64,000 nucleotides of DNA from Candidatus Micrarchaeum acidiphilum ARMAN-2 (GTDB taxonomy: Archaea > Micrarchaeota > Micrarchaeia > Micrarchaeales > Micrarchaeaceae). This document shows positions 1 through 64,000 of this stretch, in pieces. The notes beneath the pieces are model-generated. The model saw nothing but the letters and a program-made list of their open reading frames with translations. It did no database searches and was not told where the DNA came from. The stretch spans positions 248,001 to 312,000 of the forward strand of contig GG697241.1 in the NCBI GenBank assembly GCA_009387755.1. Reading direction: 5' to 3'. The position numbers were made by a program, and so were the translations under genes. Position 1 is the stretch's first letter. The number at the start of each line of letters is the position of its first letter.

Positions 1-409
1 TACTCTTTGGGTCCTTAATATTTAAATCTACTGGTTTTACCCCTTTAAGCTCATCTGGAACGCCCATAAACACCTTAAGCCTCCTAAACGCCTCCTTGCC
101 CCTGGGCATTCTGTATGGAAGCATGCCCCTGACTACACGCTTTACCAGCATGTCCGGCCTTCTAGACCAGTAAGGCGAGTGCTCCGGATTCTCCTTTTCC
201 TGGAGATCAAGCCTTGTCTTGTATTTCTCCTTTATGACCTTCTTGCTGCCGCTTATGACTGCGGACTCTGCATTTACTATATAAACGTCCTTGCCGCTGA
301 GCAGTTCCTTGGCCACTACGCTGGCCAGCCTGCCCAGAATCATGTTTTTTGCGTCAAAAACCCGCTTTTCGGAATCCTTGGACCTTTCAGTTCCGTTTTT
401 AGATTTCAT
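1..409 (-). CDS. rpl13: Ribosomal protein uL13 (L13), 3' end cut by window edge
   Basis: Large-subunit protein uL13. The reading frame opens at an ATG complementary to 407-409 and runs off the window start, so the C-terminus is missing. After a short charged N-terminal extension it has the family pattern DAKNMILGRLAS, then VYIVNAESAVISG and a basic stretch with RRPDMLVKRVVRGMLP, typical of archaeal L13. It begins 11 bases after the stop of eL18 on the same strand, matching the common archaeal order rpo3-eL18-uL13-uS9. uS9 would be expected just outside the window. Confidence 0.93.
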   Translation of the reverse strand, partial: MKSKNGTERSKDSEKRVFDAKNMILGRLASVVAKELLSGKDVYIVNAESAVISGSKKVIKEKYKTRLDLQEKENPEHSPYWSRRPDMLVKRVVRGMLPYRMPRGKEAFRRLKVFMGVPDELKGVKPVDLNIKDPKS

Positions 410-419
410 ATCAATGCGC

Positions 420-770
420 CTATATAACAATCTTTATCTTCTTCTGCTTCAGCGCCTCGGAAAACGGCAATATGCTGCAATTGGCCTTTTCGAGCGTTTT
501 TTTTGCGCTTTGCGAATACCAGATTGCAGACAAGCTTATCTTGTGGTCTATGCTTCCCTTTGACAAGACCTTGCCAGGCACTATTACCACATCGCCATCA
601 TTCGAGTTTTCATTTATCTTGTAGAGGTCCACTACGTGCCTCTTCCTCTTCGGCATGTCAACCATCTTGATCAGCTTGCCATAGAGCTTTCTGTCCCGGT
701 TCTTGCTCCTCTCGCTTTTCAAAAGGCCAATCCATTCCTTTATCTGATTGTTTTCAGCATTTGTCTTCAT
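420..770 (-). CDS. rpl18e: Ribosomal protein eL18 (L18e)
   Basis: Archaeal/eukaryotic 60S-type protein L18e, about 116 residues, the usual length. The family core is visible: a basic N-terminal helix, the KMVDMPKRKRHVVDLYKIN segment and VIVPGKVLSKGSIDHK. Three in-frame starts lie close together (GTG 779, ATG 776, ATG 770); 770 fits the family N-terminus best and has GTGAT just upstream. All three lie only 5 to 14 bases from the 3' end of tRNA-Leu, so 3' maturation of the tRNA would leave this mRNA nearly leaderless. Same operon as rpo3 and uL13. Confidence 0.92.
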   Translation of the reverse strand: MKTNAENNQIKEWIGLLKSERSKNRDRKLYGKLIKMVDMPKRKRHVVDLYKINENSNDGDVVIVPGKVLSKGSIDHKISLSAIWYSQSAKKTLEKANCSILPFSEALKQKKIKIVI

Positions 771-783
771 TATCATCACTTAT

Positions 784-908
784 TGCGGAGGGTGAGATTT
801 GAACTCACGCAGTCCCTAAAGACACAGGAGTTCCAAACAATTTTAATAATTAATTATTAAAAATTGATCCTCAGTCCTGCGCATTTGGCCATGCTCTGCC
901 ACCTCCGC
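784..908 (-). tRNA. tRNA-Leu(GAG) with a 38-nt intron
   Basis: A class II tRNA on the minus strand. Acceptor GCGGAGG pairs with CCTCCGC before discriminator A (784). The D stem is GCA/TGC, the anticodon stem CAGGA/TCCTG and the T-stem GTGAG/CTCAC, with a long variable arm. The loop reads CTGAGG, then a 38-nt insert (831-868) at the canonical 37/38 position, then the 3' stem. The insert is AT-rich and folds on itself (CAATTTT..TAATAA with TTATTAAAATTG), as expected of an archaeal bulge-helix-bulge intron. No CCA is encoded. It lies 3 bases after the rpo3 stop and a few bases before eL18. Confidence 0.9.
831..868 (-). other. Intron of tRNA-Leu (canonical position 37/38)
   Basis: 38-nt AT-rich insert between the nucleotide after anticodon GAG and the 3' anticodon stem. 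It is self-complementary over about 12 bp around a TTAA centre. The exact splice points are inferred from the tRNA cloverleaf and could shift by a base. Confidence 0.8.
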
Positions 909-911
909 ATA

Positions 912-1487
912 TCATTCAAGCTTTTTCAATACCTTGGAGAATTCCTTCATGTTTTCCTTTATTGCGTCGCAAGCTTTAATAATGATATCCCTAGGCGGCA
1001 TCTGGCCGAAAGTTTCAACATAAAACTTGAATTCATCATCTGCGGTGGCTTCGTATGTCACAAGCCCGGGCTGGAACTTTGCATGCTTCAATGCAGAGCC
1101 CATAACTGCCTTGCCCTCAATCCTTATCTTCTGGTCCCTGCCTAATTTTATAATCGGTATATTCGGGTTTGCCACAACCACGCTCTTATCCGAGCTTTCC
1201 AGACTTTTGGAATAAATCGTGCCAGGCCCGGCCGCCTCCAGCGTAAAAAGTATTTCGTCTTTGTCCGACGAGCCGTGCGGTGTAATCAATGGCACCAGGC
1301 CTATCCTGTGCGCGATGTATTCGTCGAACATGGAACTGGTATTCTCGTACACTGTTACCTTGTCTATTGCAAATGCCTTTATGCCGTTTATCGCAATCCT
1401 TCGAAGGGCATTTGCATAATTTGCAGTGGCACCTTTGAGCACGAATTCGAATACCTTATCATCGTCTCTCAGAACTTCTATTTCCAT
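912..1487 (-). CDS. rpo3: DNA-directed RNA polymerase subunit Rpo3 (D)
   Basis: Archaeal counterpart of Rpb3 and bacterial alpha; with Rpo11 it nucleates RNA polymerase assembly. At 191 residues it is short for the family. The alpha-like dimerisation motif is clear near the N-terminus (NALRRIAINGIKAFAIDKV, about 27-45), followed by DEYIAHRIGLVPL. I see no cysteine cluster of the 3Fe-4S/4Fe-4S domain present in many archaeal Rpo3 proteins, so this is the clusterless type. It heads the minus-strand run rpo3, tRNA-Leu, eL18, uL13. Confidence 0.95.
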   Translation of the reverse strand: MEIEVLRDDDKVFEFVLKGATANYANALRRIAINGIKAFAIDKVTVYENTSSMFDEYIAHRIGLVPLITPHGSSDKDEILFTLEAAGPGTIYSKSLESSDKSVVVANPNIPIIKLGRDQKIRIEGKAVMGSALKHAKFQPGLVTYEATADDEFKFYVETFGQMPPRDIIIKACDAIKENMKEFSKVLKKLE

Positions 1488-1631
1488 TTAAGAACCCCGA
1501 TAGCGGTTTCACATTTTATTGCAGGCCAATCAAAGGCGCCGGCAAAAGAAAGCAAAATAAAGTTGCATTTTCTTTATGCTTGTCACATTTATTAAACTAT
1601 CTGTAATAATATATTTTTATACTACAAAATA

Positions 1632-1654
1632 TCTATAAATCTTTATGTGGTGAT
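1632..1654 (+). promoter_or_regulatory. TATA-like element and GGTGAT ribosome-binding site
   Basis: ATCTATAAATCTTTATG is an archaeal-type TATA region, followed by GGTGAT just before the TTG start at 1658. The nearby ATG at 1653 runs into a stop after one codon, so the TTG must be the start. Confidence 0.5.
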
Positions 1655-1657
1655 GCC

Positions 1658-2248
1658 TTGAGCTTTGAGGATGTCCTTTCTGCAAAAATCTCTGACAAAT
1701 CTGTTGCGCAAAAGCAGCTCATCCTGACCTTCAAGGAGCGGCCGCACGTTTCAAAGTCCAAAATTGACGCAAATGAGGATTCAAAGTACCTAAACGTGGG
1801 CGAATCCGCATCAACGGTCTACGGCGAGACAAGCCAGAGGTACATATCCGCGCAGAACATCTCCTATGACTTGATACTCTCAATATATGACGTCAATTCA
1901 TCCGCCCTTTTCTGCGCCAGGGCATACAAGACGGTGCTGCCCCTAGAGCCGAAGATAGCCTCATTTCTGAAATCCTTGCACGGTCCGCACCTGGAAGCTA
2001 GGCTGATAGGTATGCAAAACAACCAGGATATCGAGATACTCAAAGAGGTAATGAAGATGCAGAAGAAGTACAAAATCCCAATCTTCGAAGTCGATCTTTT
2101 CGGAAACGCGACTAGAAACATTGCCTTAGACGCAAAGGTGGGGATGAGTTTCGACATCCTGTTAGGTGACAGGCTGTATAGACCAGGCGAGCTGCTAAAC
2201 AAAACTACTCTGGAGCAGTTCGAGCGGACCATAAAAAGCCCAAGTTAG
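1658..2248 (+). CDS. Uncharacterised 196-residue protein
   Basis: Not recognised. The start is TTG, set by the GGTGAT site and by the stop that ends the upstream ATG. The protein is soluble with no signal peptide or membrane segment. It has an N-terminal polar part (1-65), a middle part with predicted strands around YDLILSIYDVNSSALFCARAY, and a C-terminal alpha/beta part containing LHGPHLEARLIGMQ and KKYKIPIFEVDLFGN. The distribution of charged and hydrophobic residues is that of a folded domain. It ends convergently with thpR, overlapping by four bases. No function is proposed. Confidence 0.7.
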   Translation: MSFEDVLSAKISDKSVAQKQLILTFKERPHVSKSKIDANEDSKYLNVGESASTVYGETSQRYISAQNISYDLILSIYDVNSSALFCARAYKTVLPLEPKIASFLKSLHGPHLEARLIGMQNNQDIEILKEVMKMQKKYKIPIFEVDLFGNATRNIALDAKVGMSFDILLGDRLYRPGELLNKTTLEQFERTIKSPS

Positions 2249-2790
2249 CTGTCAAAGTCTTTTACATAAACGTCAGAGTATACGGATTTACCCTCTAAGA
2301 ATTCGCTTTTTTTAAGCTTTATGGCTCTGCATGTGAAACATCCAAACTCCGTGTCTTCGAAAGAGTCGAGAAACACTTTCAATTCGGCCATTTCAACCTT
2401 GCCGGCAAACCTCCCTACTGTCAAATGCGGGGCAAACTGCTTTCTGTCAAATGCTACGCCGCACTCAGATGCCATGGAAGCAAGCCTGCCATGGAGCTCG
2501 CCGAGCACTGTAGCGCCTTCACCTACTTTTGCAAAAAGCACCCTGGGGTCCGAATGCGTGAAAACATCAAAACCTCTAAAGCATATATCGAATTTGCTAA
2601 AGTGCTCCGATTCAATCATTTTTGAAAGGGATTCCAGATTCCCGCGCTGCGTGTTGCCCATGAAAAGCAGTGTCAGATGCAGTTTGTCTTTTTCTACAAT
2701 TCTAATCCCGTCTAGCCTGGATGAATTCACAAGCGCGTAAATCTTTGACAACAGTTCTTCGTCAGGCTCTATCGATGCAAAAGCTCTCAT
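2245..2790 (-). CDS. thpR: RNA 2',3'-cyclic phosphodiesterase (LigT/ThpR, 2H family)
   Basis: 2H phosphoesterase that opens 2',3'-cyclic phosphates on RNA, a product of tRNA splicing chemistry. Both catalytic histidine motifs are present: HLTLLFMG and, about 85 residues later, HLTVGRF. The start is placed at the ATG giving MRAFASIEPDEEL, the usual family N-terminus; the longer frame to 2853 would add a hydrophobic stretch and overlap the pyrG promoter. Length of about 181 residues is normal. The physiological substrate in archaea is unsettled. Confidence 0.88.
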   Translation of the reverse strand: MRAFASIEPDEELLSKIYALVNSSRLDGIRIVEKDKLHLTLLFMGNTQRGNLESLSKMIESEHFSKFDICFRGFDVFTHSDPRVLFAKVGEGATVLGELHGRLASMASECGVAFDRKQFAPHLTVGRFAGKVEMAELKVFLDSFEDTEFGCFTCRAIKLKKSEFLEGKSVYSDVYVKDFDS

Positions 2791-2847
2791 GCAAACACAA
2801 GAAATGAGGAACGAAAAACTTTTTAATCTAATTGTACCATAAACTAT

Positions 2848-4470
2848 ATGCAAGCCAAGTATATAGTCATATTCGGATCTCTTCTTAGCGGAATAGGCAA
2901 GGGCATAGTGTCCGCATCTATCTCAAAGATACTGGACATGTACGGCTATAACGTAATGCCGTTAAAGTTTGATGGCTACTTGAATTACGATTGCGGGACA
3001 ATGAACCCCTACCGCCATGGCGAGGTATTCGTACTGGATGACAAAAGCGAGGTCGACATGGATTTCGGGAACTATGAGCGGTTCCTTAACAAGGATCTAG
3101 ATACGAATTCGTCGATAACCGGCGGCAAGCTTTTCAGTGAAATAATTGCAAAGGAGCGGAGGGGCGACTATCTTGGAAGGGACGTGCAGATGGTGCCCAA
3201 CCTTACCGATCTAATTCTTGAGAAGGTCAAAGACGCAGCTGCAAAGAAAAACGCTGAAATAATGATTATAGAGGTGGGCGGCACCGTAGGTGACATCGAA
3301 AACAGCTACTTCATAGAGGCCATGAGGCAGCTTGCCTTAAACGAATCAGTCGTATTCGTTGACGTATCGTTTGTCCCAGAGCTGGAAAGCGTAGGGGAGC
3401 AGAAGACAAAACCCACACAGATTGCAATAAAAGGCCTTATGCAGAGCGGCATACAGCCACATTTTATAGTATGCAGGTCTTCAAAACCCCTGACTATCCA
3501 GGCGAAGAGCAAAATAGCCCTGTTTTCGAACCTGCCGCCTGAAAGGATTATAGACGATCACGATATAGATACGATATACGAGGTTCCTGCCGAGCTGATG
3601 AAGCAGAACCTGGACAAGATGATAATAGAGCAGCTCAGGCTTCCAAAGCGCGAACTGAGAAAGGAAGAGTTGGACAGGTGGACTTCAAGGGTGAATTCGC
3701 TCGGCTCTGCGCAAAAAGCCGTAAGCATCGCAATAGTCGGAAAATACATGAATCTCCACGACTCCTATGCAAGCGTGAAGGAGGCCCTTGTGCATTCTGC
3801 AATGGAGCACGGCACAAAGCTAAGCATAAACTGGGTGGAAAGCGAAAAACTGGAGGGAAAAAGCCCTGCCGAAATAGAAAAGCTGCTTTCAGGAAATTCG
3901 GGGATGATAGTGCCCGGCGGCTTCGGTAAGCGAGGCACAGAAGGCATGATAAAGGCGATAGAATACGCCCGGAGCAAGAAAATGCCCTACTTGGGGATAT
4001 GCTATGGCATGCAGCTTATGGCAATAGAGTACGCCAGGAACGTATGCGGAATAAAGGACGCATCCTCCTCGGAATTTGATCCCGAATGCAAGGACCCTGT
4101 AATATCCATAATGGAGACTCAGAAATCAATAGACAGAAAGGGCGGAACAATGCGCCTTGGGGCCTGGGAAGCAGTGCTCAAGGAAGGCACAGCCGCCTAT
4201 TCTGCATATGGGCAGAAAAATATAAGCGAGAGGCACAGGCACAGGTACGAACTGAACAACAATTACCGCGAAGTGCTGGAAAAAAACGGTCTGATAATAA
4301 GCGGAACCACTCCGGACAACGAACTAGTAGAGTTGATAGAGTGGCCTGGTTCATTTGGGATAGGCACACAGGCCCACCCCGAGCTCAAGTCCAGGCCTGA
4401 GCATCCGGCGCCATTGTTCCTGGCACTATTGAAGAGCGCCCTGGACTTCGGCAAAGCAGCTAATCCCTAG
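2848..4470 (+). CDS. pyrG: CTP synthase
   Basis: Makes CTP from UTP, ATP and glutamine. Full length at 540 residues. The synthetase domain starts with a P-loop-like SLLSGIGKGIVSASI (11-25). The C-terminal class I glutamine amidotransferase domain carries the nucleophile in GICYGMQ (Cys at about 385), PGGFGKRG upstream for the oxyanion region, and QAHPELKSRPEHP for the His/Glu pair. Tyr replaces the more usual Leu after the nucleophile. The ATG follows an AT-rich promoter region near 2817-2830. Its 3' end overlaps the convergent flippase gene by 11 bases. Confidence 0.97.
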   Translation: MQAKYIVIFGSLLSGIGKGIVSASISKILDMYGYNVMPLKFDGYLNYDCGTMNPYRHGEVFVLDDKSEVDMDFGNYERFLNKDLDTNSSITGGKLFSEIIAKERRGDYLGRDVQMVPNLTDLILEKVKDAAAKKNAEIMIIEVGGTVGDIENSYFIEAMRQLALNESVVFVDVSFVPELESVGEQKTKPTQIAIKGLMQSGIQPHFIVCRSSKPLTIQAKSKIALFSNLPPERIIDDHDIDTIYEVPAELMKQNLDKMIIEQLRLPKRELRKEELDRWTSRVNSLGSAQKAVSIAIVGKYMNLHDSYASVKEALVHSAMEHGTKLSINWVESEKLEGKSPAEIEKLLSGNSGMIVPGGFGKRGTEGMIKAIEYARSKKMPYLGICYGMQLMAIEYARNVCGIKDASSSEFDPECKDPVISIMETQKSIDRKGGTMRLGAWEAVLKEGTAAYSAYGQKNISERHRHRYELNNNYREVLEKNGLIISGTTPDNELVELIEWPGSFGIGTQAHPELKSRPEHPAPLFLALLKSALDFGKAANP

Positions 4471-6043
4471 CCATAATATCCGTGTAACGGAGAAGGATTC
4501 CAAGAAGCAAGCCCACAACTGGCACCTTCTCTACCGTATCGCCTATGAGCTTTATATCCCTCTTGTTAATGCCGCCAAGCAGCGCGGCCATCTGCGGATA
4601 CACTATTATTACTACTACGGCAGAAACTATTATCAACGGGATATACATGCCTCCAAAGACGAGTATAAGTGGGTAGATAAAAACCATAGTTATCAGGTCG
4701 GCAACCATTATCATAGCAACCTTCCTTACATGCATGCTAAACTTGAAAATGCGTCTTATGCTTCTTATGAAAAAGATGTCGATCAGAAACGGATATATTA
4801 TGAACAGCAGCAGCGCCAGCCCCATGCCCTTAAAGGCGGGTACAAGAAGAACAAGCAGAACCACCTCTATGGCAGAAACCATGAGATTGTTCTTCAATAC
4901 CTCCTTGACCCTGCCTGCGCTAACTAGAAGGCTGTTGGCGTAGGAGCCAGCTATGAATATGAGGACGCCCACGCTCATAAGCAATATGTATCCCGGTGCG
5001 GTGCTGTAAGCCGAGCTGAACGCCACATATGAAAACGGCTTTGCAAGAAAAGCCACCAGGAATATGACAGGACTCATTATCAGGAATGCGATATATACCG
5101 AATAGCTGTAAAACCTTCCAGTCCTCTCCGCTATCTTGTTGTGCTTCATCACAGTGGTAAATGCAGGCAAAAGCGATACGCCTATGGACCCCAGTACGAT
5201 ATCAAATAGGGAATTAACCTTTGTTGCAATTCCGAAATTTCCTATCACAAACGAGGTGGTAAAGATTCCAAGCACAAAAAGCGATAGGTTGTTTACTATG
5301 ACATTGAATATGTTGGACAACGCGATTGGGGTGGAAAATGAAAGAATGCCCTTTATCTTATTAAACTCTGGCCTTATCAGTCTTACGCCGCCGTCATGGA
5401 AGATATAATACAGCCCTAGCAACAGCCCGGCTGCAAGTCCGCTGATCAATCCGATAATCGGCGCAATAGCACCAAAGTGCATAAACGCCAGCGAAATACC
5501 TATTACCGACTGAAATACCGATTCTACGACTATGGCTATGGCCGCTTGAAGGCCCTTGCCAACACCTATCAGTATGGCGTAAGATGCGCCAAACATCATC
5601 GAAATCAGGACCGTTACGGATATGCCACGGAATGCGTACGCCAGGCCCCCGTTGTGCAGCGTGTAGAAGGCTATAGGCTCGCTCAAAAGGAACAGAACGG
5701 CAGACAGCACGATGCCAAAAACCATAAGCACGAACATGCCGTTGGAAGTCAGCTCAGAGAGCTTTTGGGCGTTGCCCTTGTGCTCGGCTCCGAACTTGTT
5801 AAGCGTGGTACCTATTCCAAAGCTTCCAGCAGAGCCGAAGATTCCCGCTGCGAAAGTAGCCATAACATATATGCCATAAACAGACGGCCCCAGAAGCCTA
5901 GCTATTGCAATGAAGGCTATGCCAAGGAACAGGAATGATATGACCTTGCTTCCCAGTATGAATGTGGTGGTATTTGCCGCTGCAACGCTGATCTCGGATA
6001 TCGTCTGCTCCTGGTCCTCCATAGTATTCAAATTCTTTGCCAT
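4460..6043 (-). CDS. Polysaccharide/lipid-linked glycan flippase (Wzx/MVF type)
   Basis: Integral membrane protein of about 527 residues with 12-14 predicted helices, matching the polysaccharide transporter (RfbX/Wzx) branch of the MOP superfamily. Typical features are the N-terminal repeat beginning near FILGSKVISFLFLGIAFIAIARLLGPSVYGIY and the GSFGIGTTLNKFGAEH loop. It would flip lipid-linked oligosaccharide across the membrane and fits with the GT4 and GT2 genes of the window. ATG 6043 is preferred over the in-frame GTG at 6052. The substrate cannot be read from the sequence. Confidence 0.85.
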   Translation of the reverse strand: MAKNLNTMEDQEQTISEISVAAANTTTFILGSKVISFLFLGIAFIAIARLLGPSVYGIYVMATFAAGIFGSAGSFGIGTTLNKFGAEHKGNAQKLSELTSNGMFVLMVFGIVLSAVLFLLSEPIAFYTLHNGGLAYAFRGISVTVLISMMFGASYAILIGVGKGLQAAIAIVVESVFQSVIGISLAFMHFGAIAPIIGLISGLAAGLLLGLYYIFHDGGVRLIRPEFNKIKGILSFSTPIALSNIFNVIVNNLSLFVLGIFTTSFVIGNFGIATKVNSLFDIVLGSIGVSLLPAFTTVMKHNKIAERTGRFYSYSVYIAFLIMSPVIFLVAFLAKPFSYVAFSSAYSTAPGYILLMSVGVLIFIAGSYANSLLVSAGRVKEVLKNNLMVSAIEVVLLVLLVPAFKGMGLALLLFIIYPFLIDIFFIRSIRRIFKFSMHVRKVAMIMVADLITMVFIYPLILVFGGMYIPLIIVSAVVVIIVYPQMAALLGGINKRDIKLIGDTVEKVPVVGLLLGILLRYTDIMARD

Positions 6044-6124
6044 CAAAAGCACATATTATTTGTTATTTGCATATCAAACATTCTATTAGTTAAAATAAAG
6101 CCAAGGTTATACTTGCAGTCATAA

Positions 6125-6145
6125 AATTAAATTTTTATGCCTTTA
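6125..6145 (+). promoter_or_regulatory. TATA-like element upstream of the XPF nuclease gene
   Basis: AAATTAAATTTTTATGCC lies about 20-28 bases before the ATG at 6153, the spacing of an archaeal TATA box feeding a short-leader or leaderless transcript. Confidence 0.4.
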
Positions 6146-6152
6146 AGCTCAA

Positions 6153-6821
6153 ATGGCAGAAAATATGCAGGACAAGCCCACCATAATCGTAGATCAAAGG
6201 GAGAGAAGCAAAGAACTCCTCTCACGCCTAGCCCAGCATGCAAGCATCGAAATGAGAACCCTGGAAATCGGGGATTACCTGATATCCGGAAAGGTGTGCG
6301 TGGAGCGCAAAACCGTCCACGACCTAGAGAGCTCAATAATAAGCGGAAGGATATTCGATCAGTCCGAAAGGCTTAAAGCTGCATATGAAAAGCCGCTTGT
6401 TATTGTAGAGGGCGATGCCTCCGAGATAAGGCTCAATAGGAAAGCTGTGCTCGGAGCCGTATTGTCGCTGTACATAAGATACGGGATACCGTTTATGTTT
6501 TCAAGGGGCGCAGAGGAAACCGCAGACCTGTTGTATATGCTGGCCAGATGGGAGCAAACAACGGAACTGCCACAGGCTTCGCCAAAAAGAGGCAGGCGGG
6601 CCCGCACCAACGCACAATTTCAGGAGTACATCATAGGAAACATTCCGGACATAGGCCCAAAAATCGCCACGGCGCTGCTGTTACATTTCGGCAGCATAAA
6701 AGCGATTTCCGAAGCAACCATCGAAGAACTTTGCCGCGTTGACAAAATAGGCCCCAAGAAGGCAGAAAAAATATTCAAGATAATGAACTCCAAGTACTCC
6801 GAAGGGCAAAAAGACCAATAG
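6153..6821 (+). CDS. xpf: XPF/ERCC4-type structure-specific nuclease, no helicase domain
   Basis: Nuclease of the XPF/Mus81/Hef group. The nuclease domain holds the GDYL (40-43) and VERKTVHD (50-57) metal-binding signature. After a basic linker (about 140-155) comes a tandem helix-hairpin-helix domain (IPDIGPKIATALLLHFGS and VDKIGPKKAEKIF). At 222 residues it is the short crenarchaeal-like form without the SF2 helicase of euryarchaeal Hef. Such enzymes cut branched DNA and normally need PCNA. No obvious PCNA-binding box is seen in the polar C-terminal tail. Confidence 0.93.
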   Translation: MAENMQDKPTIIVDQRERSKELLSRLAQHASIEMRTLEIGDYLISGKVCVERKTVHDLESSIISGRIFDQSERLKAAYEKPLVIVEGDASEIRLNRKAVLGAVLSLYIRYGIPFMFSRGAEETADLLYMLARWEQTTELPQASPKRGRRARTNAQFQEYIIGNIPDIGPKIATALLLHFGSIKAISEATIEELCRVDKIGPKKAEKIFKIMNSKYSEGQKDQ

Positions 6822-7022
6822 CCTCCAGCGTCTGCCCGAAAGCTGGTCTGAACCGAAATTAAAAAGCACTCCAGTCTAAATCGCAAATAGCAAGAAATTT
6901 ATATCTAAGGATTTAATAGGATATGCGCAATCCGCCAGTCAAGAAAAATTTTAATGTTAAAAATTAAAAAGTATTAAAAATATTAATTAGGCTAAAGAAC
7001 TAGAATACCTATTTATTCCGAG
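6822..7022. promoter_or_regulatory. AT-rich promoter region upstream of the uL30-uL15 pair
   Basis: 200 bases without a gene. The last 120 are very AT-rich with several TATA-like stretches (TTTAATGTTAAAAATTAAAAAG, TATTAAAAATATTAATTAGG). This indicates that uL30 and uL15 have their own promoter here rather than read-through from an spc operon. Confidence 0.45.
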
Positions 7023-7436
7023 ATGTTCAATATGGCAGAGGAAAGTAAGCTTATAGTTGCAGTCAGAATTCGTGGCAGGGTAAACGTTCGCGGCACAATC
7101 AACGATACTTTGGACAGGCTACACCTTAAAAGGGTAAGCAACTGCGTAATAATAAAGCCTTCGCCATCATATAACGGCATGCTTAAGAAATGCAGCAACT
7201 ACATCGCGTATGGGGAAATAGATGAGCCTACAATGAAGAAGCTGTTTTCCAAATACCTAAATATAAAGGATCCAAAGCCGGAAGACATGGAAATAACAAA
7301 AATAAAGGAGAAGCTGCCTTTCAGGCTGCATCCGCCGAGGCATGGGTACAAAAGCACCAAGCTGGGCTTCAATCAAGGCGGTTCGCTTGGATACCAGGGC
7401 TCCGAGATAAATAAACTCATAGGAAGGATGATTTAA
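7023..7436 (+). CDS. rpl30: Ribosomal protein uL30 (L30)
   Basis: Archaeal uL30, 137 residues, long as expected for archaea. Recognised from IVAVRIRGRVNVRGTINDTLDRLHL (the L30 fold) and the C-terminal PFRLHPPRHGYKSTKLGFNQGG segment typical of archaeal L30. A second possible start is ATG 7032. Its stop overlaps the uL15 start (TAATG). It is separated from the other spc genes, which lie 40 kb away at 47-52.6 kb. Confidence 0.94.
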   Translation: MFNMAEESKLIVAVRIRGRVNVRGTINDTLDRLHLKRVSNCVIIKPSPSYNGMLKKCSNYIAYGEIDEPTMKKLFSKYLNIKDPKPEDMEITKIKEKLPFRLHPPRHGYKSTKLGFNQGGSLGYQGSEINKLIGRMI

Positions 7437-7831
7437 TGGTAGTTAGAAAAGAAAAAAGGAACAGGAAATACTTCGGAACTAGGCGATGGGGCGCTGGCAA
7501 CATAAAGAATGCCAGGGGCGCCGGAGATCGCGGAGGGGTAGGAAATGCGGGTGTCAGAAAGCACAAATTTACCAGAATGACAGCAAAGCATCCAGAGTTG
7601 CTTAGAAAAAAGGGGTTTACCATCTGGAGAAGTAAAAAGCTCAAATATATCACATTGGAACAGATCGGTAGGATATCGGCGGCCGAGGGCAAAACAGAGT
7701 TCGAATTTCGCAACTACAAGGTACTCAGCAACGGAAGCCCCGCTAGCGGAATAAAAATAAAGGCAACCGCATTTACCAAAAAAGCGGAAGAAAAGATTAA
7801 GGCGTCGCATGGAGAAGCCATAAGAATATGA
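7436..7831 (+). CDS. rpl15: Ribosomal protein uL15 (L15)
   Basis: Archaeal uL15, 131 residues. A Gly/Arg-rich N-terminus (RRWGAGNIKNARGAGDRGG) binds rRNA and is followed by HKFTRMTAKHPELL and a C-terminal globular part. The start overlaps the uL30 stop, so translation is probably coupled. The gene that normally follows in archaea, secY, is absent; a glycosyltransferase comes next on the same strand. Confidence 0.94.
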   Translation: MVVRKEKRNRKYFGTRRWGAGNIKNARGAGDRGGVGNAGVRKHKFTRMTAKHPELLRKKGFTIWRSKKLKYITLEQIGRISAAEGKTEFEFRNYKVLSNGSPASGIKIKATAFTKKAEEKIKASHGEAIRI

Positions 7832-7853
7832 TATGGCTTGTTAAGGTTTATAC

Positions 7854-9026
7854 ATGCAGGACCACCTAAAAATACAATTTTTCACAGACACCTTCCTCCC
7901 ATCCGTCGACGGTGTAGTAAGCTCTATGCTGAATTTCAAGCAGGAACTTGAGAAGCGCGGCCACGAGGTATTCATAATTGCAAGCGGCGACTCAAGAACC
8001 AAGGCGGCCGTTAAAAAGAACGACAGGACAATAATACTGCCGAGCATAAAGTTCAAGAAATACCCTCAATACAACCTCGCATGGATGCCTCTCATTGCTT
8101 CGATAAAGTTCGGCTTTTCGAAATTCGACATAACGCACCTACATACGCCCTTTACTGTGGGCATGTACGGACTCTTGTATGCCAAGCTCAACAAGACCCC
8201 GACCGTCGGGTCATTTCATACGTTATTTACCCGGAGCGAGGTAATAAAACAGTATACAACGTCCAACAAGGTGGTGCAAAGGTTTCTGATAAAATCATCA
8301 TGGCCATACGCGAAGTTCTTTTATGGCAAGTGCAACGGAGTCATAGCGCCAAGCACATCGATAAAGAACCTTCTTAACAGGCACTCCATAGGCAATTCTT
8401 ACGTGGTACCTAACAGCGTGGATACAAAGAAGTTCAATCCAAATGTCAACGGAGAGAAAATACGCCGGAAATACTTAAAATCAGAAAGGGAAAGGCTTGT
8501 GCTTTATGTTGGAAGGATAAGTGTAGAAAAGAACATAGAAGTAATGCTCAAAGCCGCCAAAATACTGAAGAAGAAACAAATATACAGGTTTCTCATCGCA
8601 GGAACCGGTCCGATGCTGGATTATTATAAGAATATGGCCGCAAAGTACGGCCTTGCCGACATCGTGCATTTTTCAGGCTTTGTTGACGAAAGGGAACTTC
8701 CCCGTTACTATGCAGCCGCAGACGTATTCTGCATGCCCTCAACTTTTGAGACCCAGGGCATAGTGTCACTGGAGGCAATGGCATCCGGGGTGCCAGTTGT
8801 TGGGGCTGATTACCTGGCCCTGAGGGAGATGATAATAAACGGCAAAAACGGGGAAAAATTCGCTCCAAGAAATGGAGATGACTGTGCACATAAAATAGAA
8901 AAGGTTATAAATAACCTCGGTTACTATAAGAAAATGGTAGACACTGCAAAAATGTATTCTGTTGAGAAGTCAACCGACAAATTACTTGAAGTCTACAAGG
9001 CGCTTTTAGACAAAAATGGAAATTAA
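7854..9026 (+). CDS. Glycosyltransferase family 4
   Basis: GT-B fold retaining glycosyltransferase, 390 residues. The N-terminal Rossmann half shows FFTDTFLPSVDGVVSSM and a DITHLHTPFTVGMYG segment. The C-terminal half shows VLYVGRISVEKNIEVMLKA and the EX7E donor-binding motif in FETQGIVSLEAMASGVPVVG. Closest by eye to diacylglycerol glycosyltransferases and mannosyltransferases acting on membrane lipids. It would act at the inner face of the membrane. Acceptor and sugar are unknown. Confidence 0.9.
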   Translation: MQDHLKIQFFTDTFLPSVDGVVSSMLNFKQELEKRGHEVFIIASGDSRTKAAVKKNDRTIILPSIKFKKYPQYNLAWMPLIASIKFGFSKFDITHLHTPFTVGMYGLLYAKLNKTPTVGSFHTLFTRSEVIKQYTTSNKVVQRFLIKSSWPYAKFFYGKCNGVIAPSTSIKNLLNRHSIGNSYVVPNSVDTKKFNPNVNGEKIRRKYLKSERERLVLYVGRISVEKNIEVMLKAAKILKKKQIYRFLIAGTGPMLDYYKNMAAKYGLADIVHFSGFVDERELPRYYAAADVFCMPSTFETQGIVSLEAMASGVPVVGADYLALREMIINGKNGEKFAPRNGDDCAHKIEKVINNLGYYKKMVDTAKMYSVEKSTDKLLEVYKALLDKNGN

Positions 9027-9193
9027 AGAATCAAGCAGGCGATTTACTGAACGAGGCAAATAAAATAGAAAACGAGCAAGCCGCAGGAGCCGCTTCCGAA
9101 AAGGTAGTTGCGGCTCAGATACAGGAAAATGCAACCTCAACGCCCGCGCAGGAATCGCCAAAAATCCCGGCAAAAAAATCACTTAACGATCTC
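9016..9193 (+). other. Possible frameshifted N-terminal part of the coiled-coil gene
   Basis: An ATG at 9016 overlaps the last codons of the GT4 gene, the usual layout for a coupled start, but its frame ends after 15 codons. One base further on (+1), the frame from about 9026 stays open without any ATG, GTG or TTG until GTG 9194, and encodes an Ala/Glu/Gln/Lys-rich sequence that looks coding. Either a single-base error or mutation, a programmed +1 shift near AAAGAAT (9026-9032), or an unusual start codon (CTG 9047) could join the two. Confidence 0.4.
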
Positions 9194-9802
9194 GTGAAGG
9201 AATCAAACAACAAGGAGGCGGAGGAGGTAAAAAAGAAAATCGACGAAATAAGGAAGCAGCGCCTGGAAATGATAAGCGAAGTCAAGAGGTACCGCAAAAA
9301 AGCCTATTACAAGGAGGCCGAATTCAATGCTATAAGCAAGTTTGTAGAAAGCGCCAGGGCAACAATGAACAACAAGAAGTCCGGCGCGCTGAAAAGGATG
9401 AAAAACGAATTAGAGTTCAACCTTTCTACTCGAGCTAGAGTATCGCTAAACGAAGAGCGGGAAATGGTAAGAAAAATAAACGAGATAAATGCTGAACTCG
9501 AAGACTACTATAAATTCATAAAGCTGCAGAAGAAAATTGAGTACATAAAAGGCGATCTGGAAGAATACGGCAAACTGATATCTGAAAAGAATAAGCTCAT
9601 AGAGGAAACAGACGTGAAGCTTGATGAGCTTTACAGGTCGCTAAAAAGGCTTCTCGGAATAAACGAACGCAGGGAGAGGGATCGCGAGAGGATGCGCCAA
9701 AAGCCACAGTCCGCTCCGCCACAAAACGAGATAAACCTAGAGGACATAGCCGTTATAAAGAAGAAAGAGAGCAAAAACGGCGCGTCAAGCCCCCAGGAAT
9801 AA
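9194..9802 (+). CDS. Archaeal coiled-coil protein
   Basis: Almost entirely helical and charged. Heptad-like Glu/Lys/Leu patterning runs from about residue 5 to 160, followed by a Pro/Gln-rich linker and acidic tail. The segment LEFNLSTRARVSLNEEREMVRKINEI resembles a conserved widespread archaeal coiled-coil family of unknown role, in which a helix is followed by a 'L(S/N)xEEE..L' turn. GTG 9194 is the first standard start in this frame, but open coding-like sequence continues upstream (see 9016-9193). It sits between GT4 and the beta-CASP ribonuclease on the same strand. Confidence 0.75.
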   Translation: MKESNNKEAEEVKKKIDEIRKQRLEMISEVKRYRKKAYYKEAEFNAISKFVESARATMNNKKSGALKRMKNELEFNLSTRARVSLNEEREMVRKINEINAELEDYYKFIKLQKKIEYIKGDLEEYGKLISEKNKLIEETDVKLDELYRSLKRLLGINERRERDRERMRQKPQSAPPQNEINLEDIAVIKKKESKNGASSPQE

Positions 9803-9817
9803 TGTTCTGGTGTTTTT

Positions 9818-11128
9818 TTGAAATTAAAATTTTTCGGTGCAGCAAGAGAGGTTGGTAGAAGCTGCATTATGGTGGAGAGCGGCTCTACAAGAATACTGCT
9901 TGATGCGGGAGTAAAGCTGGGCAGCGAAGATCAGTTTCCAAAAATAACCGATGAAGAGCTCGGGAATATCGATGCGGTATTCATATCGCACGCGCATCTG
10001 GACCACTGCGGATATGTACCCCACATATACAGTGCAGAATACCGCGGAGAGGTGTATGCCACCAAGCCCACCCTAGAGCTAATGCAGGTCCTCATAAGCG
10101 ACTACATGCGCATTTCAGAGCCCTCAAACGTATCCAAGAAAGGGCTTTCAGAGATGCTGAAGCACCAGAGGGCGGTAGAGTACAAAAGAGAGATATCAAT
10201 AAAGGACCTTAAGATAACTTTCATACCTGCCGGACACATCCTAGGCAGCGCGCTCATACGCGTAACTGATGGGAAAAACACGCTGATATACACCGGAGAC
10301 ATAAACCTGGCAAAAACCAAACTGCTCAATGGGGCGGATCTCAAAAACCTCAGCGGAGACGTACTAATCACAGAGAGCACATATGGAGGCAAAACTGACA
10401 TATTCGAAAGTGAGGTGAGCATACTTAAAAGCCTTGTCTATGGGATAAAAGACACGATAAAAAACGGGGGCAAGGTTGTCATACCGAGTTTTGCGGTAGG
10501 CAGGGCGCAAGAAGTCCTTCTGTCAATCGACGACTATATAAATTCCGGGGCGATACCCAAAGTGCCCATATACGTGGACGGGATGATAAACAAGGCCTTA
10601 AGGATACACAGGCACAACGTAATATATTGCAGAAAGGAGCTGCAAAGCAGGATACTGATGAGCGACTTCGACCCGTTCAAAAGCCCCAACTTTGTCCCTG
10701 TTGAGAAAAAAGGCACAAGGAATGCCATAGTTACAAGCGACGAGAGTTCGATAATCGTAACCACGAGTGGCATGATAACCGGCGGGCCGATAACCTTTTA
10801 CCTACAGAAGATGGCAGGGAATTCACTAAACAAACTTATTCTGGTAGGGTACCAGGCCGAAGGAACCATCGGAAGGATGCTACAGGATGGGGAGAAGTCA
10901 ATCGAAATAGACGGCAAGAGGATAAAAATAGAGATGAGCATAGAAATGCACCATCTTTCCGCGCATGCTGACAGGAAGCAGCTTGAGCAGATACCGCAGA
11001 GGATAGCCGGAATTAAAAAGATATTCATAGTGCACGGGGAATACTCAAAGGCTCTATCCCTGAAAGAAGAGCTTTCTAAGCGCTTCGAGACCGAAATCCC
11101 GGAGCTGGGCCATGAATACCTTGTATAA
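9818..11128 (+). CDS. Beta-CASP metallo-beta-lactamase ribonuclease (aCPSF2/RNase J-like)
   Basis: MBL-fold nuclease with a beta-CASP insert, 436 residues. Zinc ligands lie in SHAHLDH (57-63), PAGHILGSALI and the C-terminal HHLSAHADRKQ. The core opens with FFGAAREVGRSC, as in CPSF-73 and RNase J relatives. There are no N-terminal KH domains, so this is the short aCPSF2-like class rather than aCPSF1. The family cuts RNA endo- or 5'-exonucleolytically. The start is TTG at 9818, supported by GGTG upstream and the family N-terminus. Confidence 0.92.
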   Translation: MKLKFFGAAREVGRSCIMVESGSTRILLDAGVKLGSEDQFPKITDEELGNIDAVFISHAHLDHCGYVPHIYSAEYRGEVYATKPTLELMQVLISDYMRISEPSNVSKKGLSEMLKHQRAVEYKREISIKDLKITFIPAGHILGSALIRVTDGKNTLIYTGDINLAKTKLLNGADLKNLSGDVLITESTYGGKTDIFESEVSILKSLVYGIKDTIKNGGKVVIPSFAVGRAQEVLLSIDDYINSGAIPKVPIYVDGMINKALRIHRHNVIYCRKELQSRILMSDFDPFKSPNFVPVEKKGTRNAIVTSDESSIIVTTSGMITGGPITFYLQKMAGNSLNKLILVGYQAEGTIGRMLQDGEKSIEIDGKRIKIEMSIEMHHLSAHADRKQLEQIPQRIAGIKKIFIVHGEYSKALSLKEELSKRFETEIPELGHEYLV

Positions 11129-11234
11129 ATCCGGGCAACTTCAGCAAAACGGCATCTGAAAGCCGCTCTGCGCTATTTACAGTAAGGCATAAAAATGATT
11201 GGGCTAAAATAAAAGAGGATGCGCGGGTGTCTAA

Positions 11235-11642
11235 ATGTCATCAAAAAAGGACCCAAAAAAAGTACGCAAGGAGATCGAGGAAATAAAAATGCTGAAGGAC
11301 CTCGACATGCTGCTGAAGAAGAACACAATGGAAAATGCATTCTTGTCAAACCCGTCAAAGGATTCAGAGACAATAAATAGCAATGTCGCTGACAATATAC
11401 TTAGCGAGCTTGACAAGGAGACCATAAGCCCAAAAGAGCTCGAAACCATAGAACGCCTGACCTCTGTAAACTCTTCTAGCAAGGTACAAAAAAGCGTAAG
11501 GGCAGTGAAGGGCAAGACCGGAATCAAGATAACCAAGAAGACCCTACCAAAAAAGACGCTTATCAAGAAAAAGAAACCCGTTCCCAAAAAATCTGCCCGC
11601 CCAAAAACCAGGCAATCAATGAAGAAGCATAAGGGAAAATAG
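11235..11642 (+). CDS. Uncharacterised protein with strongly basic C-terminal tail
   Basis: 135 residues, not recognised. The N-terminal two thirds (1-85) is helical and acidic/basic mixed. The last 45 residues are Lys/Arg/Pro-rich with repeated KK and KKT motifs, resembling nucleic-acid-binding tails. No hydrophobic core, signal or membrane segment is evident, so it may be partly disordered. It ends 4 bases before tRNA-Ala on the same strand. Confidence 0.6.
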   Translation: MSSKKDPKKVRKEIEEIKMLKDLDMLLKKNTMENAFLSNPSKDSETINSNVADNILSELDKETISPKELETIERLTSVNSSSKVQKSVRAVKGKTGIKITKKTLPKKTLIKKKKPVPKKSARPKTRQSMKKHKGK

Positions 11643-11646
11643 CAAT

Positions 11647-11718
11647 GGGCCCATGGCTCAGGAGTAGAGCGTCCGCTTTGCAAGCGGAAGGCCGCGGGTG
11701 CGAATCCCGCTGGGTCCA
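11647..11718 (+). tRNA. tRNA-Ala(TGC)
   Basis: Cloverleaf: acceptor GGGCCCA/TGGGTCC with one G-U pair, anticodon stem TCCGC/GCGGA around loop TTTGCAA (anticodon TGC), T-stem GCGGG/CCCGC and discriminator A. No intron and no encoded CCA. It lies between a basic hypothetical gene and a P-loop kinase gene. Confidence 0.95.
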
Positions 11719-11766
11719 CTAAACATACAGATTAAAAAATACAGGTCAGCAATTTTTGTGGTGTCT

Positions 11767-12312
11767 ATGAAACTGGTGCTAATTTACGGTCCGCCCGGTG
11801 TCGGGAAGCTGACCGTTGCATCCAAACTCGCAAAGATGACCGACTACAAACTTTTTCATAACCACCTTTCTATAGAATTCGTAAAAAGCATATTCGAATT
11901 TGGGAGCAAGACGTTCAATAGGCTTGTCATAAAATTCAGATATGAAATGCTCGAAAATGCGGCCAAGGATGGCATCAATACAATATTCACATTAGTATAC
12001 CGTAAAGACTATGATGACAAATATATCAGGAAGCTCACGAGAATTATAGAAAGCCACGGCGGCGAGATGGTCTTTGTAAGGCTGTACTGCAGTGACAAAA
12101 AGCTTCTGGAAAGGATAAAAAGCCGCAACCGCAGCAAGTATTCGAAAATAAAGAATCCAGAGAAATTTAAGGAATTAATCTCAAAAAACGATCTCAAATC
12201 GGCCATAAGCTTCGTAAAAAGTCTTGCCATAGATACGGGAAGGCACACGCCTGAAGAATCAGCCAGAAAAATAAAGGAATACATACGGTCTATGGATGGC
12301 AAGTCCTATTGA
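11767..12312 (+). CDS. P-loop kinase-like ATPase (shikimate kinase-like family)
   Basis: Small AAA_33/kinase-like P-loop protein, 181 residues. Walker A is GPPGVGKLT (8-16): Leu stands where Ser/Thr normally follows the Lys, and Thr comes one later. This GKLT form followed by YKLFHNHLS is characteristic of a recognised but poorly studied group of predicted nucleotide kinases. An Arg-rich lid-like segment (RIKSRNRSKY) follows at about 117. ATG 11767 is chosen; the frame extends back through the tRNA but cannot be coding there. The substrate is unknown. Confidence 0.8.
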   Translation: MKLVLIYGPPGVGKLTVASKLAKMTDYKLFHNHLSIEFVKSIFEFGSKTFNRLVIKFRYEMLENAAKDGINTIFTLVYRKDYDDKYIRKLTRIIESHGGEMVFVRLYCSDKKLLERIKSRNRSKYSKIKNPEKFKELISKNDLKSAISFVKSLAIDTGRHTPEESARKIKEYIRSMDGKSY

Positions 12313-12315
12313 AAA

Positions 12316-13512
12316 GTGGTTGCCCTGGCGCAATATCTAGCAATATGCGACAAACGATTTTTCAAGTCAGCCATAGCCGAACTACGCAAATCAGAGCTGG
12401 TCGACACGGGCAGCATAAAGCGCATTTATGATCGCGAAGTTTTCCTAGTAAATTCGAAAGACAACCAAAAGACAAACCCAGATCTGGCTCTCGAAGATTT
12501 CGAATTTTTTGATTTTGTGGTCAAAATAGACAAGGCAATCGTATTTAGCAAGAACTACGCAGAGATAGCCAAATCCGTATCCGAGGCAGTGGATAAAGGC
12601 AAAAAGTTCAAAATTTACGTAAAAAAATACGAATCCGAGTCTGCAGAAAGGGCCAAGGACATAGAAGTGGCAATCGGCACCGAAATGGAGCGGATGGGAT
12701 TCCTTGCAGATTTAAAAAAACCCGAAATAGCAATATTCCTTGTTTTTTTAGGGGATAAGATATTTATCGGAAAAAGCGCAGTGGGAGAACTCGAAAGACC
12801 AAAGATAATAGACTGGTTCAGGCCCTCAAACGTGGATGACAAAGACATAGGCCTGAACCGCGCGTCTTTCAAAATCGCGGAGGCATTCAACTATTTCAAG
12901 GTGAATCCAAGCAAAATAAAGGTGGCGATAGACATAGGCGCAGCTCCAGGCGGTTGGAGCTACTACTTGGCTTCAAAAGACATAAAAGTAATCGCCATAG
13001 ACAACGCCCTGATGGACTATGAAACGCTTTGTGAAAAGTTCAAGGTTATTGTCATAAGCAAGATAAGCCGAGGGAGCGCAGAGTCTATCCAGAACACCAT
13101 TATCGGAAACGGTCTAAAAGATGTTCACCGCAAAAATCTATCCGTATCAAATATCGAAATCCATCAGGCCCAGACAATGGCAGATTTATTGAAATCGTAT
13201 GACATTGTCCAGATAAAGGCCCCGGCTGAAGAAGCGGAAAAATACATGGCATACTTGAAAGCTTTGCACCCCGGATTGCTAGCAATAGATATAAATGTAA
13301 AGCCCAAGTACGGTATCGAAACGGCAAAAAAATTTTCCCAAGCGCTTGATCCAGAAGGTATAATTATAACCACGCTGAAATTTGCCACGATGGACACTGC
13401 GGGAACGATTTCATATGCGAAAAATAGCATGGAAGACGTAGCCAACGCAATAAAAATAAAGAAGCTCCCTCACAATAGGAAGGAATTAACTTTATTTGCT
13501 TATAAAAAATAA
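12316..13512 (+). CDS. FtsJ/RlmM-like SAM-dependent RNA methyltransferase
   Basis: 398 residues. The N-terminal half (1-190) contains a THUMP-like region; the C-terminal half is a Rossmann methyltransferase of the FtsJ/RrmJ type. SAM-binding motif I is AIDIGAAPGGWSYYLA (about 204-219), preceded by RASFKIAEAF and followed by VIAIDNA. The architecture resembles RlmM (2'-O-methylation of 23S rRNA C2498 in E. coli), but the archaeal target is not established. GTG start at 12316, 3 bases after the kinase stop, so the two are probably co-transcribed. Confidence 0.78.
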   Translation: MVALAQYLAICDKRFFKSAIAELRKSELVDTGSIKRIYDREVFLVNSKDNQKTNPDLALEDFEFFDFVVKIDKAIVFSKNYAEIAKSVSEAVDKGKKFKIYVKKYESESAERAKDIEVAIGTEMERMGFLADLKKPEIAIFLVFLGDKIFIGKSAVGELERPKIIDWFRPSNVDDKDIGLNRASFKIAEAFNYFKVNPSKIKVAIDIGAAPGGWSYYLASKDIKVIAIDNALMDYETLCEKFKVIVISKISRGSAESIQNTIIGNGLKDVHRKNLSVSNIEIHQAQTMADLLKSYDIVQIKAPAEEAEKYMAYLKALHPGLLAIDINVKPKYGIETAKKFSQALDPEGIIITTLKFATMDTAGTISYAKNSMEDVANAIKIKKLPHNRKELTLFAYKK

Positions 13513-13523
13513 TATGTGATTGC

Positions 13524-13877
13524 ATGATGCCCAACATAGATCCAAGAACACTCAAGAGTATGATGGCAAAAATGGGGATGAAGTCTACCGACATAAATGC
13601 CAATTCTGTGACCATAGAATGCCCGGACAAATTAATATTAATAAGCAACCCGCAGGTAATGAAGGTCGAGACACAAGGGATTGTAACATTTCAGATCTCC
13701 GGAGAGGTATCTGAAAGCGATAAGACTGCCCAGCCAGCTGAAATAAACGAGGATGACATCAAATTGGTAATGGAAAAGTCCGGCATAGACGATGCCGACA
13801 AAGCGAGGAAGGCGCTGGAGAAAAGCAACGGGGATATCGCCCAGGCGATACTTGAACTTACCGGTAGCGGCCAATAG
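13524..13877 (+). CDS. nac: Nascent polypeptide-associated complex protein (NAC)
   Basis: Archaeal NAC alpha homologue that binds nascent chains at the ribosome as a homodimer. 117 residues: an N-terminal MMPNIDPRTLKSMMAKMGMKSTDI, a NAC domain (about 20-70, with VQISGEVSE-like FQISGEVSE), a short linker, and a C-terminal UBA domain (80-117, DDIKLVMEKSGIDDADKARKAL). Length and domain order are standard. ATG 13524 and ATG 13527 are both possible. Confidence 0.93.
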   Translation: MMPNIDPRTLKSMMAKMGMKSTDINANSVTIECPDKLILISNPQVMKVETQGIVTFQISGEVSESDKTAQPAEINEDDIKLVMEKSGIDDADKARKALEKSNGDIAQAILELTGSGQ

Positions 13878-13887
13878 CTCAGAAGTA

Positions 13888-14199
13888 TTACTGTTTTTTG
13901 ACTTTGTACGATTGTGCGTATGGCACTTCTCCAACCATCTTAACGTTATCCTTGCCAATAAGAAAGTTTTTTATCGCAAAGGCCACAGACTCGCTACCAA
14001 TCACATTTGCAGAGTCAAATTCCCTCAGGTTTAGCTTGACCTCTGCATTGGGATCTATAAGCTCGCCTTTGTAAAAATCAGAATAAGATGCTACGTCAAT
14101 GAACAAATCTCCATCCTCCAAGACCTTATCTATGAGGTTTTCGTCGCATATTGCTATTATAACGCCTTCTTCCAAGACGTGCTCCTTGTAATATATCAT
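13888..14199 (-). CDS. DUF424 family protein
   Basis: 103 residues with the DUF424 pattern: an N-terminal beta-strand segment, GVIIAICDENLIDKVLEDGDLFIDV, SYSDFYKGELID and a final strand ending VPYAQSYKVKK. This small archaeal family has no proven function and often lies near translation genes; here it faces NAC convergently. It starts 5 bases downstream of the end of the GT2 gene, so the two are probably one transcript. Confidence 0.85.
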   Translation of the reverse strand: MIYYKEHVLEEGVIIAICDENLIDKVLEDGDLFIDVASYSDFYKGELIDPNAEVKLNLREFDSANVIGSESVAFAIKNFLIGKDNVKMVGEVPYAQSYKVKKQ

Positions 14200-14203
14200 T
14201 TAT

Positions 14204-15772
14204 TCATCCGTATTTATAGAGAAATATTGTGGTAAACAGGTACATAAATCCGTAAAGCAGCAGCCATAGTCCACCGGTAAAGTGGTTGTTCATAACCGCG
14301 AACAGGCTAAGCGTAAATATCAGCCCGGAAAACATAACCTCAATCTTAGTATTCATTATTGAAAATAGCAGTTTCTTCAGTCCCTTCAGGTTTGCGCTTG
14401 CATTATTCCTGTTCCAGTGTATGGCAGGGCTCCTCTTGAGCACGGCTGCAATAGCTGCCTTGGCCCTGACGAATGCAAGGGCGAAGTTGAGCGCAAAAAG
14501 CATGAACCCCTTTGTAATGGAATTGAAGTAAATCTTGGTTAGTATGACTGGGACCATGAACGACAATAGGAATGCAAGCGATCCGAATATCTCAAGGTCC
14601 AGTCCTATATATTTGCCGCTTAAAAGCTGCTGTGCGGTAAGATTTACAAACGGAGCGGCAGAAAAGACTATGAGTATTGATATGACCGTGAACATTATCA
14701 ATACTACTGAAAGGTAGTTGAGCCCGAGCCCATGCACTAGGTAATCCATCTTCTGAACCGAGGTGCTCCTGTCCTTGTTAAAGTACTTGTTGTTTTTGAA
14801 GAAATATTTCAGGAACTGGGTATCTCCGTAGTTGTACCTCCATTGCTGCTTGACCAGTTCGGTAAACGTCTTTATAGGCTTCCCGAGCGCGTACACCTTC
14901 GGTACATATATGCTCTTGTAATCAGATATGTCGGACTTGAAGCTGAAGAACGTATCCTCTATCACGTATTCGGGGAACCCGCCCATCTTCTTAAGGTACT
15001 GCATGCGTATTATGCCGCAGGAGCCGGCAAATATGGCAGTGTTGTTCAGTGCTCTCGCGGGCTCTATGAACTTGAAAAAGAATGCGTCAAACATTTTGAC
15101 CGAGTCTGAAAACAGGTTGCCCTTCGAATGGGTTTTTTCAGTTTGCAGGTATGACATCTTTTCGTCCTGGAAGTAGGGAAGCAGATCCATAAGGAAGTTT
15201 TTGTTGATCAATTTTTCATCATAGTCAAATATTGCCAGAAACTCCTCCTTCGAAGCCTTCAGCATTTTATTCAAGGCACCTGCCTTGTACCCCTTCCTAT
15301 TGCGCCTGTGCATATAAACGATGCCTTTCTGAAGGGCGTAGCTTCTGAGCTCCCTTACCACATCACTTTTTGTAGAATCATCCAAAAGATAGAACCTGAT
15401 CTTGTCCTTCGGATAATTCATGGTCAGTATCTCATCAAATGTCCTTTTTACTATGTCTGGATTCTCATTGTATACCGGCACTGCCAAGGCAACCGTGGGG
15501 AATGACTCCATAGGCTTGAGCGTCTGCTTTATTTTTTCAAGGTAAGTTCCGTAGTAGTACGACCTATAGTACATTATCGAAGCAGAAATATTGAACAAAC
15601 CTGCAATTATAGAAAGAGCAAGGAACATTATCGATATAATGTACATGTAGAGGCTCTTTGATACCACGAAAAGATAAGCTGAAAATCCGAAGCCCGCAAC
15701 AGCCAGCAATATGAATAGGGCCACGGTCAGCAATCTAAGGGTAAAGCGCGTTCCAAAGAATTTATTCTGCAT
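14204..15772 (-). CDS. Membrane glycosyltransferase family 2 (cellulose synthase-like)
   Basis: 522 residues. Two N-terminal membrane helices, a cytosolic GT-A domain (about 85-330), then about four C-terminal membrane helices. Catalytic motifs: a DDS motif in YLLDDSTKSD, DXD in FDYDEKL, ED in IEDTFFSFKS and QQWRYNYGD, a variant of QXXRW with Tyr for Trp. This is the layout of processive beta-glycan synthases that extrude a polymer. ATG 15772 preferred over the in-frame GTG 15778. A 12-bp inverted repeat lies 27 bases upstream. Confidence 0.87.
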   Translation of the reverse strand: MQNKFFGTRFTLRLLTVALFILLAVAGFGFSAYLFVVSKSLYMYIISIMFLALSIIAGLFNISASIMYYRSYYYGTYLEKIKQTLKPMESFPTVALAVPVYNENPDIVKRTFDEILTMNYPKDKIRFYLLDDSTKSDVVRELRSYALQKGIVYMHRRNRKGYKAGALNKMLKASKEEFLAIFDYDEKLINKNFLMDLLPYFQDEKMSYLQTEKTHSKGNLFSDSVKMFDAFFFKFIEPARALNNTAIFAGSCGIIRMQYLKKMGGFPEYVIEDTFFSFKSDISDYKSIYVPKVYALGKPIKTFTELVKQQWRYNYGDTQFLKYFFKNNKYFNKDRSTSVQKMDYLVHGLGLNYLSVVLIMFTVISILIVFSAAPFVNLTAQQLLSGKYIGLDLEIFGSLAFLLSFMVPVILTKIYFNSITKGFMLFALNFALAFVRAKAAIAAVLKRSPAIHWNRNNASANLKGLKKLLFSIMNTKIEVMFSGLIFTLSLFAVMNNHFTGGLWLLLYGFMYLFTTIFLYKYG

Positions 15773-15798
15773 TAGCACATCCCCTGCCCCAAGTCAGG

Positions 15799-15838
15799 TA
15801 TTTGATATAAATATACACATCAATAATTATATCAAATA
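15799..15838. promoter_or_regulatory. 12-bp perfect inverted repeat, candidate operator of the GT2 gene
   Basis: TATTTGATATAA and TTATATCAAATA are exact reverse complements separated by 16 bases. The repeat overlaps the TATA-like TATATTTATATC that would serve the minus-strand GT2 gene and lies between that gene and tRNA-Ser. Symmetry and position suggest a regulator-binding site. Confidence 0.5.
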
Positions 15839-15871
15839 TTTATAAAATATTGCAACAGAATATAGTTAATG

Positions 15872-15886
15872 GCCATATATATTAAT
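15872..15886 (+). promoter_or_regulatory. TATA element for tRNA-Ser
   Basis: CCATATATATTAATG centred about 24 bases before the first tRNA base, the normal archaeal TATA distance. Confidence 0.5.
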
Positions 15887-15902
15887 GTTTACCTTAATCG
15901 CT

Positions 15903-16000
15903 GCCGGGATGGCGGAAACTGGTAACGCGCCAGAAAAATTTGGCGAAACTCGAGATCTGGTTTCCTTCGGGAAGTTTGGGTTCAAATCCCAATCCCGGCG
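15903..16000 (+). tRNA. tRNA-Ser(CGA) with a 14-nt insert at a non-canonical position
   Basis: Class II tRNA: acceptor GCCGGGA/TCCCGGC, discriminator G (serine-type in archaea), D-stem GCG/CGC with GG in the loop, variable arm TTCC-TTC-GGGAA and T-stem TTGGG/CCCAA. The anticodon stem CCAGA/TCTGG encloses 21 bases instead of seven. Only the last seven, CTCGAGA, make a proper loop with T33 and anticodon CGA, so AAAATTTGGCGAAA (about 15935-15948) must be an intron between positions 31 and 32. The precursor can also form CGCCA/TGGCG. No CCA is encoded. Confidence 0.82.
15935..15948 (+). other. 14-nt intron of tRNA-Ser at about position 31/32
   Basis: Deduced by subtracting a standard 7-base anticodon loop from the 21-base loop. 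Because an A flanks each junction, the boundaries may shift by one base. Non-canonical tRNA introns are known in several archaeal lineages. Confidence 0.6.
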
Positions 16001-16143
16001 CATCATACACGCAAATGTCAGTACAAGTATGGTGCTTTTAGATAAAGTTATGGCCTGCAACGATAACTGAGATTGGCATCCTTAACAATGTGGGCGGGAA
16101 ATCCCCACCCCATTTATGGATTGAAAGATGTCACAAGTCCAAA
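16001..16143. other. Convergent intergenic region with a GC-rich hairpin
   Basis: Between tRNA-Ser and the end of the KaiC-like gene. It contains GTGGGCGGGAAATCCCCACC (about 16089-16110), which can pair GTGGG with CCCAC and may serve as a 3' boundary for either gene. Nothing else recognisable. Confidence 0.3.
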
Positions 16144-16893
16144 TCAATGCTGTTGAGGTTTACCTTTTCCTTCAACGAGTATGTCGAAGCCCTTCGAAGT
16201 TATCATATAGGGTGCAGTAACCGTGCTATGTTCTGTCCTCCTGAACTTCGGTATGTTTATCACATATTGGTACTCACCACCAATGTCCTTCAAGTTTAAA
16301 TCTACTATGCCATCGAACATTGAAGTGGTATATAACCCGCCAAGCTTTTGGCTGCTTTCTTTACCAAGCATCTCCAGTGTTGCAATCCCGGTTATGTTCA
16401 AGCTTCGCCCAAACTCTGAGATATACGCAACAGCTCTAGTATATGTCCTATCATTTCTAAATCTAGAACGCAAATTACTTACCGAATCAAGAACTACAAT
16501 CTTTGCCTTGTTAGATTTTATAATTTGGCCCATTTTAGAAAGCGTTTCTTCGAATTCTTCCCTACTCTTTATCGCGTCTATCCCTCTCAGGTACTCAACA
16601 TTTATGATTTTGTCTTGAAAAAACCTATCCAAATCTTCAAAACTAGAGAACACCTCCAAGGAGTTCCTAATAAGGTCCTCTTTGCGTTCCTCAGTAGATA
16701 TGAACACGCTAGGTATACCAAATTTGGCATTACGGTAAAGCAGCTCCATGCAAAACAGGGTTTTTCCCGCACCTGGCATTCCATACAAAAGGACCTGAGA
16801 ACCTAACGGTATTCCACCCCCGCAAAGCCTGTCAAATCCGGGTATGCCAGTTTTAATAAATTCAACAGGATAATAAGGATCGAAGTTTTCCAT
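16144..16893 (-). CDS. KaiC-like RecA-family ATPase, second of a tandem pair
   Basis: 249 residues, a single KaiC domain. Walker A GMPGAGKT (about 39-46) follows the family lead-in GIPGFDRLCGGGIPLG. A glutamate pair in FISTEERKEDL and Walker B KIVVLDSVSNLR are present. Single-domain KaiC-like proteins of archaea are not clock proteins; roles include archaellum switching (FlaH/ArlH), sensory signalling and unknown functions. No archaellum genes lie nearby. It lies 9 bases downstream of its paralogue on the same strand. Confidence 0.85.
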   Translation of the reverse strand: MENFDPYYPVEFIKTGIPGFDRLCGGGIPLGSQVLLYGMPGAGKTLFCMELLYRNAKFGIPSVFISTEERKEDLIRNSLEVFSSFEDLDRFFQDKIINVEYLRGIDAIKSREEFEETLSKMGQIIKSNKAKIVVLDSVSNLRSRFRNDRTYTRAVAYISEFGRSLNITGIATLEMLGKESSQKLGGLYTTSMFDGIVDLNLKDIGGEYQYVINIPKFRRTEHSTVTAPYMITSKGFDILVEGKGKPQQH

Positions 16894-16902
16894 AAGATCA
16901 CA

Positions 16903-17634
16903 TCAATCAAGATCAAGATTTTCAAGCACTACCCCATCCTTCGTTATCTCGTAAGGCACTGTAGATGTGCTATTTTCAGATCCCCGGTTTTTTATTACTT
17001 CCAAGCTCTTTATCCTGCGATTATTTGACGCCGTAGAAAGATAAAGAATAATTATTCCATCGTATATAAAAAATTCCGGTTCAAACATTAACCCAATCCT
17101 ATTCGTAGAATTCATTTCTGCAGTAATGATTGTCGTGGCGTTAAGCTTCCTCAGGGTATTAATCATGTTTATTGATAGGTTTCTGTAATCTAACGGATCT
17201 TTTATAAGCAGTTTCAAGGCTGATATCGAATCTATTGCCGCAGTATCAATCTTTTCTGCTTCAATTATTGAAGCCATGCCACCAAGCCACTCGTTAAACG
17301 CATAACCTCCCCGGCCCTCCTTGTTATCGCCAAGATACTGCCTTTCCTCTTCAAGCCCTTCAATTATGAGCTTTTTGGACTCTATCAACCTGTCAATGTC
17401 ATTAAAATTCGAGAATGCTTCCTTAGCGTTTTCAATTATCATTTCAGAAGTCTCTTCAATGGAAAACATTGCAGATTTCTTACCTGCCAATGCATTTCTA
17501 TAGATATATTCAAAAGATATTAGCGTTTTTCCCGCGCCGGGACCTCCTGCAAGCAGCATCTGGTTCCTTTTTGGTATTCCTCCTCCAAGCAAGGAATCTA
17601 GGCCGTCTATCCCTGTTTCAATCTTCTCCCTCAT
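16903..17634 (-). CDS. KaiC-like RecA-family ATPase, first of a tandem pair
   Basis: 243 residues, single KaiC domain. Lead-in GIDGLDSLLGGGIPKR, Walker A GGPGAGKT, glutamate pair in FSIEETSEMI and Walker B-like DTAAIDSISALK. All core residues are intact, so it is predicted active. It is only distantly similar to its downstream partner, so the pair is an old duplication or a heteromeric couple. A short AT-rich upstream region (17635-17690, with ATTATATAAAC) provides the likely promoter. Confidence 0.85.
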   Translation of the reverse strand: MREKIETGIDGLDSLLGGGIPKRNQMLLAGGPGAGKTLISFEYIYRNALAGKKSAMFSIEETSEMIIENAKEAFSNFNDIDRLIESKKLIIEGLEEERQYLGDNKEGRGGYAFNEWLGGMASIIEAEKIDTAAIDSISALKLLIKDPLDYRNLSINMINTLRKLNATTIITAEMNSTNRIGLMFEPEFFIYDGIIILYLSTASNNRRIKSLEVIKNRGSENSTSTVPYEITKDGVVLENLDLD

Positions 17635-17718
17635 TAAAATCCACCAATAGCTTCAATTAGTAATAAAATTATATAAACCTTCTACATGCACACCAATGAC
17701 CTTATAATCCGCGTAAGG

Positions 17719-18948
17719 CTATAGTTCAAAGAACTCATCTACCATCGTCGTTGCATACGAACCTGCAGGCAAAGAAAATCGCATAGTGCCATCTTCGAAA
17801 GAGAAATCTTTGAAAGGCGAAAATAAAACCCGAAATGTGCCTTTGCAGTTTATCTCGGGCATCTTCTTGAGCCTGAAGTCCTCAAGCGTTATCCCAAGTT
17901 CGTCAAGGCGCGCCGACTCGAAATCCGTGAGCTTTTTGGTGTCATAGCCGACTATGTTGCTGCAAGCGAAGGATCTGCCGGCACCACTCCAGCCCTCGGC
18001 TTGCACAATGGTTTCATAATCCGGAAAACCGTAAAAATTCTCCAATACTGCAACGTCTTCGCCTTCCGGCTGCAGCCTGTGCTCCTTTATCCTGTGCTCG
18101 ACTTCCTCGTTGAATATCTGGCTCTCTACCGAGTGCGCAAACATGAGCAGAAGCTGCCTTGGCAATTTCCTTAACGCATTGGCGTAGTTTCCGGGGAACT
18201 TGGCAAGATAATCGATCACCATGCGTTCATACTTCAAATACCTCGGAAAATAATTCATTGCTTCGGCAAAGTCCATATGTTCAGCAAGCTTCTCCCTGGC
18301 AGCCACCGCGTCCTGGTTTATTTCATTTGAGGTATCTGTAAGAAAGGCCATCGCGGCCCTTTCAAAGTCGCCTCGCAGAAGGCAAAGGCCCACTTCGAAG
18401 TTGTTTTTTCTCTGGCCGAACCTCTGCTCGCCAAAATAGTTTGGGAACACTCCACCAAGCTCTTCGCAAACTTTTTTTATGTGGTCGCCCAGCCTATCGT
18501 CATCAATGTCTGTATATACCTTAATCGAGAAATTGTTTCCCAAGAGGTCGCCCATCCTGACCTGCGAGTCTGAATACCATGCAGCGTTTACCTTTATGTC
18601 TTTCAGCCTTGCAGAGGCAACTCTGGCCCGCGCGGCTCCGAAAATGCTGCAGAGCTGCGTTGAAACAGAGACTCTGTCCTTTGTGCCAGCAAAAGAGACT
18701 GATTTCCTGCCCCGCCCGAGCGTCTTTGCCAGGCTAATCAGGGCCTGGGCGGTATTCCAATCCCTTTTTTGCAGGACAAACGCCACGAATTTTCCGCTTT
18801 CCTGCTCCGCAAAGCCCAACTCGCCCGGGAGGTACGCCCTGTCCAGTGACAGAACGGTTCCGTTAGAGGTTATTTCCTGGACCAGAAAATCTTCTGGAGC
18901 CCTTTTTATCTCAGCCTTTACCTTTTTTACTGTTGACAAATTTTCCAT
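17719..18948 (-). CDS. truD: tRNA pseudouridine synthase TruD
   Basis: Isomerises a uridine in tRNA (U13 in E. coli; archaeal and eukaryotic relatives act on U13/U35). 409 residues. Family motifs: PEDFLVQE near the N-terminus, the catalytic-aspartate motif FAGTKDRVSVSTQ (about 85-97), PNYFGEQRFG (about 166-175) and a C-terminal TRUD insertion domain. The start overlaps the end of the preceding membrane protein gene by 38 bases, so translation is probably coupled. Confidence 0.94.
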   Translation of the reverse strand: MENLSTVKKVKAEIKRAPEDFLVQEITSNGTVLSLDRAYLPGELGFAEQESGKFVAFVLQKRDWNTAQALISLAKTLGRGRKSVSFAGTKDRVSVSTQLCSIFGAARARVASARLKDIKVNAAWYSDSQVRMGDLLGNNFSIKVYTDIDDDRLGDHIKKVCEELGGVFPNYFGEQRFGQRKNNFEVGLCLLRGDFERAAMAFLTDTSNEINQDAVAAREKLAEHMDFAEAMNYFPRYLKYERMVIDYLAKFPGNYANALRKLPRQLLLMFAHSVESQIFNEEVEHRIKEHRLQPEGEDVAVLENFYGFPDYETIVQAEGWSGAGRSFACSNIVGYDTKKLTDFESARLDELGITLEDFRLKKMPEINCKGTFRVLFSPFKDFSFEDGTMRFSLPAGSYATTMVDEFFEL

Positions 18949-19549
18949 TCTTGCTCCTCTTTGTGCTCTTGCCCCCGAGTCCGTGCATTATCTGCGCATC
19001 AAATTTTTCAAGGTCTTTTATCGCGAACACAGATTCCTCAAGCAGTATCCTTATGCCTATTATCGCTATCAATATCGCTATTACTTCGAATACGCCGTAA
19101 AATCCTACACGGTATATAACGAATGCGAAAGCTATTCCGACTGCGGGAGGATGCTCGCTCTTTGTGGCGACCAGAAGCACTATCAGTGCAAATATCGTTA
19201 TGCCGATAGCTATTGCCGTTGGTATATGCATAGACAGGAGGAAGCCCAGATACCCCATTATGGCCGCCATAAAATAGCTTTTGGCAAACTTCGGCACCCT
19301 GGCAGCCCTGGACCTGGGCATCATGAACAATATGAACACGCTCGCTGCAAAAGAGGCAAATATCACCTCGGAAGATCCAGCTCCGTATAACCTGTCAAAT
19401 CCCCCGGAAATGAATATGTAGTATATGGCTGACACTGTTATCGAAGCGAAAAGTGCAGGCAAAAGGCCATTCCTAAGCGGATGCTCCTTGTATTTGCTGC
19501 TGAGATTTACAACGTGAAGCTCTTCGTTTTTTCCCTTTCTATATGCCAC
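18911..19549 (-). CDS. HPP family membrane protein
   Basis: 212 residues with about five or six membrane helices between 25 and 165. The family signature KSEHPPAVGIAFAF (HPP at about 133-135) follows two short helices, and the C-terminal 45 residues are Lys-rich and cytosolic. HPP proteins are a conserved membrane family; some bacterial and plant members have been tied to nitrite transport, but no function is claimed here. Overlaps truD by 38 bases on the same strand. Confidence 0.82.
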   Translation of the reverse strand: MAYRKGKNEELHVVNLSSKYKEHPLRNGLLPALFASITVSAIYYIFISGGFDRLYGAGSSEVIFASFAASVFILFMMPRSRAARVPKFAKSYFMAAIMGYLGFLLSMHIPTAIAIGITIFALIVLLVATKSEHPPAVGIAFAFVIYRVGFYGVFEVIAILIAIIGIRILLEESVFAIKDLEKFDAQIMHGLGGKSTKRSKNGKFVNSKKGKG

Positions 19550-19577
19550 TGAACCTCCTCTGTATATGCCTCAAATT

Positions 19578-20189
19578 TCAAATACCAATCATAATAAAAA
19601 ACATGATTACAAACCCTGCCCATATTACATATTCTACGATTATGCTTGCAAGAGCTTTCCAGGCGCTTATGTCATTCTGCCCGGCCAGCCCAAATATAAG
19701 CACTAAAAGAGCCCAAATTGATATTATCAGAGCCAGTGCCTCGCCTGCCAAAGTGCTTCCAAGAAGGACTACCCAGAAAAACATCGAAAATGGCAGGCTA
19801 GCCAGTATGCTGGGTCCTACTACTGTATCATATTCGTCGTAAATATGCACAACCTTGCCTGTTATGAAATAAAGCAGAGAACCTCCAATCAATCCTGATA
19901 AAATCGGCAGCAATAAAAAGACAATGACAAGCATGTTGGCTATGTAGTTTAAGTAGGCATTGCCAATGTTTATGTTGAGATACTCTGCAAACTGCGAAAA
20001 GATGGAATATGAACTGGCGCTTATAGAATATCCCGAATGCACAGCCACAATCCCTATAATTATGTTTAAAGCCAAGGGCAGCAGAATGCCAAGATAGTAT
20101 ATTTTAAGCGATTCAAAAAGGCTGTACTTCGAACTCTGATATGAGGGGCTTAGCATGAAACTAAGAGCCTTCTTCGAATATTTGAACAT
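19578..20189 (-). CDS. Yip1-like multi-pass membrane protein
   Basis: About 203 residues with five predicted helices. The YYLGILLPLALN and GSLLYFITGKVVHIYDEYDTVVGPSILASLPF segments and the C-terminal three helices (LAGEALALIISIWALLVLIFGLA ... IVEYVIWAGFVIMFFIMIGI) resemble the Yip1/YIF1 superfamily found in many archaea. ATG 20189 preferred over 20198. The role in archaea is unknown. It is part of a run of three small membrane-protein genes leading into truD. Confidence 0.65.
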   Translation of the reverse strand: MFKYSKKALSFMLSPSYQSSKYSLFESLKIYYLGILLPLALNIIIGIVAVHSGYSISASSYSIFSQFAEYLNINIGNAYLNYIANMLVIVFLLLPILSGLIGGSLLYFITGKVVHIYDEYDTVVGPSILASLPFSMFFWVVLLGSTLAGEALALIISIWALLVLIFGLAGQNDISAWKALASIIVEYVIWAGFVIMFFIMIGI

Positions 20190-20208
20190 TATATACACAC
20201 CAAGTTAT

Positions 20209-20463
20209 CTAAAACAAATTTGCCAGTATCAGCACGGTTGGAATAAGGGTCTTAAAAATGTTGAAATAGAAGGCCAGCGCTACAAGTATGGAGAATGCTA
20301 TGTAAATATATAGAGCATTTCCATCCTCATCACCAGTAGATGCCTTTACCGTCCCTGCAGGGCCGGTATTTCTGTTTGCAGCCTGCGAAGAGTCCAAGGC
20401 TTTCTTTATCCAAGCGTCAGCGTCTACTCCAGGATCTCCATACGTACCCAAATCGTTCGGCAT
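20209..20463 (-). CDS. Small C-terminally anchored membrane protein
   Basis: 84 residues from the ATG giving MPNDLGTYGDP. The N-terminal half is polar with Gly, Asp, Ser and Ala. The C-terminal third has one long hydrophobic helix (ALYIYIAFSILVALAFYFNI) and a second shorter one ending the protein. No family recognised. It begins the membrane-protein run that continues with the Yip1-like and HPP genes. Confidence 0.6.
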   Translation of the reverse strand: MPNDLGTYGDPGVDADAWIKKALDSSQAANRNTGPAGTVKASTGDEDGNALYIYIAFSILVALAFYFNIFKTLIPTVLILANLF

Positions 20464-20499
20464 AAGCTCCACTACAAATATATAGAGCAAAACGTTTAT

Positions 20500-20717
20500 A
20501 AAATGGAACTAGAAACTGCGCACTAATCACCGGCTCTGCTGCAGCGAACTCATAGCGTCGCAACACATAAAATTCCAAGGTGCAGTGCAGTCGATTGCCT
20601 GCATAATACTCGCACATAATGGCAGCAATTATGGAAATGCGGCATGCCTGACTAGGGCGTCCTACGCCGGCGGGCCGCGGCCCCCAAATACCTTAAAATC
20701 CAAATCCTTTCAGAAAC
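20500..20717. other. Intergenic region with a GC-rich structured block
   Basis: No gene recognised. At 20656-20683 two adjacent hairpin-forming sequences occur: GGCGT-CCT-ACGCC and the 12-bp palindrome GGGCCGCGGCCC. They stand out as GC-rich against AT-rich surroundings just upstream of the 23S promoter. They could be part of a small structured RNA or a protein-binding site. No 5S, SRP or RNase P RNA signature was seen. Confidence 0.35.
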
Positions 20718-20730
20718 ATATTTAAATCTT
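20713..20730 (+). promoter_or_regulatory. Promoter of the 23S rRNA gene (TATA box)
   Basis: GAAACATATTTAAATCTT contains a strong archaeal TATA box (ATATTTAAAT, 20718-20727) preceded by a purine-rich BRE-like GAAAC. Transcription would start near 20750, giving a leader of about 140 nt before the processing stem. Confidence 0.6.
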
Positions 20731-20744
20731 TACGGCTCAAATAT

Positions 20745-20886
20745 AGCTGGTGTCTTTATGGCAGCATGAGCTCTTATAGGCTCCCGTATTTGAAGGCTTA
20801 TTTTGCTTCGTGAAAATACAAGTCCTAGAATCTATGAGCTATGTTGTTGACGCTTATGAAATTGCACGTTTGTGCAACGGATATGA
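20745..20886 (+). other. 23S rRNA leader with small hairpins
   Basis: About 140 nt between the TATA box and the processing stem. Contains TATTTT-GCTTCGTG-AAAATA (near 20800) and TTGCAC-GTTT-GTGCAA (20862-20877), both able to fold as hairpins. No open reading frame or tRNA. Confidence 0.4.
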
Positions 20887-20903
20887 GGGGAAGTAAGTTT
20901 GCT
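20887..20903 (+). repeat. 5' arm of the 23S processing stem
   Basis: GGGGAAGTAAGTTTGCT pairs over 17 continuous positions with the 3' arm at 23744-23760, with one U-G wobble. It brackets the mature rRNA. No bulge-helix-bulge is obvious within these arms. Confidence 0.85.
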
Positions 20904-23743
20904 TAAATTTTAAACCACCTAGCGGATGGCTAGGCTATAGCAACGATGAAGGCCGTGGCAAGCTGCGATAAGCCCGGGGTAGCCGCATGTCAGGCTTTGA
21001 ACCCGGGATTGCCGAATTGTACGTAGCAATACGTATGTGTACGCGGGGAACTGAAATATCTTAGTACCCGCAGGAAAAGAAAGCGAGAGCGATGCGGTAA
21101 GTAATGCGAATGAAAGCCGCGCAGGGCAAACTGAATCCCGCCTTGCAAAAGGTGTGGAGATGTGGTGCAGCGCCGATCCAGGACATGAGCCGAACGTTAT
21201 GGAAAGAGCGGCCATAGAGAGTGACAGCCTCGTAGGTTAAGTGCGATGGACCTGCTGCAAAAGAGTAATTCCGCCTTAGTATGTGGAGTGAATACGGGGG
21301 CATTAAACCCCAACCCTAAATATTGGCTATAGACCGATAGAGAACAAGTAGCGCGAGCGAAAGCTGAAAAGAACCCACACGCGTGGGATTGAAAAGATCT
21401 GAAACTAGGTGGTGACATGCAGGTAAGGCACGAAAGGAATGATGCGCGCCGAAGCTATGCCGGAAACGGCTATGCGAGGATGCGCGGAGCAGTGTCTTAC
21501 CATTCTTCTTGAAGCAAGAGCCAGGGAGTGTATAGGCGTGGCGAGCCGAAAGGCGCAGCGAAAGCGAGAGCACGCAGCATTGCGAGGTGCGGGGTATGAA
21601 AATGCCCAAGTCACGTTTATACGACCCGAAGCCATTGTGAACTACGCGCGCCCAAGACGAAGCTAGGTTAACGCCTGGTGGAGGTCTGCAACCTGTCATG
21701 GCATGCCCTGTTGGGTGAGGCGCGGGTAGCGGCGATATACCTTTCGAACATGGCAATAGCGGGTCCCTTCTGAAGTATCTTTAGGATAGCTCTGGGCGAG
21801 CTTGCATATGCGGTAGAGCAACCGATTAAGGGGCATGGAGCCGAAAGGCTTCACCTCTTCGTCAAACTCCGAATGTATATGCTGTGTAGACCCCAGGAGT
21901 CGGCGATGTTGGGTAAGCTAGCATCGCGAGACTGCAAAGATAGTGACCGGGGTTAAGGTCCCCAAATCCTAGTTGAGTGTATCAAAGGCGAGAAGTACCA
22001 TAGACAGCTGGGAGGTAGGCTCAGAAGCAGCCATCCTTCAAAAAACGCGTAATAGCGTACCAGTAGAGGTATTCCTTACCGAAAATATACGGGGCTAAGC
22101 TAGGTACCGAGACCTCGGAGTGCGATAAGCACTGGTAAGAAGGCGTGCGGCATGGCAAGAAGTATGTCCGAAAGGACATATGGACCGTGTCGCAGAGAAT
22201 ATCCTGGTGTTAGTATCATCAAATATGGGTGAGAATCCCATACACCGTAAGCACACGGGTTTCTTCGCAACGCTCGTCAGCGGAGAGTTAGGCGATCCTA
22301 AGCCGCAGGCCAATCACCATGCGGCAAAAGGGAAGCTGGTTAATATTCCAGCCCCTAACAGGTAGGCGTGGCAACACAAGGCAGATTTCTGACGCTTGGG
22401 GATAGGTCCGCAAGAAAGTGCAAAGGGCTGCAGAGTCTCGTTATGAGGAGAAGCAGCTAAATGAACTGTTGGACTGATTTCTTGAGCCCGTGAAAAGGGA
22501 ATCTGCAACGATCCTGTTAGACCGTACCTAGAACTAGTACAAGTGTTGCTGGCTTAAAAGGCCAAGGTGTGACGGAGTAACCTAGGTTAGGGAATTCGGC
22601 AAAATAGTGGCGTAAGTTTTCGACAAGCCATGTCTGCGTATAGTATGCGCAGATAGCATTAACAAGGGAACAACGACTGTTTATCAAAAACACAACTCAC
22701 CGCAAAGCCGTAAGGCTTAGTACAGTGGGTGACGCCTGCTCACCGCCAGTACGTGAACACCCTTTTCAAGGGGGATAAGCGCTGGCAAAGAGCGGGAGTA
22801 ACTCTGACTCTCTTAAGGTAGCGTAATACCTCGTCACTTAATAGGTGACTTGCATGAATGGCGTAACGATTGTTCCACTGTCCCAACCTAGGGTCCGGTG
22901 AACTCACTGCGCGGTGAATATGCCGCGATCCTCCAGTGGGAAATGAAGTCTCTATGAAGCTTGACTACAGCCTGTAGTTGTTGTGTAGTTAGTTATGCAT
23001 AGCGTAAGTGGGAGCGTCGATGTCTGGGCTTAGGCCCAGGCGGAGCGACAATGTAACACCACTCATAGCTTGCTCCACAGCTAACCCGAGAGGGAACATC
23101 TGCAGGTGGGTAGTTAGACTGGACGGTTACTTTCGATAAGGAAACGAAAGCGACCAACGCTCTGCTTAAGCGAGTTGGAAACTCGCTGGTAAGTGAAAAG
23201 GCAAATGCAGGGCTGACTGTGTGCTGAAAAGCGTGGCACGCAGACTGGAAACAGGGGCTTAACGAACGTTGGTAGCTCTTTTAATGGGGCTCCAAGCTGT
23301 CAAACAAGTTACTCTAGAGGTAACCGATTCGTCGCCGGTGAGAGTCCGCATCGACCTGGCGCATTGATACATCGATATGGGCTTGGGTTATCCTGGCAGT
23401 GTACAAGCCGCCAAGGGTTGGGCTGTACGCCCATTAAAAACCCACATGAGCTGCGTTCAGTACGTCGCGAGACAGTACGGTAATATCTACTGGAGGTGTT
23501 AGTGCCGGAGGATAAGATCCCTTTAATACGAGAGGAACGAGGGATCGGCGCCACTGGTGTACCGGTTGTGATTGCATTGCCGGGTAGCTACGCGCCAAAT
23601 GGATAAGTCCTGAAAGCATCTAAGGACGAAGCTATACCCGAAACGAGGCACTATGGGCGGTCGCAATAGACGACTTCGATAGGACGGGTGCGTAAGCAGA
23701 GAGCTCACGCGATCTGTGAACATTCCGTTACTAAAGCCTAATT
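20904..23743 (+). rRNA. 23S ribosomal RNA
   Basis: Large-subunit rRNA of about 2.84 kb, with ends set by the flanking 17-bp stem. Conserved landmarks in order: GATGAAGGCCGTGGCAAGCTGCGATAAG near the 5' end, CCAGGGAGTGTATAGGCGTGGCGAG and CAAGTCACG..ACGACCCGAAGCC in domain II, CTCTTAAGGTAGCGTAATACCTCGTC..TGCATGAATGGCG in domain IV/V, CCAGTGGGAAATGAAGTC in the peptidyl-transferase region, and the sarcin-ricin loop ACGAGAGGAACG near 23530. No large intron or inserted reading frame is needed to explain its length. No 16S, 5S or tRNA is linked to it. Confidence 0.95.
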
Positions 23744-23760
23744 AGCAAACTTGCTTCCCC
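23744..23760 (+). repeat. 3' arm of the 23S processing stem
   Basis: AGCAAACTTGCTTCCCC is complementary to 20887-20903 and is followed directly by GC and seven T residues. Confidence 0.85.
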
Positions 23761-23770
23761 GCTTTTTTTG
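23761..23770 (+). terminator. T-tract terminator after 23S rRNA
   Basis: GCTTTTTTTG directly follows the processing stem. Oligo-T runs terminate archaeal transcription. Confidence 0.6.
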
Positions 23771-23852
23771 TGTTCATAAAATGCAGCGCGAGCCATGCTT
23801 GGCAGACTCGATACAGGAGTTCAAATGTCGAGAGAGAAATAGAAAATCCATT

Positions 23853-23880
23853 GCCAGCACAGGCAACGGCCTGCGCTGGC
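23853..23880 (-). terminator. Strong hairpin downstream of the 23905-24377 gene pair
   Basis: Read on the minus strand, GCCAGCGCAGGC-CGTT-GCCTGTGCTGGC forms a 12-bp stem with a single G-U pair and a 4-nt loop. The same positions give an A-C mismatch on the plus strand, so the structure belongs to minus-strand RNA. A U-rich run (ATTTTCTATTTCTCTC) follows. It lies 25 bases after the 52-residue gene. Confidence 0.55.
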
Positions 23881-23904
23881 AGAAGTCGGGTAAGGGAATA
23901 AGCG

Positions 23905-24063
23905 TCAGATCCTTTTTTCCTTTTCGTCGGTCCATTCGAGATGCCACGAGTACGGACCGTCGATAACAGATACGAAGGCCCTGTCCTTGAGCGGATCCTT
24001 TTCAAGGAGGGCGTCAAGCTTCCTAAGCCTAAGTTTCAGCAGCTTTCTTGACAGCGGATTCAT
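23905..24063 (-). CDS. Small uncharacterised protein, 52 residues
   Basis: ATG at 24063 overlaps the stop of the upstream gene as ATGA, a typical coupled start. The product begins MNPLSRKLLKLRLRKLDALL, then has DPLKDRAFVSVIDGPYSWHLEW and ends DEKEKRI. It has a basic amphipathic helix followed by a short strand-rich, Trp-containing segment. A strong hairpin follows the stop. A competing longer frame here (23742-24017) has unconvincing composition. No family recognised. Confidence 0.6.
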   Translation of the reverse strand: MNPLSRKLLKLRLRKLDALLEKDPLKDRAFVSVIDGPYSWHLEWTDEKEKRI

Positions 24064-24377
24064 TTTTTCACCCTATTGCCGTTCTTTGCAACGTGCTTTT
24101 TGAGCCTGTAGTAGCTTATAAGGGTGCCGAATTTCGGGTCCACATGCTGCGATATGTACTTTTCAACTGTTTCAGAATCAGCCTTGTTGTACAACGAGGT
24201 CTTGAGCATAAAGCCGTAATCGCCCTCTGTCACGTAAACCTCCTTCACGTCCTTGAGGTTTATCATGTCCATGGCGAGGTCGTTCATGTCTGCATTCTCT
24301 TTTGGTTTCAGAAGATAGAACTTGTGCGATGCCATCTGCATGCACGTAGATGTTTTGGCATTGTTATTTGAATCCAT
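24060..24377 (-). CDS. Small protein resembling an AsnC/RAM effector domain
   Basis: 105 residues from ATG 24377, which is preceded by GGTGAAATA. Pattern: strand KFYLLKPK, helix MNDLAMDMINLKDVKEV, strands YVTEGDYGFMLKTSL, helix SETVEKYISQHV, strand TLISYYRLKK. This beta-alpha-beta-beta-alpha-beta order matches the ferredoxin-like RAM domain of Lrp/AsnC proteins, without any helix-turn-helix. Stand-alone RAM proteins bind small ligands or modulate Lrp regulators. It is the first gene of a two-gene unit facing away from the large regulator at 24622. Confidence 0.62.
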   Translation of the reverse strand: MDSNNNAKTSTCMQMASHKFYLLKPKENADMNDLAMDMINLKDVKEVYVTEGDYGFMLKTSLYNKADSETVEKYISQHVDPKFGTLISYYRLKKHVAKNGNRVKK

Positions 24378-24545
24378 TATTTCACCCACCAGCAAAACAA
24401 AAGCGTTAATGTTATTACTGCGCCAGGCTTATAAATTAGGTAACGGCTGTAAAATGAGGCTAATAAGTTTAATAGACGTATTGCCGGTGCTAAAATCTAT
24501 CGGATTACATATTTCAATATATATAAAATTATATTACGACGGATA

Positions 24546-24564
24546 ATTGTAAGGCTATTACAAT
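24546..24564. promoter_or_regulatory. Inverted repeat operator upstream of the large regulator
   Basis: ATTGTAA-GGCTA-TTACAAT is a perfect 7-5-7 inverted repeat. A third half site, TTACAAT, occurs at 24600-24606. Both lie in the very AT-rich region just upstream of the regulator start at 24622, so autoregulation is plausible. Confidence 0.5.
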
Positions 24565-24621
24565 ATATATAATTAAAAAATAATAGAAATGCTTAAATAT
24601 TACAATATAGAAATAAATATT

Positions 24622-25962
24622 ATGCAAGAGGTTCCCGAAGCAGTAAGGGCCGCCCTGGAAGAGCTTAAAAGCAAGCACAGGCACCATCTTCAGCTGAGGA
24701 AGTGCGAGGGCGGATACTACGTATCCGAGGCAACTTCAAAGTGGGATCCGGAGAAGGGCAGGAACAGGGCAATCTCAATATACGTGGGCAAAATAACCGA
24801 TAGCGGAGAATTTATAGGGCCGGTAAGGAAGCGCAGCTCCACAAGGGGAATCGACAACCTCGACCAGTACATGAAAATAGGAAAAGAGCGGTCAAAGGCA
24901 AAGGAGAAGCAGCAGTTCGAAAGCGAATACGAGCCGCTAATATTGAAGGAGCTAAGCACAAATCCGAGGGACGGCATAGCTGCGATAAGCAAGAGGATTG
25001 GCCTGCCATATTCAACCACGCAGTACTGGATAAAGAAGCTCGAAAAGAAATACGGAATACATTATACTATTGAACACTGGTTCCTAAGAAACTTGGGTTT
25101 TGACAGATATATTGCAATTGCAAAGTTTAAGGACAAAAGACCGAATGCTTCAGAATTAAAAAAGGAAGTAGAAAAGAACCCATATATACAACTTGCTGTT
25201 TTGACCAGGGGAGCATATGATCTTTTCTTGTTCATGGTTGCTCCAGACATAAGATTTGCCGAAGATACTGTGTATGACCTAAGGTCAAGCCCTGTATTTG
25301 AAAATTGCCCAGGAACATGGTATTCAAGCTATTACCAACAAGGCATAGGCCACATAATGCTAAGAGACTCCTTCTTTGACATATTAAAGAACAAGATATG
25401 GCAAAGAACAAAAGAAACGCCAAGAAAACAAAAAGACCAGTTATTTCTAAGAGAATACGCGACGTTGAAGGAGCTAAACAACAATGGACTTATAGAGTTC
25501 TCAAAAATAGACGAAAAATATAATCTTAAAGAAGGCTCTGCTCAATACACCTACCACAAGCTTATCGCAGAAGATATGATGAAACGGATTACAATAGCAA
25601 TGGATAAGCCGCCAATAAAAGATACAGCCATAATAATAGCCGAGCAGCTGGATGTCAACAAGTTCAACGCACACAAAAAGGATTATTATATAGAAACGCT
25701 GTCAGACTCGAACACACCACTTAACAAGTATATATTCGCAGGCGATATTGGCTCCCCCTATGGAATAATACTAATAACAACAACATATAGCGACGGCGAA
25801 ATAGAAAAAATAGAAGAAAGTTTAATTCGTAGCATGCGCGGGTGCACTTTGCGCACTTCAATTGTATCAAGTATATTAACTGGAAATTTAGGATTTAGAA
25901 AAATAGACACAAGTAAAACTTGGATATATGAAAAACTACTCAAAGAATACAATAAGCAATAA
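24622..25962 (+). CDS. Large transcriptional regulator: transposase-like N-terminal domain, helix-turn-helix, RAM-like domains
   Basis: 446 residues from ATG 24622 (an earlier ATG 24589 would add an AT-driven leader). Residues 1-65 hold LKSKHRHHLQLRKCEGGYYV..TSKWDPEKGR and ISIYVGKITDSGEF, a pattern I know from N-termini of IS4/IS1634-type transposases. Residues about 95-140 form a winged helix of Lrp type (NPRDGIAAISKRIGLPYSTTQYWIKKLEKK). Two later stretches (about 150-240 and 330-430) look like Lrp-type effector domains separated by a second HTH-like segment. No transposase catalytic residues are evident. Operator-like repeats precede it, and a degraded copy of its tail follows. Confidence 0.7.
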   Translation: MQEVPEAVRAALEELKSKHRHHLQLRKCEGGYYVSEATSKWDPEKGRNRAISIYVGKITDSGEFIGPVRKRSSTRGIDNLDQYMKIGKERSKAKEKQQFESEYEPLILKELSTNPRDGIAAISKRIGLPYSTTQYWIKKLEKKYGIHYTIEHWFLRNLGFDRYIAIAKFKDKRPNASELKKEVEKNPYIQLAVLTRGAYDLFLFMVAPDIRFAEDTVYDLRSSPVFENCPGTWYSSYYQQGIGHIMLRDSFFDILKNKIWQRTKETPRKQKDQLFLREYATLKELNNNGLIEFSKIDEKYNLKEGSAQYTYHKLIAEDMMKRITIAMDKPPIKDTAIIIAEQLDVNKFNAHKKDYYIETLSDSNTPLNKYIFAGDIGSPYGIILITTTYSDGEIEKIEESLIRSMRGCTLRTSIVSSILTGNLGFRKIDTSKTWIYEKLLKEYNKQ

Positions 25963-26016
25963 TCAATATGCAAAATATATAAAATACCTACAAACTAATA
26001 TTAAGATCCGCTAGAG

Positions 26017-26079
26017 CCTCCCATCATATCACCAATCATCATATTTTCAATCCACAATTGAATAGCAGAATTTAAATAC
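26017..26079. repeat. 63-bp repeat, copy 1
   Basis: CCTCCCATCATATCACCAAT..AATTTAAATAC; close to 90% identical by eye to 26298-26360. On the minus strand it reads as a coding-like tail, YLNSAIQLWIENMMIGDMMG followed by a GSSGS tail and TAA. It ends in a TATA-like TTTAAATA. It starts 55 bases after the regulator's stop. Confidence 0.85.
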
Positions 26080-26112
26080 CTTATCCCTATTTTTGTATAC
26101 ACAACTCTAAAC

Positions 26113-26235
26113 TAATTTAAGGCCCAAAACATGCGTATAATAACAAAGTTCTTGGTTGGCACTTTCAGTTATAGGAAAATAGAAATAAAAGAATCTGCAA
26201 CATATAAGATTTATCAAAAAGACCAAATACAATAG
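26113..26235 (+). pseudogene. Decayed C-terminal remnant of a second regulator copy
   Basis: Plus-strand frame after a stop at 26113: KAQNMRIITKFLVGTFSYRKIE continuing to ..YQKDQIQ and TAG at 26235. It aligns with the last 45 residues of the 24622-25962 regulator (LRTSIVSSILTGNLGFRKID..), sharing the L-x-G-x-x-x-[FY]-RKI-[DE] core and its distance to the stop. The rest of the copy is missing. Spacing from its stop to repeat copy 2 (62 bases) parallels that of the intact gene to repeat copy 1 (54 bases), so a whole gene-plus-repeat unit was duplicated. Confidence 0.6.
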
Positions 26236-26297
26236 CAACTAACTTAAAAACTAAAAATCATACTAAAATATCTATTAATTTTTAGTATCCCCCTGCT

Positions 26298-26360
26298 CCT
26301 CCCATCATATCACCAATCATTATATTTTCAATCCACAATTGAATAGCATAATTTAAATAC
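26298..26360. repeat. 63-bp repeat, copy 2
   Basis: Second copy of the 26017-26079 element. On the minus strand it reads YLNYAIQLWIENIMIGDMMG with a GAGGY tail and TAA: same length, same stop, with differences at codon level. On the plus strand its TATA-like end (26351-26360) lies 60 bases before the Cgi121 start, as copy 1 lies before the remnant's ATG. Confidence 0.85.
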
Positions 26361-26419
26361 GTTTTCTTTTACCTTGATATATGACTTATGCCATATCCTG
26401 CCTCCATGGCGCTGATTAA

Positions 26420-26923
26420 ATGCAAGACAAAGAACTAATGCGTTTGCTTGGCCTAGGCAGCCTCATACCTTCTTCAATAGTGCGCCTCGCATCTTCGAAA
26501 AAGGACCTGAAGGAACTGCTTCCGGTTCTCAACAGTGCATGTCGCGGCCGCAGTTTCTGCCAGGTATTTAACCCAGAAGCAATAATAGACGAAGCGCACC
26601 TGCAGCTTGCATACATAAATGCAATGGCTGCATTTGATGAGAAGCGAAACATGTCTAAAAGCATGCAGATAGAAATGCTCCTTTTTGCGGCAATGACACG
26701 GCAGATAAACGAAGCCATAAAGGCCGTAGGCGCAAAATCGAGCAGAAGGCTGCTGCTCTTCTGCAGCGATAAAAAAACCTTCGATAAAATCAAGTCAAAC
26801 TTCTCCGCGTTTGAAGAATTCAGGCCAACTCCAATGCATTCCAAATCTGCCATGGCTGCCCTCGGAATCAAAAGCATGGAGCAAATGAGCAACGCTATAG
26901 CCGTTACCGGCCTTCAAGTATAA
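26420..26923 (+). CDS. cgi121: KEOPS complex subunit Cgi121
   Basis: KEOPS makes N6-threonylcarbamoyladenosine (t6A) at position 37 of ANN-decoding tRNAs; Cgi121 binds Bud32 and recruits the tRNA 3' end. 167 residues with the family signature: EAIIDEAHLQLAYINAMAAFDEKRNMSKSMQIEMLLFAAMTRQINEAIKAVG, in which the EAHLQLA helix, the R-N-x-S-K turn and RQINEAI are conserved. No other KEOPS gene lies in the window. It follows the repeat region on the same strand as the regulator. Confidence 0.85.
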   Translation: MQDKELMRLLGLGSLIPSSIVRLASSKKDLKELLPVLNSACRGRSFCQVFNPEAIIDEAHLQLAYINAMAAFDEKRNMSKSMQIEMLLFAAMTRQINEAIKAVGAKSSRRLLLFCSDKKTFDKIKSNFSAFEEFRPTPMHSKSAMAALGIKSMEQMSNAIAVTGLQV

Positions 26924-26989
26924 CTATAACTAAAATAGAAAAAAAGAGGATCGTACTGCAGGCACCTGCCTGCAGCCTTGCTTGCCGGA

Positions 26990-27583
26990 TCAGAGCTTTC
27001 CTATGTCCTTTACAACGTCAATGTCGAGAGCTTCCTTGCCCTTCCTCCAGTTTGCAGGAATTGCGCACATATGGCCTTCCTTTGCCGGGTGGTCCCTAAG
27101 GTACTTTAAGCCCAGGAACGCGTTAAGTACATGCTCCGCATCCTTGCCAAGGTTGTTGTTGAATGCAGAAATGTACTGCACGTTGCCCTCTGGGTCAAGT
27201 ATAACCACAGACCTCCTTGCCTGTCCAGTGCTTTCATTAAGCAGGCCAAACTTCCTGGCAATGCTTTTGTTGAAGTCTTCTACCATCGGTATGGAGCTCT
27301 TCTGCACCCTTGGGCTTGTCTGCGCCCAACCCTTGTGCGAGAATATGCTGTCTGTGCTTATTGCGTAGACGTCCGCGTCGTTGCTCTTGAATTCATCATA
27401 CAGCTTCATGAATTCCTCTATGTCTGTCGCGCATACAAATGTAAAGTCGCCAGGATAAAAAGTCAAAACCGTCCATCTGCCCTTCTTAGGTATATCAACA
27501 GACTCTATCTTGTCTTCCTTTGGGAAATAAGCCTTTGCCTTTATCTCTTCTATCTTTTCTTCTACTGGTACTGCTGCTTCCAT
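26990..27583 (-). CDS. 2-Cys peroxiredoxin
   Basis: Reduces hydrogen and alkyl peroxides. 197 residues. Peroxidatic Cys lies in FYPGDFTFVCATDIEEF (Ala where Pro is usual after Cys) and the resolving Cys in MCAIPANW near the C-terminus, as in typical AhpC/Prx1 enzymes. The conserved Arg region QARRSVVILDPEG is present. Divergent from an Lrp-type regulator across 70 bases, a layout suggesting regulation by it. Confidence 0.95.
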   Translation of the reverse strand: MEAAVPVEEKIEEIKAKAYFPKEDKIESVDIPKKGRWTVLTFYPGDFTFVCATDIEEFMKLYDEFKSNDADVYAISTDSIFSHKGWAQTSPRVQKSSIPMVEDFNKSIARKFGLLNESTGQARRSVVILDPEGNVQYISAFNNNLGKDAEHVLNAFLGLKYLRDHPAKEGHMCAIPANWRKGKEALDIDVVKDIGKL

Positions 27584-27653
27584 AATATCACCACTAACCT
27601 TTTGTACATTAAGATATTTAATATTTGTATTTTAAACTATTTAAACTGATAAA
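27584..27653. promoter_or_regulatory. Divergent promoter region, peroxiredoxin / Lrp regulator
   Basis: Seventy AT-rich bases with AAGATATTTAATATTTG and a tandem TTTAAACTATTTAAACT just before the regulator ATG. Candidate Lrp-type binding region controlling both genes. Confidence 0.4.
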
Positions 27654-28070
27654 ATGGCTAAAAATATTGACAAAATGCTTATATCGCAGCTGATTGAGGA
27701 CTCTGATATCCATATTGCAGAGCTTGCAAAGGCTCTTGGCGTAAGCCGCGGGACTGTGAGAAACCGTCTGATGAGCCTAAAAAACAGCAAGGTTGTAATA
27801 GGATACAAGGCGCGCGCCAGGCTGAAGCAGATTGGAATGGACGAAGCTCTGGTGGGCATAGACATACTTCCAGAGAAATACCTTGACGTAATATCCAAGC
27901 TGCGCGATACCGAATCCGTGAAGGAGCTTTACAGGACCAGCGGAGACCACTCTGCCATTGCGCTAATGGTTGCTGATTCAGAATCAATAGAATCAGAGAT
28001 ATCGAAACTCAAAAGCATAGACGGAGTGCGCAACGTTTATCCCTCTTTTGTGCAAGAAACGGTCAAATGA
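27654..28070 (+). CDS. Lrp/AsnC family transcriptional regulator
   Basis: 138 residues in the usual two-domain form. Winged helix at 1-50 (DKMLISQLIEDSDIHIAELAKALGVSRGTVRNRLMSL) and RAM effector domain at 60-138 (EALVGIDILPEKYLDVISKL .. SVKELYRTSGDHSAIALMVA .. IDGVRNVYPSFV). Divergently transcribed from peroxiredoxin, so oxidative or metabolic control of that gene is a reasonable inference. Confidence 0.92.
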   Translation: MAKNIDKMLISQLIEDSDIHIAELAKALGVSRGTVRNRLMSLKNSKVVIGYKARARLKQIGMDEALVGIDILPEKYLDVISKLRDTESVKELYRTSGDHSAIALMVADSESIESEISKLKSIDGVRNVYPSFVQETVK

Positions 28071-28820
28071 CTAATCCTTTAGAGTCACATATATCGGCGC
28101 GTGGTCCGAGCCTCTAATCTCGGAAAGTATTCCCGCATTGACTATCCTGCTGCGCATCTGCTTGCTCGCCACGAAATAGTCTATGCGCCATCCAATGTTC
28201 CTGTCCCTTGCATGGCTGAAATAAGCCCACCACGTGTAATGCTCTGCACCTTTGTTGAAGATCCTGAAGGTGTCCAGCCTGCCTCCTCCAAGGAATTCCG
28301 TCATCCACTCTCTTTCCTCGTCAGTAAAACCTGCGTTTCCCCTGTTCTCCGCCGGCCTTGCTATGTCTATATCCTTATGTGCCACGTTGAAGTCCCCGCA
28401 CACCAGCACCGGCTTCTTTGCCTCAAGCCTTCCTATATACTTTTCGAAATCCCTGTCGAACTTGATCTTGAATTCCAGCCTTGAAAGGTCTCTTCTCGAA
28501 TTCGGAAAATACGCATTTACAAAATAATAATCGTCAAACTCCAGACGCTGCACTCTGCCCTCGTCATCCTCGAATTCGGTGGAATACGAAATCGGCTTGA
28601 TCTTTGTCATGACCATGGTGCCGCTGTACCCCTTCCTTGCAGCCGAGTTAACATACATCGCATATCCCAGGCTCTTCAGTCCTTTAGGTATGCTTTCCTC
28701 ACCTGCCTTTATCTCTTGGAATGCAATAATGTCCGGCTTCTCCGATTCCAGCAAGCCCACTACGCTCTTTTCAGCTGCCCTGATGCCATTGACATTCCAA
28801 GATATCAAGCTTATTGCCAT
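28071..28820 (-). CDS. xth: Exonuclease III family AP endonuclease
   Basis: Cuts DNA at abasic sites and trims 3' ends. About 249 residues from the ATG giving MAISLISWNVNGIRAA. Mg and catalytic residues are seen in SWNVNG, FQEIKAGEE, VNAYFPNS, CGDFNVAHKDID and the terminal GSDHAPI. ATG 28820 matches the family start; the frame's 28829 start overlaps the neighbouring acetyltransferase stop. First of a close group of base-excision-repair genes. Confidence 0.95.
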   Translation of the reverse strand: MAISLISWNVNGIRAAEKSVVGLLESEKPDIIAFQEIKAGEESIPKGLKSLGYAMYVNSAARKGYSGTMVMTKIKPISYSTEFEDDEGRVQRLEFDDYYFVNAYFPNSRRDLSRLEFKIKFDRDFEKYIGRLEAKKPVLVCGDFNVAHKDIDIARPAENRGNAGFTDEEREWMTEFLGGGRLDTFRIFNKGAEHYTWWAYFSHARDRNIGWRIDYFVASKQMRSRIVNAGILSEIRGSDHAPIYVTLKD

Positions 28821-28828
28821 GCCTTTCA

Positions 28829-29317
28829 CTACAGCTTCATCTCCATCTTTATTACTTCATAGCCGTCTTCATTGACGCGCCCGGTTTCTACAAATCCTGC
28901 CTTTGCGTACATCTTCAGGCTCCTGGCATTGTATTCGTAAATTCCGCTTACTTTTAGCACTTTCATGCCGCGCTCCCTGGCTCGCCGTATAAGGATGCCC
29001 AGCACGCGCGTTCCTATTCCCTTGCCCCAATACTCCTCGTTTCCTATGGCTATCGGAGTTTTGTCATTTGTTATGCTTGCGTCTCCCAGCGGCTTCCATG
29101 CGCCTAGTTCGGCAATTTCTATTATGTAGCATTCGCCGATTTCTGAAAGGCTCTTTACCATCCTCTCAATGGTGTCCGGCCCGTACGGCGGCATAGCCTT
29201 TGGTCCCTCCGAATAAAAAAGCAGGTCCGGATTCGAGTACCATTCAAGGAAAAGCCCCATATCTTCCTTTAAATTTACCGGCCTGAGCCTTATGTTTCCG
29301 TCTTCCAGCACAGCCAT
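28829..29317 (-). CDS. GNAT family N-acetyltransferase (RimJ-like)
   Basis: 162 residues. GNAT fold with the acetyl-CoA loop in NEEYWGKGIGTRVLGILIRRA, N-terminal GNIRLRPVNLKEDMGLFLEWYS and the C-terminal YEYNARSLKMYAKAGFVETGR, as in ribosomal-protein/aminoglycoside-type acetyltransferases. The substrate is not predictable. Packed between xth and endoQ with almost no spacing, so probably co-transcribed with repair genes. Confidence 0.85.
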   Translation of the reverse strand: MAVLEDGNIRLRPVNLKEDMGLFLEWYSNPDLLFYSEGPKAMPPYGPDTIERMVKSLSEIGECYIIEIAELGAWKPLGDASITNDKTPIAIGNEEYWGKGIGTRVLGILIRRARERGMKVLKVSGIYEYNARSLKMYAKAGFVETGRVNEDGYEVIKMEMKL

Positions 29318-29321
29318 AAGA

Positions 29322-30593
29322 TTACCCTGAGAAGAAGTCCGACATGCTCTTCTGCTTTACTGCATACGGCTCCTTGCGCTCTGCCCTGCTCGTGAGCAAG
29401 TCAATTTCTCCATACACTCCCGCATAGCCTGGCTTTATGCTTATCCTTTCATTCCTCACGTTGTCTACGCACTCGGCTATATCTTCGCCTGCAACCTCTC
29501 TTATCTTGTCCACTGCAATGCCGGCCAATATGTCAAGTTCGTTGCCAAATGCATTTATTAGTGCCAAGTATTCCTTCTTTACAACTGGCGAATATCTGTC
29601 CTTTTTCAGAGCGTAAGCTATGACCTCCAGGAGCGGCACAGCATGCGTGTACGGTATGGCGTTTTTGGGCTTGTAGCCAATTGGCCTGTCCGCAAGATCG
29701 TTTATCCTGTGCAGCACCCCAACAACCAGCCTTTTGCCGCATACCTTGCAGTTCGTCTCTGCGCTCTGCTCCGGATCCACCGAGTAGTGGCAGTCCCTGT
29801 GCCCGTCGTAATGGTATTTGCCCTCCTCGGGATAGTATTCTATAGTTTCGTTGAACTTCTTCACATCCTTTGCCTTTATTGCGTCTATCATACCTGCATA
29901 GGTTAGCTTCTCGAGGTCAAATACGTTGGCTTCCCTGCCCATGTTCGGCAGGGAATGCATGTCGCTGTTAGATATGAGCGCGTACTTGTCCAATGCGCTT
30001 ATCCTCCAGTTCATCTTCGGATCAGAGCTAAGTCCGCTTTCGTACGCATGTATGTTTTTTTCTTGGTCGCCATAGGCCTCTTTTATGGAATCGAATCCTG
30101 AAAGAGCCCCCAATGCGCCGAAATACGGAGTCCATAGGTGCGCCGGAAACACAAAAGCGCCTTTGTCTGCCGATAGCACTTCCTCTACCAACTCAGCAGC
30201 AGACATCTGCAGCTGCGGTCTTCCGTCTCCGGAAAGGCTTCCATGTTTTGAAAGTATCTCAGCTGCACCAGAAGCGGCTTCGATGCTGGAAAACAGTATG
30301 CAGTTGTGGATCTTTTTTATCGACTTGTCAGACCCTTCGAATATGGTGGATACCTCGGCACTCGGCACGAACCATACACTACTTTTTGCGTCTATTCTGT
30401 ACATTCCGGAATCCACATCGAAACTGAGGTGCTTGAGCATTTCATTGCGCCAAGCTTCATGCAGTATGTCCCCGGTGCCCAAAACGTTTATCCCCTTCTC
30501 AACCGCGGTTATCTGCATAGAAAGCGGGTTTATTGCAGGGCTGCATGCCATTGCGAATCTTGAATGTACGTGCAAGTCTGCGACAATTTTCAT
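29322..30593 (-). CDS. endoQ: Endonuclease Q (PHP domain)
   Basis: EndoQ nicks DNA 5' of deaminated bases and abasic sites; known from Thermococcales, methanogens and some bacteria. 423 residues. The PHP metal site is formed by DLHVHSRFA (5-13), TGDILHEAW, E in the 'SAEVST' strand, FPAHLWTP and NSDMHSLPNMGRE. The zinc element of the family is present as GHRDCHYS .. NCKVCGKRL followed by GVLHRINDLADRP. It starts 21 bases downstream of the nth gene on the same strand. Confidence 0.92.
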   Translation of the reverse strand: MKIVADLHVHSRFAMACSPAINPLSMQITAVEKGINVLGTGDILHEAWRNEMLKHLSFDVDSGMYRIDAKSSVWFVPSAEVSTIFEGSDKSIKKIHNCILFSSIEAASGAAEILSKHGSLSGDGRPQLQMSAAELVEEVLSADKGAFVFPAHLWTPYFGALGALSGFDSIKEAYGDQEKNIHAYESGLSSDPKMNWRISALDKYALISNSDMHSLPNMGREANVFDLEKLTYAGMIDAIKAKDVKKFNETIEYYPEEGKYHYDGHRDCHYSVDPEQSAETNCKVCGKRLVVGVLHRINDLADRPIGYKPKNAIPYTHAVPLLEVIAYALKKDRYSPVVKKEYLALINAFGNELDILAGIAVDKIREVAGEDIAECVDNVRNERISIKPGYAGVYGEIDLLTSRAERKEPYAVKQKSMSDFFSG

Positions 30594-30614
30594 AATACCA
30601 TCGTTAAGTAATAA

Positions 30615-31271
30615 TCATGCGCTTTCGGTGACACCGTTCTTCGGGCAGTGCGCTTTTATAGGACAAGCGCTACATTTTGGTACTGCGCCGCACACCTCCT
30701 TGCCATGGGCCTTCAATACATATGCGATGTTCTTCCAGTACTGTTTGCTTATCTTTGCCTCAAGGTCCTTTTCTATCGAATCTGCATTCTTTGCCTTGCT
30801 CAGCCCTATCCTGTAAGAAAGCTTTATGACCCAGGTGTCAACAGGTATGCCCTCGACTTTGCCATACGCGTTTATGAGTATGGTATTCGCGGTTTTTCTT
30901 CCAATGCCCGGTAGCTCGACGAGGTCTTCCATCCTGTCCGGAACTTTGCCCCTGTATTTTTCGTCAATTTCCTTGCACGCGCCGATTATGTTTGCAACCT
31001 TGTTCTTTGCATAGAGCACGCCCCCGACATAGCCCATCAGCTCAGCGGGCTTGGCATCTGCATAGTCCTTTGCGGTCTTGTACTTTCCAAAGAGTCTGGG
31101 CGTAATTGCATTCACCTTAGTGTCCTTTGTCTGGGCTGACAGTATCGCGGCAACCAACAGCTCAATAGGGGTGCTGAAGTTCAAATAGTAATGAACGTCC
31201 TTGTAGTGCTCTTCGAGCATTCCAACTACCGAATTGGCCTTTTTGGCATCCAATTCAACGAAAGCCGTCAA
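30615..31271 (-). CDS. nth: Endonuclease III-like DNA glycosylase, paralogue 1
   Basis: Bifunctional glycosylase/AP lyase for oxidised pyrimidines. 218 residues. HhH motif LPGIGRKTANTILINAYG carries the lyase Lys; the catalytic Asp is in IPVDTWVIKLSYRIG, with Trp where His is common. The C-terminal iron-sulfur loop reads C-GAVPK-C-SA-C-PIKAH-C, with five rather than six residues in the first gap. Its stop region is close to endoQ, and its start overlaps the isomerase gene by ATGA. A second Nth lies at 32476 on the opposite strand. Confidence 0.92.
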   Translation of the reverse strand: MTAFVELDAKKANSVVGMLEEHYKDVHYYLNFSTPIELLVAAILSAQTKDTKVNAITPRLFGKYKTAKDYADAKPAELMGYVGGVLYAKNKVANIIGACKEIDEKYRGKVPDRMEDLVELPGIGRKTANTILINAYGKVEGIPVDTWVIKLSYRIGLSKAKNADSIEKDLEAKISKQYWKNIAYVLKAHGKEVCGAVPKCSACPIKAHCPKNGVTESA

Positions 31272-32395
31272 ATCACCTTTTTGTCAAAGTAGTCCTTCCA
31301 TATCGCCAGATCCCCTGTTATAACGAACGGGCATTTCCCGAGCTGTTCTATGTTTTTGGCTCCCAGCAGGAACATGGTGCTTTTGAGTTCAAGCAGTATC
31401 CTTTCAATGAAATCCTTCACGGCGTCTGCAGAGACCGTTGCAGGCCTGAGCACTGGCAGCGCCATAGCGGTCATTGACGCGCCCAGGGCGATCGACTTCG
31501 CAATATCCAGCCCGGTCCTAAGGCCTCCGGATGATACCACCGGCAGTTTTACGCTTCTCGTTGCCATATACAACGACGCAGCGGTAGGTATGCCCCAATC
31601 CCAGAAAAGATTGCCCAGGTCTGCCTTGTCATTCATCTTGAATGCCTTGGCCCTATACCATTCCACCGCCGCGTAGCTGGTACCTCCCATGCCAGCCACT
31701 TCTATCGCCTTGACGCCGGCCTTTTCAAGCTCCTTTGCCACCTTCGGAGATATACCGAAACCTACCTCCTTAGCTATGACAGGCCTGTCTATGCCTTCGA
31801 CAATCTCTCTTATCCTGGAAAGCACATTCCTATACTTGGGCTCTCCTTCCGGCTGTACTATCTCCTGCGTGGGATTGAGGTGAACGTAAAGCGCGTCGGC
31901 CTTCAGCATCTCCACAAGCTTTCTTATGCTTTTCAGGTCCATGCCCTCGGACAGTTGCGCGCCTCCTATATTTGCGCCTATGAATATATGCGGCCCATTT
32001 TTTCTGGCTATGGTATACGTGTCTTCCAATATCTTATCGTACAGCGCCGCCCTCTGGCTCCCGACCGCCATCCCAAGGCCGAGCTCCTCTACGGCAGATG
32101 CTATGTTAGCATTTATCCTTTTAGCCATCTCTGCGCCGCCTGTCATGGCGCCAACCATAAACGGTGCAGAAAAGCGTTTTCCAAGAAAAGAAACAGAAGT
32201 GTCTATGTCGTCAAAATCTATCTCCGGCATGGAGTCGTTCATCAGCTTGACGTCCGAAAACAGTGTCCTCACATTTCTTGCCTGCACCGGTTTGTCCAAG
32301 CATATCCTTATGTGTTCCTCCTTTCTTTTCATTATCAGGTTTATCCTTTTCAGCTTTTCAGGATCTTGTGCCCTTCCAGACTTAGCTTTTGCCAA
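31268..32395 (-). CDS. fni: Isopentenyl-diphosphate delta-isomerase, type 2
   Basis: FMN-dependent isomerase interconverting IPP and DMAPP for archaeal lipid synthesis. 375 residues, TIM barrel. Family landmarks: RKEEHIRICLDKPVQA at the N-terminus, FMVGAMTGGAEMAKRIN, AVGSQRAAL, HLNPTQEIVQPEGEP (catalytic Gln region), VIAKEVGFGIS, EVAGMGGTSYA and VVSSGGLRTGLDIAKSIALGA. It is the only isoprenoid gene in the window; its 3' end overlaps nth by four bases. Confidence 0.95.
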   Translation of the reverse strand: MAKAKSGRAQDPEKLKRINLIMKRKEEHIRICLDKPVQARNVRTLFSDVKLMNDSMPEIDFDDIDTSVSFLGKRFSAPFMVGAMTGGAEMAKRINANIASAVEELGLGMAVGSQRAALYDKILEDTYTIARKNGPHIFIGANIGGAQLSEGMDLKSIRKLVEMLKADALYVHLNPTQEIVQPEGEPKYRNVLSRIREIVEGIDRPVIAKEVGFGISPKVAKELEKAGVKAIEVAGMGGTSYAAVEWYRAKAFKMNDKADLGNLFWDWGIPTAASLYMATRSVKLPVVSSGGLRTGLDIAKSIALGASMTAMALPVLRPATVSADAVKDFIERILLELKSTMFLLGAKNIEQLGKCPFVITGDLAIWKDYFDKKVI

Positions 32396-32475
32396 AATTA
32401 CCCCCTAACAATTAATAAGTATCACCTAAAAACTATTTAAAGGCAACACATAAACACACGGCTCCTGATGGTAAA

Positions 32476-33141
32476 ATGCACGAACCAAAACCTGCAAAGC
32501 GCTTTGAAGCCGAAGTCCTTTCAAGGCTTAAGGCTAGGTACGGGGATTCGATGAAAAGCGCGCTCGAATACTCAAACCCATGGGAAATGCTTGTTGCAAC
32601 CATGCTTTCTGCTCAGTCTACAGACCGGCAGGTCAACAAGGTAACCAGGGAACTGTTCCGCCGCTATAACACACCAAACCAATTCGCAAGACTTAAGCCG
32701 CAGACACTGCAGCGTCACATAAACTCCCTAGGCCTTTACCGAAACAAGTCCAAGAACATAATTGCGTCCGCGAAAATGATAATGCACCTGTACGGCGGAA
32801 ACGTTCCTGACCGAATGGACGAACTGGTAAAACTGCCGGGGGTGGGCAGGAAAACCGCCAATGTTGTGCTCTCAGAAGCCTTTTCCGCAAGCGAGGGCAT
32901 CGCAATAGACACGCACTGCATTACGGTCGCAAACCGTCTGGGGCTGGCAAATTCCAAGGACCCAGAAAAGATTGAAAGAAAGTTAATGGAAAAATTTCCA
33001 AAGAAGGAGTGGCGCAACGTTTCCAATCTGCTCATAGCGCTGGGCAGGGACACGTGCACTGCCAGAATAAAACACTGCGAAAGGTGCGTGCTCAATGACA
33101 TATGCCCGTCCAGCAGCGTAAAAAAGGTGGTCAAACGATAG
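32476..33141 (+). CDS. nth: Endonuclease III, paralogue 2
   Basis: 221 residues, classical EndoIII. HhH motif LPGVGRKTANVVLSEAF carries the lyase Lys, followed by the catalytic Asp in IAIDTHCITVANRLG and a full iron-sulfur loop C-X6-C-X2-C-X5-C (CTARIKHC..C..C). Closer to canonical bacterial/archaeal Nth than the 30615 copy. Overlaps the downstream dph6 by 40 bases. Two Nth paralogues within 2 kb on opposite strands suggest different lesion ranges. Confidence 0.94.
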   Translation: MHEPKPAKRFEAEVLSRLKARYGDSMKSALEYSNPWEMLVATMLSAQSTDRQVNKVTRELFRRYNTPNQFARLKPQTLQRHINSLGLYRNKSKNIIASAKMIMHLYGGNVPDRMDELVKLPGVGRKTANVVLSEAFSASEGIAIDTHCITVANRLGLANSKDPEKIERKLMEKFPKKEWRNVSNLLIALGRDTCTARIKHCERCVLNDICPSSSVKKVVKR

Positions 33142-33830
33142 CATGCCTTTACAGTGGCGGAAAGGATTCAACGCTTGCGATACACAGGATGCACGAGCTA
33201 GGCAAGGACGTAGACCTTCTAATAACGTTGAAGCCAGAGAATCCGGACAGCTACATGTTCCATCGCCCGAACATAGAATTTACTACGATGCAAGCCAAGG
33301 CGCTAGGGATCCGCCAGGAGCTCGTGGCCACAAAAGGCGAAAAGGAGGCAGAGCTAGCAGACCTTGAAGAGGCCCTGCGCGCCAACGGCGTAAGCGGCGT
33401 AGTGACGGGCGCCCTGGCAAGCCGCTATCAGAAGGACAGGGTGGACAGAATATGCGAGAGGCTGAAAATAGAGCACTACGCGCCGCTCTGGGGCATAAAT
33501 CCTTTGTCAGAGCTAAAGGAGATAAGCCAGAAATTCGAAGCCATAATAACAAAGGTGGCTGCCTATGGCATGGATTACAGTTTCCTAGGCGCAAGGATAG
33601 ACGAAAGCACAATATCAAAGCTGGAGTCGCTCAACAGGAAATACGGGATAAACATATCATTCGAGGGCGGCGAAGCCGAATCGTTCGTTCTCAACGCTCC
33701 GCTCTTCAGAAGCAGGATATCCATAGTAAGTGCCAGCAAGGAATGGCATAACGATTCAGGCACGTATCTCATAAAAGAGGCCAAACTCGTGCCCAAAAAA
33801 GGTATTAATAACATTGATGCACAAATATAA
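33102..33830 (+). CDS. dph6: Diphthine--ammonia ligase (Dph6)
   Basis: PP-loop ATPase performing the last step of diphthamide synthesis on elongation factor 2. 242 residues. PP-loop is IACLYSGGKDSTLAIHRM (13-30); the family segments GVVTGALASRYQKDRVDRICERL and ISFEGGEAESFVLNAPLF, typical of the MJ0570/Dph6 group, follow. The ATG at 33102 overlaps nth; no nearer standard start precedes the PP-loop. Confidence 0.92.
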   Translation: MPVQQRKKGGQTIACLYSGGKDSTLAIHRMHELGKDVDLLITLKPENPDSYMFHRPNIEFTTMQAKALGIRQELVATKGEKEAELADLEEALRANGVSGVVTGALASRYQKDRVDRICERLKIEHYAPLWGINPLSELKEISQKFEAIITKVAAYGMDYSFLGARIDESTISKLESLNRKYGINISFEGGEAESFVLNAPLFRSRISIVSASKEWHNDSGTYLIKEAKLVPKKGINNIDAQI

Positions 33831-33842
33831 TATGGTGGCATG

Positions 33843-35075
33843 ATGGAAGAAGGATTGCTTTCAAAGAGAAGCAAATACGTCTATAATATACTCCTCGAGG
33901 AGGAGGGCCTGGCATCAAATCTCGCAGAAGCCGGGAAAAAGGTGGTAAAGCTCAACCGCGGCGACCCCGCAGTGTATTTCAAAACACCAAAATACATGAT
34001 AGACGCCTATGTAAAGGCGCTTAGGTCCAACCAAACCTATTATTCAAGGGCAGAAGGCGCAAAAACGCTCATAAACGCTGTTATAAAAAGGTACAAGGAG
34101 TTTTACGGTTTGGCGCTTTCTGAGGACAGCATAATAACCACGGAAGGGGTATCTGAGGCGCTTTACTTTATAAACAGCAGCCTGATAAATACAGGCGACA
34201 TGGCAGTCATATTCAGGCCTTACTACAACCAGTACATGACAACACTAGAACTTCATGGCGGAAGACCGATATTTGCAGACTACGACGAGAGAAACATGTG
34301 GGCTGTAGATCTTGATGCCCTGCGCAAAAGCCTAAAGTCCGCGAGGAGCAACGGCCAGATAAAAAGGGTAAAATACATGCTGGTCACGAACCCGAACAAT
34401 CCTACCGGCACAGTACTTAGCAGGCGCATACTGTCAGGCCTTGCCGATATTGCGAATGAATACGGAATATTCCTGATAAGCGACGAAATATATGACGAGA
34501 TAATATTCAACGGGGCTAAGTTCACTTCAATAAGCGAGGTTGCAAAAGGCATGCCATACGCGATACTGAACGGCGCATCGAAGAACTTCGACGCCACAGG
34601 TTTCCGCATCGGATTTATAATAATTCCTGAGCACGATCGCCTGTCTTCAGAGCTGAAATCCAAAATGTCAGATTATGCCAGGATGCGCCTTTCGGTAAAC
34701 ACTCCGGCGCAGTATGCTGTCGCAGAAGGAATCTCAAACTCAAAGGAACATGCCAAGGCGATAAAGGAAATGGTCTCTGAGATAGAGAAGAGAATCAACT
34801 CATCAGTCCGCATCCTGCGCGAAAACGAGTACTTGGACGTGGTAAGGCCAAATGGAGCATTCTACATATTTCCGCATATAGATATCAAAAGCCTTAAATT
34901 CAGAAATGACAAGGGATTTGTTGAAGGTCTGCTCAAAGAGAAGCTGTTGCAGACTGCAAGGGGCTCGGGATTCGGATCCCCGGCGCATTTCAGGATAGTT
35001 TCGCTTGCAACCGAAAGCATATTAACTGATTCGATGAAAAAGATAAACGAATTCTGCATAAAACACGCAAGATAA
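33843..35075 (+). CDS. PLP-dependent aminotransferase, class I/II
   Basis: Fold-type I aminotransferase of about 410 residues. NPNNPTGTVLS, the Asp of ISDEIYDEIIF that contacts the PLP pyridine nitrogen, and the Schiff-base Lys in NGASKNFDATGFRIGF are all present. Overall closest to archaeal aspartate/alanine-type aminotransferases. Amino-donor specificity cannot be assigned by eye. A double ATG start at 33840/33843. tRNA-Val follows 6 bases after the stop. Confidence 0.92.
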   Translation: MEEGLLSKRSKYVYNILLEEEGLASNLAEAGKKVVKLNRGDPAVYFKTPKYMIDAYVKALRSNQTYYSRAEGAKTLINAVIKRYKEFYGLALSEDSIITTEGVSEALYFINSSLINTGDMAVIFRPYYNQYMTTLELHGGRPIFADYDERNMWAVDLDALRKSLKSARSNGQIKRVKYMLVTNPNNPTGTVLSRRILSGLADIANEYGIFLISDEIYDEIIFNGAKFTSISEVAKGMPYAILNGASKNFDATGFRIGFIIIPEHDRLSSELKSKMSDYARMRLSVNTPAQYAVAEGISNSKEHAKAIKEMVSEIEKRINSSVRILRENEYLDVVRPNGAFYIFPHIDIKSLKFRNDKGFVEGLLKEKLLQTARGSGFGSPAHFRIVSLATESILTDSMKKINEFCIKHAR

Positions 35076-35081
35076 ATGCAA

Positions 35082-35153
35082 GGGCCCGTAGTCCAACGGT
35101 CAAGATGCCAGCCTTACACGCTAGAGATCGGAGTTCGACTCTCCGCGGGCCCA
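35082..35153 (+). tRNA. tRNA-Val(TAC), CCA encoded
   Basis: Acceptor GGGCCCG/CGGGCCC, anticodon loop CTTACAC (anticodon TAC), T-stem CGGAG/CTCCG, discriminator A. The genome encodes CCA directly after it (35154-35156), unlike the other tRNAs in the window. Anticodon stem CCAGC/GCTAG has one mismatch. No intron. Confidence 0.93.
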
Positions 35154-35239
35154 CCATTATACGGAAGCCCAACTGCATTGCCAATATTTAAATATCTAAA
35201 AGTGAAATACCCCAATTGAGAACTTTATTTGGGGATCCT

Positions 35240-35662
35240 ATGGAAAAAAGCAAACGTCTTGCCATATACGTTGCCGGTCCGTATACGCCGCAAACAAACG
35301 ATATACATGATGCTGCAAGGATAGCAAACATAAACACTGAAAATGCCATACGCGCAGGCATCGAGGTATTGAAGAAAGGCCACTTTCCATACATACCGCA
35401 CCTGTCGCACTATGTACACCTGCGCATGAAGGACGGCGAAGCCCTGCCAAAGGAGGCATGGTACTCGTTAGACATGACTTGGCTGGCAAAATGCGACGCG
35501 CTGCTTTACCTGGCGCCGTCTTTCGGTGCAGATGCGGAGCTGAAGTGGGCAAAGGAGCACGGCATGGAAATATTCCTCAGGACTGAAGATATACCTGATG
35601 TTTCAGAAACAGCCACAAAGGAAAAGGCGCATCACCCCCAGAAAGTCCAAATAAGACGATAA
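35240..35662 (+). CDS. Nucleoside 2-deoxyribosyltransferase-like protein (DUF4406 type)
   Basis: About 140 residues. RLAIYVAGPYTPQTNDIHDAARIANI matches the N-terminal glycine-containing loop of nucleoside deoxyribosyltransferase-fold proteins; DMTWLAKCDALLYLAPSFGADAELKWAKEHG gives the second half of the Rossmann-like fold. Enzymes of this fold act on nucleosides or nucleotides; the exact reaction is open. ATG 35240 is preferred to a TTG at 35216. Confidence 0.78.
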   Translation: MEKSKRLAIYVAGPYTPQTNDIHDAARIANINTENAIRAGIEVLKKGHFPYIPHLSHYVHLRMKDGEALPKEAWYSLDMTWLAKCDALLYLAPSFGADAELKWAKEHGMEIFLRTEDIPDVSETATKEKAHHPQKVQIRR

Positions 35663-35754
35663 TCATACTCCTATTCTAGCGCCGCGTGCACAACTTTTTA
35701 AGAGCAGCTGCGCTCTTTTCATTAAAAATTAAAAAGCAGAAAAGAGGCAAAGCC

Positions 35755-36117
35755 TCAATCTCCTCCAGCAACTACGTTCTCGAGGCCTCCTCTGAGTCCA
35801 TAAACTTCAAGCCCATGTCTCCTGTTCAGAAATTCGGAGAGAAAGCCCGATGTATTCCCATGGTAGCATATAAGCACTGAGTTCTCGAGGTCCTTGAGTT
35901 CATCTTTATCCGAATATATTATTGCTTCAGGATCGAGCTTCTTTATGCTCTCACTTTCAATGTTGAGTATCTCAGAGACTTCCTTAACCGGCTCGTTTCC
36001 AAGCCATACAAATTTGGTGTTCTTGCTCTTTACAAGCTTTATAGCATCCTCTACATCCAAATCGTATTTCGGATTTCTCTTAAACCTTTTTTCAAAAGAA
36101 ACTTCATCTTCTTTCAT
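35755..36117 (-). CDS. Rhodanese-like domain protein
   Basis: 120 residues, single rhodanese fold. DLDVEDAIKLVKSKNTKFVWLG starts the domain; the active loop is CYHGNTSGF with the cysteine in place (C-x-x-G-x-x), followed by YGLRGGLENV at the C-terminus. Predicted sulfurtransferase or persulfide carrier. Partner unknown; it stands alone with its own upstream AT-rich region at 36120-36180. Confidence 0.85.
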   Translation of the reverse strand: MKEDEVSFEKRFKRNPKYDLDVEDAIKLVKSKNTKFVWLGNEPVKEVSEILNIESESIKKLDPEAIIYSDKDELKDLENSVLICYHGNTSGFLSEFLNRRHGLEVYGLRGGLENVVAGGD

Positions 36118-36254
36118 TGTCCCCGACCCGTTACTGGTTATTACATATCCTATCTAAATATTTATATGTTTTTGAATTTTGACAAGGCTACAAAACAACA
36201 AAATAAAAAGCGTTGAATATCAGATATTTATTATTATGCAGGCCGCAGCAGACC

Positions 36255-39011
36255 TCATCTCTGTCCGTATTTGGCCAGAAATGCAAGGTATACACTCAGT
36301 GCGGATTCTGGTGCCGAAGGCTTTATGGTCTTCAATACGTTTTCTATGTCTTCAATGCCTATGACTGACTCCTTAGACGTCTTAATGTGCGATTCTAAGG
36401 CGTGCATCTTGACCTCCCTGCAGACGTTTGCTATGTCTGCTCCGGTAAATCCCTTGGTCTCTGCGCCAAGTTTCTCGAAATCTATTGACTTGTCGTAAGG
36501 TGCGTTCTTTATGTACTCCTTGAAGAGCAAAGCCCTCTGGTGCGCATCCGGGGGCTTTATGAAGACTATCTTGTCAAACCTCCCCGGCCTGAGCACCGCC
36601 TCGTCCAGCGCTTCGGGTCTGTTCGTTGCCCCGACCACTATTATCTGCGACATCCTTTTTATCCCGTCCATGTCCTTCAGGAGTTCGGTAGTCACCTCTA
36701 TATCCTTCTGCGCCGAATTCCTCCTCTTCGGGACAATTCCGTCCACTTCGTCTATGAATATTATTGCAGGCTTGTTCTCATATGCCCTGTAAAATATGTT
36801 TTTAATCACGGTCGCGGCGCTTTCGGAATCGCTCTGCTGCATTATCACGTTGTCTATCTCAAGCATAGTCACTCCGGTCAGCTCGTTTCCTATGGCCCTC
36901 ATGAGCATGGTCTTGCCGGTTCCGGGCGGTCCGAAGAGCAAAAGTCCGTTTATCGTCTTTATATCATACTTTTCTATAAGTTCCGGGTGCAGAAGCGGCA
37001 CTTCTATCGCGTCTATTATGGCCTTCTTCGCGTCGTCCAGCCCTATGACATTTTTAAGCATGATCTTATCAGATGCGCTCTCCTGTACCCTCTGCCCCTT
37101 TTCTCTTCCAAAGTCTATCCTGAATGTGTTGTATGCCTCCAACTGGGCAAGTGACGTCGACGGCTTCGTTGCACTTATAACATTCATTATGTCGCTCTGC
37201 GTTATCTCCAGAACTTTGTGCTCGCTGAGCGCCTCTTGTGCAACAGTCTGTCCTACTGCTTCGCACACTGCCTTTATGTCGGCTCCGGAATACCTGTCGC
37301 TGGCCTCTGCGATCTTATCAAAGTCGATGTCGTCTGAAATCGGAAATTTTTTGAGATATATCTTGAATATCGCCTTCCTCGCATTAAGGTCTGGCAATGG
37401 CATGTATATGCTTTTGTCAAACCTCCCCGGCCTAAGTATTGCAGGATCCAACATGTTCGGCACATTGGTTGCCCCGACTATAATTACCCCATCCATCTTT
37501 TGGAATCCGTCCATTTCGACCAGAAGCTGGGACAGCGCATGCCTGTGTATTTCGTCTATGCCTTCGTAGTTCCTGTTTGTTGCTATCGAGTCTATTTCAT
37601 CTATGAACAGCACGCACGGGGCATGCTTCTTCGCTATGCTGAATATGTCTGATATCAGTTTCTCGGACTCGCCAGGATACGAAGATATTAGGTTTGTCGC
37701 CTTTACATAATAGAAGCCCGTGTGTATCTCATTCGCCAGCGCCCTCATTATCATGGTCTTGCCAGTTCCGGGCAGGCCGAAGAAAAGTATGCCTTTGGCC
37801 GGTTTTATGTTGTATGCCCTGGATATGCCGACGTTCTCGAGTGGCGATATCACGGCCTCCCTAAGCTCCTTCTTTATCGCGTCATAATCTCCAATGTCGT
37901 CGAACTTTTCCGAAACGTTGCCCGCCTGCAGATCCTCAAAGGCTTCCCCGAACTTCATCCTTATATCCTGTTTCTTTACCTCCATGGCCTTGACAACATC
38001 TATGTTATAAAACTCCAATAATCCGACAAAAATTACCACAATTATAAAGCTTACGAACGGCGCCACGTAATTGATCGGATAGAATTTCAGTCCGGTTCCA
38101 AGCCCAACATAGATTACCGGATAGCACACGCCTATCAGGCTAGCCCTTGTGCCTTTGAATTTTGATCTCGTGTTAAGGGCCATGTACTCTATCGCGAACG
38201 CCACTGCTATAAACGCCGCTATCTGTATCAGGTAATAAAGCTGCAGATAAAGCGCATTTACCAGGAAGCCCGATACAACATCTATCTCTCCTGCGCTTTG
38301 AATGCTGGCAAAATTCGAGAATGCAGCAGAACTCTGGTTAACAATATTAGAGAAATGAAGCTGCGGCTTGTTCATAACAAGAAATTCGGATATGTTGCCT
38401 ATCGGCAGGCCTATGCGCACCCCGGTCCCGTTATACAGTATATATGAGGAGTTTTGTACTCCGAAAACGCCAGAAACCGCCACTATCCCGATTATTGCTA
38501 TTGTCGTTATTATTGCCGACCTCTTAAATCCGCTTACGAGCACAGCAAGCACCAGCACCGGTATTTCAAGCACCAGCCCTACAACTGAAAATGCGAGAAA
38601 GAACATAGTGTACCCGAAAACGATTGTCCTGTAGTGCATGTATCCGTAGATTAGCGACACGCTTATTACGAAAAGGAAAATCCACGCAACATACGAAATC
38701 TGGTATATCAGAGCCGGAAGAGCCACAATCATAAAGACTATGAGGCCCAGGAATGGATGGTAAAGTGTTATCACAAAAAGCAGTATAAGTATGAGTGCCG
38801 CTATTACCAACGGATAATATGGGAATCCTGCCACGAAGCTTACAAACATCAAGGCTACAAGCAAAGAGTCTATGAAGTATTTGTTAGTCCTTACCTTTAT
38901 CAGTATATCCTTGAGCCTGTACACTAGAATGGGGAACTTGCGCCTTTTCCTGATAAGCTCCCGGGTTATATTCTTGCCGGCCGGCCTTGCCGGCCTATCC
39001 CCATCTTGCAT
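36255..39011 (-). CDS. Membrane-embedded double-AAA ATPase (Cdc48-like)
   Basis: About 918 residues. Residues 45-335 hold roughly eight to ten hydrophobic helices with a soluble loop at about 185-245, presumably extracytoplasmic. Two AAA+ modules follow. D1 has Walker A GLPGTGKT (412-419), Walker B LFIDEID (468-474) and RPGRFDK. D2 has Walker A GPPGTGKT (694-701), Walker B IFIDEVD (751-757) and RPGRFDK. Both are Cdc48/VCP-like, but the usual Cdc48 N-domain is replaced by the membrane part. No protease domain follows. A plausible role is extraction or remodelling of membrane proteins. ATG 39011 chosen over TTG 39023. Confidence 0.88.
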   Translation of the reverse strand: MQDGDRPARPAGKNITRELIRKRRKFPILVYRLKDILIKVRTNKYFIDSLLVALMFVSFVAGFPYYPLVIAALILILLFVITLYHPFLGLIVFMIVALPALIYQISYVAWIFLFVISVSLIYGYMHYRTIVFGYTMFFLAFSVVGLVLEIPVLVLAVLVSGFKRSAIITTIAIIGIVAVSGVFGVQNSSYILYNGTGVRIGLPIGNISEFLVMNKPQLHFSNIVNQSSAAFSNFASIQSAGEIDVVSGFLVNALYLQLYYLIQIAAFIAVAFAIEYMALNTRSKFKGTRASLIGVCYPVIYVGLGTGLKFYPINYVAPFVSFIIVVIFVGLLEFYNIDVVKAMEVKKQDIRMKFGEAFEDLQAGNVSEKFDDIGDYDAIKKELREAVISPLENVGISRAYNIKPAKGILFFGLPGTGKTMIMRALANEIHTGFYYVKATNLISSYPGESEKLISDIFSIAKKHAPCVLFIDEIDSIATNRNYEGIDEIHRHALSQLLVEMDGFQKMDGVIIVGATNVPNMLDPAILRPGRFDKSIYMPLPDLNARKAIFKIYLKKFPISDDIDFDKIAEASDRYSGADIKAVCEAVGQTVAQEALSEHKVLEITQSDIMNVISATKPSTSLAQLEAYNTFRIDFGREKGQRVQESASDKIMLKNVIGLDDAKKAIIDAIEVPLLHPELIEKYDIKTINGLLLFGPPGTGKTMLMRAIGNELTGVTMLEIDNVIMQQSDSESAATVIKNIFYRAYENKPAIIFIDEVDGIVPKRRNSAQKDIEVTTELLKDMDGIKRMSQIIVVGATNRPEALDEAVLRPGRFDKIVFIKPPDAHQRALLFKEYIKNAPYDKSIDFEKLGAETKGFTGADIANVCREVKMHALESHIKTSKESVIGIEDIENVLKTIKPSAPESALSVYLAFLAKYGQR

Positions 39012-39120
39012 TTGAATCAGCAAAATTTTTGTAAGCTTATATTGAAAATAATCTAATTTATACCTTTATATAAACTAGTGCAGTGCGCAGGCCGTCGAGC
39101 ATGCAGTATTTAAGAATTAA

Positions 39121-39134
39121 TAAATATTTTTATG
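39121..39134 (+). promoter_or_regulatory. TATA element for tRNA-Tyr
   Basis: TAAATATTTTTATG lies 15-28 bases before the tRNA 5' end, the normal archaeal TATA distance. Confidence 0.5.
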
Positions 39135-39148
39135 CGCAATTGCTTATA

Positions 39149-39249
39149 CCCGTTGTAGCTCAATGGCAGAGCGGCCGGCTGTAGTTTGCTGACAATAAAA
39201 GTCTCATTGAGATACCGGCAGGTTGGGCGTTCGACTCGCCCCAACGGGA
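39149..39249 (+). tRNA. tRNA-Tyr(GTA) with a 29-nt intron
   Basis: Acceptor CCCGTTG/CAACGGG (C1-G72 as expected of archaeal tRNA-Tyr), anticodon stem GCCGG/CCGGC, loop CTGTAG then the insert, then A38. T-stem TGGGC/GCCCC-type pairing around TTCGACT, discriminator A. The insert of 29 nt (39185-39213) is at the canonical 37/38 site. Confidence 0.92.
39185..39213 (+). other. Intron of tRNA-Tyr (canonical position 37/38)
   Basis: Twenty-nine bases starting TTTGCTGACAAT; can form a short CAAT/ATTG stem. Boundaries inferred from the cloverleaf. Confidence 0.8.
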
Positions 39250-39309
39250 TCATCTTCCGGAAAGATTTTTATAATGTCACAATAAAATAAGCTTTGTACA
39301 GGTGTTAAA

Positions 39310-39774
39310 ATGGCGAACAAGAAGAAGCAAGCACAAGCGCTGTACGGCAATCAGCAGACCAGCAGCTCAGCTCCACCTGTTCCAAGTTCAAATCCGCCCA
39401 CTGCTGCTTTCGTGTTGCTGCTCATCGGCGGAATAATCATAATGCTTTTCGGTTTTGTAGCAGTGCTGGGCGCATCACTTATAAGCTCTCTTCCAACCAA
39501 CGCGGCAGTTTCCGGCGCTCCGATAATAAATGCCACCGAGCAGGCGCAGCTTCAGGCGTCATCCGGTGCAATAGCCGCGGAGGGCGCCCTCGGAATAGTG
39601 TGCGGAATAGTAATAATAATAGCTTCGATAATGGTGCACAGGCAGTCAAAGATAAAGACATGGTCGATAGTTGCACTGGTGTTCTCCCTAGTCAGCATAT
39701 TCGGCGGTGCAGGCCTAATAATAGGATTCGTACTTGCGCTGATAGGGAGTGTACTGGGGATAATGCACAAGTAG
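39310..39774 (+). CDS. Small multi-pass membrane protein
   Basis: 154 residues: polar Lys/Gln/Ser/Pro-rich N-terminus (1-32), then about four membrane helices (33-60, 85-105, 115-130, 133-152). The central loop (60-85) is rich in Ala and Asn. The Gly-rich helices resemble small archaeal DUF4190/DUF4064-type membrane proteins, but I cannot assign a family. The ATG at 39310 is preceded by GGTGTT. Own promoter after tRNA-Tyr. Confidence 0.65.
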   Translation: MANKKKQAQALYGNQQTSSSAPPVPSSNPPTAAFVLLLIGGIIIMLFGFVAVLGASLISSLPTNAAVSGAPIINATEQAQLQASSGAIAAEGALGIVCGIVIIIASIMVHRQSKIKTWSIVALVFSLVSIFGGAGLIIGFVLALIGSVLGIMHK

Positions 39775-39828
39775 TGCCAAGGTCCTGCCGAGTGCACATG
39801 CGCACAAGGCAAACGGCACCCTGCATAT

Positions 39829-39840
39829 TATTTATATATG
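39829..39840 (+). promoter_or_regulatory. TATA element for tRNA-Asp
   Basis: TATTTATATATG ends 22 bases before the first base of tRNA-Asp. Confidence 0.5.
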
Positions 39841-39861
39841 TCATGTAAAACTACTGATTAA

Positions 39862-39933
39862 GCCTTGGTGGTGTAGTGGTTAGCATACGAGCCTGTCACG
39901 CTTGCGACCCGGGTTCGAATCCCGGCCAAGGCG
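39862..39933 (+). tRNA. tRNA-Asp(GTC)
   Basis: Acceptor GCCTTGG/CCAAGGC, anticodon loop CTGTCAC (GTC), T-stem CCGGG/CCCGG with TTCGAAT loop, discriminator G as expected for aspartate. No intron, no encoded CCA. Confidence 0.96.
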
Positions 39934-39949
39934 CTTCTTTCTGCGCTTT

Positions 39950-40501
39950 CTACTCTGGATAAGTTATCTTAGTGCCGTCTACTTTTGCAAAATAGGTAAG
40001 TTCGTGCTTCTTTTGGGAAGAAAGCCCGCTGATGTGGTAGACATATTTGTGCCTTACGGTTAGCGCATCCGCAATTAGAGATCTGTGGCATCTGAACGGA
40101 TTGCCTTCCGCGCACATGATTGCCAAGTTGTATCCCTTGCTAATCTTAATCAATTTCGCTATTGCCGTGGCAAATTCCCTCTTCTGCATATAGTCCGCAA
40201 AGCCCCTAAAGCTACTGTTTCTCCAGCCTTTATTTATTGAATCTTTTGACGGCTTGCGCAGTCCGCCGAGTTCTGGAAAATGCATATACTGTATGCCGTT
40301 CCTTTTCAACCTTGCCGCAAGCGCAGGCTTGTTGAAATCCGGCTGGTGCCTGGATTTTGGGATGGTTCTCACATCAACCAGCATGGTGACTCCGTGCGCC
40401 TTGAGAATTTTGATGAACTTGCTTACCGCATAGTTTGAGTACCCTATTGCAAATATAGGGTTTTGCTTGCCAGGCATATGGATACTCATCTGGAAATCCA
40501 T
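39950..40501 (-). CDS. DUF488 family protein
   Basis: 183 residues. DUF488 signature: FAIGYSNYAVSKFIKILKAHGV, LVDVRTIPKSRHQPDFNK, YMHFPELGGLR and the strongly conserved CAEGNPFRCHRSLIA near residue 130. The family is widespread and uncharacterised, though the cysteine/histidine/arginine cluster suggests an enzyme. An inner start (ATG 40489) is also possible. It overlaps nothing and runs convergent with tRNA-Asp. Confidence 0.85.
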   Translation of the reverse strand: MDFQMSIHMPGKQNPIFAIGYSNYAVSKFIKILKAHGVTMLVDVRTIPKSRHQPDFNKPALAARLKRNGIQYMHFPELGGLRKPSKDSINKGWRNSSFRGFADYMQKREFATAIAKLIKISKGYNLAIMCAEGNPFRCHRSLIADALTVRHKYVYHISGLSSQKKHELTYFAKVDGTKITYPE

Positions 40502-40596
40502 AAAGCCTTTTCGAAGGCAATCGATACCTACCCGGTGCTGCTAGTAATCCGCAACTGTCTTAATTCTTGCATGCGATTAAATGGCGGGGCGTAATA

Positions 40597-40767
40597 ATGA
40601 AAGATTATGACAAGGAGTTTCTGGACTACATGAAAAAGAAGTATAAGATAACTTTAGAGAATGCAACAAATGGTACGGAAAGGGAGATAATAACATTTGC
40701 AATAGCGTGGGACATTTGGAAGCAGGCAAAGAAGACGTATTTGCATGATAAGTCCGCTGACCTATAA
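40597..40767 (+). CDS. Small uncharacterised protein, 56 residues
   Basis: ATG 40597 has GGGGCG upstream. Product: charged helix KDYDKEFLDYMKKKYKI, a linker with ENATNGTEREI, and a second helix ITFAIAWDIWKQAKKTYL. Looks like a small helical protein. No family recognised; convergent with the glycosylase gene that ends 6 bases away. Confidence 0.55.
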   Translation: MKDYDKEFLDYMKKKYKITLENATNGTEREIITFAIAWDIWKQAKKTYLHDKSADL

Positions 40768-40773
40768 TACCTA

Positions 40774-41319
40774 CTAGACTCTTGCCCTTGCATCTATGCC
40801 ACGTGCAGCTTTTATAAGCGCTTTTAATTCCTTTATCCTGTCAATTGCAGGGCCCCTTATCGGAAAACGGCACACGTACGTGCTTATGCCATATATTGGC
40901 TGCTTGTATCCATAATCTGTGTGCTTAGAGCCGGAGAATTTCTCATAAGTGATTTTGCCTATAAAGCAAACCAGTCTGGGCTTGTAAATCCTGATAGAAT
41001 CAAAAACCCTCGCAGCGCCAGGTCTTTCCTCGCCTTTCCTAAGCTTTGACACATCTGAAGTGGGTCTGTCAACCAGATTGATGAAATTCAGTCTGTATTC
41101 TTGTACGAATTTGCCTTCATACATTTGAACGAGCTTTTTATCATTCATAAGATATTCGGTTGGCTCTTCTATAATGTGGGCCCTGCTGAGCAGATACCAA
41201 AACATCTTGTTGTTCGAAAAAGGGACCTTTCTTTTGTATGATCCTGGGTGCGGATTGATTCCTACAAACATTATGAGGGCGTTTTTGGACAATTTGTACT
41301 TTATATTACTATATCTCAT
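40774..41319 (-). CDS. MUG-type uracil/mismatch DNA glycosylase
   Basis: About 181 residues of the uracil-DNA-glycosylase superfamily. Motif 1 is MFVGINPHPGSYKRKVPFSNNKMFWYLL (GINP type as in MUG/TDG, lacking the Asp of family 1). A later strand, RLVCFIGKITYEKFSG, corresponds to the region before motif 2. Predicted to remove uracil or thymine from G mismatches. The motif 2 loop is not clear, so activity is uncertain. ATG 41319 is the likely start. Divergent from the UPF0173 gene. Confidence 0.78.
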   Translation of the reverse strand: MRYSNIKYKLSKNALIMFVGINPHPGSYKRKVPFSNNKMFWYLLSRAHIIEEPTEYLMNDKKLVQMYEGKFVQEYRLNFINLVDRPTSDVSKLRKGEERPGAARVFDSIRIYKPRLVCFIGKITYEKFSGSKHTDYGYKQPIYGISTYVCRFPIRGPAIDRIKELKALIKAARGIDARARV

Positions 41320-41406
41320 AAGAACGCCGCTTGGTTTGTGCATACCTTCATCTATTTCTCAGAAAAATGTAAATTTATTTGCTGCGATAAAAGACTGGTG
41401 TGTAGG

Positions 41407-42084
41407 ATGGTGGAGCTCAAGTGGCTGAGCCACGCTGGATTTAAAATAAACTTCAAAAATGAAACGGTTTTCATAGACCCTTTCCTTTCAAAAAATCCAA
41501 AAGCAAAAACAAAGGTATCAGAAATTAGGAATGCAGATTACGTAATAGTATCTCATGACCATTTTGATCATACTGGAGGAAATGACCAAGGCATACCTGA
41601 TGCATTTGCCATAGCTAAAAATACCGGGGCGAAACTTGTTGGCATGTTTGAGTTTTCTCAGAAAGCCAATTCCCTTGGCATAAGCAATGCAGTAGGCATG
41701 AACATCGGCAGCATGTCTAGTTTTGGAAGCATAGAAATAGGATTTACCCAGGCTGTACACTCCGGAGAACCCCACGGAATACTGTTACGCGGCGACGGAG
41801 TTACAATATACCATGCAGGGGACACTGCACTGTTCGGCGACATGCGTCTTATAAGCAAAATGTACAAGCCGGATATAGCTCTGCTACCAATAGGTGGATT
41901 TTTCACCATGGGTCCAAAAGAGGCGGCTGTTGCTGCAGACATGATAAAGGCGAAGATTACCATACCTATGCATTACAACACCTTCGATCAGATAAAGCAG
42001 GATCCAAAGAAATTTGCAAGACTGGTAAGACATTCTAGGGTTAAAATACTTGACATAGAAGAATCTTTCGAATACACCAACTGA
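41407..42084 (+). CDS. UPF0173 metal-dependent hydrolase (MBL fold)
   Basis: 225 residues from ATG 41407, preceded by GTAGG; the longer frame back to 41248 overlaps the divergent gene and has no family character. Zinc motif SHDHFDHTGGN (48-58), later HAGDTALFGDM and HYNTFDQIKQDP, as in the UPF0173/YtkL-type group. Physiological substrate unknown for the family. TATA-like AAATTTATTTGC (41370-41381) lies upstream. Confidence 0.9.
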   Translation: MVELKWLSHAGFKINFKNETVFIDPFLSKNPKAKTKVSEIRNADYVIVSHDHFDHTGGNDQGIPDAFAIAKNTGAKLVGMFEFSQKANSLGISNAVGMNIGSMSSFGSIEIGFTQAVHSGEPHGILLRGDGVTIYHAGDTALFGDMRLISKMYKPDIALLPIGGFFTMGPKEAAVAADMIKAKITIPMHYNTFDQIKQDPKKFARLVRHSRVKILDIEESFEYTN

Positions 42085-42136
42085 AGGCAAGCAAACATCT
42101 TAATAATCGGACGTTCAATTTGAATGGGGTGCTAAA

Positions 42137-43054
42137 GTGGACAAATCGAATCTCAAGGTATGGCTTAATGGCAAGATACTTGACTACGGGGGTGCGAAGG
42201 TGCCAATACTCACACACTCGCTACAATACGGAAGCGGCATATTTGAAGGCATAAGGGCATACAAGACCGAATCGGGACCGGCAATATTCAGACTGTCCGA
42301 TCATGTAAGGAGATTCATAGAGACTGCAAAAATATATTCGATAAACCTGGGATACGGAGCAAAGGAGATAGAAAACGCAATAATCGAAGTGGTTCTGCAG
42401 AACAAGCTGGACTCATGCTATATACGCCCATTCGCCTTTTATGACGACGACGACATCGGCATAAGTGTTGCAAACAAGCACGTCAGTGTTTATATTGCGG
42501 CCATACCTTTTGGAAAGTACTTCGGCAGCGCCAAAGATGCAGGAATACGCTGCAAGATATCTTCATGGAAGCGCATAAATTCAGACATACTCCCAATCCG
42601 CGCCAAGGCAAGCGGCAACTACATAAACTCAATAATTGCCGGCAACGAAGCCAGAGCATCAGGATACGACGAGGCAATACTACTATCACATAACGGGTAC
42701 GTTGCTGAGGGCCCCGGCGAGAACATCTTTATAGTAAGAAATGGAAGGTTGCTGACTCCTGGAGCAGACTCTGACATACTGTTCGGAGTGACACGCGACA
42801 CCATAATAAAAGTTGCGCCCAAGCTCGGCATTCCGGTAATGGAAGGCAATATACACAAGGAAGAGCTGTACATTGCGGAAGAAGCATTTTTCTCAGGCAC
42901 GGCTGCAGAAATAACCCCCATAATAAACATAGATGGCATTAAAATTGGGTCGGGTTCTTCAGGTCAGATAACAAAGAAGATATCCGAATACTACGAATCT
43001 ATAGTGTCCGGAAAGGCGCCAGAGTCCAAGGACTGGCTTACAAAAGTCCAGTGA
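42137..43054 (+). CDS. ilvE: Branched-chain amino acid aminotransferase
   Basis: Fold-type IV PLP enzyme, 305 residues, last step of Leu/Ile/Val synthesis or first step of their breakdown. LTHSLQYGSGIFEGIRAY, the Schiff-base Lys in IRAKASGNYINS (about 155) and VAEGPGENIFIV are present; SGTAAEITPI near the C-terminus is diagnostic. GTG start at 42137 with GGGGTG upstream. No other branched-chain genes lie in the window, so catabolic or transamination use is possible. Confidence 0.94.
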   Translation: MDKSNLKVWLNGKILDYGGAKVPILTHSLQYGSGIFEGIRAYKTESGPAIFRLSDHVRRFIETAKIYSINLGYGAKEIENAIIEVVLQNKLDSCYIRPFAFYDDDDIGISVANKHVSVYIAAIPFGKYFGSAKDAGIRCKISSWKRINSDILPIRAKASGNYINSIIAGNEARASGYDEAILLSHNGYVAEGPGENIFIVRNGRLLTPGADSDILFGVTRDTIIKVAPKLGIPVMEGNIHKEELYIAEEAFFSGTAAEITPIINIDGIKIGSGSSGQITKKISEYYESIVSGKAPESKDWLTKVQ

Positions 43055-43073
43055 TAAAAGAAGCGCAAGTTAG

Positions 43074-43436
43074 TCAAAGAAGCTTGAGGCTCTTTGTAAA
43101 CTGATCTATGTCCTTTGAATACCACGGCCCTATTCCAAGCGCAGTTTTGCTCCCGGGCGGTATCTCGGTAAGTCCAGCGTCTGAAACAAGGGCGCACGGG
43201 ACCTTCTTGAATTCAAATGCTTTGTAAAGCTTTATAAGAGAGTCTTCGTCGCTTACCTTGAGCACTATTTTCTTCTCGCCGTTCTGCAGCCATCTTTTTG
43301 CAACTTCTTTGTCGAATTTCTCTGAATCAAAATAACTCATCAACGAGGCGTGCGCAACCTGTGCAGCAATTTTTCCCCTGCTCATTTCAAGATCCGTCCT
43401 GACTATTATTACCTGCTTGATTTCGTCGGCGTCCAT
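43074..43436 (-). CDS. pth2: Peptidyl-tRNA hydrolase, archaeal/eukaryotic type
   Basis: Releases tRNA from prematurely dropped peptidyl-tRNA. About 120 residues from ATG 43436. Pth2 signature: KQVIIVRTDLEMSRGKIAAQVAHASLMSY near the start, then KIVLKVSDEDSLIKLY, VPCALVSDAGLTEIPPGSKTALGIGPW. All canonical residues (Lys, His, Asp, Thr) are in place. Confidence 0.95.
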   Translation of the reverse strand: MDADEIKQVIIVRTDLEMSRGKIAAQVAHASLMSYFDSEKFDKEVAKRWLQNGEKKIVLKVSDEDSLIKLYKAFEFKKVPCALVSDAGLTEIPPGSKTALGIGPWYSKDIDQFTKSLKLL

Positions 43437-43481
43437 AAAGAAGATTGGCAATCAAGGTTTTTATTATTACCTAACCCTGTT

Positions 43482-44078
43482 TTATGAAATGCTTTTCAGA
43501 TTCTCGAGCCTTGCCCTGACACTTTTTCCAAGTTCGTCAGGCCTTACTACCTGTATCCTGTGGTTGAGCTTTGCAAGCACCCTGCCGAGGAATCCGTTAT
43601 AATCCTTAAGCATCAGAAGCACGTTGATTCCGTTCCTTGCAGCGTTTATCGCAACTTCGGGATTGTCTTCTATGAGCAGGGCAGGCTTTTCGCCGTTATA
43701 CATGCCGTGCTTCAGCCTGTTCTCCGAGTACGAGAAATCAGCATCTACGTTAAATTCGTTCCTGAGCTGCGCTTTAATGGCATCTGTGCTGCCCGAAACC
43801 TTGAAATCTGGATTGGCCGTTCTTATTATACTATTGTACCCCTTTTCAAATGCAGTCTTGATTGCATCTACTACATTACTGTCAAGATCTATCCGCATTT
43901 TTATTGATTTAGAAGCTGCATGCTTGGGCAGCTTGGTCATTGCCGCGAATATGGCTTCCTTGAAGGCCTTTTCGACGAACTGGGAAGGCGCGTCTAGCGG
44001 CTTTCTAAACAGCCTGTCAAACGCGGCGTTTATATCGTCTATTAGACAACCGTCTAAGTCAACTACGATAAATGGCAT
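43482..44078 (-). CDS. HAD superfamily hydrolase-like protein
   Basis: 198 residues from ATG 44078 (MPFIVVDLDGCLIDD). Motif I DLDGC has the nucleophile Asp and second Asp. A middle strand with IIRTANPDF would hold the Thr/Ser motif and LLIEDNPEVAINAARNGINVLLM the acidic motif IV, with the GHNG/ED pattern changed. Predicted phosphatase or related hydrolase; substrate unknown. Divergent from priS across about 160 AT-rich bases. Confidence 0.75.
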   Translation of the reverse strand: MPFIVVDLDGCLIDDINAAFDRLFRKPLDAPSQFVEKAFKEAIFAAMTKLPKHAASKSIKMRIDLDSNVVDAIKTAFEKGYNSIIRTANPDFKVSGSTDAIKAQLRNEFNVDADFSYSENRLKHGMYNGEKPALLIEDNPEVAINAARNGINVLLMLKDYNGFLGRVLAKLNHRIQVVRPDELGKSVRARLENLKSIS

Positions 44079-44242
44079 ACTAATCTGTGAGTTAATAAAA
44101 TGCAATATTTAAAGCACATGCCCAGGCATACGCCAATTGTCAATAATTCGCAACTGCCCGCATTTACCTTCTCTGCCGACGCAAAGCAAGCAAATATTAA
44201 ACCATTCCGCCATAATAAAATAATGCAGCAAAGTGCTTAGAA

Positions 44243-45388
44243 ATGGAGAACGCAAGCCTAGATTTTGCCAAATCCTTATTCAAGGACTACTATTCATCCC
44301 ATCCAATAGCTGTGGACAAAGTGGCAAACAGAGAGTTTGGATTCGGAGATTTCGAAAGGAAAATAAAATACAGGCACTATGCATTCGGCTCAAATGCAGA
44401 TCTCAACAAGTTTATAGTTGAGAATGTGCCTCCTTTCATATCATGCTCCTCTTCTTTCTACGAATACCCGGCTGCAAGGCCCATGGAAAAAAAGGTCTGG
44501 AAGGGCTCCGAGATGGTATTCGATCTCGATGCAACTGATTTAAAGCTGCCGTGCCAGCAGGTCCACGGTACCAGCTGGGTATGCAGCGAATGCCTTTCAG
44601 GCATAAAGGCTGAAGCAATAAAGCTTATAGAAGATTTCCTTGTCCCTGATTTTGGTTTCGAAGAAAAGCGCCTCCATATAAACTTCAGCGGCAACCGCGG
44701 CTACCACATCAGGGTCGCAGACGAAAGAGTAATAAGCCTAAACTCGGCAGAAAGAAAACAGATCAGCGATTATATTACCGGAAACGGAATAAACGCGTTA
44801 TCCTTCTTTCCATCCATATCCGAGCGTGGCGCACAGCTGCGCGGCCCCAGGCCAACAGACGGCGGTTGGGGAGGCAGGATCGCGCGTGGAACTATAAACG
44901 CTCTTAATAAAGGCGCAGGAGAGCTTGCCCTGCTCGGGATTGAGAAAAAGGAGGCAAGGCTTCTAGAAAAGCACAGGGCCGACATAATACTGGGAATAAG
45001 CGTAGGCAACTGGGACAAGGTAAAAATAAGCAAGAAATCGCAGCTTTGGGCAAACCTCATAAAAGGCATGACCGTAAGGCAGGGCGATTCGATAGACAAG
45101 AATGTCACAGATGACACTCATCACCTGCTTAGGGTTCCTGATACTCTTCACGGAGACACCGGCCTCGTGTCAAAAACCATAAATTCGCTCAAGGGCCTTT
45201 CAGAATTTGAGCCGATGCGCGATGCGATAGCAATGAGGGCAGAAAACATAAAAGTGCATGTGGCGTCTTCGTACAAATTTACCATGGGCGGCCAGGAATT
45301 CGGCCCCTACAAAAACGAGGACGTGAAACTGCCCGGCTATGCAGGCATATACCTTATACTCAAGCGCGTTGCGTACCTGGTGCAGTAG
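44243..45388 (+). CDS. priS: DNA primase small (catalytic) subunit PriS
   Basis: Archaeo-eukaryotic primase catalytic subunit, 381 residues. N-terminal EFGFGDFERKIKYRHYAF; the catalytic acidic pair lies in VFDLDATDL (about 93-101); a zinc-binding loop with cysteines follows (LPCQQVHGTSWVCSECL), then HINFSGNRGYHIRV with the substrate His region. PriL is not in the window. A hairpin (45407-45423) follows the stop. Confidence 0.95.
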   Translation: MENASLDFAKSLFKDYYSSHPIAVDKVANREFGFGDFERKIKYRHYAFGSNADLNKFIVENVPPFISCSSSFYEYPAARPMEKKVWKGSEMVFDLDATDLKLPCQQVHGTSWVCSECLSGIKAEAIKLIEDFLVPDFGFEEKRLHINFSGNRGYHIRVADERVISLNSAERKQISDYITGNGINALSFFPSISERGAQLRGPRPTDGGWGGRIARGTINALNKGAGELALLGIEKKEARLLEKHRADIILGISVGNWDKVKISKKSQLWANLIKGMTVRQGDSIDKNVTDDTHHLLRVPDTLHGDTGLVSKTINSLKGLSEFEPMRDAIAMRAENIKVHVASSYKFTMGGQEFGPYKNEDVKLPGYAGIYLILKRVAYLVQ

Positions 45389-45406
45389 CCTCCATGCATG
45401 CAAAGC

Positions 45407-45423
45407 CAATAGTTCCGCTATTG
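45407..45423 (+). terminator. Hairpin downstream of priS
   Basis: CAATAG-TTCCG-CTATTG can fold as a 6-bp hairpin, followed by CGGGTTT. A weak terminator candidate between priS and the DUF373 gene. Confidence 0.3.
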
Positions 45424-45475
45424 CGGGTTTAAGCATAAATTTTTATTGTATTGGTATACTATTTATAACGATATA

Positions 45476-46690
45476 ATGCCAGAAAGGCTATTGGTGCTCG
45501 CGGTAGACATAGACAACGACCTTTTCAGGAAGACAAAGATAACGGGCCCTGTGATAGGCAAGAACGAGAACATAAAGGCCGCTACAAAGCTAGCCTTAGC
45601 AGACCCGCAGGAGACCGACGCGAATACGATGTTCGAAGCAGTAAGGAAGTACGACGAGCTCAAAAAGGCAGGCTACAGCGTTTCCATTGCCACGGTAACC
45701 GGTGCCGAGCACGAAGGCTACGTTGCAGACGCAGAGCTTTCCAGGCAGATAGACCTTGTGCTTGACAGGTTCAAAGTCGACGCATGCGTTCTTGTTACGG
45801 ACGGCGCTAGCGATAACCGAGTGCTACCGATATTGAAGACTAGGGTAAAGGTCAACAGCGTGGACATGGTAAGGATGAAGCAGGCGGAGGAATTCGAAAA
45901 CACCTACTTTACGCTCATAGAAAAGCTCAAGGAGCCCCACTATGCCAGAATAGTGTTCGGCATACCTGCCGTGCTGCTGCTGCTTTTCGCAATAAGCTAC
46001 TACTTCAATTTCGGTTGGCAGCTGCCAGTGGCATTAATCGGCCTGTACTTGATATTCAAGGGCTTCGGGGTCGAGGACATATTCGTAGAATACGCCAGGG
46101 GATTCGGGATAAGCACAAACAGGGTCAGCTTCATATTTTACACCGGATTCATACTATTCTTCATATTGAGCATAATAATAGGTGCCGGCGCCTATGCCTC
46201 TTTTGCGCCATCCGGTCCGCTTACCGCAATTTCTTACGGGCTCGAAAGCTTTCTGCTTCTGTTCCCGGTCAGCCTAGTGCTTTACCTGGTGGGCAGGATA
46301 ATAGACCTTGAGAACAAACGCCTCCGCTACCGGGCCATAAACCAGGGCACCTACACCGGTTATGCAATAATATCAATAATGCTGCTGTACTTGGTAGCTG
46401 CATGGATTATAGGGCAGATATACTTCTGGCAGCTGCTGGCATTCAGCATAGTCGCCATAATTCTGGGTTACCTGGTATCAATACTTAGCATGTCCCTGAA
46501 GAAGCGCGCGATAGACAAGATACCGCTCAAGGACAAAAACGTGGTGAACGAAATCGGGGCATACATAGGCAAGATAATAAACGTGGACAAGAAGCGCGGC
46601 ATGCTCGTAATAAAAACTGACTACGGAAACACAATAAGATTTGACATAGACCGCATAACCAACGTGTCTGACAGAGTGATGGTAAGGTAG
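45476..46690 (+). CDS. DUF373 family membrane protein
   Basis: 404 residues. Cytosolic N-terminal domain (1-145) with LLVLAVDIDNDLFRKTKITGPVIG, NTMFEAVRKYDELKKAGYSVSIATVTG and CVLVTDGASDN; then six to seven membrane helices (150-330); then a small C-terminal beta domain (MLVIKTDYGNTIRFDIDRI). This archaeal family is conserved and uncharacterised. Located between priS and the ribosomal protein cluster. The earlier ATG 45446 lies in the AT-rich promoter and is not favoured. Confidence 0.88.
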   Translation: MPERLLVLAVDIDNDLFRKTKITGPVIGKNENIKAATKLALADPQETDANTMFEAVRKYDELKKAGYSVSIATVTGAEHEGYVADAELSRQIDLVLDRFKVDACVLVTDGASDNRVLPILKTRVKVNSVDMVRMKQAEEFENTYFTLIEKLKEPHYARIVFGIPAVLLLLFAISYYFNFGWQLPVALIGLYLIFKGFGVEDIFVEYARGFGISTNRVSFIFYTGFILFFILSIIIGAGAYASFAPSGPLTAISYGLESFLLLFPVSLVLYLVGRIIDLENKRLRYRAINQGTYTGYAIISIMLLYLVAAWIIGQIYFWQLLAFSIVAIILGYLVSILSMSLKKRAIDKIPLKDKNVVNEIGAYIGKIINVDKKRGMLVIKTDYGNTIRFDIDRITNVSDRVMVR

Positions 46691-46733
46691 TAGTGCGTGC
46701 GCCTCGGTTTCAAAAATAGAAAGGTTTAAATTT

Positions 46734-47051
46734 ATGAGCTATAAAAACACTTATATTAAAAACTATGACAATAAGAACATAGTGCTGCATGAGCTCATAG
46801 GGCTCAGGGCAAAGGTGCTCAAGAGTTCAGACGAGTACAAAAAAGGCATGACTGGCCTTGTGATAAACGAGACCAAGAATACGCTGGTGCTTAGGACAAG
46901 CAGCGGCGTAAAGACGATACCCAAGCTGCAGTCTGTGTTCAAATTCAACGTATCCGGAAAGGCCTTTGTAGTAAGGGGCAAAGAGATAAATTTTAGGCCC
47001 TACGAAAGAACCGAAAAGGCCTTGAAATACTACATTTCAAGGGTCAGATAA
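46734..47051 (+). CDS. rnp1: RNase P protein component 1 (Rpp29/Pop4)
   Basis: Protein subunit of archaeal RNase P, 105 residues, OB/Sm-like barrel: LIGLRAKVLKSSDEYKKGMTGLVINETKNTLVLRT then VKTIPKLQSVFKF and a basic C-terminal helix. It stands directly before uS17, the conserved archaeal order, but uL29 and SUI1 that normally precede it are not here; DUF373 and priS are instead. Confidence 0.93.
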   Translation: MSYKNTYIKNYDNKNIVLHELIGLRAKVLKSSDEYKKGMTGLVINETKNTLVLRTSSGVKTIPKLQSVFKFNVSGKAFVVRGKEINFRPYERTEKALKYYISRVR

Positions 47052-47125
47052 AAAAATTTAAATAGGTTCTCGATGCAAAGGTAAAAATCTAAACTGCGAA
47101 TTTAGCGTTTAAACAGAGTGATTTA

Positions 47126-47419
47126 TTGGAATGCAAAGATCCGAAGTGCCCCGTACACGGGAACCTTAAGACTAGAGGAAGCGAACTTGTCGGCGTAGTG
47201 GTCAGCGACAAGGCAGCGAAAACCGTAGTCATAGAAAGGCCTTACACTACATATCTAAAGAAATACGAAAGGTCGCTAAGGAACACATCCAGAATATCGG
47301 CATATAACCCGCAATGCATTGCTGCAAAGACTGGAGACACTGTGGTAATAAGCGGCTGCCGACGCCTGAGCAAGACCAAGGCATTTGTGGTAACTAAAGT
47401 CGTCAAGAAGGAGGAGTGA
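47126..47419 (+). CDS. rps17: Ribosomal protein uS17 (S17)
   Basis: 97 residues, archaeal type: CKDPKCPVHGNLKTRGSELVGVVVSDKAAKTVVIERP with the N-terminal CX4C-like cysteines, then KKYERSLRNTSRISAYNP and GDTVVISGCRRLSKTKAFVV. The start is TTG 47126, with GAGTGAT just upstream; no better start exists before the conserved N-terminus. First ribosomal gene of the cluster; the next starts 1 base after its stop. Confidence 0.95.
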   Translation: MECKDPKCPVHGNLKTRGSELVGVVVSDKAAKTVVIERPYTTYLKKYERSLRNTSRISAYNPQCIAAKTGDTVVISGCRRLSKTKAFVVTKVVKKEE

Positions 47420-47420
47420 A

Positions 47421-47819
47421 ATGAAGGGCATATCTTCGCATATATCAAAAACCCTAATACCGGGCACCATCCTCACATGCGCTGACAACAGCGGCGCCAA
47501 GACCCTCATGATAATAAACAAGATAGGAAAATCTGGAGCCCACGGACGTCTTGCATCCGTAGGAATAGGAGACATAGTCATGGCAAGCGTAAAGAGCGGC
47601 TCGCCGCAGTACATAAAAAAGAAAGTCAGGGCCGTCATAATAAGGCAAAGATCCCCGGTGCTCAGGGCAGCCGGCATGAGGCTCAGGTTCGAGGACAACG
47701 CCGCCATATTGATAACTGATGTAAACCTGCCTGTAGCGACTGAGGTGAAGGGCGCGATGGCAAGGGAAGTGATAGAAAAATACATAAAGCTGGCCGGCAT
47801 AGCCTCCAGGGTGATATAA
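47421..47819 (+). CDS. rpl14: Ribosomal protein uL14 (L14)
   Basis: 132 residues. Hallmarks: LIPGTILTCADNSGAKTLMII, GIGDIVMASVKSGSP and the C-terminal GAMAREVIEKYIKLAGIASRVI. Standard archaeal length. Its stop overlaps the uL24 start (TAATG). Confidence 0.97.
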   Translation: MKGISSHISKTLIPGTILTCADNSGAKTLMIINKIGKSGAHGRLASVGIGDIVMASVKSGSPQYIKKKVRAVIIRQRSPVLRAAGMRLRFEDNAAILITDVNLPVATEVKGAMAREVIEKYIKLAGIASRVI

Positions 47820-48190
47820 TGATATACAGCAGCAAGCCAAGAAAGCAGAGGTTGTACCGAAACACCGCCCCACTGCATGCCAGGCAGCACTTTGTCCATG
47901 CGCACATAGACAAGTCGCTAAAAAGCAAGCTGAAGATAAGCAAGCGCGCAATCCAGATATCAAAGGGCGACACCATAAAAGTAGTAAAAGGTTCCAAGCG
48001 TGGGACAACCGGAAAGGTGACAAAAGTAGATCTCAGGCGCGGCTTCGTGTTCATAGATTCGCTCGTCAGGAAAAATGCAAAGGGCAAGGAAACAAGCATA
48101 CCGATAAACGCGAGCAACGTCTACATAACTGATCTTAACATGTCGGATAAGCTCCGCGCTGGCAAAATAGGCGCAAAATCAAATAGTTGA
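47819..48190 (+). CDS. rpl24: Ribosomal protein uL24 (L24)
   Basis: 123 residues, archaeal L24 with an N-terminal extension (SSKPRKQRLYRNTAPLHARQHFVHAHIDKSL) before the KOW domain (GDTIKVVKGSKRGTTGKVTKVDLRRG). Overlaps uL14 by a base and meets eS4 at the stop/start. Confidence 0.96.
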   Translation: MIYSSKPRKQRLYRNTAPLHARQHFVHAHIDKSLKSKLKISKRAIQISKGDTIKVVKGSKRGTTGKVTKVDLRRGFVFIDSLVRKNAKGKETSIPINASNVYITDLNMSDKLRAGKIGAKSNS

Positions 48191-48195
48191 TGCTC

Positions 48196-48882
48196 ATGGC
48201 AGGAAAAGGAAACAAAAGGCATATGAAAACCCTCAACGCGCCAAAATACCTTGACGTGCACAGCAAGGAAAGCGCATACGTTGTAAGGCCCAACCCCGGC
48301 AGGCACGAGCTAAAAAGATCCGTGGCACTTCTGCTGGCACTAAGGAAGCTGGGCGTAGTCGAGGAATCGTTCCTTGCGACGAAGGTGCTAAATTCAGGCA
48401 AGGTAAAGGTAAACGGCAATGCGGTCAAGAATCCAAGATACCCTGTTGGCCTGAACGATGTTATAGAAATAACAGACGAGGGCAAGGCGTACAGGGTCGG
48501 AATAAGCAAGAAGGGCAAGGTGTCATTTGAAGAAGCAAAGCCAGGAGAGGAAATGCTTTATAAGGTAATAGGAAAGTACAAGGGCAAAAAGGGCCAGCTG
48601 ATGCTGCGCGTGCACGACGGAAGCAACATAAAAGCCGACAAGGGCAATGAAATAAGCACCGGCGACAGCGTAGTGCTCGACAAAGACGGCAAAATAGCCA
48701 AGGCCATACGCCTTGCGGTTGACGCAGACTGCAGGATAATCGACGGCGTCCACGTCGGCGAGCAAGGTAAGATAATAGAGATAAAGAAGGCCGACCAGCA
48801 CAAGGAGCAGTCGGCCACCATAGAAAGCAAGAGCGGAGAAAAGTTCGAGACCGTGGTCAGGAATCTAATAGTTACGGGATAA
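48196..48882 (+). CDS. rps4e: Ribosomal protein eS4 (S4e)
   Basis: About 228 residues. Starts MAGKGNKRHMKTLNAPKYL, the usual S4e N-terminus, then S4 RNA-binding domain (LKRSVALLLALRKLG), a central domain with NGNAVKNPRYPVGLNDVIEI, and KOW-like C-terminus. Earlier in-frame starts (TTG 48187, ATG 48190) overlap the uL24 stop; ATG 48196 matches the family. Confidence 0.96.
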   Translation: MAGKGNKRHMKTLNAPKYLDVHSKESAYVVRPNPGRHELKRSVALLLALRKLGVVEESFLATKVLNSGKVKVNGNAVKNPRYPVGLNDVIEITDEGKAYRVGISKKGKVSFEEAKPGEEMLYKVIGKYKGKKGQLMLRVHDGSNIKADKGNEISTGDSVVLDKDGKIAKAIRLAVDADCRIIDGVHVGEQGKIIEIKKADQHKEQSATIESKSGEKFETVVRNLIVTG

Positions 48883-48884
48883 AC

Positions 48885-49427
48885 ATGGCTGCTAAGAAGG
48901 ACAAGCAAAAAAACCACATGCGCGACATACGCGTGGACAAGCTGGTGCTAAACATAGGCACAGGCAGCGAGTCTCAGCCTCAGGAAAATGCAAAGAGGCT
49001 GCTTACCCTGATAACCGGGAGGAAGCCTGCAGACAGCATAGCAAAGCGCAGGAATCCGACGTTCAAGATATCCAAGGGCAACAAGATAGGCGCGTTCGTG
49101 ACCATAAGAGGTTCGGCGGCAGACGAGCTGTTCAAAAAACTAGCCGGTGCGGTGGACAACAAGGTTAAGGAATCAAGCCTTACTAATAACACTCTCAATT
49201 TCGGGATAAAGGAGTACATAGACATAAGCGGCATAAAGTACGACCCTAAAATAGGCATGCTCGGCATGAACGTCAATGTGGCATTCAGAAGGCGCGGCGG
49301 GGCAAGGGTCGCCATCAAGAAACGAGCCAACGGCAGGATAAAGGCCAGCCACAAGATAATAGGGCCGAAAGAGCTGGAGGAGATGCTAAAGGAAAAATAT
49401 AACATTCAAGTAGGTGCAGTGCAATGA
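48885..49427 (+). CDS. rpl5: Ribosomal protein uL5 (L5)
   Basis: 180 residues; binds 5S rRNA. Recognised from MRDIRVDKLVLNIGTGSESQ, ARRTVKE-like RLLTLITGRKPADSIAKRRNPTFKISKGNKIG, and DISGIKYDPKIGMLGMNVNVAFRRRGGARVA. Ends as ATGA overlap with uS14. Confidence 0.97.
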   Translation: MAAKKDKQKNHMRDIRVDKLVLNIGTGSESQPQENAKRLLTLITGRKPADSIAKRRNPTFKISKGNKIGAFVTIRGSAADELFKKLAGAVDNKVKESSLTNNTLNFGIKEYIDISGIKYDPKIGMLGMNVNVAFRRRGGARVAIKKRANGRIKASHKIIGPKELEEMLKEKYNIQVGAVQ

Positions 49428-49582
49428 AGGTACGCCAGGAAGAAAAATTCAAGGGAAGAGGCATACGCGTGTGCAGGATATGCGGCTCGAGCAGGGCCCT
49501 GATACGCTCGCACAGCCTGTACATATGCAGAAGATGCCTCAGAGAAGTCGCCCCAAGCCTGAATTTCAAGAAGTATGGATGA
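49424..49582 (+). CDS. rps14: Ribosomal protein uS14 (S14, zinc type)
   Basis: 52 residues; too short for many gene finders. Zinc-binding form: the four ligands lie in VCRIC and, 13 residues later, ICRRC, with GRGIRVCRICGSSRALIRSH between. C-terminus REVAPSLNFKKYG. ATG overlaps the uL5 stop. Ends 5 bases before the uS8 start. Confidence 0.95.
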   Translation: MKVRQEEKFKGRGIRVCRICGSSRALIRSHSLYICRRCLREVAPSLNFKKYG

Positions 49583-49587
49583 TATTG

Positions 49588-49968
49588 ATGGACAGATTCG
49601 CAGATGTTATAAACACCATAAAAACCAACGAAAGGATTGGCAGAAGGGAGTGCACGGTATATTCAACCGGGCTTGTAAAGGCAACATTGGACCTCATGAA
49701 GAAGGAAAAGTACATAGAAGATTATTCTGAATTCAGCGAAAGGTACGTGAAAAGGCTGAGAGTCGTGCTGTCCAACCGTATAAACGGGATCGGTGTAGTA
49801 AAACCCAGATTCTCAATATCCAAGAATGACATACAGAAATATGAGGAGCGCTACATACCCAGCAAGGACTTTGGCATACTAATAATCTCAACCCCTAAGG
49901 GCCTCATGACAAACAAGGAGGCAAGGGCCGCAAACCTCGGAGGTAGACTGATAGCATACGTGTATTAG
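49588..49968 (+). CDS. rps8: Ribosomal protein uS8 (S8)
   Basis: 126 residues from ATG 49588. Starts MDRFADVINTIKTNERIGRRE (family: D-x-[FL]-A-[DN]-[AV]-[LI]), then a central PKEGYI-like part and the C-terminal STPKGLMTNKEARAANLGGRLIAYVY, characteristic of archaeal S8. A longer frame upstream through uS14 is not coding. Confidence 0.96.
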   Translation: MDRFADVINTIKTNERIGRRECTVYSTGLVKATLDLMKKEKYIEDYSEFSERYVKRLRVVLSNRINGIGVVKPRFSISKNDIQKYEERYIPSKDFGILIISTPKGLMTNKEARAANLGGRLIAYVY

Positions 49969-49977
49969 GCTGAGCAA

Positions 49978-50502
49978 ATGGCTGAAATAGAAATACCAAA
50001 AGATGTAAACGTCTCAGTGGAAGGCAATACGGTCACTGTCAAGGGAAAGCTCGGCAGCAATACAAGGCCGTTCAATGACGCCTTGCTTAGCGTCGCCATC
50101 AATCAGGGAAGGCTAAAGATCGAGAGTGTAAAATCAAACAAAAAGCTCGCCAAGAAGGCGCAGAATGCCATAACCTCGTTTTCAAAAGAGGTTCAGACCG
50201 ACATGAAAGGGACCAACGAATACTTCGAAGTCAGGATGGAGGCAATCTCAGCGCACTTTCCTATGTCCCTAGAGACCAAGGGCGACACGCTACTGATCAA
50301 AAACATATTCGGCGAGAGGGCTCCAAGGCCTGCCAAGATAGCTGGCTCTACAAAAGTGGAGATAAAGGACAAGGCTCTGAGGATATACGGAACCAAGCTC
50401 GAGGACGTGATGCAGACATCCGCAAACATACGAAAGGCATGCAAGGCCAGAAACAAGGACGAGAGGATATTCCAAGACGGGATATACTACTCACTAAACT
50501 GA
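49978..50502 (+). CDS. rpl6: Ribosomal protein uL6 (L6)
   Basis: 174 residues, two L6 repeats. IPKDVNVSVEGNTVTVKGKLG begins the first. VMQTSANIRKACKARNKDERIFQDGIY closes the second, a typical archaeal L6 end. Placed between uS8 and eL32 as in other archaea. Confidence 0.96.
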   Translation: MAEIEIPKDVNVSVEGNTVTVKGKLGSNTRPFNDALLSVAINQGRLKIESVKSNKKLAKKAQNAITSFSKEVQTDMKGTNEYFEVRMEAISAHFPMSLETKGDTLLIKNIFGERAPRPAKIAGSTKVEIKDKALRIYGTKLEDVMQTSANIRKACKARNKDERIFQDGIYYSLN

Positions 50503-50509
50503 TGATATT

Positions 50510-50887
50510 ATGTCAAAAGCACGCGTAAAGATAAAAAAGAGGCATCATCCGAAGTTCAACGTGCCAAACTACGGCACAAAAAAAAGGAGCAGGGTCAAGG
50601 ACAGCTGGCGCAAGCAGCGCGGCATAGACAACAAGAAAAGGATAAAAAAGGACTTTATGGGGGCTGAGCCGAACATAGGCTATGGAAACCCGAAGAAGCT
50701 GCGCGGCGTAAGGAGCAACGGAAAGAAACTGCTTCACATAAGCAACACTTCGCAGCTTTCTGCCATGAGTGCAGAAGCGTCCAAGGAATTTGACGTCGTA
50801 ATCGCCAGGTCCGTCGGAAGGAGGAAAAGGGAGGAAATGGCCTCAATAGCAAAGAGCAAGGGAATAAGAATAATAAATGGTGTATAA
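50510..50887 (+). CDS. rpl32e: Ribosomal protein eL32 (L32e)
   Basis: 125 residues. Basic N-terminal RHHPKFNVPNYGTKKRSRVKDSWRKQRGIDNKKR, then IGYGNPKKLRGVRSNGKKLLHI with the conserved GYG-x-PK-x-RG motif, then a helical C-terminus. Next gene starts at the base after its stop. Confidence 0.96.
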   Translation: MSKARVKIKKRHHPKFNVPNYGTKKRSRVKDSWRKQRGIDNKKRIKKDFMGAEPNIGYGNPKKLRGVRSNGKKLLHISNTSQLSAMSAEASKEFDVVIARSVGRRKREEMASIAKSKGIRIINGV

Positions 50888-51361
50888 ATGGGAGTAAAGC
50901 TTGTAAGAAGAGTCGCTGCCGATCTGCTCGGAAGGGGAGAGAGCAGCATTAGGCTTAAGGGGGCTTCCATTGAGGACATCAACAAGGCAATAACGCGCGA
51001 CGACGTAAGGGAGCTGATAAAGAGCGGAAAGGTCTATGCGTTAAACGAGAAGCACAACCTGAGCGCTTACGGCAAGGAAACAAGGAAGAAAAGGCTAGAA
51101 GGAAGAAAGCGCGGACCCGGAAGGAAGAAAGGGACCAAAAAGACGCGGGCAGGCGTCGAGTACAAGAAGAAGATAAGGGCCCAGCGCAGGATAATAAAGG
51201 ACCTGAAGGAAAAGGGCGTGATAGACAACTCCATGTTCAAGCAGTTCTATAGGCTGGTAAAGGGCGGCACGTTCCAGACAAAGGTTTCCTTAATAAACCA
51301 CATAAAGGGCACAGGCGTAAGCATAAGCGAAGACGAATTCAAAAGGTTAAAACACATATGA
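50888..51361 (+). CDS. rpl19e: Ribosomal protein eL19 (L19e)
   Basis: 157 residues. KLVRRVAADLLGRGESSIRL, ITRDDVRELIKSGKVYAL and a very basic central block (RKKRLEGRKRGPGRKKGTKKTR) typical of L19e; long C-terminal helix. Conserved order eL32-eL19-uL18. Confidence 0.96.
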   Translation: MGVKLVRRVAADLLGRGESSIRLKGASIEDINKAITRDDVRELIKSGKVYALNEKHNLSAYGKETRKKRLEGRKRGPGRKKGTKKTRAGVEYKKKIRAQRRIIKDLKEKGVIDNSMFKQFYRLVKGGTFQTKVSLINHIKGTGVSISEDEFKRLKHI

Positions 51362-51369
51362 TGATCTGA

Positions 51370-51918
51370 ATGCATAAGACTATAAGAAGAAGGAGGGCAT
51401 CTGCACTGACGAACTACGCCAAGCGCCTGGCCCTTGTAAAGAGCAGGCTGGACAGGCTGGTTATAAGGAAGACCAACCGCGGCATAATAGCGCAGGTTGT
51501 AAGGTATTCGGAAGACGGTGACAAGGTGCTGGCTCATGTCAATTCATCTGCGCTCAGGCAGTACAAGTGGGAGCCCAAATGCAACATACCGACTGCATAT
51601 CTGACAGGCATGCTGCTTGCAAAGCAGTCGAAGGGCAAGGTAACTGGCAAGCTTGTACTTGACAACGGGCTATACCGGCCGATAAAATCTGGAGTCATAT
51701 TCGCAGCGCTCAGGGGCTGCGTCGATGGCGGCTTGGAGGTACCAAACAGCGTAGAATTCGACGAATCTAGGCTTTCCGGAAAGCATATAGCGGAGTTCGC
51801 GAAGAACACTGACAAGGCAAAGCCCGGCCATCAATTCTCGTCGTACGAGAAATCCAAATTCGACGTAAAAAATATCGAGTCCATATTCAACGAGGTAAAG
51901 AAAAATATAAAAACGTGA
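51370..51918 (+). CDS. rpl18: Ribosomal protein uL18 (L18)
   Basis: 182 residues; contacts 5S rRNA with uL5. RRRRASALTNYAKRLALVKSRLDRLVIRKTNRG and QYKWEPKCNIPTAYLTGMLLAKQSKGK, DGGLEVPNSVEFDESRLSGKHIAEF are standard archaeal L18 segments. Confidence 0.96.
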   Translation: MHKTIRRRRASALTNYAKRLALVKSRLDRLVIRKTNRGIIAQVVRYSEDGDKVLAHVNSSALRQYKWEPKCNIPTAYLTGMLLAKQSKGKVTGKLVLDNGLYRPIKSGVIFAALRGCVDGGLEVPNSVEFDESRLSGKHIAEFAKNTDKAKPGHQFSSYEKSKFDVKNIESIFNEVKKNIKT

Positions 51919-51925
51919 TTCAACT

Positions 51926-52594
51926 ATGCCAAGACCACAAAGGCGAAGCTACGAGCCCGTTAACAGGTTCGACATAAATGCATGGACACCAGCTACAGAG
52001 CTCGGGAGAATGGTAAAAAACCATGAAGTCACCTCTATAGAGCAGATATTTGCGATGAGCAGGAGGATAGAAGAGGTCGAGATAGTCGACGCTCTGCTGC
52101 CCAACATAAGGAGCGAGGTGATAGACATCGCCAGCGTGCAAAGGATGACAAGGAACAACAGGAAGCAGAAATTCAGGGTGGTCGTAGTTGCGGGCGACGA
52201 GAAGGGCCACGTCGGCATCGGCGCAGCCAAAGACATAGAGGTCAAGGCTGCAATAGAGGGCGCTGTCAAGAATGCAAAGCGCAACATCATACCGGTCATG
52301 TTCGGATGCGGATCATGGCAGTGCACATGCGGCCAGGAACACAGCCTTCCATTTACTGTGAAAGGAAGATGCAGCAGCATAGAGGTCATACTAAAACCAG
52401 CGCCCAGGGGTCTGGGAATCGTAGCCAGCAAGCCGGTAAAGCTGATGCTTGAACTCGCCGGGCTCAAGGATGTATGGAGCTTCTCGCGGGGCAGGACAAG
52501 GACAAAGTACAATACCCTGATGGCGGTCTACAACGCGCTCGGCAACATAATAAGCATGAAGAACGTCAGCTCTGCGATAGTGTCAAAGAACTAG
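51926..52594 (+). CDS. rps5: Ribosomal protein uS5 (S5)
   Basis: 222 residues. Double-stranded RNA-binding domain FRVVVVAGDEKGHVGIGAAKDIEVKAAIEGAVKNAKRNIIPV, then GRCSSIEVILKPAPRGLGIVASKPVKLMLELAGLKDVWS. Archaeal N-terminal extension present. This is the last ribosomal gene here: uL30 and uL15, which normally follow, are at 7.0-7.8 kb. Confidence 0.96.
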   Translation: MPRPQRRSYEPVNRFDINAWTPATELGRMVKNHEVTSIEQIFAMSRRIEEVEIVDALLPNIRSEVIDIASVQRMTRNNRKQKFRVVVVAGDEKGHVGIGAAKDIEVKAAIEGAVKNAKRNIIPVMFGCGSWQCTCGQEHSLPFTVKGRCSSIEVILKPAPRGLGIVASKPVKLMLELAGLKDVWSFSRGRTRTKYNTLMAVYNALGNIISMKNVSSAIVSKN

Positions 52595-52681
52595 CACAAT
52601 TTGTAGCTCAATCTAACTGTTGTTCGCTATGGTTTTAAATTGGTTTACTAAAAATAAAGCTTGCAATAATGTGTGATTTGA

Positions 52682-53041
52682 ATGAAAGTTTATGTAGACA
52701 AGCCTTTGTGCACCGGATGCCAGCACTGCAAGGACGTTTGCCCGGTCGCGGTATTTGAAATGAAGAAGAGGAGCGCGCCAGAAGAGGTGAACACGGACAC
52801 CGCACCGGAGTCTGCGCAATGGAAAGGCCAGAGCGATCCCGCAGTAGTCGAAAAGTGGTCGAAGGTGGAGGACGGACACAAGCACTTCGCCGACGAGAAT
52901 GATGGAACAAGCGGTGGGATTTCAGTGGGCGTGAACGGCGAAGCGTGCATACTATGCCAGGCGTGCCTCATACAGTGCGAGGGCGAATGCATACATATAA
53001 TAGACGACACAAACACCGAATACAAGTCCATATACGCATAA
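52682..53041 (+). CDS. 2[4Fe-4S] ferredoxin with an internal acidic insert
   Basis: 119 residues. First cluster CTGCQHCKDVCP (10-21, C-X2-C-X2-C-X3-C-P). Second near the C-terminus, CILCQACLIQC (about 92-102), lacking the usual proline and followed by EGEC. Between them is a 70-residue acidic, Asp/Glu/Lys-rich insert. The arrangement is that of archaeal ferredoxins acting with oxidoreductases. The long insert is unusual. Promoter TTTTAAATTGG (52634-52644) lies upstream. Confidence 0.85.
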   Translation: MKVYVDKPLCTGCQHCKDVCPVAVFEMKKRSAPEEVNTDTAPESAQWKGQSDPAVVEKWSKVEDGHKHFADENDGTSGGISVGVNGEACILCQACLIQCEGECIHIIDDTNTEYKSIYA

Positions 53042-53144
53042 ACGCAGATTTTTATTTGATTTTTATAATTTGGCTTCTTATTTTAATTGTTTCCTGGACC
53101 GAACTAGGCTGACCAGCGGCTGCGATAACCGGCAGGTAATATCC

Positions 53145-55841
53145 ATGATAGAATTCACGAGCACGCCCTTTGAGGACAGCAAAAGCCTAGGGGTACTTAA
53201 CACTTATACAAGAAAGTGGTTCCTCGAAAACTTCAAGGAACTTACTCCTCCTCAGAAGTTCAGCTTCAAGCTGATAGCCGAGAAGAAGAACGTGCTCATA
53301 ACTGCGCCTACCGGAAGCGGAAAGACAATGTCCGCATTCGTTTCAGTGATAAGTGCCCTGTTCGACAAGGCATTGAAAGGCGAACTTGAGGATACTGTCT
53401 ACTGCATATACATATCCCCGCTGAAGGCGCTCAACAACGACATATACAGGAACCTGGTGAAGCCGCTTACAGAAATATACGAGACCATAAAAAAGGAAAA
53501 GGGCGTTGACCTGATAAAGGAAAACATACGGGAAGTGACCATAGGAGTAAGAACGGGAGACACGCTCCAGAGCGAGAGGCGCAAGCAGCTCATAAAGCCT
53601 CCAAACATACTTGTTACAACCCCTGAAAGCCTTGCAATACTGATAAATTCGGAAAGGTACGTGGAGAACCTGAAGCATGTCGAATACATAATAATAGACG
53701 AGCTGCACGAGCTGGCAAACAACAAGCGCGGAGTGCATCTTTCGCTTTCGGTAGAGCGCCTACAGGAACTGATAGGCCATAATCTAATAAGGATTGGACT
53801 GGGCGCCACGCTATATCCGCTTGAAGAGGCTGCGAAGTTTCTAGTCGGCTACGACAACGGGGCTCCGCGAGACTGCACCGTAGTCGACGCATCGTGGAGC
53901 AAGAGCATAGAAATAAAAGTGATGAGCCCGGTAGTAGACATGATAAACGTCCAGGAGAATGCGATAGAGGATTCGATGTACAAGATGATAAACGGCGCCA
54001 TAGGGGCAAGCAAGTCAACGTTAATATTTACAAATACAAGAAGTGGAACCGAGCGCGTGGTCTTCAACCTTAAAAAGAGGTTCGGCTATTCCGATACAAT
54101 AGCGGCGCACCACGGCTCCCTCTCAAGAGAATCCAGGCTAGAAGTAGAAGAACTATTGAAAAAGGGGGCGCTCAAATGCGCCGTGTCGTCAACAAGCCTG
54201 GAGCTCGGCATAGATATAGGCACGATAGACCTGGTCATACAGCTCGGCTCTCCAAAAAGCGTAACAAGGTCGGTGCAGAGAATAGGCCGCGCCGGCCATT
54301 CCTACAAATCTACTGCAAAGGGCGACGTAATAGTACTAAACAGGGACGACTTGGTCGAATGCACCATAATGGCGGACGCCGCCCTAAAAAAGCATCTCGA
54401 CTCATTTTCCACGCCTCAGAACGCCCTTGACGTGCTATCGCAGCATATTGTTGGCATGTCGATAACTAGGAAGTGGAACGCCGACGAGGCGTACGCCCTC
54501 GTAAAAAGGGCCTATCCGTACCATAATCTTGAAGAAGGCGATTTCTACTCTATAATAAAATACCTTTCAGGTAGCTACGTTGACCTAGAAAGCAGGAGGG
54601 TATACGGGAAAATATGGTACGACGAAAAGGAAAACATGTTCGGCAGGAGGGGCAAGTATGCGAAGCTGATATACATGCTGAATCTCGGGACTATACCTGA
54701 TGAAGTCGCCATAAACGTGTTCCTTGCCGGGACAAACAAGTGGATCGGCAACATCGAAGAAGAATTCCTTGCGAGAATGAAGCCTGGAGACATATTCACC
54801 TTGGGCGGCAGGCTCTATAAGTTCTCTCATGCCAAAGGCACAAAATGCTACGTCGAAGAAGCAAAAAGCGCATCGCCAACCATACCGCCATGGTTTTCAG
54901 AGCAGCTTCCGCTTAGCTATGAGCTGGGAATAGCAATAGGGAAATTCAGGAAGGAAATGTCTGGCATGATACGAGAGGAGATCGACAGAAGGCACAAGAA
55001 GGGCGCTCTGTCTGGTTCAGGCATGCTGAGAAAGGGCAGCATCCCAAAACGCATTGACTCATACCTGTCGAAGCTTCCGATAGACAAGAACGCCAAAAGC
55101 GCCATATACGCCTACTTTGCCGAGCAGGAACTGTTCTGCGGGTTAGTTCCCAACAACGAGCTCATACTCGTGGAATACACAAGCGACAACCTAAAGGATT
55201 CTAGCTACCTTGTATTCCATTCGCTTTTCGGCCGGAGGGTCAACGACGCCCTCTCGCGCGCCTTCGCTGTCAAATTCGGCAAGATGACAGACGAAGACAT
55301 AAGTATAATGGTAAACGACAACGGTTTCGTTCTTTTCGTAGACCATGCCATGTCGATGAGCGAAAGAAAGGTAAAAAAATTGTTTGAGGAAGTACTGTCT
55401 TCGGATCTCTCCAAGCTGCTTAAGGAGAACATAAGAAAGACCGAGCTGATGAAGCGCAGGTTCAGGCACGTTGCAGCCAGGAGCTTCATGATATTAAAGA
55501 ACTACAAAGGCTGGAAGCAGCCGATAGGGAGGCAGCAGGTAAATGCCCAACTTCTGCTCAACGCAGCCGAAGAGATAGATCCGGATTTTCCGATAATACG
55601 CGAAACATACCGTGAGATATTCGGGGACCTGATGGACATAAACCGGGCAAACGAAGTGCTTTCCAGGCTAAAGGACGGAAAAATAAAATACCAATTCATT
55701 TCGACCGACTCGCCGTCGCCGTTTGCGCATTCGATGCTTACCTTTGGCCATGCCGATGTAGTCATGATGAAGGAGCGGCAGCAGTACCTGAAGTACCTCC
55801 ACAAGATGGTTCTAAAAAAAATAAAATCGGTTGGAAAATGA
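53145..55841 (+). CDS. lhr: Lhr-like superfamily 2 DNA helicase
   Basis: About 898 residues from ATG 53145 (an earlier TTG would add an unconvincing leader). Walker A APTGSGKT, DEAH-type motif IIIDELHEL, LGATLYPLEE, HHGSLSRESR, SSTSLELGIDIG and RIGRAGH are the SF2/Lhr motifs; a winged helix and Lhr-specific C-terminal domain follow. Archaeal Lhr acts in DNA repair and branched-DNA unwinding. Its stop overlaps the phosphoesterase start, the widely conserved Lhr partner. Confidence 0.95.
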   Translation: MIEFTSTPFEDSKSLGVLNTYTRKWFLENFKELTPPQKFSFKLIAEKKNVLITAPTGSGKTMSAFVSVISALFDKALKGELEDTVYCIYISPLKALNNDIYRNLVKPLTEIYETIKKEKGVDLIKENIREVTIGVRTGDTLQSERRKQLIKPPNILVTTPESLAILINSERYVENLKHVEYIIIDELHELANNKRGVHLSLSVERLQELIGHNLIRIGLGATLYPLEEAAKFLVGYDNGAPRDCTVVDASWSKSIEIKVMSPVVDMINVQENAIEDSMYKMINGAIGASKSTLIFTNTRSGTERVVFNLKKRFGYSDTIAAHHGSLSRESRLEVEELLKKGALKCAVSSTSLELGIDIGTIDLVIQLGSPKSVTRSVQRIGRAGHSYKSTAKGDVIVLNRDDLVECTIMADAALKKHLDSFSTPQNALDVLSQHIVGMSITRKWNADEAYALVKRAYPYHNLEEGDFYSIIKYLSGSYVDLESRRVYGKIWYDEKENMFGRRGKYAKLIYMLNLGTIPDEVAINVFLAGTNKWIGNIEEEFLARMKPGDIFTLGGRLYKFSHAKGTKCYVEEAKSASPTIPPWFSEQLPLSYELGIAIGKFRKEMSGMIREEIDRRHKKGALSGSGMLRKGSIPKRIDSYLSKLPIDKNAKSAIYAYFAEQELFCGLVPNNELILVEYTSDNLKDSSYLVFHSLFGRRVNDALSRAFAVKFGKMTDEDISIMVNDNGFVLFVDHAMSMSERKVKKLFEEVLSSDLSKLLKENIRKTELMKRRFRHVAARSFMILKNYKGWKQPIGRQQVNAQLLLNAAEEIDPDFPIIRETYREIFGDLMDINRANEVLSRLKDGKIKYQFISTDSPSPFAHSMLTFGHADVVMMKERQQYLKYLHKMVLKKIKSVGK

Positions 55842-56587
55842 AGCTTACCGAAGACGTCGAGCTTATTGAAGGCATGCCAATAGCATACATAAAGAGCATA
55901 AATGCCATAGCGGTATCAGACCTGCACCTTGGGTATGAAGGCGTGATGTCCAAGCGCGGCGCTTTGATACCAAAAGTCAACTTCAGGAAGATAAAGGACA
56001 TGATAAAGTCAGCAGTCGAGGCCACAAAAGCCGATTCAATAATTGTTGATGGCGACATAAAGAACGAATTTTCGAGCGTGGATGTGGAGGAATTCAACGA
56101 ACTTTATGATTTCATAAACTTTGCAAAGGAAATCAAGATACGGCCCATCCTGATAAAAGGCAACCACGACAACTTTGTAGAGAGATACAGCATACCTTTC
56201 AAACTTGCCGTGCACAGGCAGCAGGCAACTATTGGGAAATACCTTTTTTTCCATGGCGAGGAGTTGCCAAAGATAGAGAAAAAGGACACCGCCATGCTCA
56301 TAATGGGCCACGAACACCCGGCAATAGGCATATACTACGAAAACGGGAGAAAGGAAAAGATAAAATGCTTTCTTTACGGAAAATACGGGGGCAGGAGGCT
56401 CCTAGTGCTCCCGGCCATGAGCTATTTTGCCGGCGGTACTGAAATAAACCTCGAAAGCAGGAAATCGCTGCTCTCACCAATATTCAGAAAAACCGATATA
56501 GACGAAATGCATGCGATAGTTGTGGGCTACGGCTCTACTATGGATTTCGGAAAGATCTCAGAGCTTAGAAAAATGACCGCGCAGTAG
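55838..56587 (+). CDS. Calcineurin-like metallophosphoesterase, Lhr-associated
   Basis: 249 residues. Metal-binding motifs: AVSDLHLGYEGVM (DXH), VDGDIKNEF (GDXK/GDXXD), KGNHDNF (GNHD), and MGHEHPAIGI (GHXH). This is the archaeal metallophosphoesterase commonly encoded beside lhr; ATGA overlap suggests coupled expression and a joint role in DNA repair. Activity on nucleic acids is likely but not proven for this family. Confidence 0.9.
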   Translation: MKLTEDVELIEGMPIAYIKSINAIAVSDLHLGYEGVMSKRGALIPKVNFRKIKDMIKSAVEATKADSIIVDGDIKNEFSSVDVEEFNELYDFINFAKEIKIRPILIKGNHDNFVERYSIPFKLAVHRQQATIGKYLFFHGEELPKIEKKDTAMLIMGHEHPAIGIYYENGRKEKIKCFLYGKYGGRRLLVLPAMSYFAGGTEINLESRKSLLSPIFRKTDIDEMHAIVVGYGSTMDFGKISELRKMTAQ

Positions 56588-56596
56588 CCGAGCCCG

Positions 56597-58072
56597 CTAT
56601 ATCCACGGTATTATGTTTATCAGCAGCGTTACAACTACGACAGCAGCAAGGAAGTTTGTAATCCTCTTGTCTTTCACGCTTGCATCGTATATCCTTTTGC
56701 CGTCAAAGCCCGGTAGCGGCAGAAGGTTTACCACTGCAACCAGAAAATTGAACATGAACGAGAGGGCAAAAACCGTATACAAAAAGTACTCCGTGCTCTT
56801 GAGCGGAGTATTTACAACAGGAGAGGAAACCTGCCCTACATCGACGCCTATAAATCCGCGCGAAGAGCCGTTCTCTGGCTTTGCTATAAACGAATGGCCG
56901 CCCTGGTTGGTCAAGACAGTAACAACGCTGCCAGGCACGTCCTTCGCAGCGGCTGCCTCCAGCTGGGACAACGTGCTTACGTTTACGCCGTCCCAGGAAA
57001 GTATCTGCGCCCCCGGCGCTATTACGCCATTGGCAGGAAATCCTGGGGTAGTACTTTCCACAATCAATTTTTGCACGTAGATGTGCGGCAATGCGAATAC
57101 GAGCAGCAGCAGCATCGGCACAAAGAAAACGAACATCAGCACAAAATTAGCGGATATGCCGGCGGAAAATATCTTGTTCTGCGATATGGCGTCAAGCTTC
57201 TTCACCTTTTCCTCATCCGGCTCTACGAACGCGCCTATGGGTATTATGCCGAACAGCAGCAGTCCTACGGATTTTATCCTAACCTTAAATATCCTGGACA
57301 GTATGCCGTGGGAGAATTCATGCGCGACCAGAAGTATGGCAAGTGCGATGACCCCTGCTATGAGCGGTATGTCAAGCCCAGGAATTATCGGCGCGACCCC
57401 CGGTATTACGCCCTGGAGCGGTTTAGTTGTAACAATCCCATTCGCAGCGAAGTGCTGGAATATTGCAAATACTGCCAGAAGTATGCTGAATGAATTCAGA
57501 AGCAGGGAAAAGAATACGAACCCCGAAAATCCGAAGACAACGGTTATTACAAGAGAAAGATAAGACAGAGGTGAAACCCCGGAACTAGCGGAAGCCGTTT
57601 GTGCAGAGGCTATTCTCGCCTGCAACCCCGGCAGGTCTATAAACTGTAGAGAGTAGCTAAAGTACGGGGTCACCAAGAGCAGAATGAATAGTATCGTAAA
57701 TATGCCGAAGGCAAATGTGCCTTTGCTTATCTTGCCTTTAACTATCGGATAAGAAAAGATTCCAAAACCTAGAACTATGCCCCAGAGCGCCATGTTGTTC
57801 CAAAAACTTTTGTGCGACTTTGCAATCCTATTTATTGTGCCTATGCCCTTGCCTGTGCTGATCATATACACTCCGTAGCCGCCGTTCAAAGAGCCTATCT
57901 TTTTTATTATCATGCCAGAGACGAACAGCACGACAAGCCCAAGCAGTATCTGGTTCAGGATCCCTATGGCAGATATGTAGTCGGCATAAAGGGCCAGCAG
58001 CGAAGCTACTGCGACAAAAGAAATCCGAATTTTTGCGGTAGTGCTTAAGCGACCGCCATTTTCTGCTGCCAT
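56597..58072 (-). CDS. Site-2-type intramembrane zinc metalloprotease (M50)
   Basis: 491 residues. Catalytic zinc motif HEFSHG (251-256) within a membrane helix; the second metal ligand lies in LLPLPGFDGKRI near the C-terminus (N-x-x-P-x-x-x-D-G form). A PDZ-like domain lies between (QILSWDGVNVSTL). Eight or more membrane helices. Cleaves membrane-bound substrates, usually regulators. Ends convergent with the phosphoesterase gene; divergent from mbf1. Confidence 0.9.
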   Translation of the reverse strand: MAAENGGRLSTTAKIRISFVAVASLLALYADYISAIGILNQILLGLVVLFVSGMIIKKIGSLNGGYGVYMISTGKGIGTINRIAKSHKSFWNNMALWGIVLGFGIFSYPIVKGKISKGTFAFGIFTILFILLLVTPYFSYSLQFIDLPGLQARIASAQTASASSGVSPLSYLSLVITVVFGFSGFVFFSLLLNSFSILLAVFAIFQHFAANGIVTTKPLQGVIPGVAPIIPGLDIPLIAGVIALAILLVAHEFSHGILSRIFKVRIKSVGLLLFGIIPIGAFVEPDEEKVKKLDAISQNKIFSAGISANFVLMFVFFVPMLLLLVFALPHIYVQKLIVESTTPGFPANGVIAPGAQILSWDGVNVSTLSQLEAAAAKDVPGSVVTVLTNQGGHSFIAKPENGSSRGFIGVDVGQVSSPVVNTPLKSTEYFLYTVFALSFMFNFLVAVVNLLPLPGFDGKRIYDASVKDKRITNFLAAVVVVTLLINIIPWI

Positions 58073-58154
58073 GCGCTAAACCCTATAATAAGCGCATGCT
58101 ATTTCGAATTTAAGAATTTTATACCTTTCATTGCAATTAATACCTGGTGGTTAG

Positions 58155-58610
58155 TTGGAAGAATGCGAGCTATGCGGTAAAAGCACGGATTCTGCGTACG
58201 TGGTCCTTGTCGAGGGTGTAGAATTGAGGGTGTGTGCAAGCTGTGCGAACGGTAAGAAAGTACTCTCACACAGGCCCACAGATTCCGCAAGGCAGGACTA
58301 CCGGGGTGCATACCAAAAGACGGTCAAAAAGAACATAGACGAGCCTCCGCTAGTTGATAACTATGGAAGGGTGATACGCGAGGCGCGCGAGCGGCTAAAG
58401 ATACCAATAAAAGTGCTTGCAGAAATGATAAACGAGAAGGAAACATTTCTTAGCCGGGTGGAGGCCGAGAAGGCAGCGCCGCCAGCCCAGTTAATAAGGA
58501 AGTTGGAGAAAACGCTCAGCATAAAGCTTACATCCTCAAGGTCCGAGGCGGACGACAACCAGCATTACAGGAGCGACAACGGCGTTACCACAATAGGGGA
58601 TTTTGCATAG
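58155..58610 (+). CDS. mbf1: Multiprotein bridging factor 1 (MBF1)
   Basis: 151 residues. N-terminal zinc ribbon CELCG..CASCANG (4-33), flexible linker (34-70), and Cro-type helix-turn-helix IREARERLKIPIKVLAEMINEKETFLSRVEAEK (75-110). In archaea MBF1 associates with ribosomes and possibly TBP. Start is TTG 58155, with TGGTGG upstream. Overlaps nothing; FEN1 starts right after. Confidence 0.93.
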   Translation: MEECELCGKSTDSAYVVLVEGVELRVCASCANGKKVLSHRPTDSARQDYRGAYQKTVKKNIDEPPLVDNYGRVIREARERLKIPIKVLAEMINEKETFLSRVEAEKAAPPAQLIRKLEKTLSIKLTSSRSEADDNQHYRSDNGVTTIGDFA

Positions 58611-58619
58611 TTGGTGCAG

Positions 58620-59669
58620 ATGTCGGTAGATCTGAGCAAGCTTGCAGTGCGCGAGCAGCTCGACATAGGCTCGCTCAGCGGGAAGGTAGTCGCCGTAGAT
58701 GCGTACAATGTGCTGTACCAGTTCCTTTCCATAATAAGGCAACCGGACGGATCGCTGCTCTGCGACGAAAAAGGCAACGTGACGAGCCATCTCTCCGGGC
58801 TTTTCTACAGGTCTATAGACCTGATTGCGAAAGGCGTAAACCTCGTTTACGTTTTTGACGGAATGCCATCAACCCTTAAAAAGAAGACGATAGAGGCGCG
58901 GATTTCAAGGAGGGAGAAGGCTTATGAGGCATGGCAGAAGGCGGTAGCCGAAGGCCAGGCAGAAGAGGTACGCAAGTTTGCTCAGGCGAGCACCCGCATA
59001 ACGAAGGAAATAGTGTCAAGCGCAAAGGAGCTCCTAGGCTACATGGGCATATGGTATATAAACGCGCCGAGCGAGGGCGAGGCTCAGGCCAGCTACATGT
59101 GCTCCAAAGGGATAGCCTATGCAGCAGCAAGCCAGGACTACGATACGCTGCTGTTCGGCTCCAAGAAGGTCGTGAGGAACCTGACTCTCTCTGGCCGAAG
59201 GAAGCTCCCCGGAAAGAACGTTTTCGTAAATGTAAATCCGGAAATGGTTGACCTTGATGCTACGCTCGGGTCTCTGGGTATTACGCGCCAGAAACTGATA
59301 TGGATAGGCATACTGCTCGGCACGGACTTCAATGACGGGGTAAAAGGAGTAGGCCCGAAAACCGCGCTGAAGGCGGTCAAAAGCTCAAATTCCATTACCG
59401 ATATCATAGAGTTTGCAAAGCAGAAATTCAACTACGAATTTGAAGTGGACCCGAAAGACGTTGAGGACCTGTTCATGCACCCAGAGGTCAGCGAGATAAC
59501 CGAGGCCGAACTAGGCAAGGGCGTGTCAAAGAGTCCAGACGCAGAAAAGATAATACACTTCATGTGTGCGGAGCACGGCTTCGACGAGGCTCGCGTTAGA
59601 AAATTCTCAGATGTTCTGAAGAAAGCCCGCGGGACATCTGCCCAAAAAGGCATATCCTCGTGGATGTAA
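58620..59669 (+). CDS. fen1: Flap endonuclease 1
   Basis: Structure-specific nuclease that trims 5' flaps in replication and base-excision repair. About 349 residues. Acidic catalytic sites: VVAVDAYNVLYQF, FDGMPSTLKKKT, PSEGEAQASYMCSKGIAYAAASQDYDTLLFG and GILLGTDFNDGVKGVGPKTALKAVK with the helix-hairpin-helix. C-terminus QKGISSWM is a PCNA-binding box of slightly divergent form. ATG 58620; an in-frame TTG/GTG pair upstream (58611/58614) is possible. Confidence 0.96.
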   Translation: MSVDLSKLAVREQLDIGSLSGKVVAVDAYNVLYQFLSIIRQPDGSLLCDEKGNVTSHLSGLFYRSIDLIAKGVNLVYVFDGMPSTLKKKTIEARISRREKAYEAWQKAVAEGQAEEVRKFAQASTRITKEIVSSAKELLGYMGIWYINAPSEGEAQASYMCSKGIAYAAASQDYDTLLFGSKKVVRNLTLSGRRKLPGKNVFVNVNPEMVDLDATLGSLGITRQKLIWIGILLGTDFNDGVKGVGPKTALKAVKSSNSITDIIEFAKQKFNYEFEVDPKDVEDLFMHPEVSEITEAELGKGVSKSPDAEKIIHFMCAEHGFDEARVRKFSDVLKKARGTSAQKGISSWM

Positions 59670-59671
59670 AC

Positions 59672-61570
59672 CTACATCTTGCTCAGCGGCTCAACCCCGA
59701 GTACAGTAAGCACGGCATCCATCACAACCTTAAAACACGTGACAATCTCAAGGCGGGACAGCTTTTCATCTTCGTCCTGCAGCTTGAGTATGTTTTTGTG
59801 CTCATAGAACTTGCCGAACAGCAGCGCCAGCTCTCCCGCATACTCAACCAGCAGATTTGGCTTCAGCTCTCTGCACGATCTTTCCAGGACCGTCACGCAT
59901 CCTGACATCTTCTTTACAAGCTCGAACTCCAGATCGTCTTCTATTCCGGAAACCTTTATGGTGCTCTTGTATAGCACGCCTTCATTTCCGTAGTTTTCAA
60001 GTATTCTGTTCGCCCTGGCAAACATGTACTGGCAATACGGCCCTGACCTTCCTTCAAAATTCAGTGCCGTAGCCCAAGAGAAGTTCAGCTTCTTTTCATT
60101 CGAAAGCCTGAGGAATTCGAATCTTATGGCCGCAAGAGCAACCTTTGCCGCTATGCTGGCCCTTTCTTCCTGAGAAGTTTCGAACCTTGCGCCTATGAGT
60201 CCGTATGCCCTCTCTCGCGCCTCGCGTATCAGGTCGTCAGCCGTGTAACCAAGCCACGTGCCCTTCCTCCCTGCGAGTTTTGCGCCTTCTATATCAACCA
60301 CTCCATAGGCAAGATGCTTTAGGTTCCTGGCCTTTTCCGGGTAGCCGATGCTGTCTATTACCAATCTGACAAATGACTGCTCAAAGCTCTGCCTAGTATC
60401 TATCGGATTCACAGCCATGTCCGCGTTCCCGAAATTCATTCTGCTGCCGTCCTCCGAGGTAGTGTACAGGCTGCTCCCGCCGGGCTGTTTGACGAACTCC
60501 CTGTACTTAAAGCTGTCTTCGAATATGCCGAACTTCCACATATGGAATGCGATGTCCTTCGCGACATAATCTGGAGTGCCATTGCTGCGCACAAGCACCT
60601 TAACGTTTTCCTTCAGATTCCTGAATTCCTCTGGCAAATCCTTTATCCTGTCAAAGCTTATTATTGCGCATCCTGCATATTTGCCCTCCTTCGGCCTGTC
60701 TATCACACCCTTGTCCTCCATGATCTTCATTGCCTTTTCGAAAAGCTTCTCCCTTATAATGTCGCTTTCCCAAACAAGCAGGTCATGATAGATATTGAGT
60801 TCAAAAAGCGTTTCATACTCCGCCATAACATATTTTTCTGCAGAGTCCCTGCATAGCACGGATTCGTATGTGCCATCCTGCTCCATAAGGGTCAGCACTT
60901 TGGCAATATCTTCTTTTATCTCATGGGTTTCAGCGTACTTGTTTACCTCAACATAGACCTTGCCTATCTCGTGATCAAACTTGCCGTTCGGGTTTATTTC
61001 TATGCCAAGTTCCTCAAGATGCATCAATCCCCAAACTGCCTGGGCAACTTGGAATCCAAGGTCGTCTATGTAATCCTCCCTCTCCACCTTGTATCCGCAA
61101 ACTGCATAAATGTTGGCAAGCACGTTTCCGATGAGCGCATTGCGCACCTGTCCCATGTGCAGTGGATGAACGGGGTTGGCGCTCGGCGACTCTACCACTA
61201 CTATCTTTCCAGATCCAATCGTGGATTTTACTGCGTTGCTCCCGCCCTTCAGCAGCCATTCCATCACCAAAGCCGTAAACTTTTTCCTGTCAAGGTAAAA
61301 ATTTATAAATCCATTCTCCTCCTTTACGCTTTTTACGGCTTCGATACCCCCAATCCCGGAAATTATCGAACTTGCCACATCGGCCGGCTTCCTGCTGATT
61401 GATTTGGCTATCCTAAATGCGATATTGCAGGATATGTCGCCAAAACCATCGGACAATCCAAAGGCATTGTCAAGAGCCGATTCAAATTCTGCGTAGCCTG
61501 CTTTTCGCATCGCGGACATGGTCGCATCCTTTATTGAATCTAAAACGCCTTGAAGTGGAGATGGGTCCAT
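59672..61570 (-). CDS. argS: Arginyl-tRNA synthetase
   Basis: 632 residues, class I synthetase. HIGH-type motif is PVHPLHMGQ (about 129-137), with Gln for the final His. Core follows with CGYKVEREDYIDDLGFQVAQAVWGL. The anticodon-binding DALR domain with the WATALNFEGRSGPYCQYMFAR segment ends the protein. Like many ArgRS it has no clear KMSK. Its start overlaps or abuts the Nnr stop (61572), so the two are one transcript. Confidence 0.95.
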   Translation of the reverse strand: MDPSPLQGVLDSIKDATMSAMRKAGYAEFESALDNAFGLSDGFGDISCNIAFRIAKSISRKPADVASSIISGIGGIEAVKSVKEENGFINFYLDRKKFTALVMEWLLKGGSNAVKSTIGSGKIVVVESPSANPVHPLHMGQVRNALIGNVLANIYAVCGYKVEREDYIDDLGFQVAQAVWGLMHLEELGIEINPNGKFDHEIGKVYVEVNKYAETHEIKEDIAKVLTLMEQDGTYESVLCRDSAEKYVMAEYETLFELNIYHDLLVWESDIIREKLFEKAMKIMEDKGVIDRPKEGKYAGCAIISFDRIKDLPEEFRNLKENVKVLVRSNGTPDYVAKDIAFHMWKFGIFEDSFKYREFVKQPGGSSLYTTSEDGSRMNFGNADMAVNPIDTRQSFEQSFVRLVIDSIGYPEKARNLKHLAYGVVDIEGAKLAGRKGTWLGYTADDLIREARERAYGLIGARFETSQEERASIAAKVALAAIRFEFLRLSNEKKLNFSWATALNFEGRSGPYCQYMFARANRILENYGNEGVLYKSTIKVSGIEDDLEFELVKKMSGCVTVLERSCRELKPNLLVEYAGELALLFGKFYEHKNILKLQDEDEKLSRLEIVTCFKVVMDAVLTVLGVEPLSKM

Positions 61571-61571
61571 C

Positions 61572-63116
61572 CTAAACACCAGTTATAACGTCAAAATCCT
61601 TCAGGAACGAAGGCAAGGCGTCTATTATGTCAGTAGCAACGACGTGCATGCCCTTCTCATCAAAAAGCTTGTCACCCAGATATGAATGGACATATACGCC
61701 CGCAACTGCACTTTCGAAAAGATTTTTGTGGGATGACGCAAACGCAGCTATTATGCCTGACAGCACGTCCCCGGTGCCCATCGTTGCAAGGGCAGGACTC
61801 TTTGCCCTGTTTATCTTGACAAGATCCCCGTTTGTTATTATGGTCTCATTCCCCTTAAGGACTAGGATGCAGCCGTTGTCCTTCGCGAAATCTATGGCTG
61901 CGTTTATCCTCTTGCCAAGGTCATATTTCCTTACATCTACCCCTGCCAGCGCCCTGAACTCTCCGTAATGCGGGGTTATGACCATGTTGCTGTCTATGAA
62001 ATTCTTGTACGCAGCCATCACCTTTATTGCAGTTGCGTCTATGACTATGGAATTGCGTTTTTCCTTCTCGTACTTGACGATCTCGGATACGACCTTGAAA
62101 GTTATGTTCGCCTCAGACAGGCCCGGACCTATAACAAGCGCGTTGTGCCTTATGTCCCTAAGCTTTTCCATGTCCTTTTCTCCAAAGTGCGCTTCGTTAA
62201 ATCCCTTGGCTATTATTTCCGGAGATTTCGATGAAATGGTCTCTACTATGCCGTCAGGAGCAAAAACCGTCACATATCCTGCCCCACCGCGCAAGGCCGC
62301 AATCGTGTTGTTTGCGCCAAAAGCAGAAAGCAGCGGCGCACCGCGATAATCTTCACTCCCTCCGATTATCAGCACGGATCCCCTTTCGTACTTGTTGGTG
62401 TCCATGCGCTGTTTTTCCACTGCAGCTCTCACATCTCCTGGCCCTGAAAAGAGTTCAATGCTTGCCGGAAGCCCTATGTCGACTATTATGCTGCTGTCAG
62501 CATTATATTTCCTCAGCGCTGTCTTCTGCTTGTGTATTACAAACACCTGCCTTGCCCTTATTGCAGCAATGTTGGGCGCGCCGCTGTCTGGGTCTATGCC
62601 TGAAGGTATGTCTATAGCGATCACATTCCTGCCTGCCCCGTTTACCGTCTTAATTGTTCTATAAAGCAATCCAGACAATCTGCCGACAAGGCCGATGCCT
62701 ATTATGGCGTCGACCACCACATCGCTCCATCTTAGGTGCCGCCTTATGTCATCCGGGTTGCTGTCCGTAATGCTGTCAACCTCTATCAGGTCCTTGACTA
62801 TCCTGTAGTTCATCAGCATGGCCTTATTCTTAATTCCGGAAACGTCCCCGACAATAATCACCCTTACGCTTGCATGCCCTATCAGATGCCGCGCGGCAGA
62901 CAGACCTATGGCACCCTTGCCTCCAACGCCGCATACAAAAAGTATTTTTTTATTTTTATACCTTCTTCGTAGCTCCTCAGATATGGCGTATCCTGCGTTT
63001 TCAACCATCAGCTTTTCCCCAAAACCTAGATGCTCCCCGTTCAATATAATATTATAGGTGTCGGCAGAGCCAAGCAGCTTCTTTGTGAATATTGTAAAAT
63101 CTTTTAAACCTTCCAT
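61572..63116 (-). CDS. nnr: Bifunctional NAD(P)H-hydrate epimerase/dehydratase
   Basis: Repairs hydrated NAD(P)H: N-terminal YjeF_N epimerase (about 1-225), C-terminal ADP/ATP-dependent dehydratase (about 235-514). Epimerase: VDAIIGIGLVGRLSG and VIAIDIPSGIDPDSG are present, but the nucleotide-binding loop reads GVGGKGAIG rather than the usual GNNGGDG. Dehydratase: VLIIGGSEDYRGAPLLSA, LVIGPGL, ITPHYGEF and ATMGTGDVLSGIIAAF. ATG 63116 is chosen over an upstream AT-rich extension. Confidence 0.92.
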   Translation of the reverse strand: MEGLKDFTIFTKKLLGSADTYNIILNGEHLGFGEKLMVENAGYAISEELRRRYKNKKILFVCGVGGKGAIGLSAARHLIGHASVRVIIVGDVSGIKNKAMLMNYRIVKDLIEVDSITDSNPDDIRRHLRWSDVVVDAIIGIGLVGRLSGLLYRTIKTVNGAGRNVIAIDIPSGIDPDSGAPNIAAIRARQVFVIHKQKTALRKYNADSSIIVDIGLPASIELFSGPGDVRAAVEKQRMDTNKYERGSVLIIGGSEDYRGAPLLSAFGANNTIAALRGGAGYVTVFAPDGIVETISSKSPEIIAKGFNEAHFGEKDMEKLRDIRHNALVIGPGLSEANITFKVVSEIVKYEKEKRNSIVIDATAIKVMAAYKNFIDSNMVITPHYGEFRALAGVDVRKYDLGKRINAAIDFAKDNGCILVLKGNETIITNGDLVKINRAKSPALATMGTGDVLSGIIAAFASSHKNLFESAVAGVYVHSYLGDKLFDEKGMHVVATDIIDALPSFLKDFDVITGV

Positions 63117-63164
63117 AATATTAAATATAAGTTTACAAATAAAAATACTTTGCAAGCAACTCCG
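63117..63164. promoter_or_regulatory. Divergent promoter region, nnr / AbrB-like gene
   Basis: Forty-eight AT-rich bases with AATATTAAATATAAG serving as TATA-like sequence for either strand. GGTG precedes the GTG start at 63165. Confidence 0.4.
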
Positions 63165-64000
63165 GTGATAAGAATATCAAAAGTATACAAATCAAACAAT
63201 TTCCTAATTGTAAGAATACCTTATGAAGTAGTTGAAGGGCTGAACATAAAGCCAGGAGACGAAGTCGACTTCTTCAGCTACAAAAACAAGTACTACATAT
63301 TTGCCAAAAAAAGCGACATAACCAAAATACTTACTGGTGATGAAGTCGCGCCGCGTCCTACTGCTGCAAGGCCGCAGGCAAGGCCCTCGCAGTCCCAACC
63401 CACCGAAGAAGAGCTTTCAGCCCTTAAAAAGCTAGATACTATACGGTACAACGAGCGTACAAGGGAAAAGTCCGAAAGTGTAATGACGCAGGGCGAGAAG
63501 CAGGCTTTGCAGTCCTCCATAAAAAAGGGCTATGTGGTTCCGTTCAAGGACCCCAAGACAGGTACAATAAAATACAGCATAACAAAATGGATTTATGACG
63601 AGTTTCTTATGCGTAAAAGACCTGGCCAGCAAACTGCCCAGCAGCCCGGCGCCCGCGCGCCGGCATCTGCAGCTCCGCAAGGCAGCGTACAGCATGCCCC
63701 GGATGCAGGAAGCCAAAACCAATACATAACAAACCTGCACAAGTACGGCTACGCTGTCATACCAACTGAGGCTGAGGCTTCAGAAGTGTCGCTCATGATA
63801 GAAGACGAGATACGCCACGGCATCGTTATGGGCACAAGGGCTTTCAACAAAAAGTTTTACATAGCTACAAAGAATTTCATAATAAAGAACACAACAAAAC
63901 TTCTCAACCTGATACGCACGAAACCCATGGGCGTAGGAGACATCGCCGCTGCGGCGGAACTCAACCCGGAAGGCGCTCGCGCCATACTTTATATACTTTC
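63165..64000 (+). CDS. AbrB/MazE-like N-terminal domain protein, 3' end cut by window edge
   Basis: GTG start at 63165; open to the window end (278 codons). Residues 1-50 form a swapped-hairpin AbrB-type DNA-binding domain (VIRISKVYKSNNFLIVRIPYEVV, LNIKPGDEVDFF). After a Pro/Ala/Gln linker come two similar modules of about 35 residues starting KKGYVVPFKDPKTG and HKYGYAVIPTEAEA, the second leading to a helical segment that ends in a winged-helix-like stretch (GVGDIAAAAELNPEGARAI). Probably a DNA-binding regulator; a complete C-terminus is needed to say more. Confidence 0.7.
   Translation, partial: MIRISKVYKSNNFLIVRIPYEVVEGLNIKPGDEVDFFSYKNKYYIFAKKSDITKILTGDEVAPRPTAARPQARPSQSQPTEEELSALKKLDTIRYNERTREKSESVMTQGEKQALQSSIKKGYVVPFKDPKTGTIKYSITKWIYDEFLMRKRPGQQTAQQPGARAPASAAPQGSVQHAPDAGSQNQYITNLHKYGYAVIPTEAEASEVSLMIEDEIRHGIVMGTRAFNKKFYIATKNFIIKNTTKLLNLIRTKPMGVGDIAAAAELNPEGARAILYIL

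Follow-up and report, generated by a model that had tools for sequence, protein, structure and literature searches.

The gene at positions 15903–16000 of the window (the whole 64,000-nt stretch of DNA analysed, from Candidatus Micrarchaeum acidiphilum ARMAN-2, a very small acidophilic archaeon) is, with high probability, a functional tRNA-Ser(CGA) gene interrupted by a non-canonical, protein-spliced intron at position 30/31. The intron is very probably removed by the broad-range splicing enzyme of the organism, and the precursor would accordingly be expressed, cleaved and ligated. The gene is a fine example of a type already described and leaves the current view of archaeal tRNA splicing as it was.

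Structure of the tRNA-Ser(CGA) gene

The gene was resolved into the following parts:

15903..16000, + strand: tRNA-Ser(CGA) precursor gene with a single intron and the discriminator G at 16000 (Rfam RF00005, 44.9 bits; parse)
15903..15933, + strand: 5' exon, tRNA positions 1–30, comprising the acceptor strand (15903–15909), the D arm and C27–G30 (parse; base check)
15934..15947, + strand: 14-nt intron AAAAATTTGGCGAA at 30/31 (parse; relatives)
15948..16000, + strand: 3' exon, tRNA positions 31–73, with the CGA anticodon at 15951–15953 and an intact T loop (parse; base check)

The Rfam tRNA model RF00005 matched the region over its full length, with a score above the gathering score of 29. In a brute-force cloverleaf parse, every single intron of 8–28 nt was tried, and the top score was obtained when 14 nt were removed, either 15934–15947 or 15935–15948, with an identical mature product. 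The earlier note on this DNA had named a tRNA-Ser(CGA) gene whose 14-nt intron precedes the anticodon, and intron-aware prediction had been proposed as a check; the Rfam match and the parse agree with this identification, and the intron recurs at the same place in relatives. According to the parse, the mature tRNA has the acceptor stem GCCGGGA/TCCCGGC, the discriminator G, a 15-nt variable arm and an anticodon arm with the stem CCAGA/TCTGG and the loop CUCGAGA, which includes U33 and the anticodon CGA. The body is a cloverleaf without flaw that carries serine features. Standard tRNA finders can miss genes of this type, and ARAGORN as run here, with the bacterial code, is an example, as the gene at 15903–16000 was absent from its output.

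Conservation of the intron and its position in relatives

We read 90 loci from the blastn matches listed, namely the gene itself (L043) and 89 loci from relatives. At 64 of these loci, this one included, the gene is tRNA-Ser(CGA) and its intron sits at an identical point; they represent 64 genomes and 31 genera of one order. The 26 loci left out of this series consist of three intronless genes, nine tRNA-Ser(CGA) genes that have a 37/38 intron instead (three of them read by eye), 11 tRNA-Ser(TGA) genes, two loci read as tRNA-Ser(GGA) and one locus truncated by a contig end (L091). The automatic anticodon was ambiguous for L122 and L116, both of which are, by eye, tRNA-Ser(GGA) genes with a 37/38 intron, and the anticodons of L113, L118, L119, L120 and L132 were taken from a separate reading because the parser misread them. 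At the 64 loci, the exon sequences flanking the intron are GCGCCAG before and ACTCGAG after it. The intron is 11–18 nt long at 60 of the 64 loci and 44–45 nt long at the other four, and its last six bases are GGCGAA at 63 loci and GGCGAG at one. The middle of the intron varies, whereas the gene and the intron ends are kept.

This series bears directly on the exact position of the intron, which the earlier note had placed at 31/32 (15935–15948). In this gene, the intron ends in A, the same base as A31, and the mature tRNA would thus be unchanged by that placement; likewise, the intron begins with A at 43 of the 64 loci, where the placement can slide. At the remaining 21 loci, however, the intron has T or C as its first base, and the product is obtained with 30/31 alone. 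In addition, among near-equal placements 30/31 has the best-scoring geometry when each 3-nt bulge is cut after its second base. Because 21 of the 64 loci fit 30/31 only, the intron of 15903–16000 is assigned on sequence grounds to 30/31 (15934–15947), one base earlier than first placed, and a position at 31/32 is improbable.

Still less probable is the alternative that the gene is a pseudogene or a decayed copy carrying an insertion, with UCG codons read by tRNA-Ser(UGA) alone. A tRNA-Ser(TGA) gene (L029) is present in the genome, and tRNA-Ser(UGA) could in principle read UCG by wobble. Against this stand the flawless mature body described above and the conservation of the gene and of the intron ends in 63 other genomes while the intron middle varies. 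Moreover, the functional copy elsewhere that the earlier note had considered in this connection did not appear: the genome (1.01 Mb in 8 contigs, ~97 percent complete) contains one copy of tRNA-Ser(CGA) by blastn, among the matches listed.

The three intronless genes among the 90 loci are L102, L104 and L106. Over 84 nt, L106 shows no difference from the spliced forms of L062 and L085; all three come from one genus, and the introns of L062 and L085, of 13 and 15 nt, are unlike each other. Compared with their nearest spliced relatives, L104 differs by 2 bases and L102 by 15. The spread of the intron was surveyed with the strict pattern CGCCAG-N(4-34)-GGCGAAACTCGAG, which other sequence versions would escape, and the pattern was found in 79 of the 301 genomes of the phylum sample, including that of ARMAN-2; 77 of these belong to the two families of the order. 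Outside the order, the pattern identified one tRNA-Ser(CGA) gene, in genome G218 from another family of the class, whose 30/31 intron is 25 nt long and has a strong inner helix, ACCCC/GGGGT. A pattern match in G283 was rejected as a tRNA, since it reads like coding sequence.

A composite reading, which we put forward tentatively, is that the 30/31 intron of tRNA-Ser(CGA) is ancestral and fixed in position in Micrarchaeales; that it acts as a folding switch, in which the splicing fold and the cloverleaf share C25, C27 and C28, so that excision would have to precede folding of the tRNA; that at least one precise loss took place (or, with lower probability, a fresh gain in the congeners); and that in some genera a 37/38 intron similar to the one in tRNA-Ser(UGA) took its place.

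The tRNA-Ser(CGA) gene of G218 (L246, G218:C123:5000-5400) contains, by eye, three introns: one at 30/31, another within the 3' strand of the anticodon stem, and a third, long one that interrupts the T loop.

Probable splicing motif

The elements of the motif, in which a slash marks the putative cut, are as follows:

15928..15931, + strand: 5' strand of the central 4-bp helix, C25 G26 C27 C28 (paired in the minimum-energy fold)
15932..15934, + strand: bulge 1, A29 G30/A, with the inferred 5' cut after 15933 (geometry; closed in the predicted minimum-energy fold)
15935..15941, + strand: inner helix and loop (h') of the intron, whose first and last bases can pair (covaries in relatives)
15942..15945, + strand: 3' strand of the central helix, GGCG, internal to the intron (identical at 64 of the 64 loci read)
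15946..15948, + strand: bulge 2, A A/A31, with the inferred 3' cut after 15947 (geometry; open in the predicted fold)

In the central helix CGCC/GGCG, four Watson–Crick pairs link exon and intron. By sequence geometry, cuts after the second base of AG/A and of AA/A would remove exactly the 14 bases 15934–15947. The motif belongs to the relaxed HBh' class rather than to the strict hBHBh' class, because the outer helix (h) consists of one pair, G24-C32. The earlier remark that the usual bulge-helix-bulge is not obvious holds insofar as a proper outer helix is missing and bulge 1 is closed in the predicted fold; by sequence geometry, the two bulges would set the cut sites. The CGCCA/TGGCG helix, which had been described as a competitor, is also predicted here; however, it is most likely the splicing signal itself, namely the central helix of a motif with four pairs and, by sequence, two 3-nt bulges. 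A 5-bp version including A29-U was considered as the conserved signal and rejected: A29 is constant, but T faces it in no more than 25 of the 55 distinct introns, and the conserved core is therefore limited to four pairs.

The inner helix h' is weak in this gene, with two possible A-T pairs, and its conservation was analysed by covariation, in tallies that count sequences and not events. Inner pair 1 (i2:i-7) is present in 42 of the 55 distinct introns versus 24.3 +/- 3.1 in shuffles, and inner pair 2 in 35 of the 55 versus 21.2, values that were reached in 0 of 10,000 shuffles in both cases; inner pair 3 is at the chance level. All four Watson–Crick types occur at pair 1, which is lacking in 13 of the 55 introns. 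For comparison, i2 was paired with the next three upstream bases, which gave 26, 30 and 20 of 53. When one intron was drawn per genus (at most 31 genera), the means were 22.0 versus 14.9 for pair 1 and 17.8 versus 12.3 for pair 2, and the draws were equalled by a shuffle in 1 of 2,000 and 52 of 2,000 cases, respectively.

The relatives thus provide a natural series for one intron, with a fixed place, a length of 11–45 nt, a GGCGAA or GGCGAG end, a covarying inner helix and an intronless congener. Such precursors could serve directly as substrates to define the requirements of the epsilon2 enzyme when there is no outer helix.

Predicted folding of the precursor

Folding was predicted at 37 C with the protein absent. 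When either the splicing helix or the anticodon stem was forced, the splicing-helix form had the lower energy at 60 of the 64 loci, with a mean difference of -4.0 kcal/mol, and the anticodon-stem form was predicted to be better at four. In unconstrained minimum-energy folds, the central helix is present at 55 of the 64 loci, including the ARMAN-2 gene; at only 13 loci are both 3-nt bulges open when the helix is formed. For the ARMAN-2 gene, the minimum-energy fold prolongs the helix through A29, G30 and the first base of the intron. Bulge 1 is thereby closed, bulge 2 remains open, and the arrangement of the D and T arms is altered. The longer helix with A29 is therefore formed in this predicted fold, although the A29 pair is not conserved. 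The closed bulge 1 and the small number of loci with both bulges open count against the proposed splicing fold, in which the first bulge would be open.

The proposed course of splicing is as follows. The transcript would fold such that C25–C28 pair with the GGCG of the intron, leaving the two 3-nt bulges; this pairing would take C25 from the D stem and C27 and C28 from the anticodon stem. The epsilon2 endonuclease would then cut after the second base of each bulge, i.e. after 15933 and after 15947, and a ligase would join G30 to A31. The freed exon bases would close a normal D stem and the anticodon stem CCAGA/TCTGG with its 7-base loop. C27 and C28 take part in both folds, and closure of the anticodon stem is therefore expected only once the intron has been removed. 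Retention of the 14 bases, which would give the mature tRNA an enlarged anticodon loop, is the least probable alternative, since, although CCAGA/TCTGG can indeed close a 21-base loop in the precursor, as the earlier note stated, and the anticodon-stem form is favoured at the four loci mentioned above, the splicing-helix form is favoured at the other 60, and the insert varies between 11 and 45 nt among the 64 loci and is absent from three further loci of the 90 read.

The splicing endonuclease

A splicing endonuclease of broad specificity had been proposed from the gene structure, with identification of the endonuclease type as a check, and the genome indeed encodes an enzyme of the ARMAN epsilon2 type. 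The ORF (400 aa) contains an N-domain and two tRNA_int_endo stretches in a single chain and is identical over 387 aa to PDB 4fz2/9w2k, the ARMAN-2 epsilon2 enzyme according to passages of PMC12397907 and PMC6379350. This identity marks the genome as that of ARMAN-2 or of a very closely related strain. The features that define the epsilon2 type were all found, namely the N-domain, two endonuclease-like units, the ARMAN-specific loop lysine and the catalytic Y/H/K. In the numbering used in a passage of PMC6379350, the loop lysine K161 and the residues Y236, H251 and K282 are kept in 11 of 11 aligned endonucleases. The sample includes a single congener, whose endonuclease shares 98 percent identity with that of ARMAN-2, and the enzyme was found in 116 of 119 genomes, including that of ARMAN-2, in a few of them as fragments. 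Cleavage of relaxed motifs by the epsilon2 enzyme is described in passages of the reviews PMC4033280 and PMC6379350, and broad specificity of the ARMAN epsilon2 endonuclease is reported in parts of these two sources and of PMC12397907. The 37/38 introns of the genome are presumably cut by the same enzyme.

The intronless gene L102 belongs to G025, a relative whose genome is a single contig and in which 9 of the 40 tRNA genes are interrupted by introns; its endonuclease shows 44 percent identity, the lowest among the near-full-length matches listed. The idea that G025 had lost the broad-specificity loop was rejected. Because the loop lysine is kept and other introns remain (one in a D arm and two in T loops), the loss of the intron in G025 does not track a loss of this lysine.

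Comparison with known systems

The tRNAs of ARMAN-2 are reportedly highly disrupted, with introns at various positions, in the ARMAN paper by Fujishima of 2011. Because of that description, the tRNA-Ser(CGA) gene was probably already catalogued there. The Ser(CGA) 30/31 intron was not found by name in the titles and abstract openings obtained from literature searches. Disrupted tRNAs and the epsilon2 endonuclease of ARMAN-1 and ARMAN-2, the reported subjects of Fujishima 2011 and Hirata 2012, are covered in parts of PMC6379350, PMC4033280 and PMC12397907, and the enzyme sequence is the same here.

Position 30/31, lengths from 11 nt and HBh' motifs are known for archaeal tRNA introns, as stated in passages of PMC4090602, which cites Marck and Grosjean 2003. 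The non-canonical introns described there resemble the present one in the 30/31 position, the 4-bp helix, the relaxed HBh' motif and, by sequence geometry, the 3-nt bulges. The rich sources named in those passages are Crenarchaeota and Nanoarchaeota, whereas in the present case 64 genomes from a single order share the intron in one isoacceptor, at one position. Canonical 37/38 bulge-helix-bulge introns have the same kind of geometry; unlike them, the Ser(CGA) intron lies upstream of the anticodon, draws its helix from D-stem and anticodon-stem bases, and has no outer helix beyond the single pair.

Other tRNA genes of the genome

After exclusion of one 3' fragment from 40 Rfam matches, 39 tRNA genes were parsed. 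Introns occur in 20 of them, with 13 at 37/38, five within the T loop, a single D-arm intron and the 30/31 intron of tRNA-Ser(CGA). L014 was counted with the 37/38 group, although the tie-break placed its intron at 38/39; for L035, the plain score gave 27/28 and the motif tie-break gave the D arm, which was used.

The 37/38 intron of tRNA-Ser(UGA), in L029 (G000:C8:214258-214380, outside the window) and in L108–L132, contains GCUGA-N(2-9)-UGAUGCRAA. This sequence resembles a box D'/C' pair and was found in 79 of 119 genomes versus 4 for a reversed control, with some hits lying outside this intron. Upstream of CUGA lie bases that are complementary to positions 31–37 of the same tRNA, perfectly at 11 of 21 loci examined and with one mismatch at the other 10. 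The fifth base upstream of CUGA faces position 34 and is G in four and A in five of the nine Ser(CGA) copies. By analogy, the intron may be a self-targeting 2'-O-methylation guide, a role likened to that of the tRNA-Trp intron described in part of PMC7994747; the pairing could serve splicing instead.

A tRNA with the anticodon UAU (isoleucine, AUA), which is unusual in archaea, is encoded at L015 (G000:C8:143651-143750) and, in G025, at L196. The Pfam family TiaS_FLD gave no match in the ARMAN-2 genome and matched the four archaeal genomes among 14 controls.

L041 (G000:C7:112764-113035) corresponds to the 3' half of a tRNA-Glu-like gene, lies ~700 bases from the intact tRNA-Glu(UUC) gene L012 and looks like a fragment of a duplicate. 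The five T-loop introns (L030, L037, L038, L039 and L040) are located at 58/59 or 59/60. Those of L037 (Arg), L038 (Ala) and L040 (Arg) have the sequence AAAATGC...GCATGAAA in common, which suggests copying between genes.

Follow-up and report, generated by a model that had tools for sequence, protein, structure and literature searches.

Msp1/ATAD1 and Bcs1 are protease-free, membrane-anchored AAA proteins that combine a single ring with one membrane helix, Bcs1 having its own N-domain, and FtsH and the mitochondrial m-AAA and i-AAA proteases pair a membrane-anchored AAA ring and its aromatic pore loop with one or two membrane passes and an M41 protease domain. Archaea have no FtsH, and how they clear faulty proteins from their membranes is poorly understood; the main answer so far has been LonB, a membrane-anchored archaeal AAA protease that PMC9263693 describes as having its own S16 protease and a membrane segment within the AAA+ module. 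Archaeal Cdc48/VAT (p97 family) carries tandem AAA modules and a double-psi-barrel N-domain (CDC48_N and CDC48_2), and according to a census of Cdc48-type proteins that included 235 archaeal species, prokaryotes generally have one type (PMC5070193). The same source describes the plant Spaf-like proteins (SPATA5L1) of core eudicots as eukaryotic Cdc48-family members with a double AAA ring and a C-terminal membrane segment.

Here, we analyzed a gene in a stretch of 64,000 nucleotides (the window; positions 248001-312000 of contig C8, in a genome of 1.01 Mb, 8 contigs, and 96.6% completeness), which a first-pass annotation had read as a Cdc48-like double AAA ATPase fused to a large membrane domain. 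The gene is an open frame on the minus strand, 36255-39023 (TTG start) or 36255-39011 (ATG), with no internal stops, and its 918-aa product has two Pfam AAA matches (whole-protein E 1.4e-74). The gene and the N-terminal part of its product are laid out as follows:

36255..39011, minus strand: complete coding sequence (918 aa and the stop codon); alternative in-frame TTG start at 39023
38877..39011, minus strand: residues 1-45, basic N-terminal tail (K/R about 9 on average), predicted cytosolic
38010..38876, minus strand: residues 46-334, polytopic membrane domain with 8 or 10 predicted passes (AlphaFold, charge pattern, family and fold searches)
38238..38462, minus strand: residues 184-258, long loop, predicted extracellular (AlphaFold and charge pattern)
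37914..38009, minus strand: residues 335-366, conserved linker, K.D..FGEAFEDL within the order of the window genome (alignment)

The fusion was borne out as one intact ORF: the identical single-ORF layout recurs across many genomes, by which a frameshift or fusion artefact was rejected, and third-position GC is similar along the gene (0.53, 0.60, and 0.62). Codon differences from the nearest congener (97% protein identity), synonymous and non-synonymous respectively, were 70 and 17 for the membrane domain, 85 and 4 for the first AAA module (D1), and 66 and 10 for the second (D2); since synonymous differences prevail in each part, all three look to be under purifying selection.

Compared with Cdc48/VAT, the protein shares the tandem AAA modules and a tail helix after them, and is 36-39% identical to the Cdc48 of the same genome, but it has a membrane domain and no CDC48_N or CDC48_2, the HbYX tail is absent, the aromatic grip is confined to D1, and the modules form a branch of their own. 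It resembles FtsH and the m-AAA and i-AAA proteases in its membrane-anchored ring and aromatic pore loop, but has two rings, 8-10 predicted passes, and no M41 domain, and its modules are not sister to E. coli FtsH. LonB, likewise an archaeal membrane-anchored AAA+ machine, is a separate gene, neither Msp1/ATAD1 nor Bcs1 is among the family matches listed, and the membrane segment of the double-ring Spaf-like proteins lies at the opposite end. The protein is a clear variant of membrane-anchored AAA machines, undescribed in the open-access literature searched (full-text search; titles and abstracts), where we found no functional data for any member of the family.

With the membrane domain alone as the query, we found it in 55 of 60 close relatives (38/39 of the good genomes among them) and, across Candidatus Micrarchaeota, in 236 of 295 genomes sampled (86/96 of those well assembled); the membrane AAA protein is near-universal in this phylum, whose genomes are about 1 Mb. 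Scanning named genomes with the linker motif returned 80 loci, the titles of which give Candidatus Micrarchaeota or its members (Micrarchaeum, Micrarchaeaceae, and Mancarchaeum), with a few bins labelled Marsarchaeota. Two of these are in complete genomes, Micrarchaeum sp. A_DKE (NZ_CP060530) and ARM-1 (AP024486), whose homologues are 56% and 45% identical to the 918-aa protein, and full-length members with two AAA modules were read in many families of the same class. One Micrarchaeota genome holds two full-length copies about 28 kb apart (G012:C5:40283-42931 and 70511-73228; L082 and L061).

The search across archaea that the first-pass annotation had suggested found the architecture in Candidatus Micrarchaeota and several families of a second phylum, where the search matched 22 of 293 genomes and the locus was read in 19 of the 22. 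Families f43 and f133 combine the membrane domain with two AAA modules, f43 members having in addition either a tail rich in proline or an apparently extracellular segment; in f99 the second module has degenerate Walker A and B motifs (GPPGCGKAY, LVTDID), and in f103, f118, f119, and f123 a single module is visible. A match in f97 (G595), with no AAA module nearby, is probably due to chance. A broader profile, applied to 399 genomes (mostly near-complete archaea outside Micrarchaeota), matched convincingly in Micrarchaeota and f43 only, and weak matches beyond both phyla resembled membrane pyrophosphatase (two) and a pilus-type protein and look unrelated. One second-phylum locus (L291, G608), its second module bearing degenerate Walker A and B, appears intermediate between two-ring and one-ring members. 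In three others (L232, L245, and L246) the membrane domain is preceded by large additional segments that look extracellular and, by eye, rich in beta structure; these segments matched no family in this analysis and may serve in substrate sensing or recruitment.

The reading that we favor over the others, at even odds, is a membrane-anchored AAA unfoldase that forms hexamers and has no built-in protease; D1 would pull substrates to the cytosol and other machines would degrade them. The helical N-domain would anchor the ring in the cytoplasmic membrane and present or admit substrates, and the membrane-proximal D1 ring would grip them by its aromatic pore loop and draw them into the cytosol. D2 would bind and probably hydrolyze ATP and, lacking a canonical grip, likely stabilize or coordinate the hexamer, and released chains would refold or be degraded by separate machines (Cdc48 with the 20S proteasome, or LonB). 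We infer the hexamer, the topology, the threading direction, the membrane-protein substrates, and the hand-off. That it belongs to a hitherto unrecognized family of membrane-embedded extractases in at least two phyla, uniting a new membrane fold with an AAA pair duplicated independently of Cdc48, is a broader proposal that we advance tentatively, at somewhat short of even odds; if it holds, the family would do in archaea what FtsH- or ERAD-type extraction does elsewhere, with unfolding separated from proteolysis. What we observed directly, namely the sequence architecture and its conservation, the intact ATPase motifs, the pore-loop asymmetry, the gene inventory, and the lack of an operon partner, is weighed below.

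For the N-terminal domain, structure prediction with AlphaFold (41 homologues) gave a confident all-helical, polytopic model (mean pLDDT 87.4, pTM 0.83), in agreement with the multi-helix membrane domain claimed for the first 335 residues and predicted here at about 46-334. The external loop claimed at about 60 residues is indeed predicted outside, but its length is about 75 aa (184-258); it is the sole long polar loop of the domain. The positive-inside charge pattern places this loop outside and the AAA part inside: conserved basic clusters, all predicted cytosolic, lie in the N-tail, around residues 128 and 164, and at 281-286. The pattern is compatible with ten passes or with eight and a re-entrant segment, nine would place the AAA part outside, and AlphaFold draws residues 106-139 as a single helix, so the exact count is 8 or 10. 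This predicted topology, in which the rings face the cytosol and a single long loop is exposed on the exterior, would suit extraction, as would the conservation and apparent purifying selection of the domain and the extracellular-looking segments ahead of it in some members from the second phylum.

The membrane domain belongs to no known family or fold. Residues 1-345 have no family match in Pfam, the membrane domains of 25 diverse members gave no Pfam and no credible NCBIfam match, a domain search of the kind by which the first-pass annotation could have been refuted, and the AlphaFold model found no fold relative, the best E being 3.7 in the PDB and 0.37 (TM 0.27) among viral models. That no known fold hints at substrate entry counts against extraction, and the domain might just as well form a channel or serve to anchor a single particular client. 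A Bcs1-like or secretion-like translocase, with the domain as a conduit and the AAA rings driving specific proteins across or into the membrane, would account for a conserved multi-helix domain whose size far exceeds the needs of an anchor and some of whose residues (including Y-Q and a Gly) are invariant in both phyla, and for the apparently extracellular extra segments in the second phylum; we nevertheless consider it unlikely, as neither Bcs1_N nor a secretion family is among the N-domain matches listed, the D1 pore aromatic is of the polypeptide-threading type, and no client gene is linked.

The extraction reading turns next on the two AAA modules, with features as follows:

37092..37907, minus strand: residues 369-640, AAA module D1, including its lid and tail helix (Pfam AAA)
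37755..37778, minus strand: D1 Walker A, GLPGTGKT (motif, conserved)
37671..37685, minus strand: D1 pore loop 1, SSYPG, aromatic Y445 (alignment)
37596..37613, minus strand: D1 Walker B region, VLFIDE (motif, conserved)
36258..37079, minus strand: residues 645-918, AAA module D2 (Pfam AAA)
36909..36932, minus strand: D2 Walker A, GPPGTGKT (motif, conserved)
36813..36848, minus strand: D2 pore segment VIMQQSDSESAA, no aromatic residues (alignment)
36258..36272, minus strand: C-terminus KYGQR, conserved as YGxR, not HbYX (alignment)

Both modules are complete, as had been claimed: D1 and D2 each retain an intact Walker A, Walker B, sensor 1, and arginine-finger region (RPGRFD), and orthologues conserve them. 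Their pore loops differ. The canonical D1 position holds Tyr or Phe in 42 of 47 order-level sequences (SAYPGES type), QWYGES or a similar sequence predominates in class-level relatives, and KWYGES is found in the second phylum. The D2 segment, already noted in the first-pass annotation for its missing aromatic, is without one in 40/47 order-level sequences (the other seven have a nearby Tyr or Phe), reads RGYEG in class-level relatives, with Tyr in a non-canonical context, and SALAG in the double-ring members of the second phylum. Several relatives have lost D2 or carry a degenerate version of it, and in these the membrane domain and D1 stay paired. D1 is probably the working ring, since nearly all members have its aromatic pore loop and D2, besides being lost or decayed in those relatives, has no canonical aromatic; the suggestion of unequal roles for the two rings gains support from this comparison. 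The intact ATPase motifs in both rings, the D1 aromatic with its W-Y-G form in the second phylum, and the retention of D1 where D2 is lost would all favor extraction, against which stand the five order-level sequences without the D1 aromatic. Two class-level relatives (L135 and L136) have intein-like insertions inside D1 at functionally critical places, one just before Walker B (...HN|CILFFDEID) and one at pore loop 1 (...HN|SEKNVAEIF).

The same asymmetry bears on an NSF- or Vps4-like remodeller that dismantles membrane protein complexes but neither fully extracts nor degrades their proteins. NSF, too, is described as having D1 as its working ring and a D2 thought to serve hexamerization (PMC5070193), and a D2 without grip that relatives can dispense with would match; the conservation of D2 ATPase motifs in Micrarchaeota, unlike a purely structural ring, and the absence of a linked adaptor or filament gene at the locus make this reading, too, improbable.

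To place the modules among known AAA families, a maximum-likelihood tree of 74 AAA modules was built, including archaeal Cdc48 D1 and D2, PAN, and E. coli FtsH. D1 and D2 of the membrane-AAA family form one branch (support 100/97), apart from Cdc48 D1, Cdc48 D2, PAN, and FtsH, and within it the D1s of both phyla group together (100/99), as do the D2s (100/89). A tandem duplication inside the family, before its two lineages split and independent of the Cdc48 duplication, with D2 lost later in the single-ring members, is the simplest reading; it is favored and not proven, as AU tests leave four alternatives unrejected (p 0.16-0.25), among them the Cdc48 pairing of D1 with D1 (p 0.245) and D2 with D2 (p 0.175).

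These AU results, and the Cdc48/p97 identity of the best solved relatives of both modules, are what a true Cdc48 paralogue, its N-domain swapped for a membrane domain and its D1-D2 pair kept, would have on its side. Besides the tree, however, the family models disagree with it: against NCBIfam TIGR01243 (CDC48) the 918-aa protein scores 437.9 bits, under the cut-off of 802.65 (the genome's own Cdc48 scores 1041), and the modules align crosswise, D1 best to the D2 part of the model and D2 best to its D1 part. We judge a paralogue to be quite unlikely. The NCBIfam PAN models gave 404-431 bits over two stretches, under their cut-off of 500, PAN also having a single AAA module where this protein has two, and neither CDC48_N nor CDC48_2 was found in residues 1-345. 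An FtsH-like feature is present, i.e., a predicted N-terminal membrane anchor followed by an aromatic-pore AAA module, and the claim that no protease part accompanies it agrees with the matches listed for the protein, where Pfam includes no M41 zinc protease domain and Pfam and NCBIfam include no protease domain save the AAA part of FtsH models. Of the Cdc48-like label, the two tandem AAA modules stand and a separate-family origin is probable; by most features tested the protein is not a Cdc48. It probably works like an unfoldase, to which its motifs conform.

Gene inventories bear on where extracted substrates would go. Both a standard Cdc48 (with CDC48_N and CDC48_2, ending SMYR) and a proteasome, the pair that the first-pass annotation had proposed looking for, are encoded in the window genome, 20S subunits being found in 41/41 genomes. 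FtsH is absent as claimed: the M41 domain was found in none of the 41 relatives, the window genome included, and among controls matched in bacteria only. PAN over its cut-off was found in 0/6 Micrarchaeota genomes tested and in 6/8 other archaea. The window genome also has a Lon frame of LonB size (672 aa), so the membrane-AAA protein seems not to be the only membrane AAA machine; that LonB probably supplies a membrane-anchored AAA protease counts against extraction, in favor of which are the lack of M41 and the near-universal retention of the gene despite genomes of about 1 Mb. The neighborhood (69 loci) holds nothing pointing to proteostasis, which also weighs against extraction, and no conserved operon partner, the commonest neighbor being a convergent gene (31/69), which fits a stand-alone machine.

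The first proposal of extraction for a soluble proteasome is weakened, as far as direct feeding goes, by the C-terminus. It reads YGQR and is not HbYX, a motif described as pivotal for the docking of PAN (PMC4192671), whereas the genome's own Cdc48 has such a tail and Micrarchaeota Cdc48 proteins end MYR or MFV; the sole HbYX-like end among 47 order-level sequences is in one cut by a contig end. A membrane cap that binds 20S by its D2 side and delivers membrane proteins directly into it is thus very unlikely, even with 20S subunits throughout and PAN missing from the Micrarchaeota tested.

The near-universal presence of a protease-free membrane AAA protein in genomes of about 1 Mb, with homologues in A_DKE, which is co-cultured, and in ARM-1, makes the question of membrane-protein removal in FtsH-less archaea directly testable. 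The family is also a natural experiment on two-ring AAA motors, in which two active rings, a degenerate second ring, and a single ring share one membrane domain.

Some further observations concern the genome and the window. PADLOC matches to IetA and TRIP13 come from the AAA modules, with no supporting context, and an anti-phage role was rejected. Two further single-ring AAA proteins are encoded in the window genome (L086 on C5 and L087 on C2), one with TPR repeats and the other small, which branch together, far from Cdc48 and FtsH. A 120-aa ORF without a Pfam match (35755-36117) adjoins the membrane-AAA gene, and just upstream of the gene lies a tRNA gene with an apparent intron (39149-39249; Rfam 55 bits, no call by ARAGORN). 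Two endonuclease III-like paralogues, named by eye and falling in one BLAST cluster, lie about 1.2 kb apart at 30615-31271 and 32476-33141.
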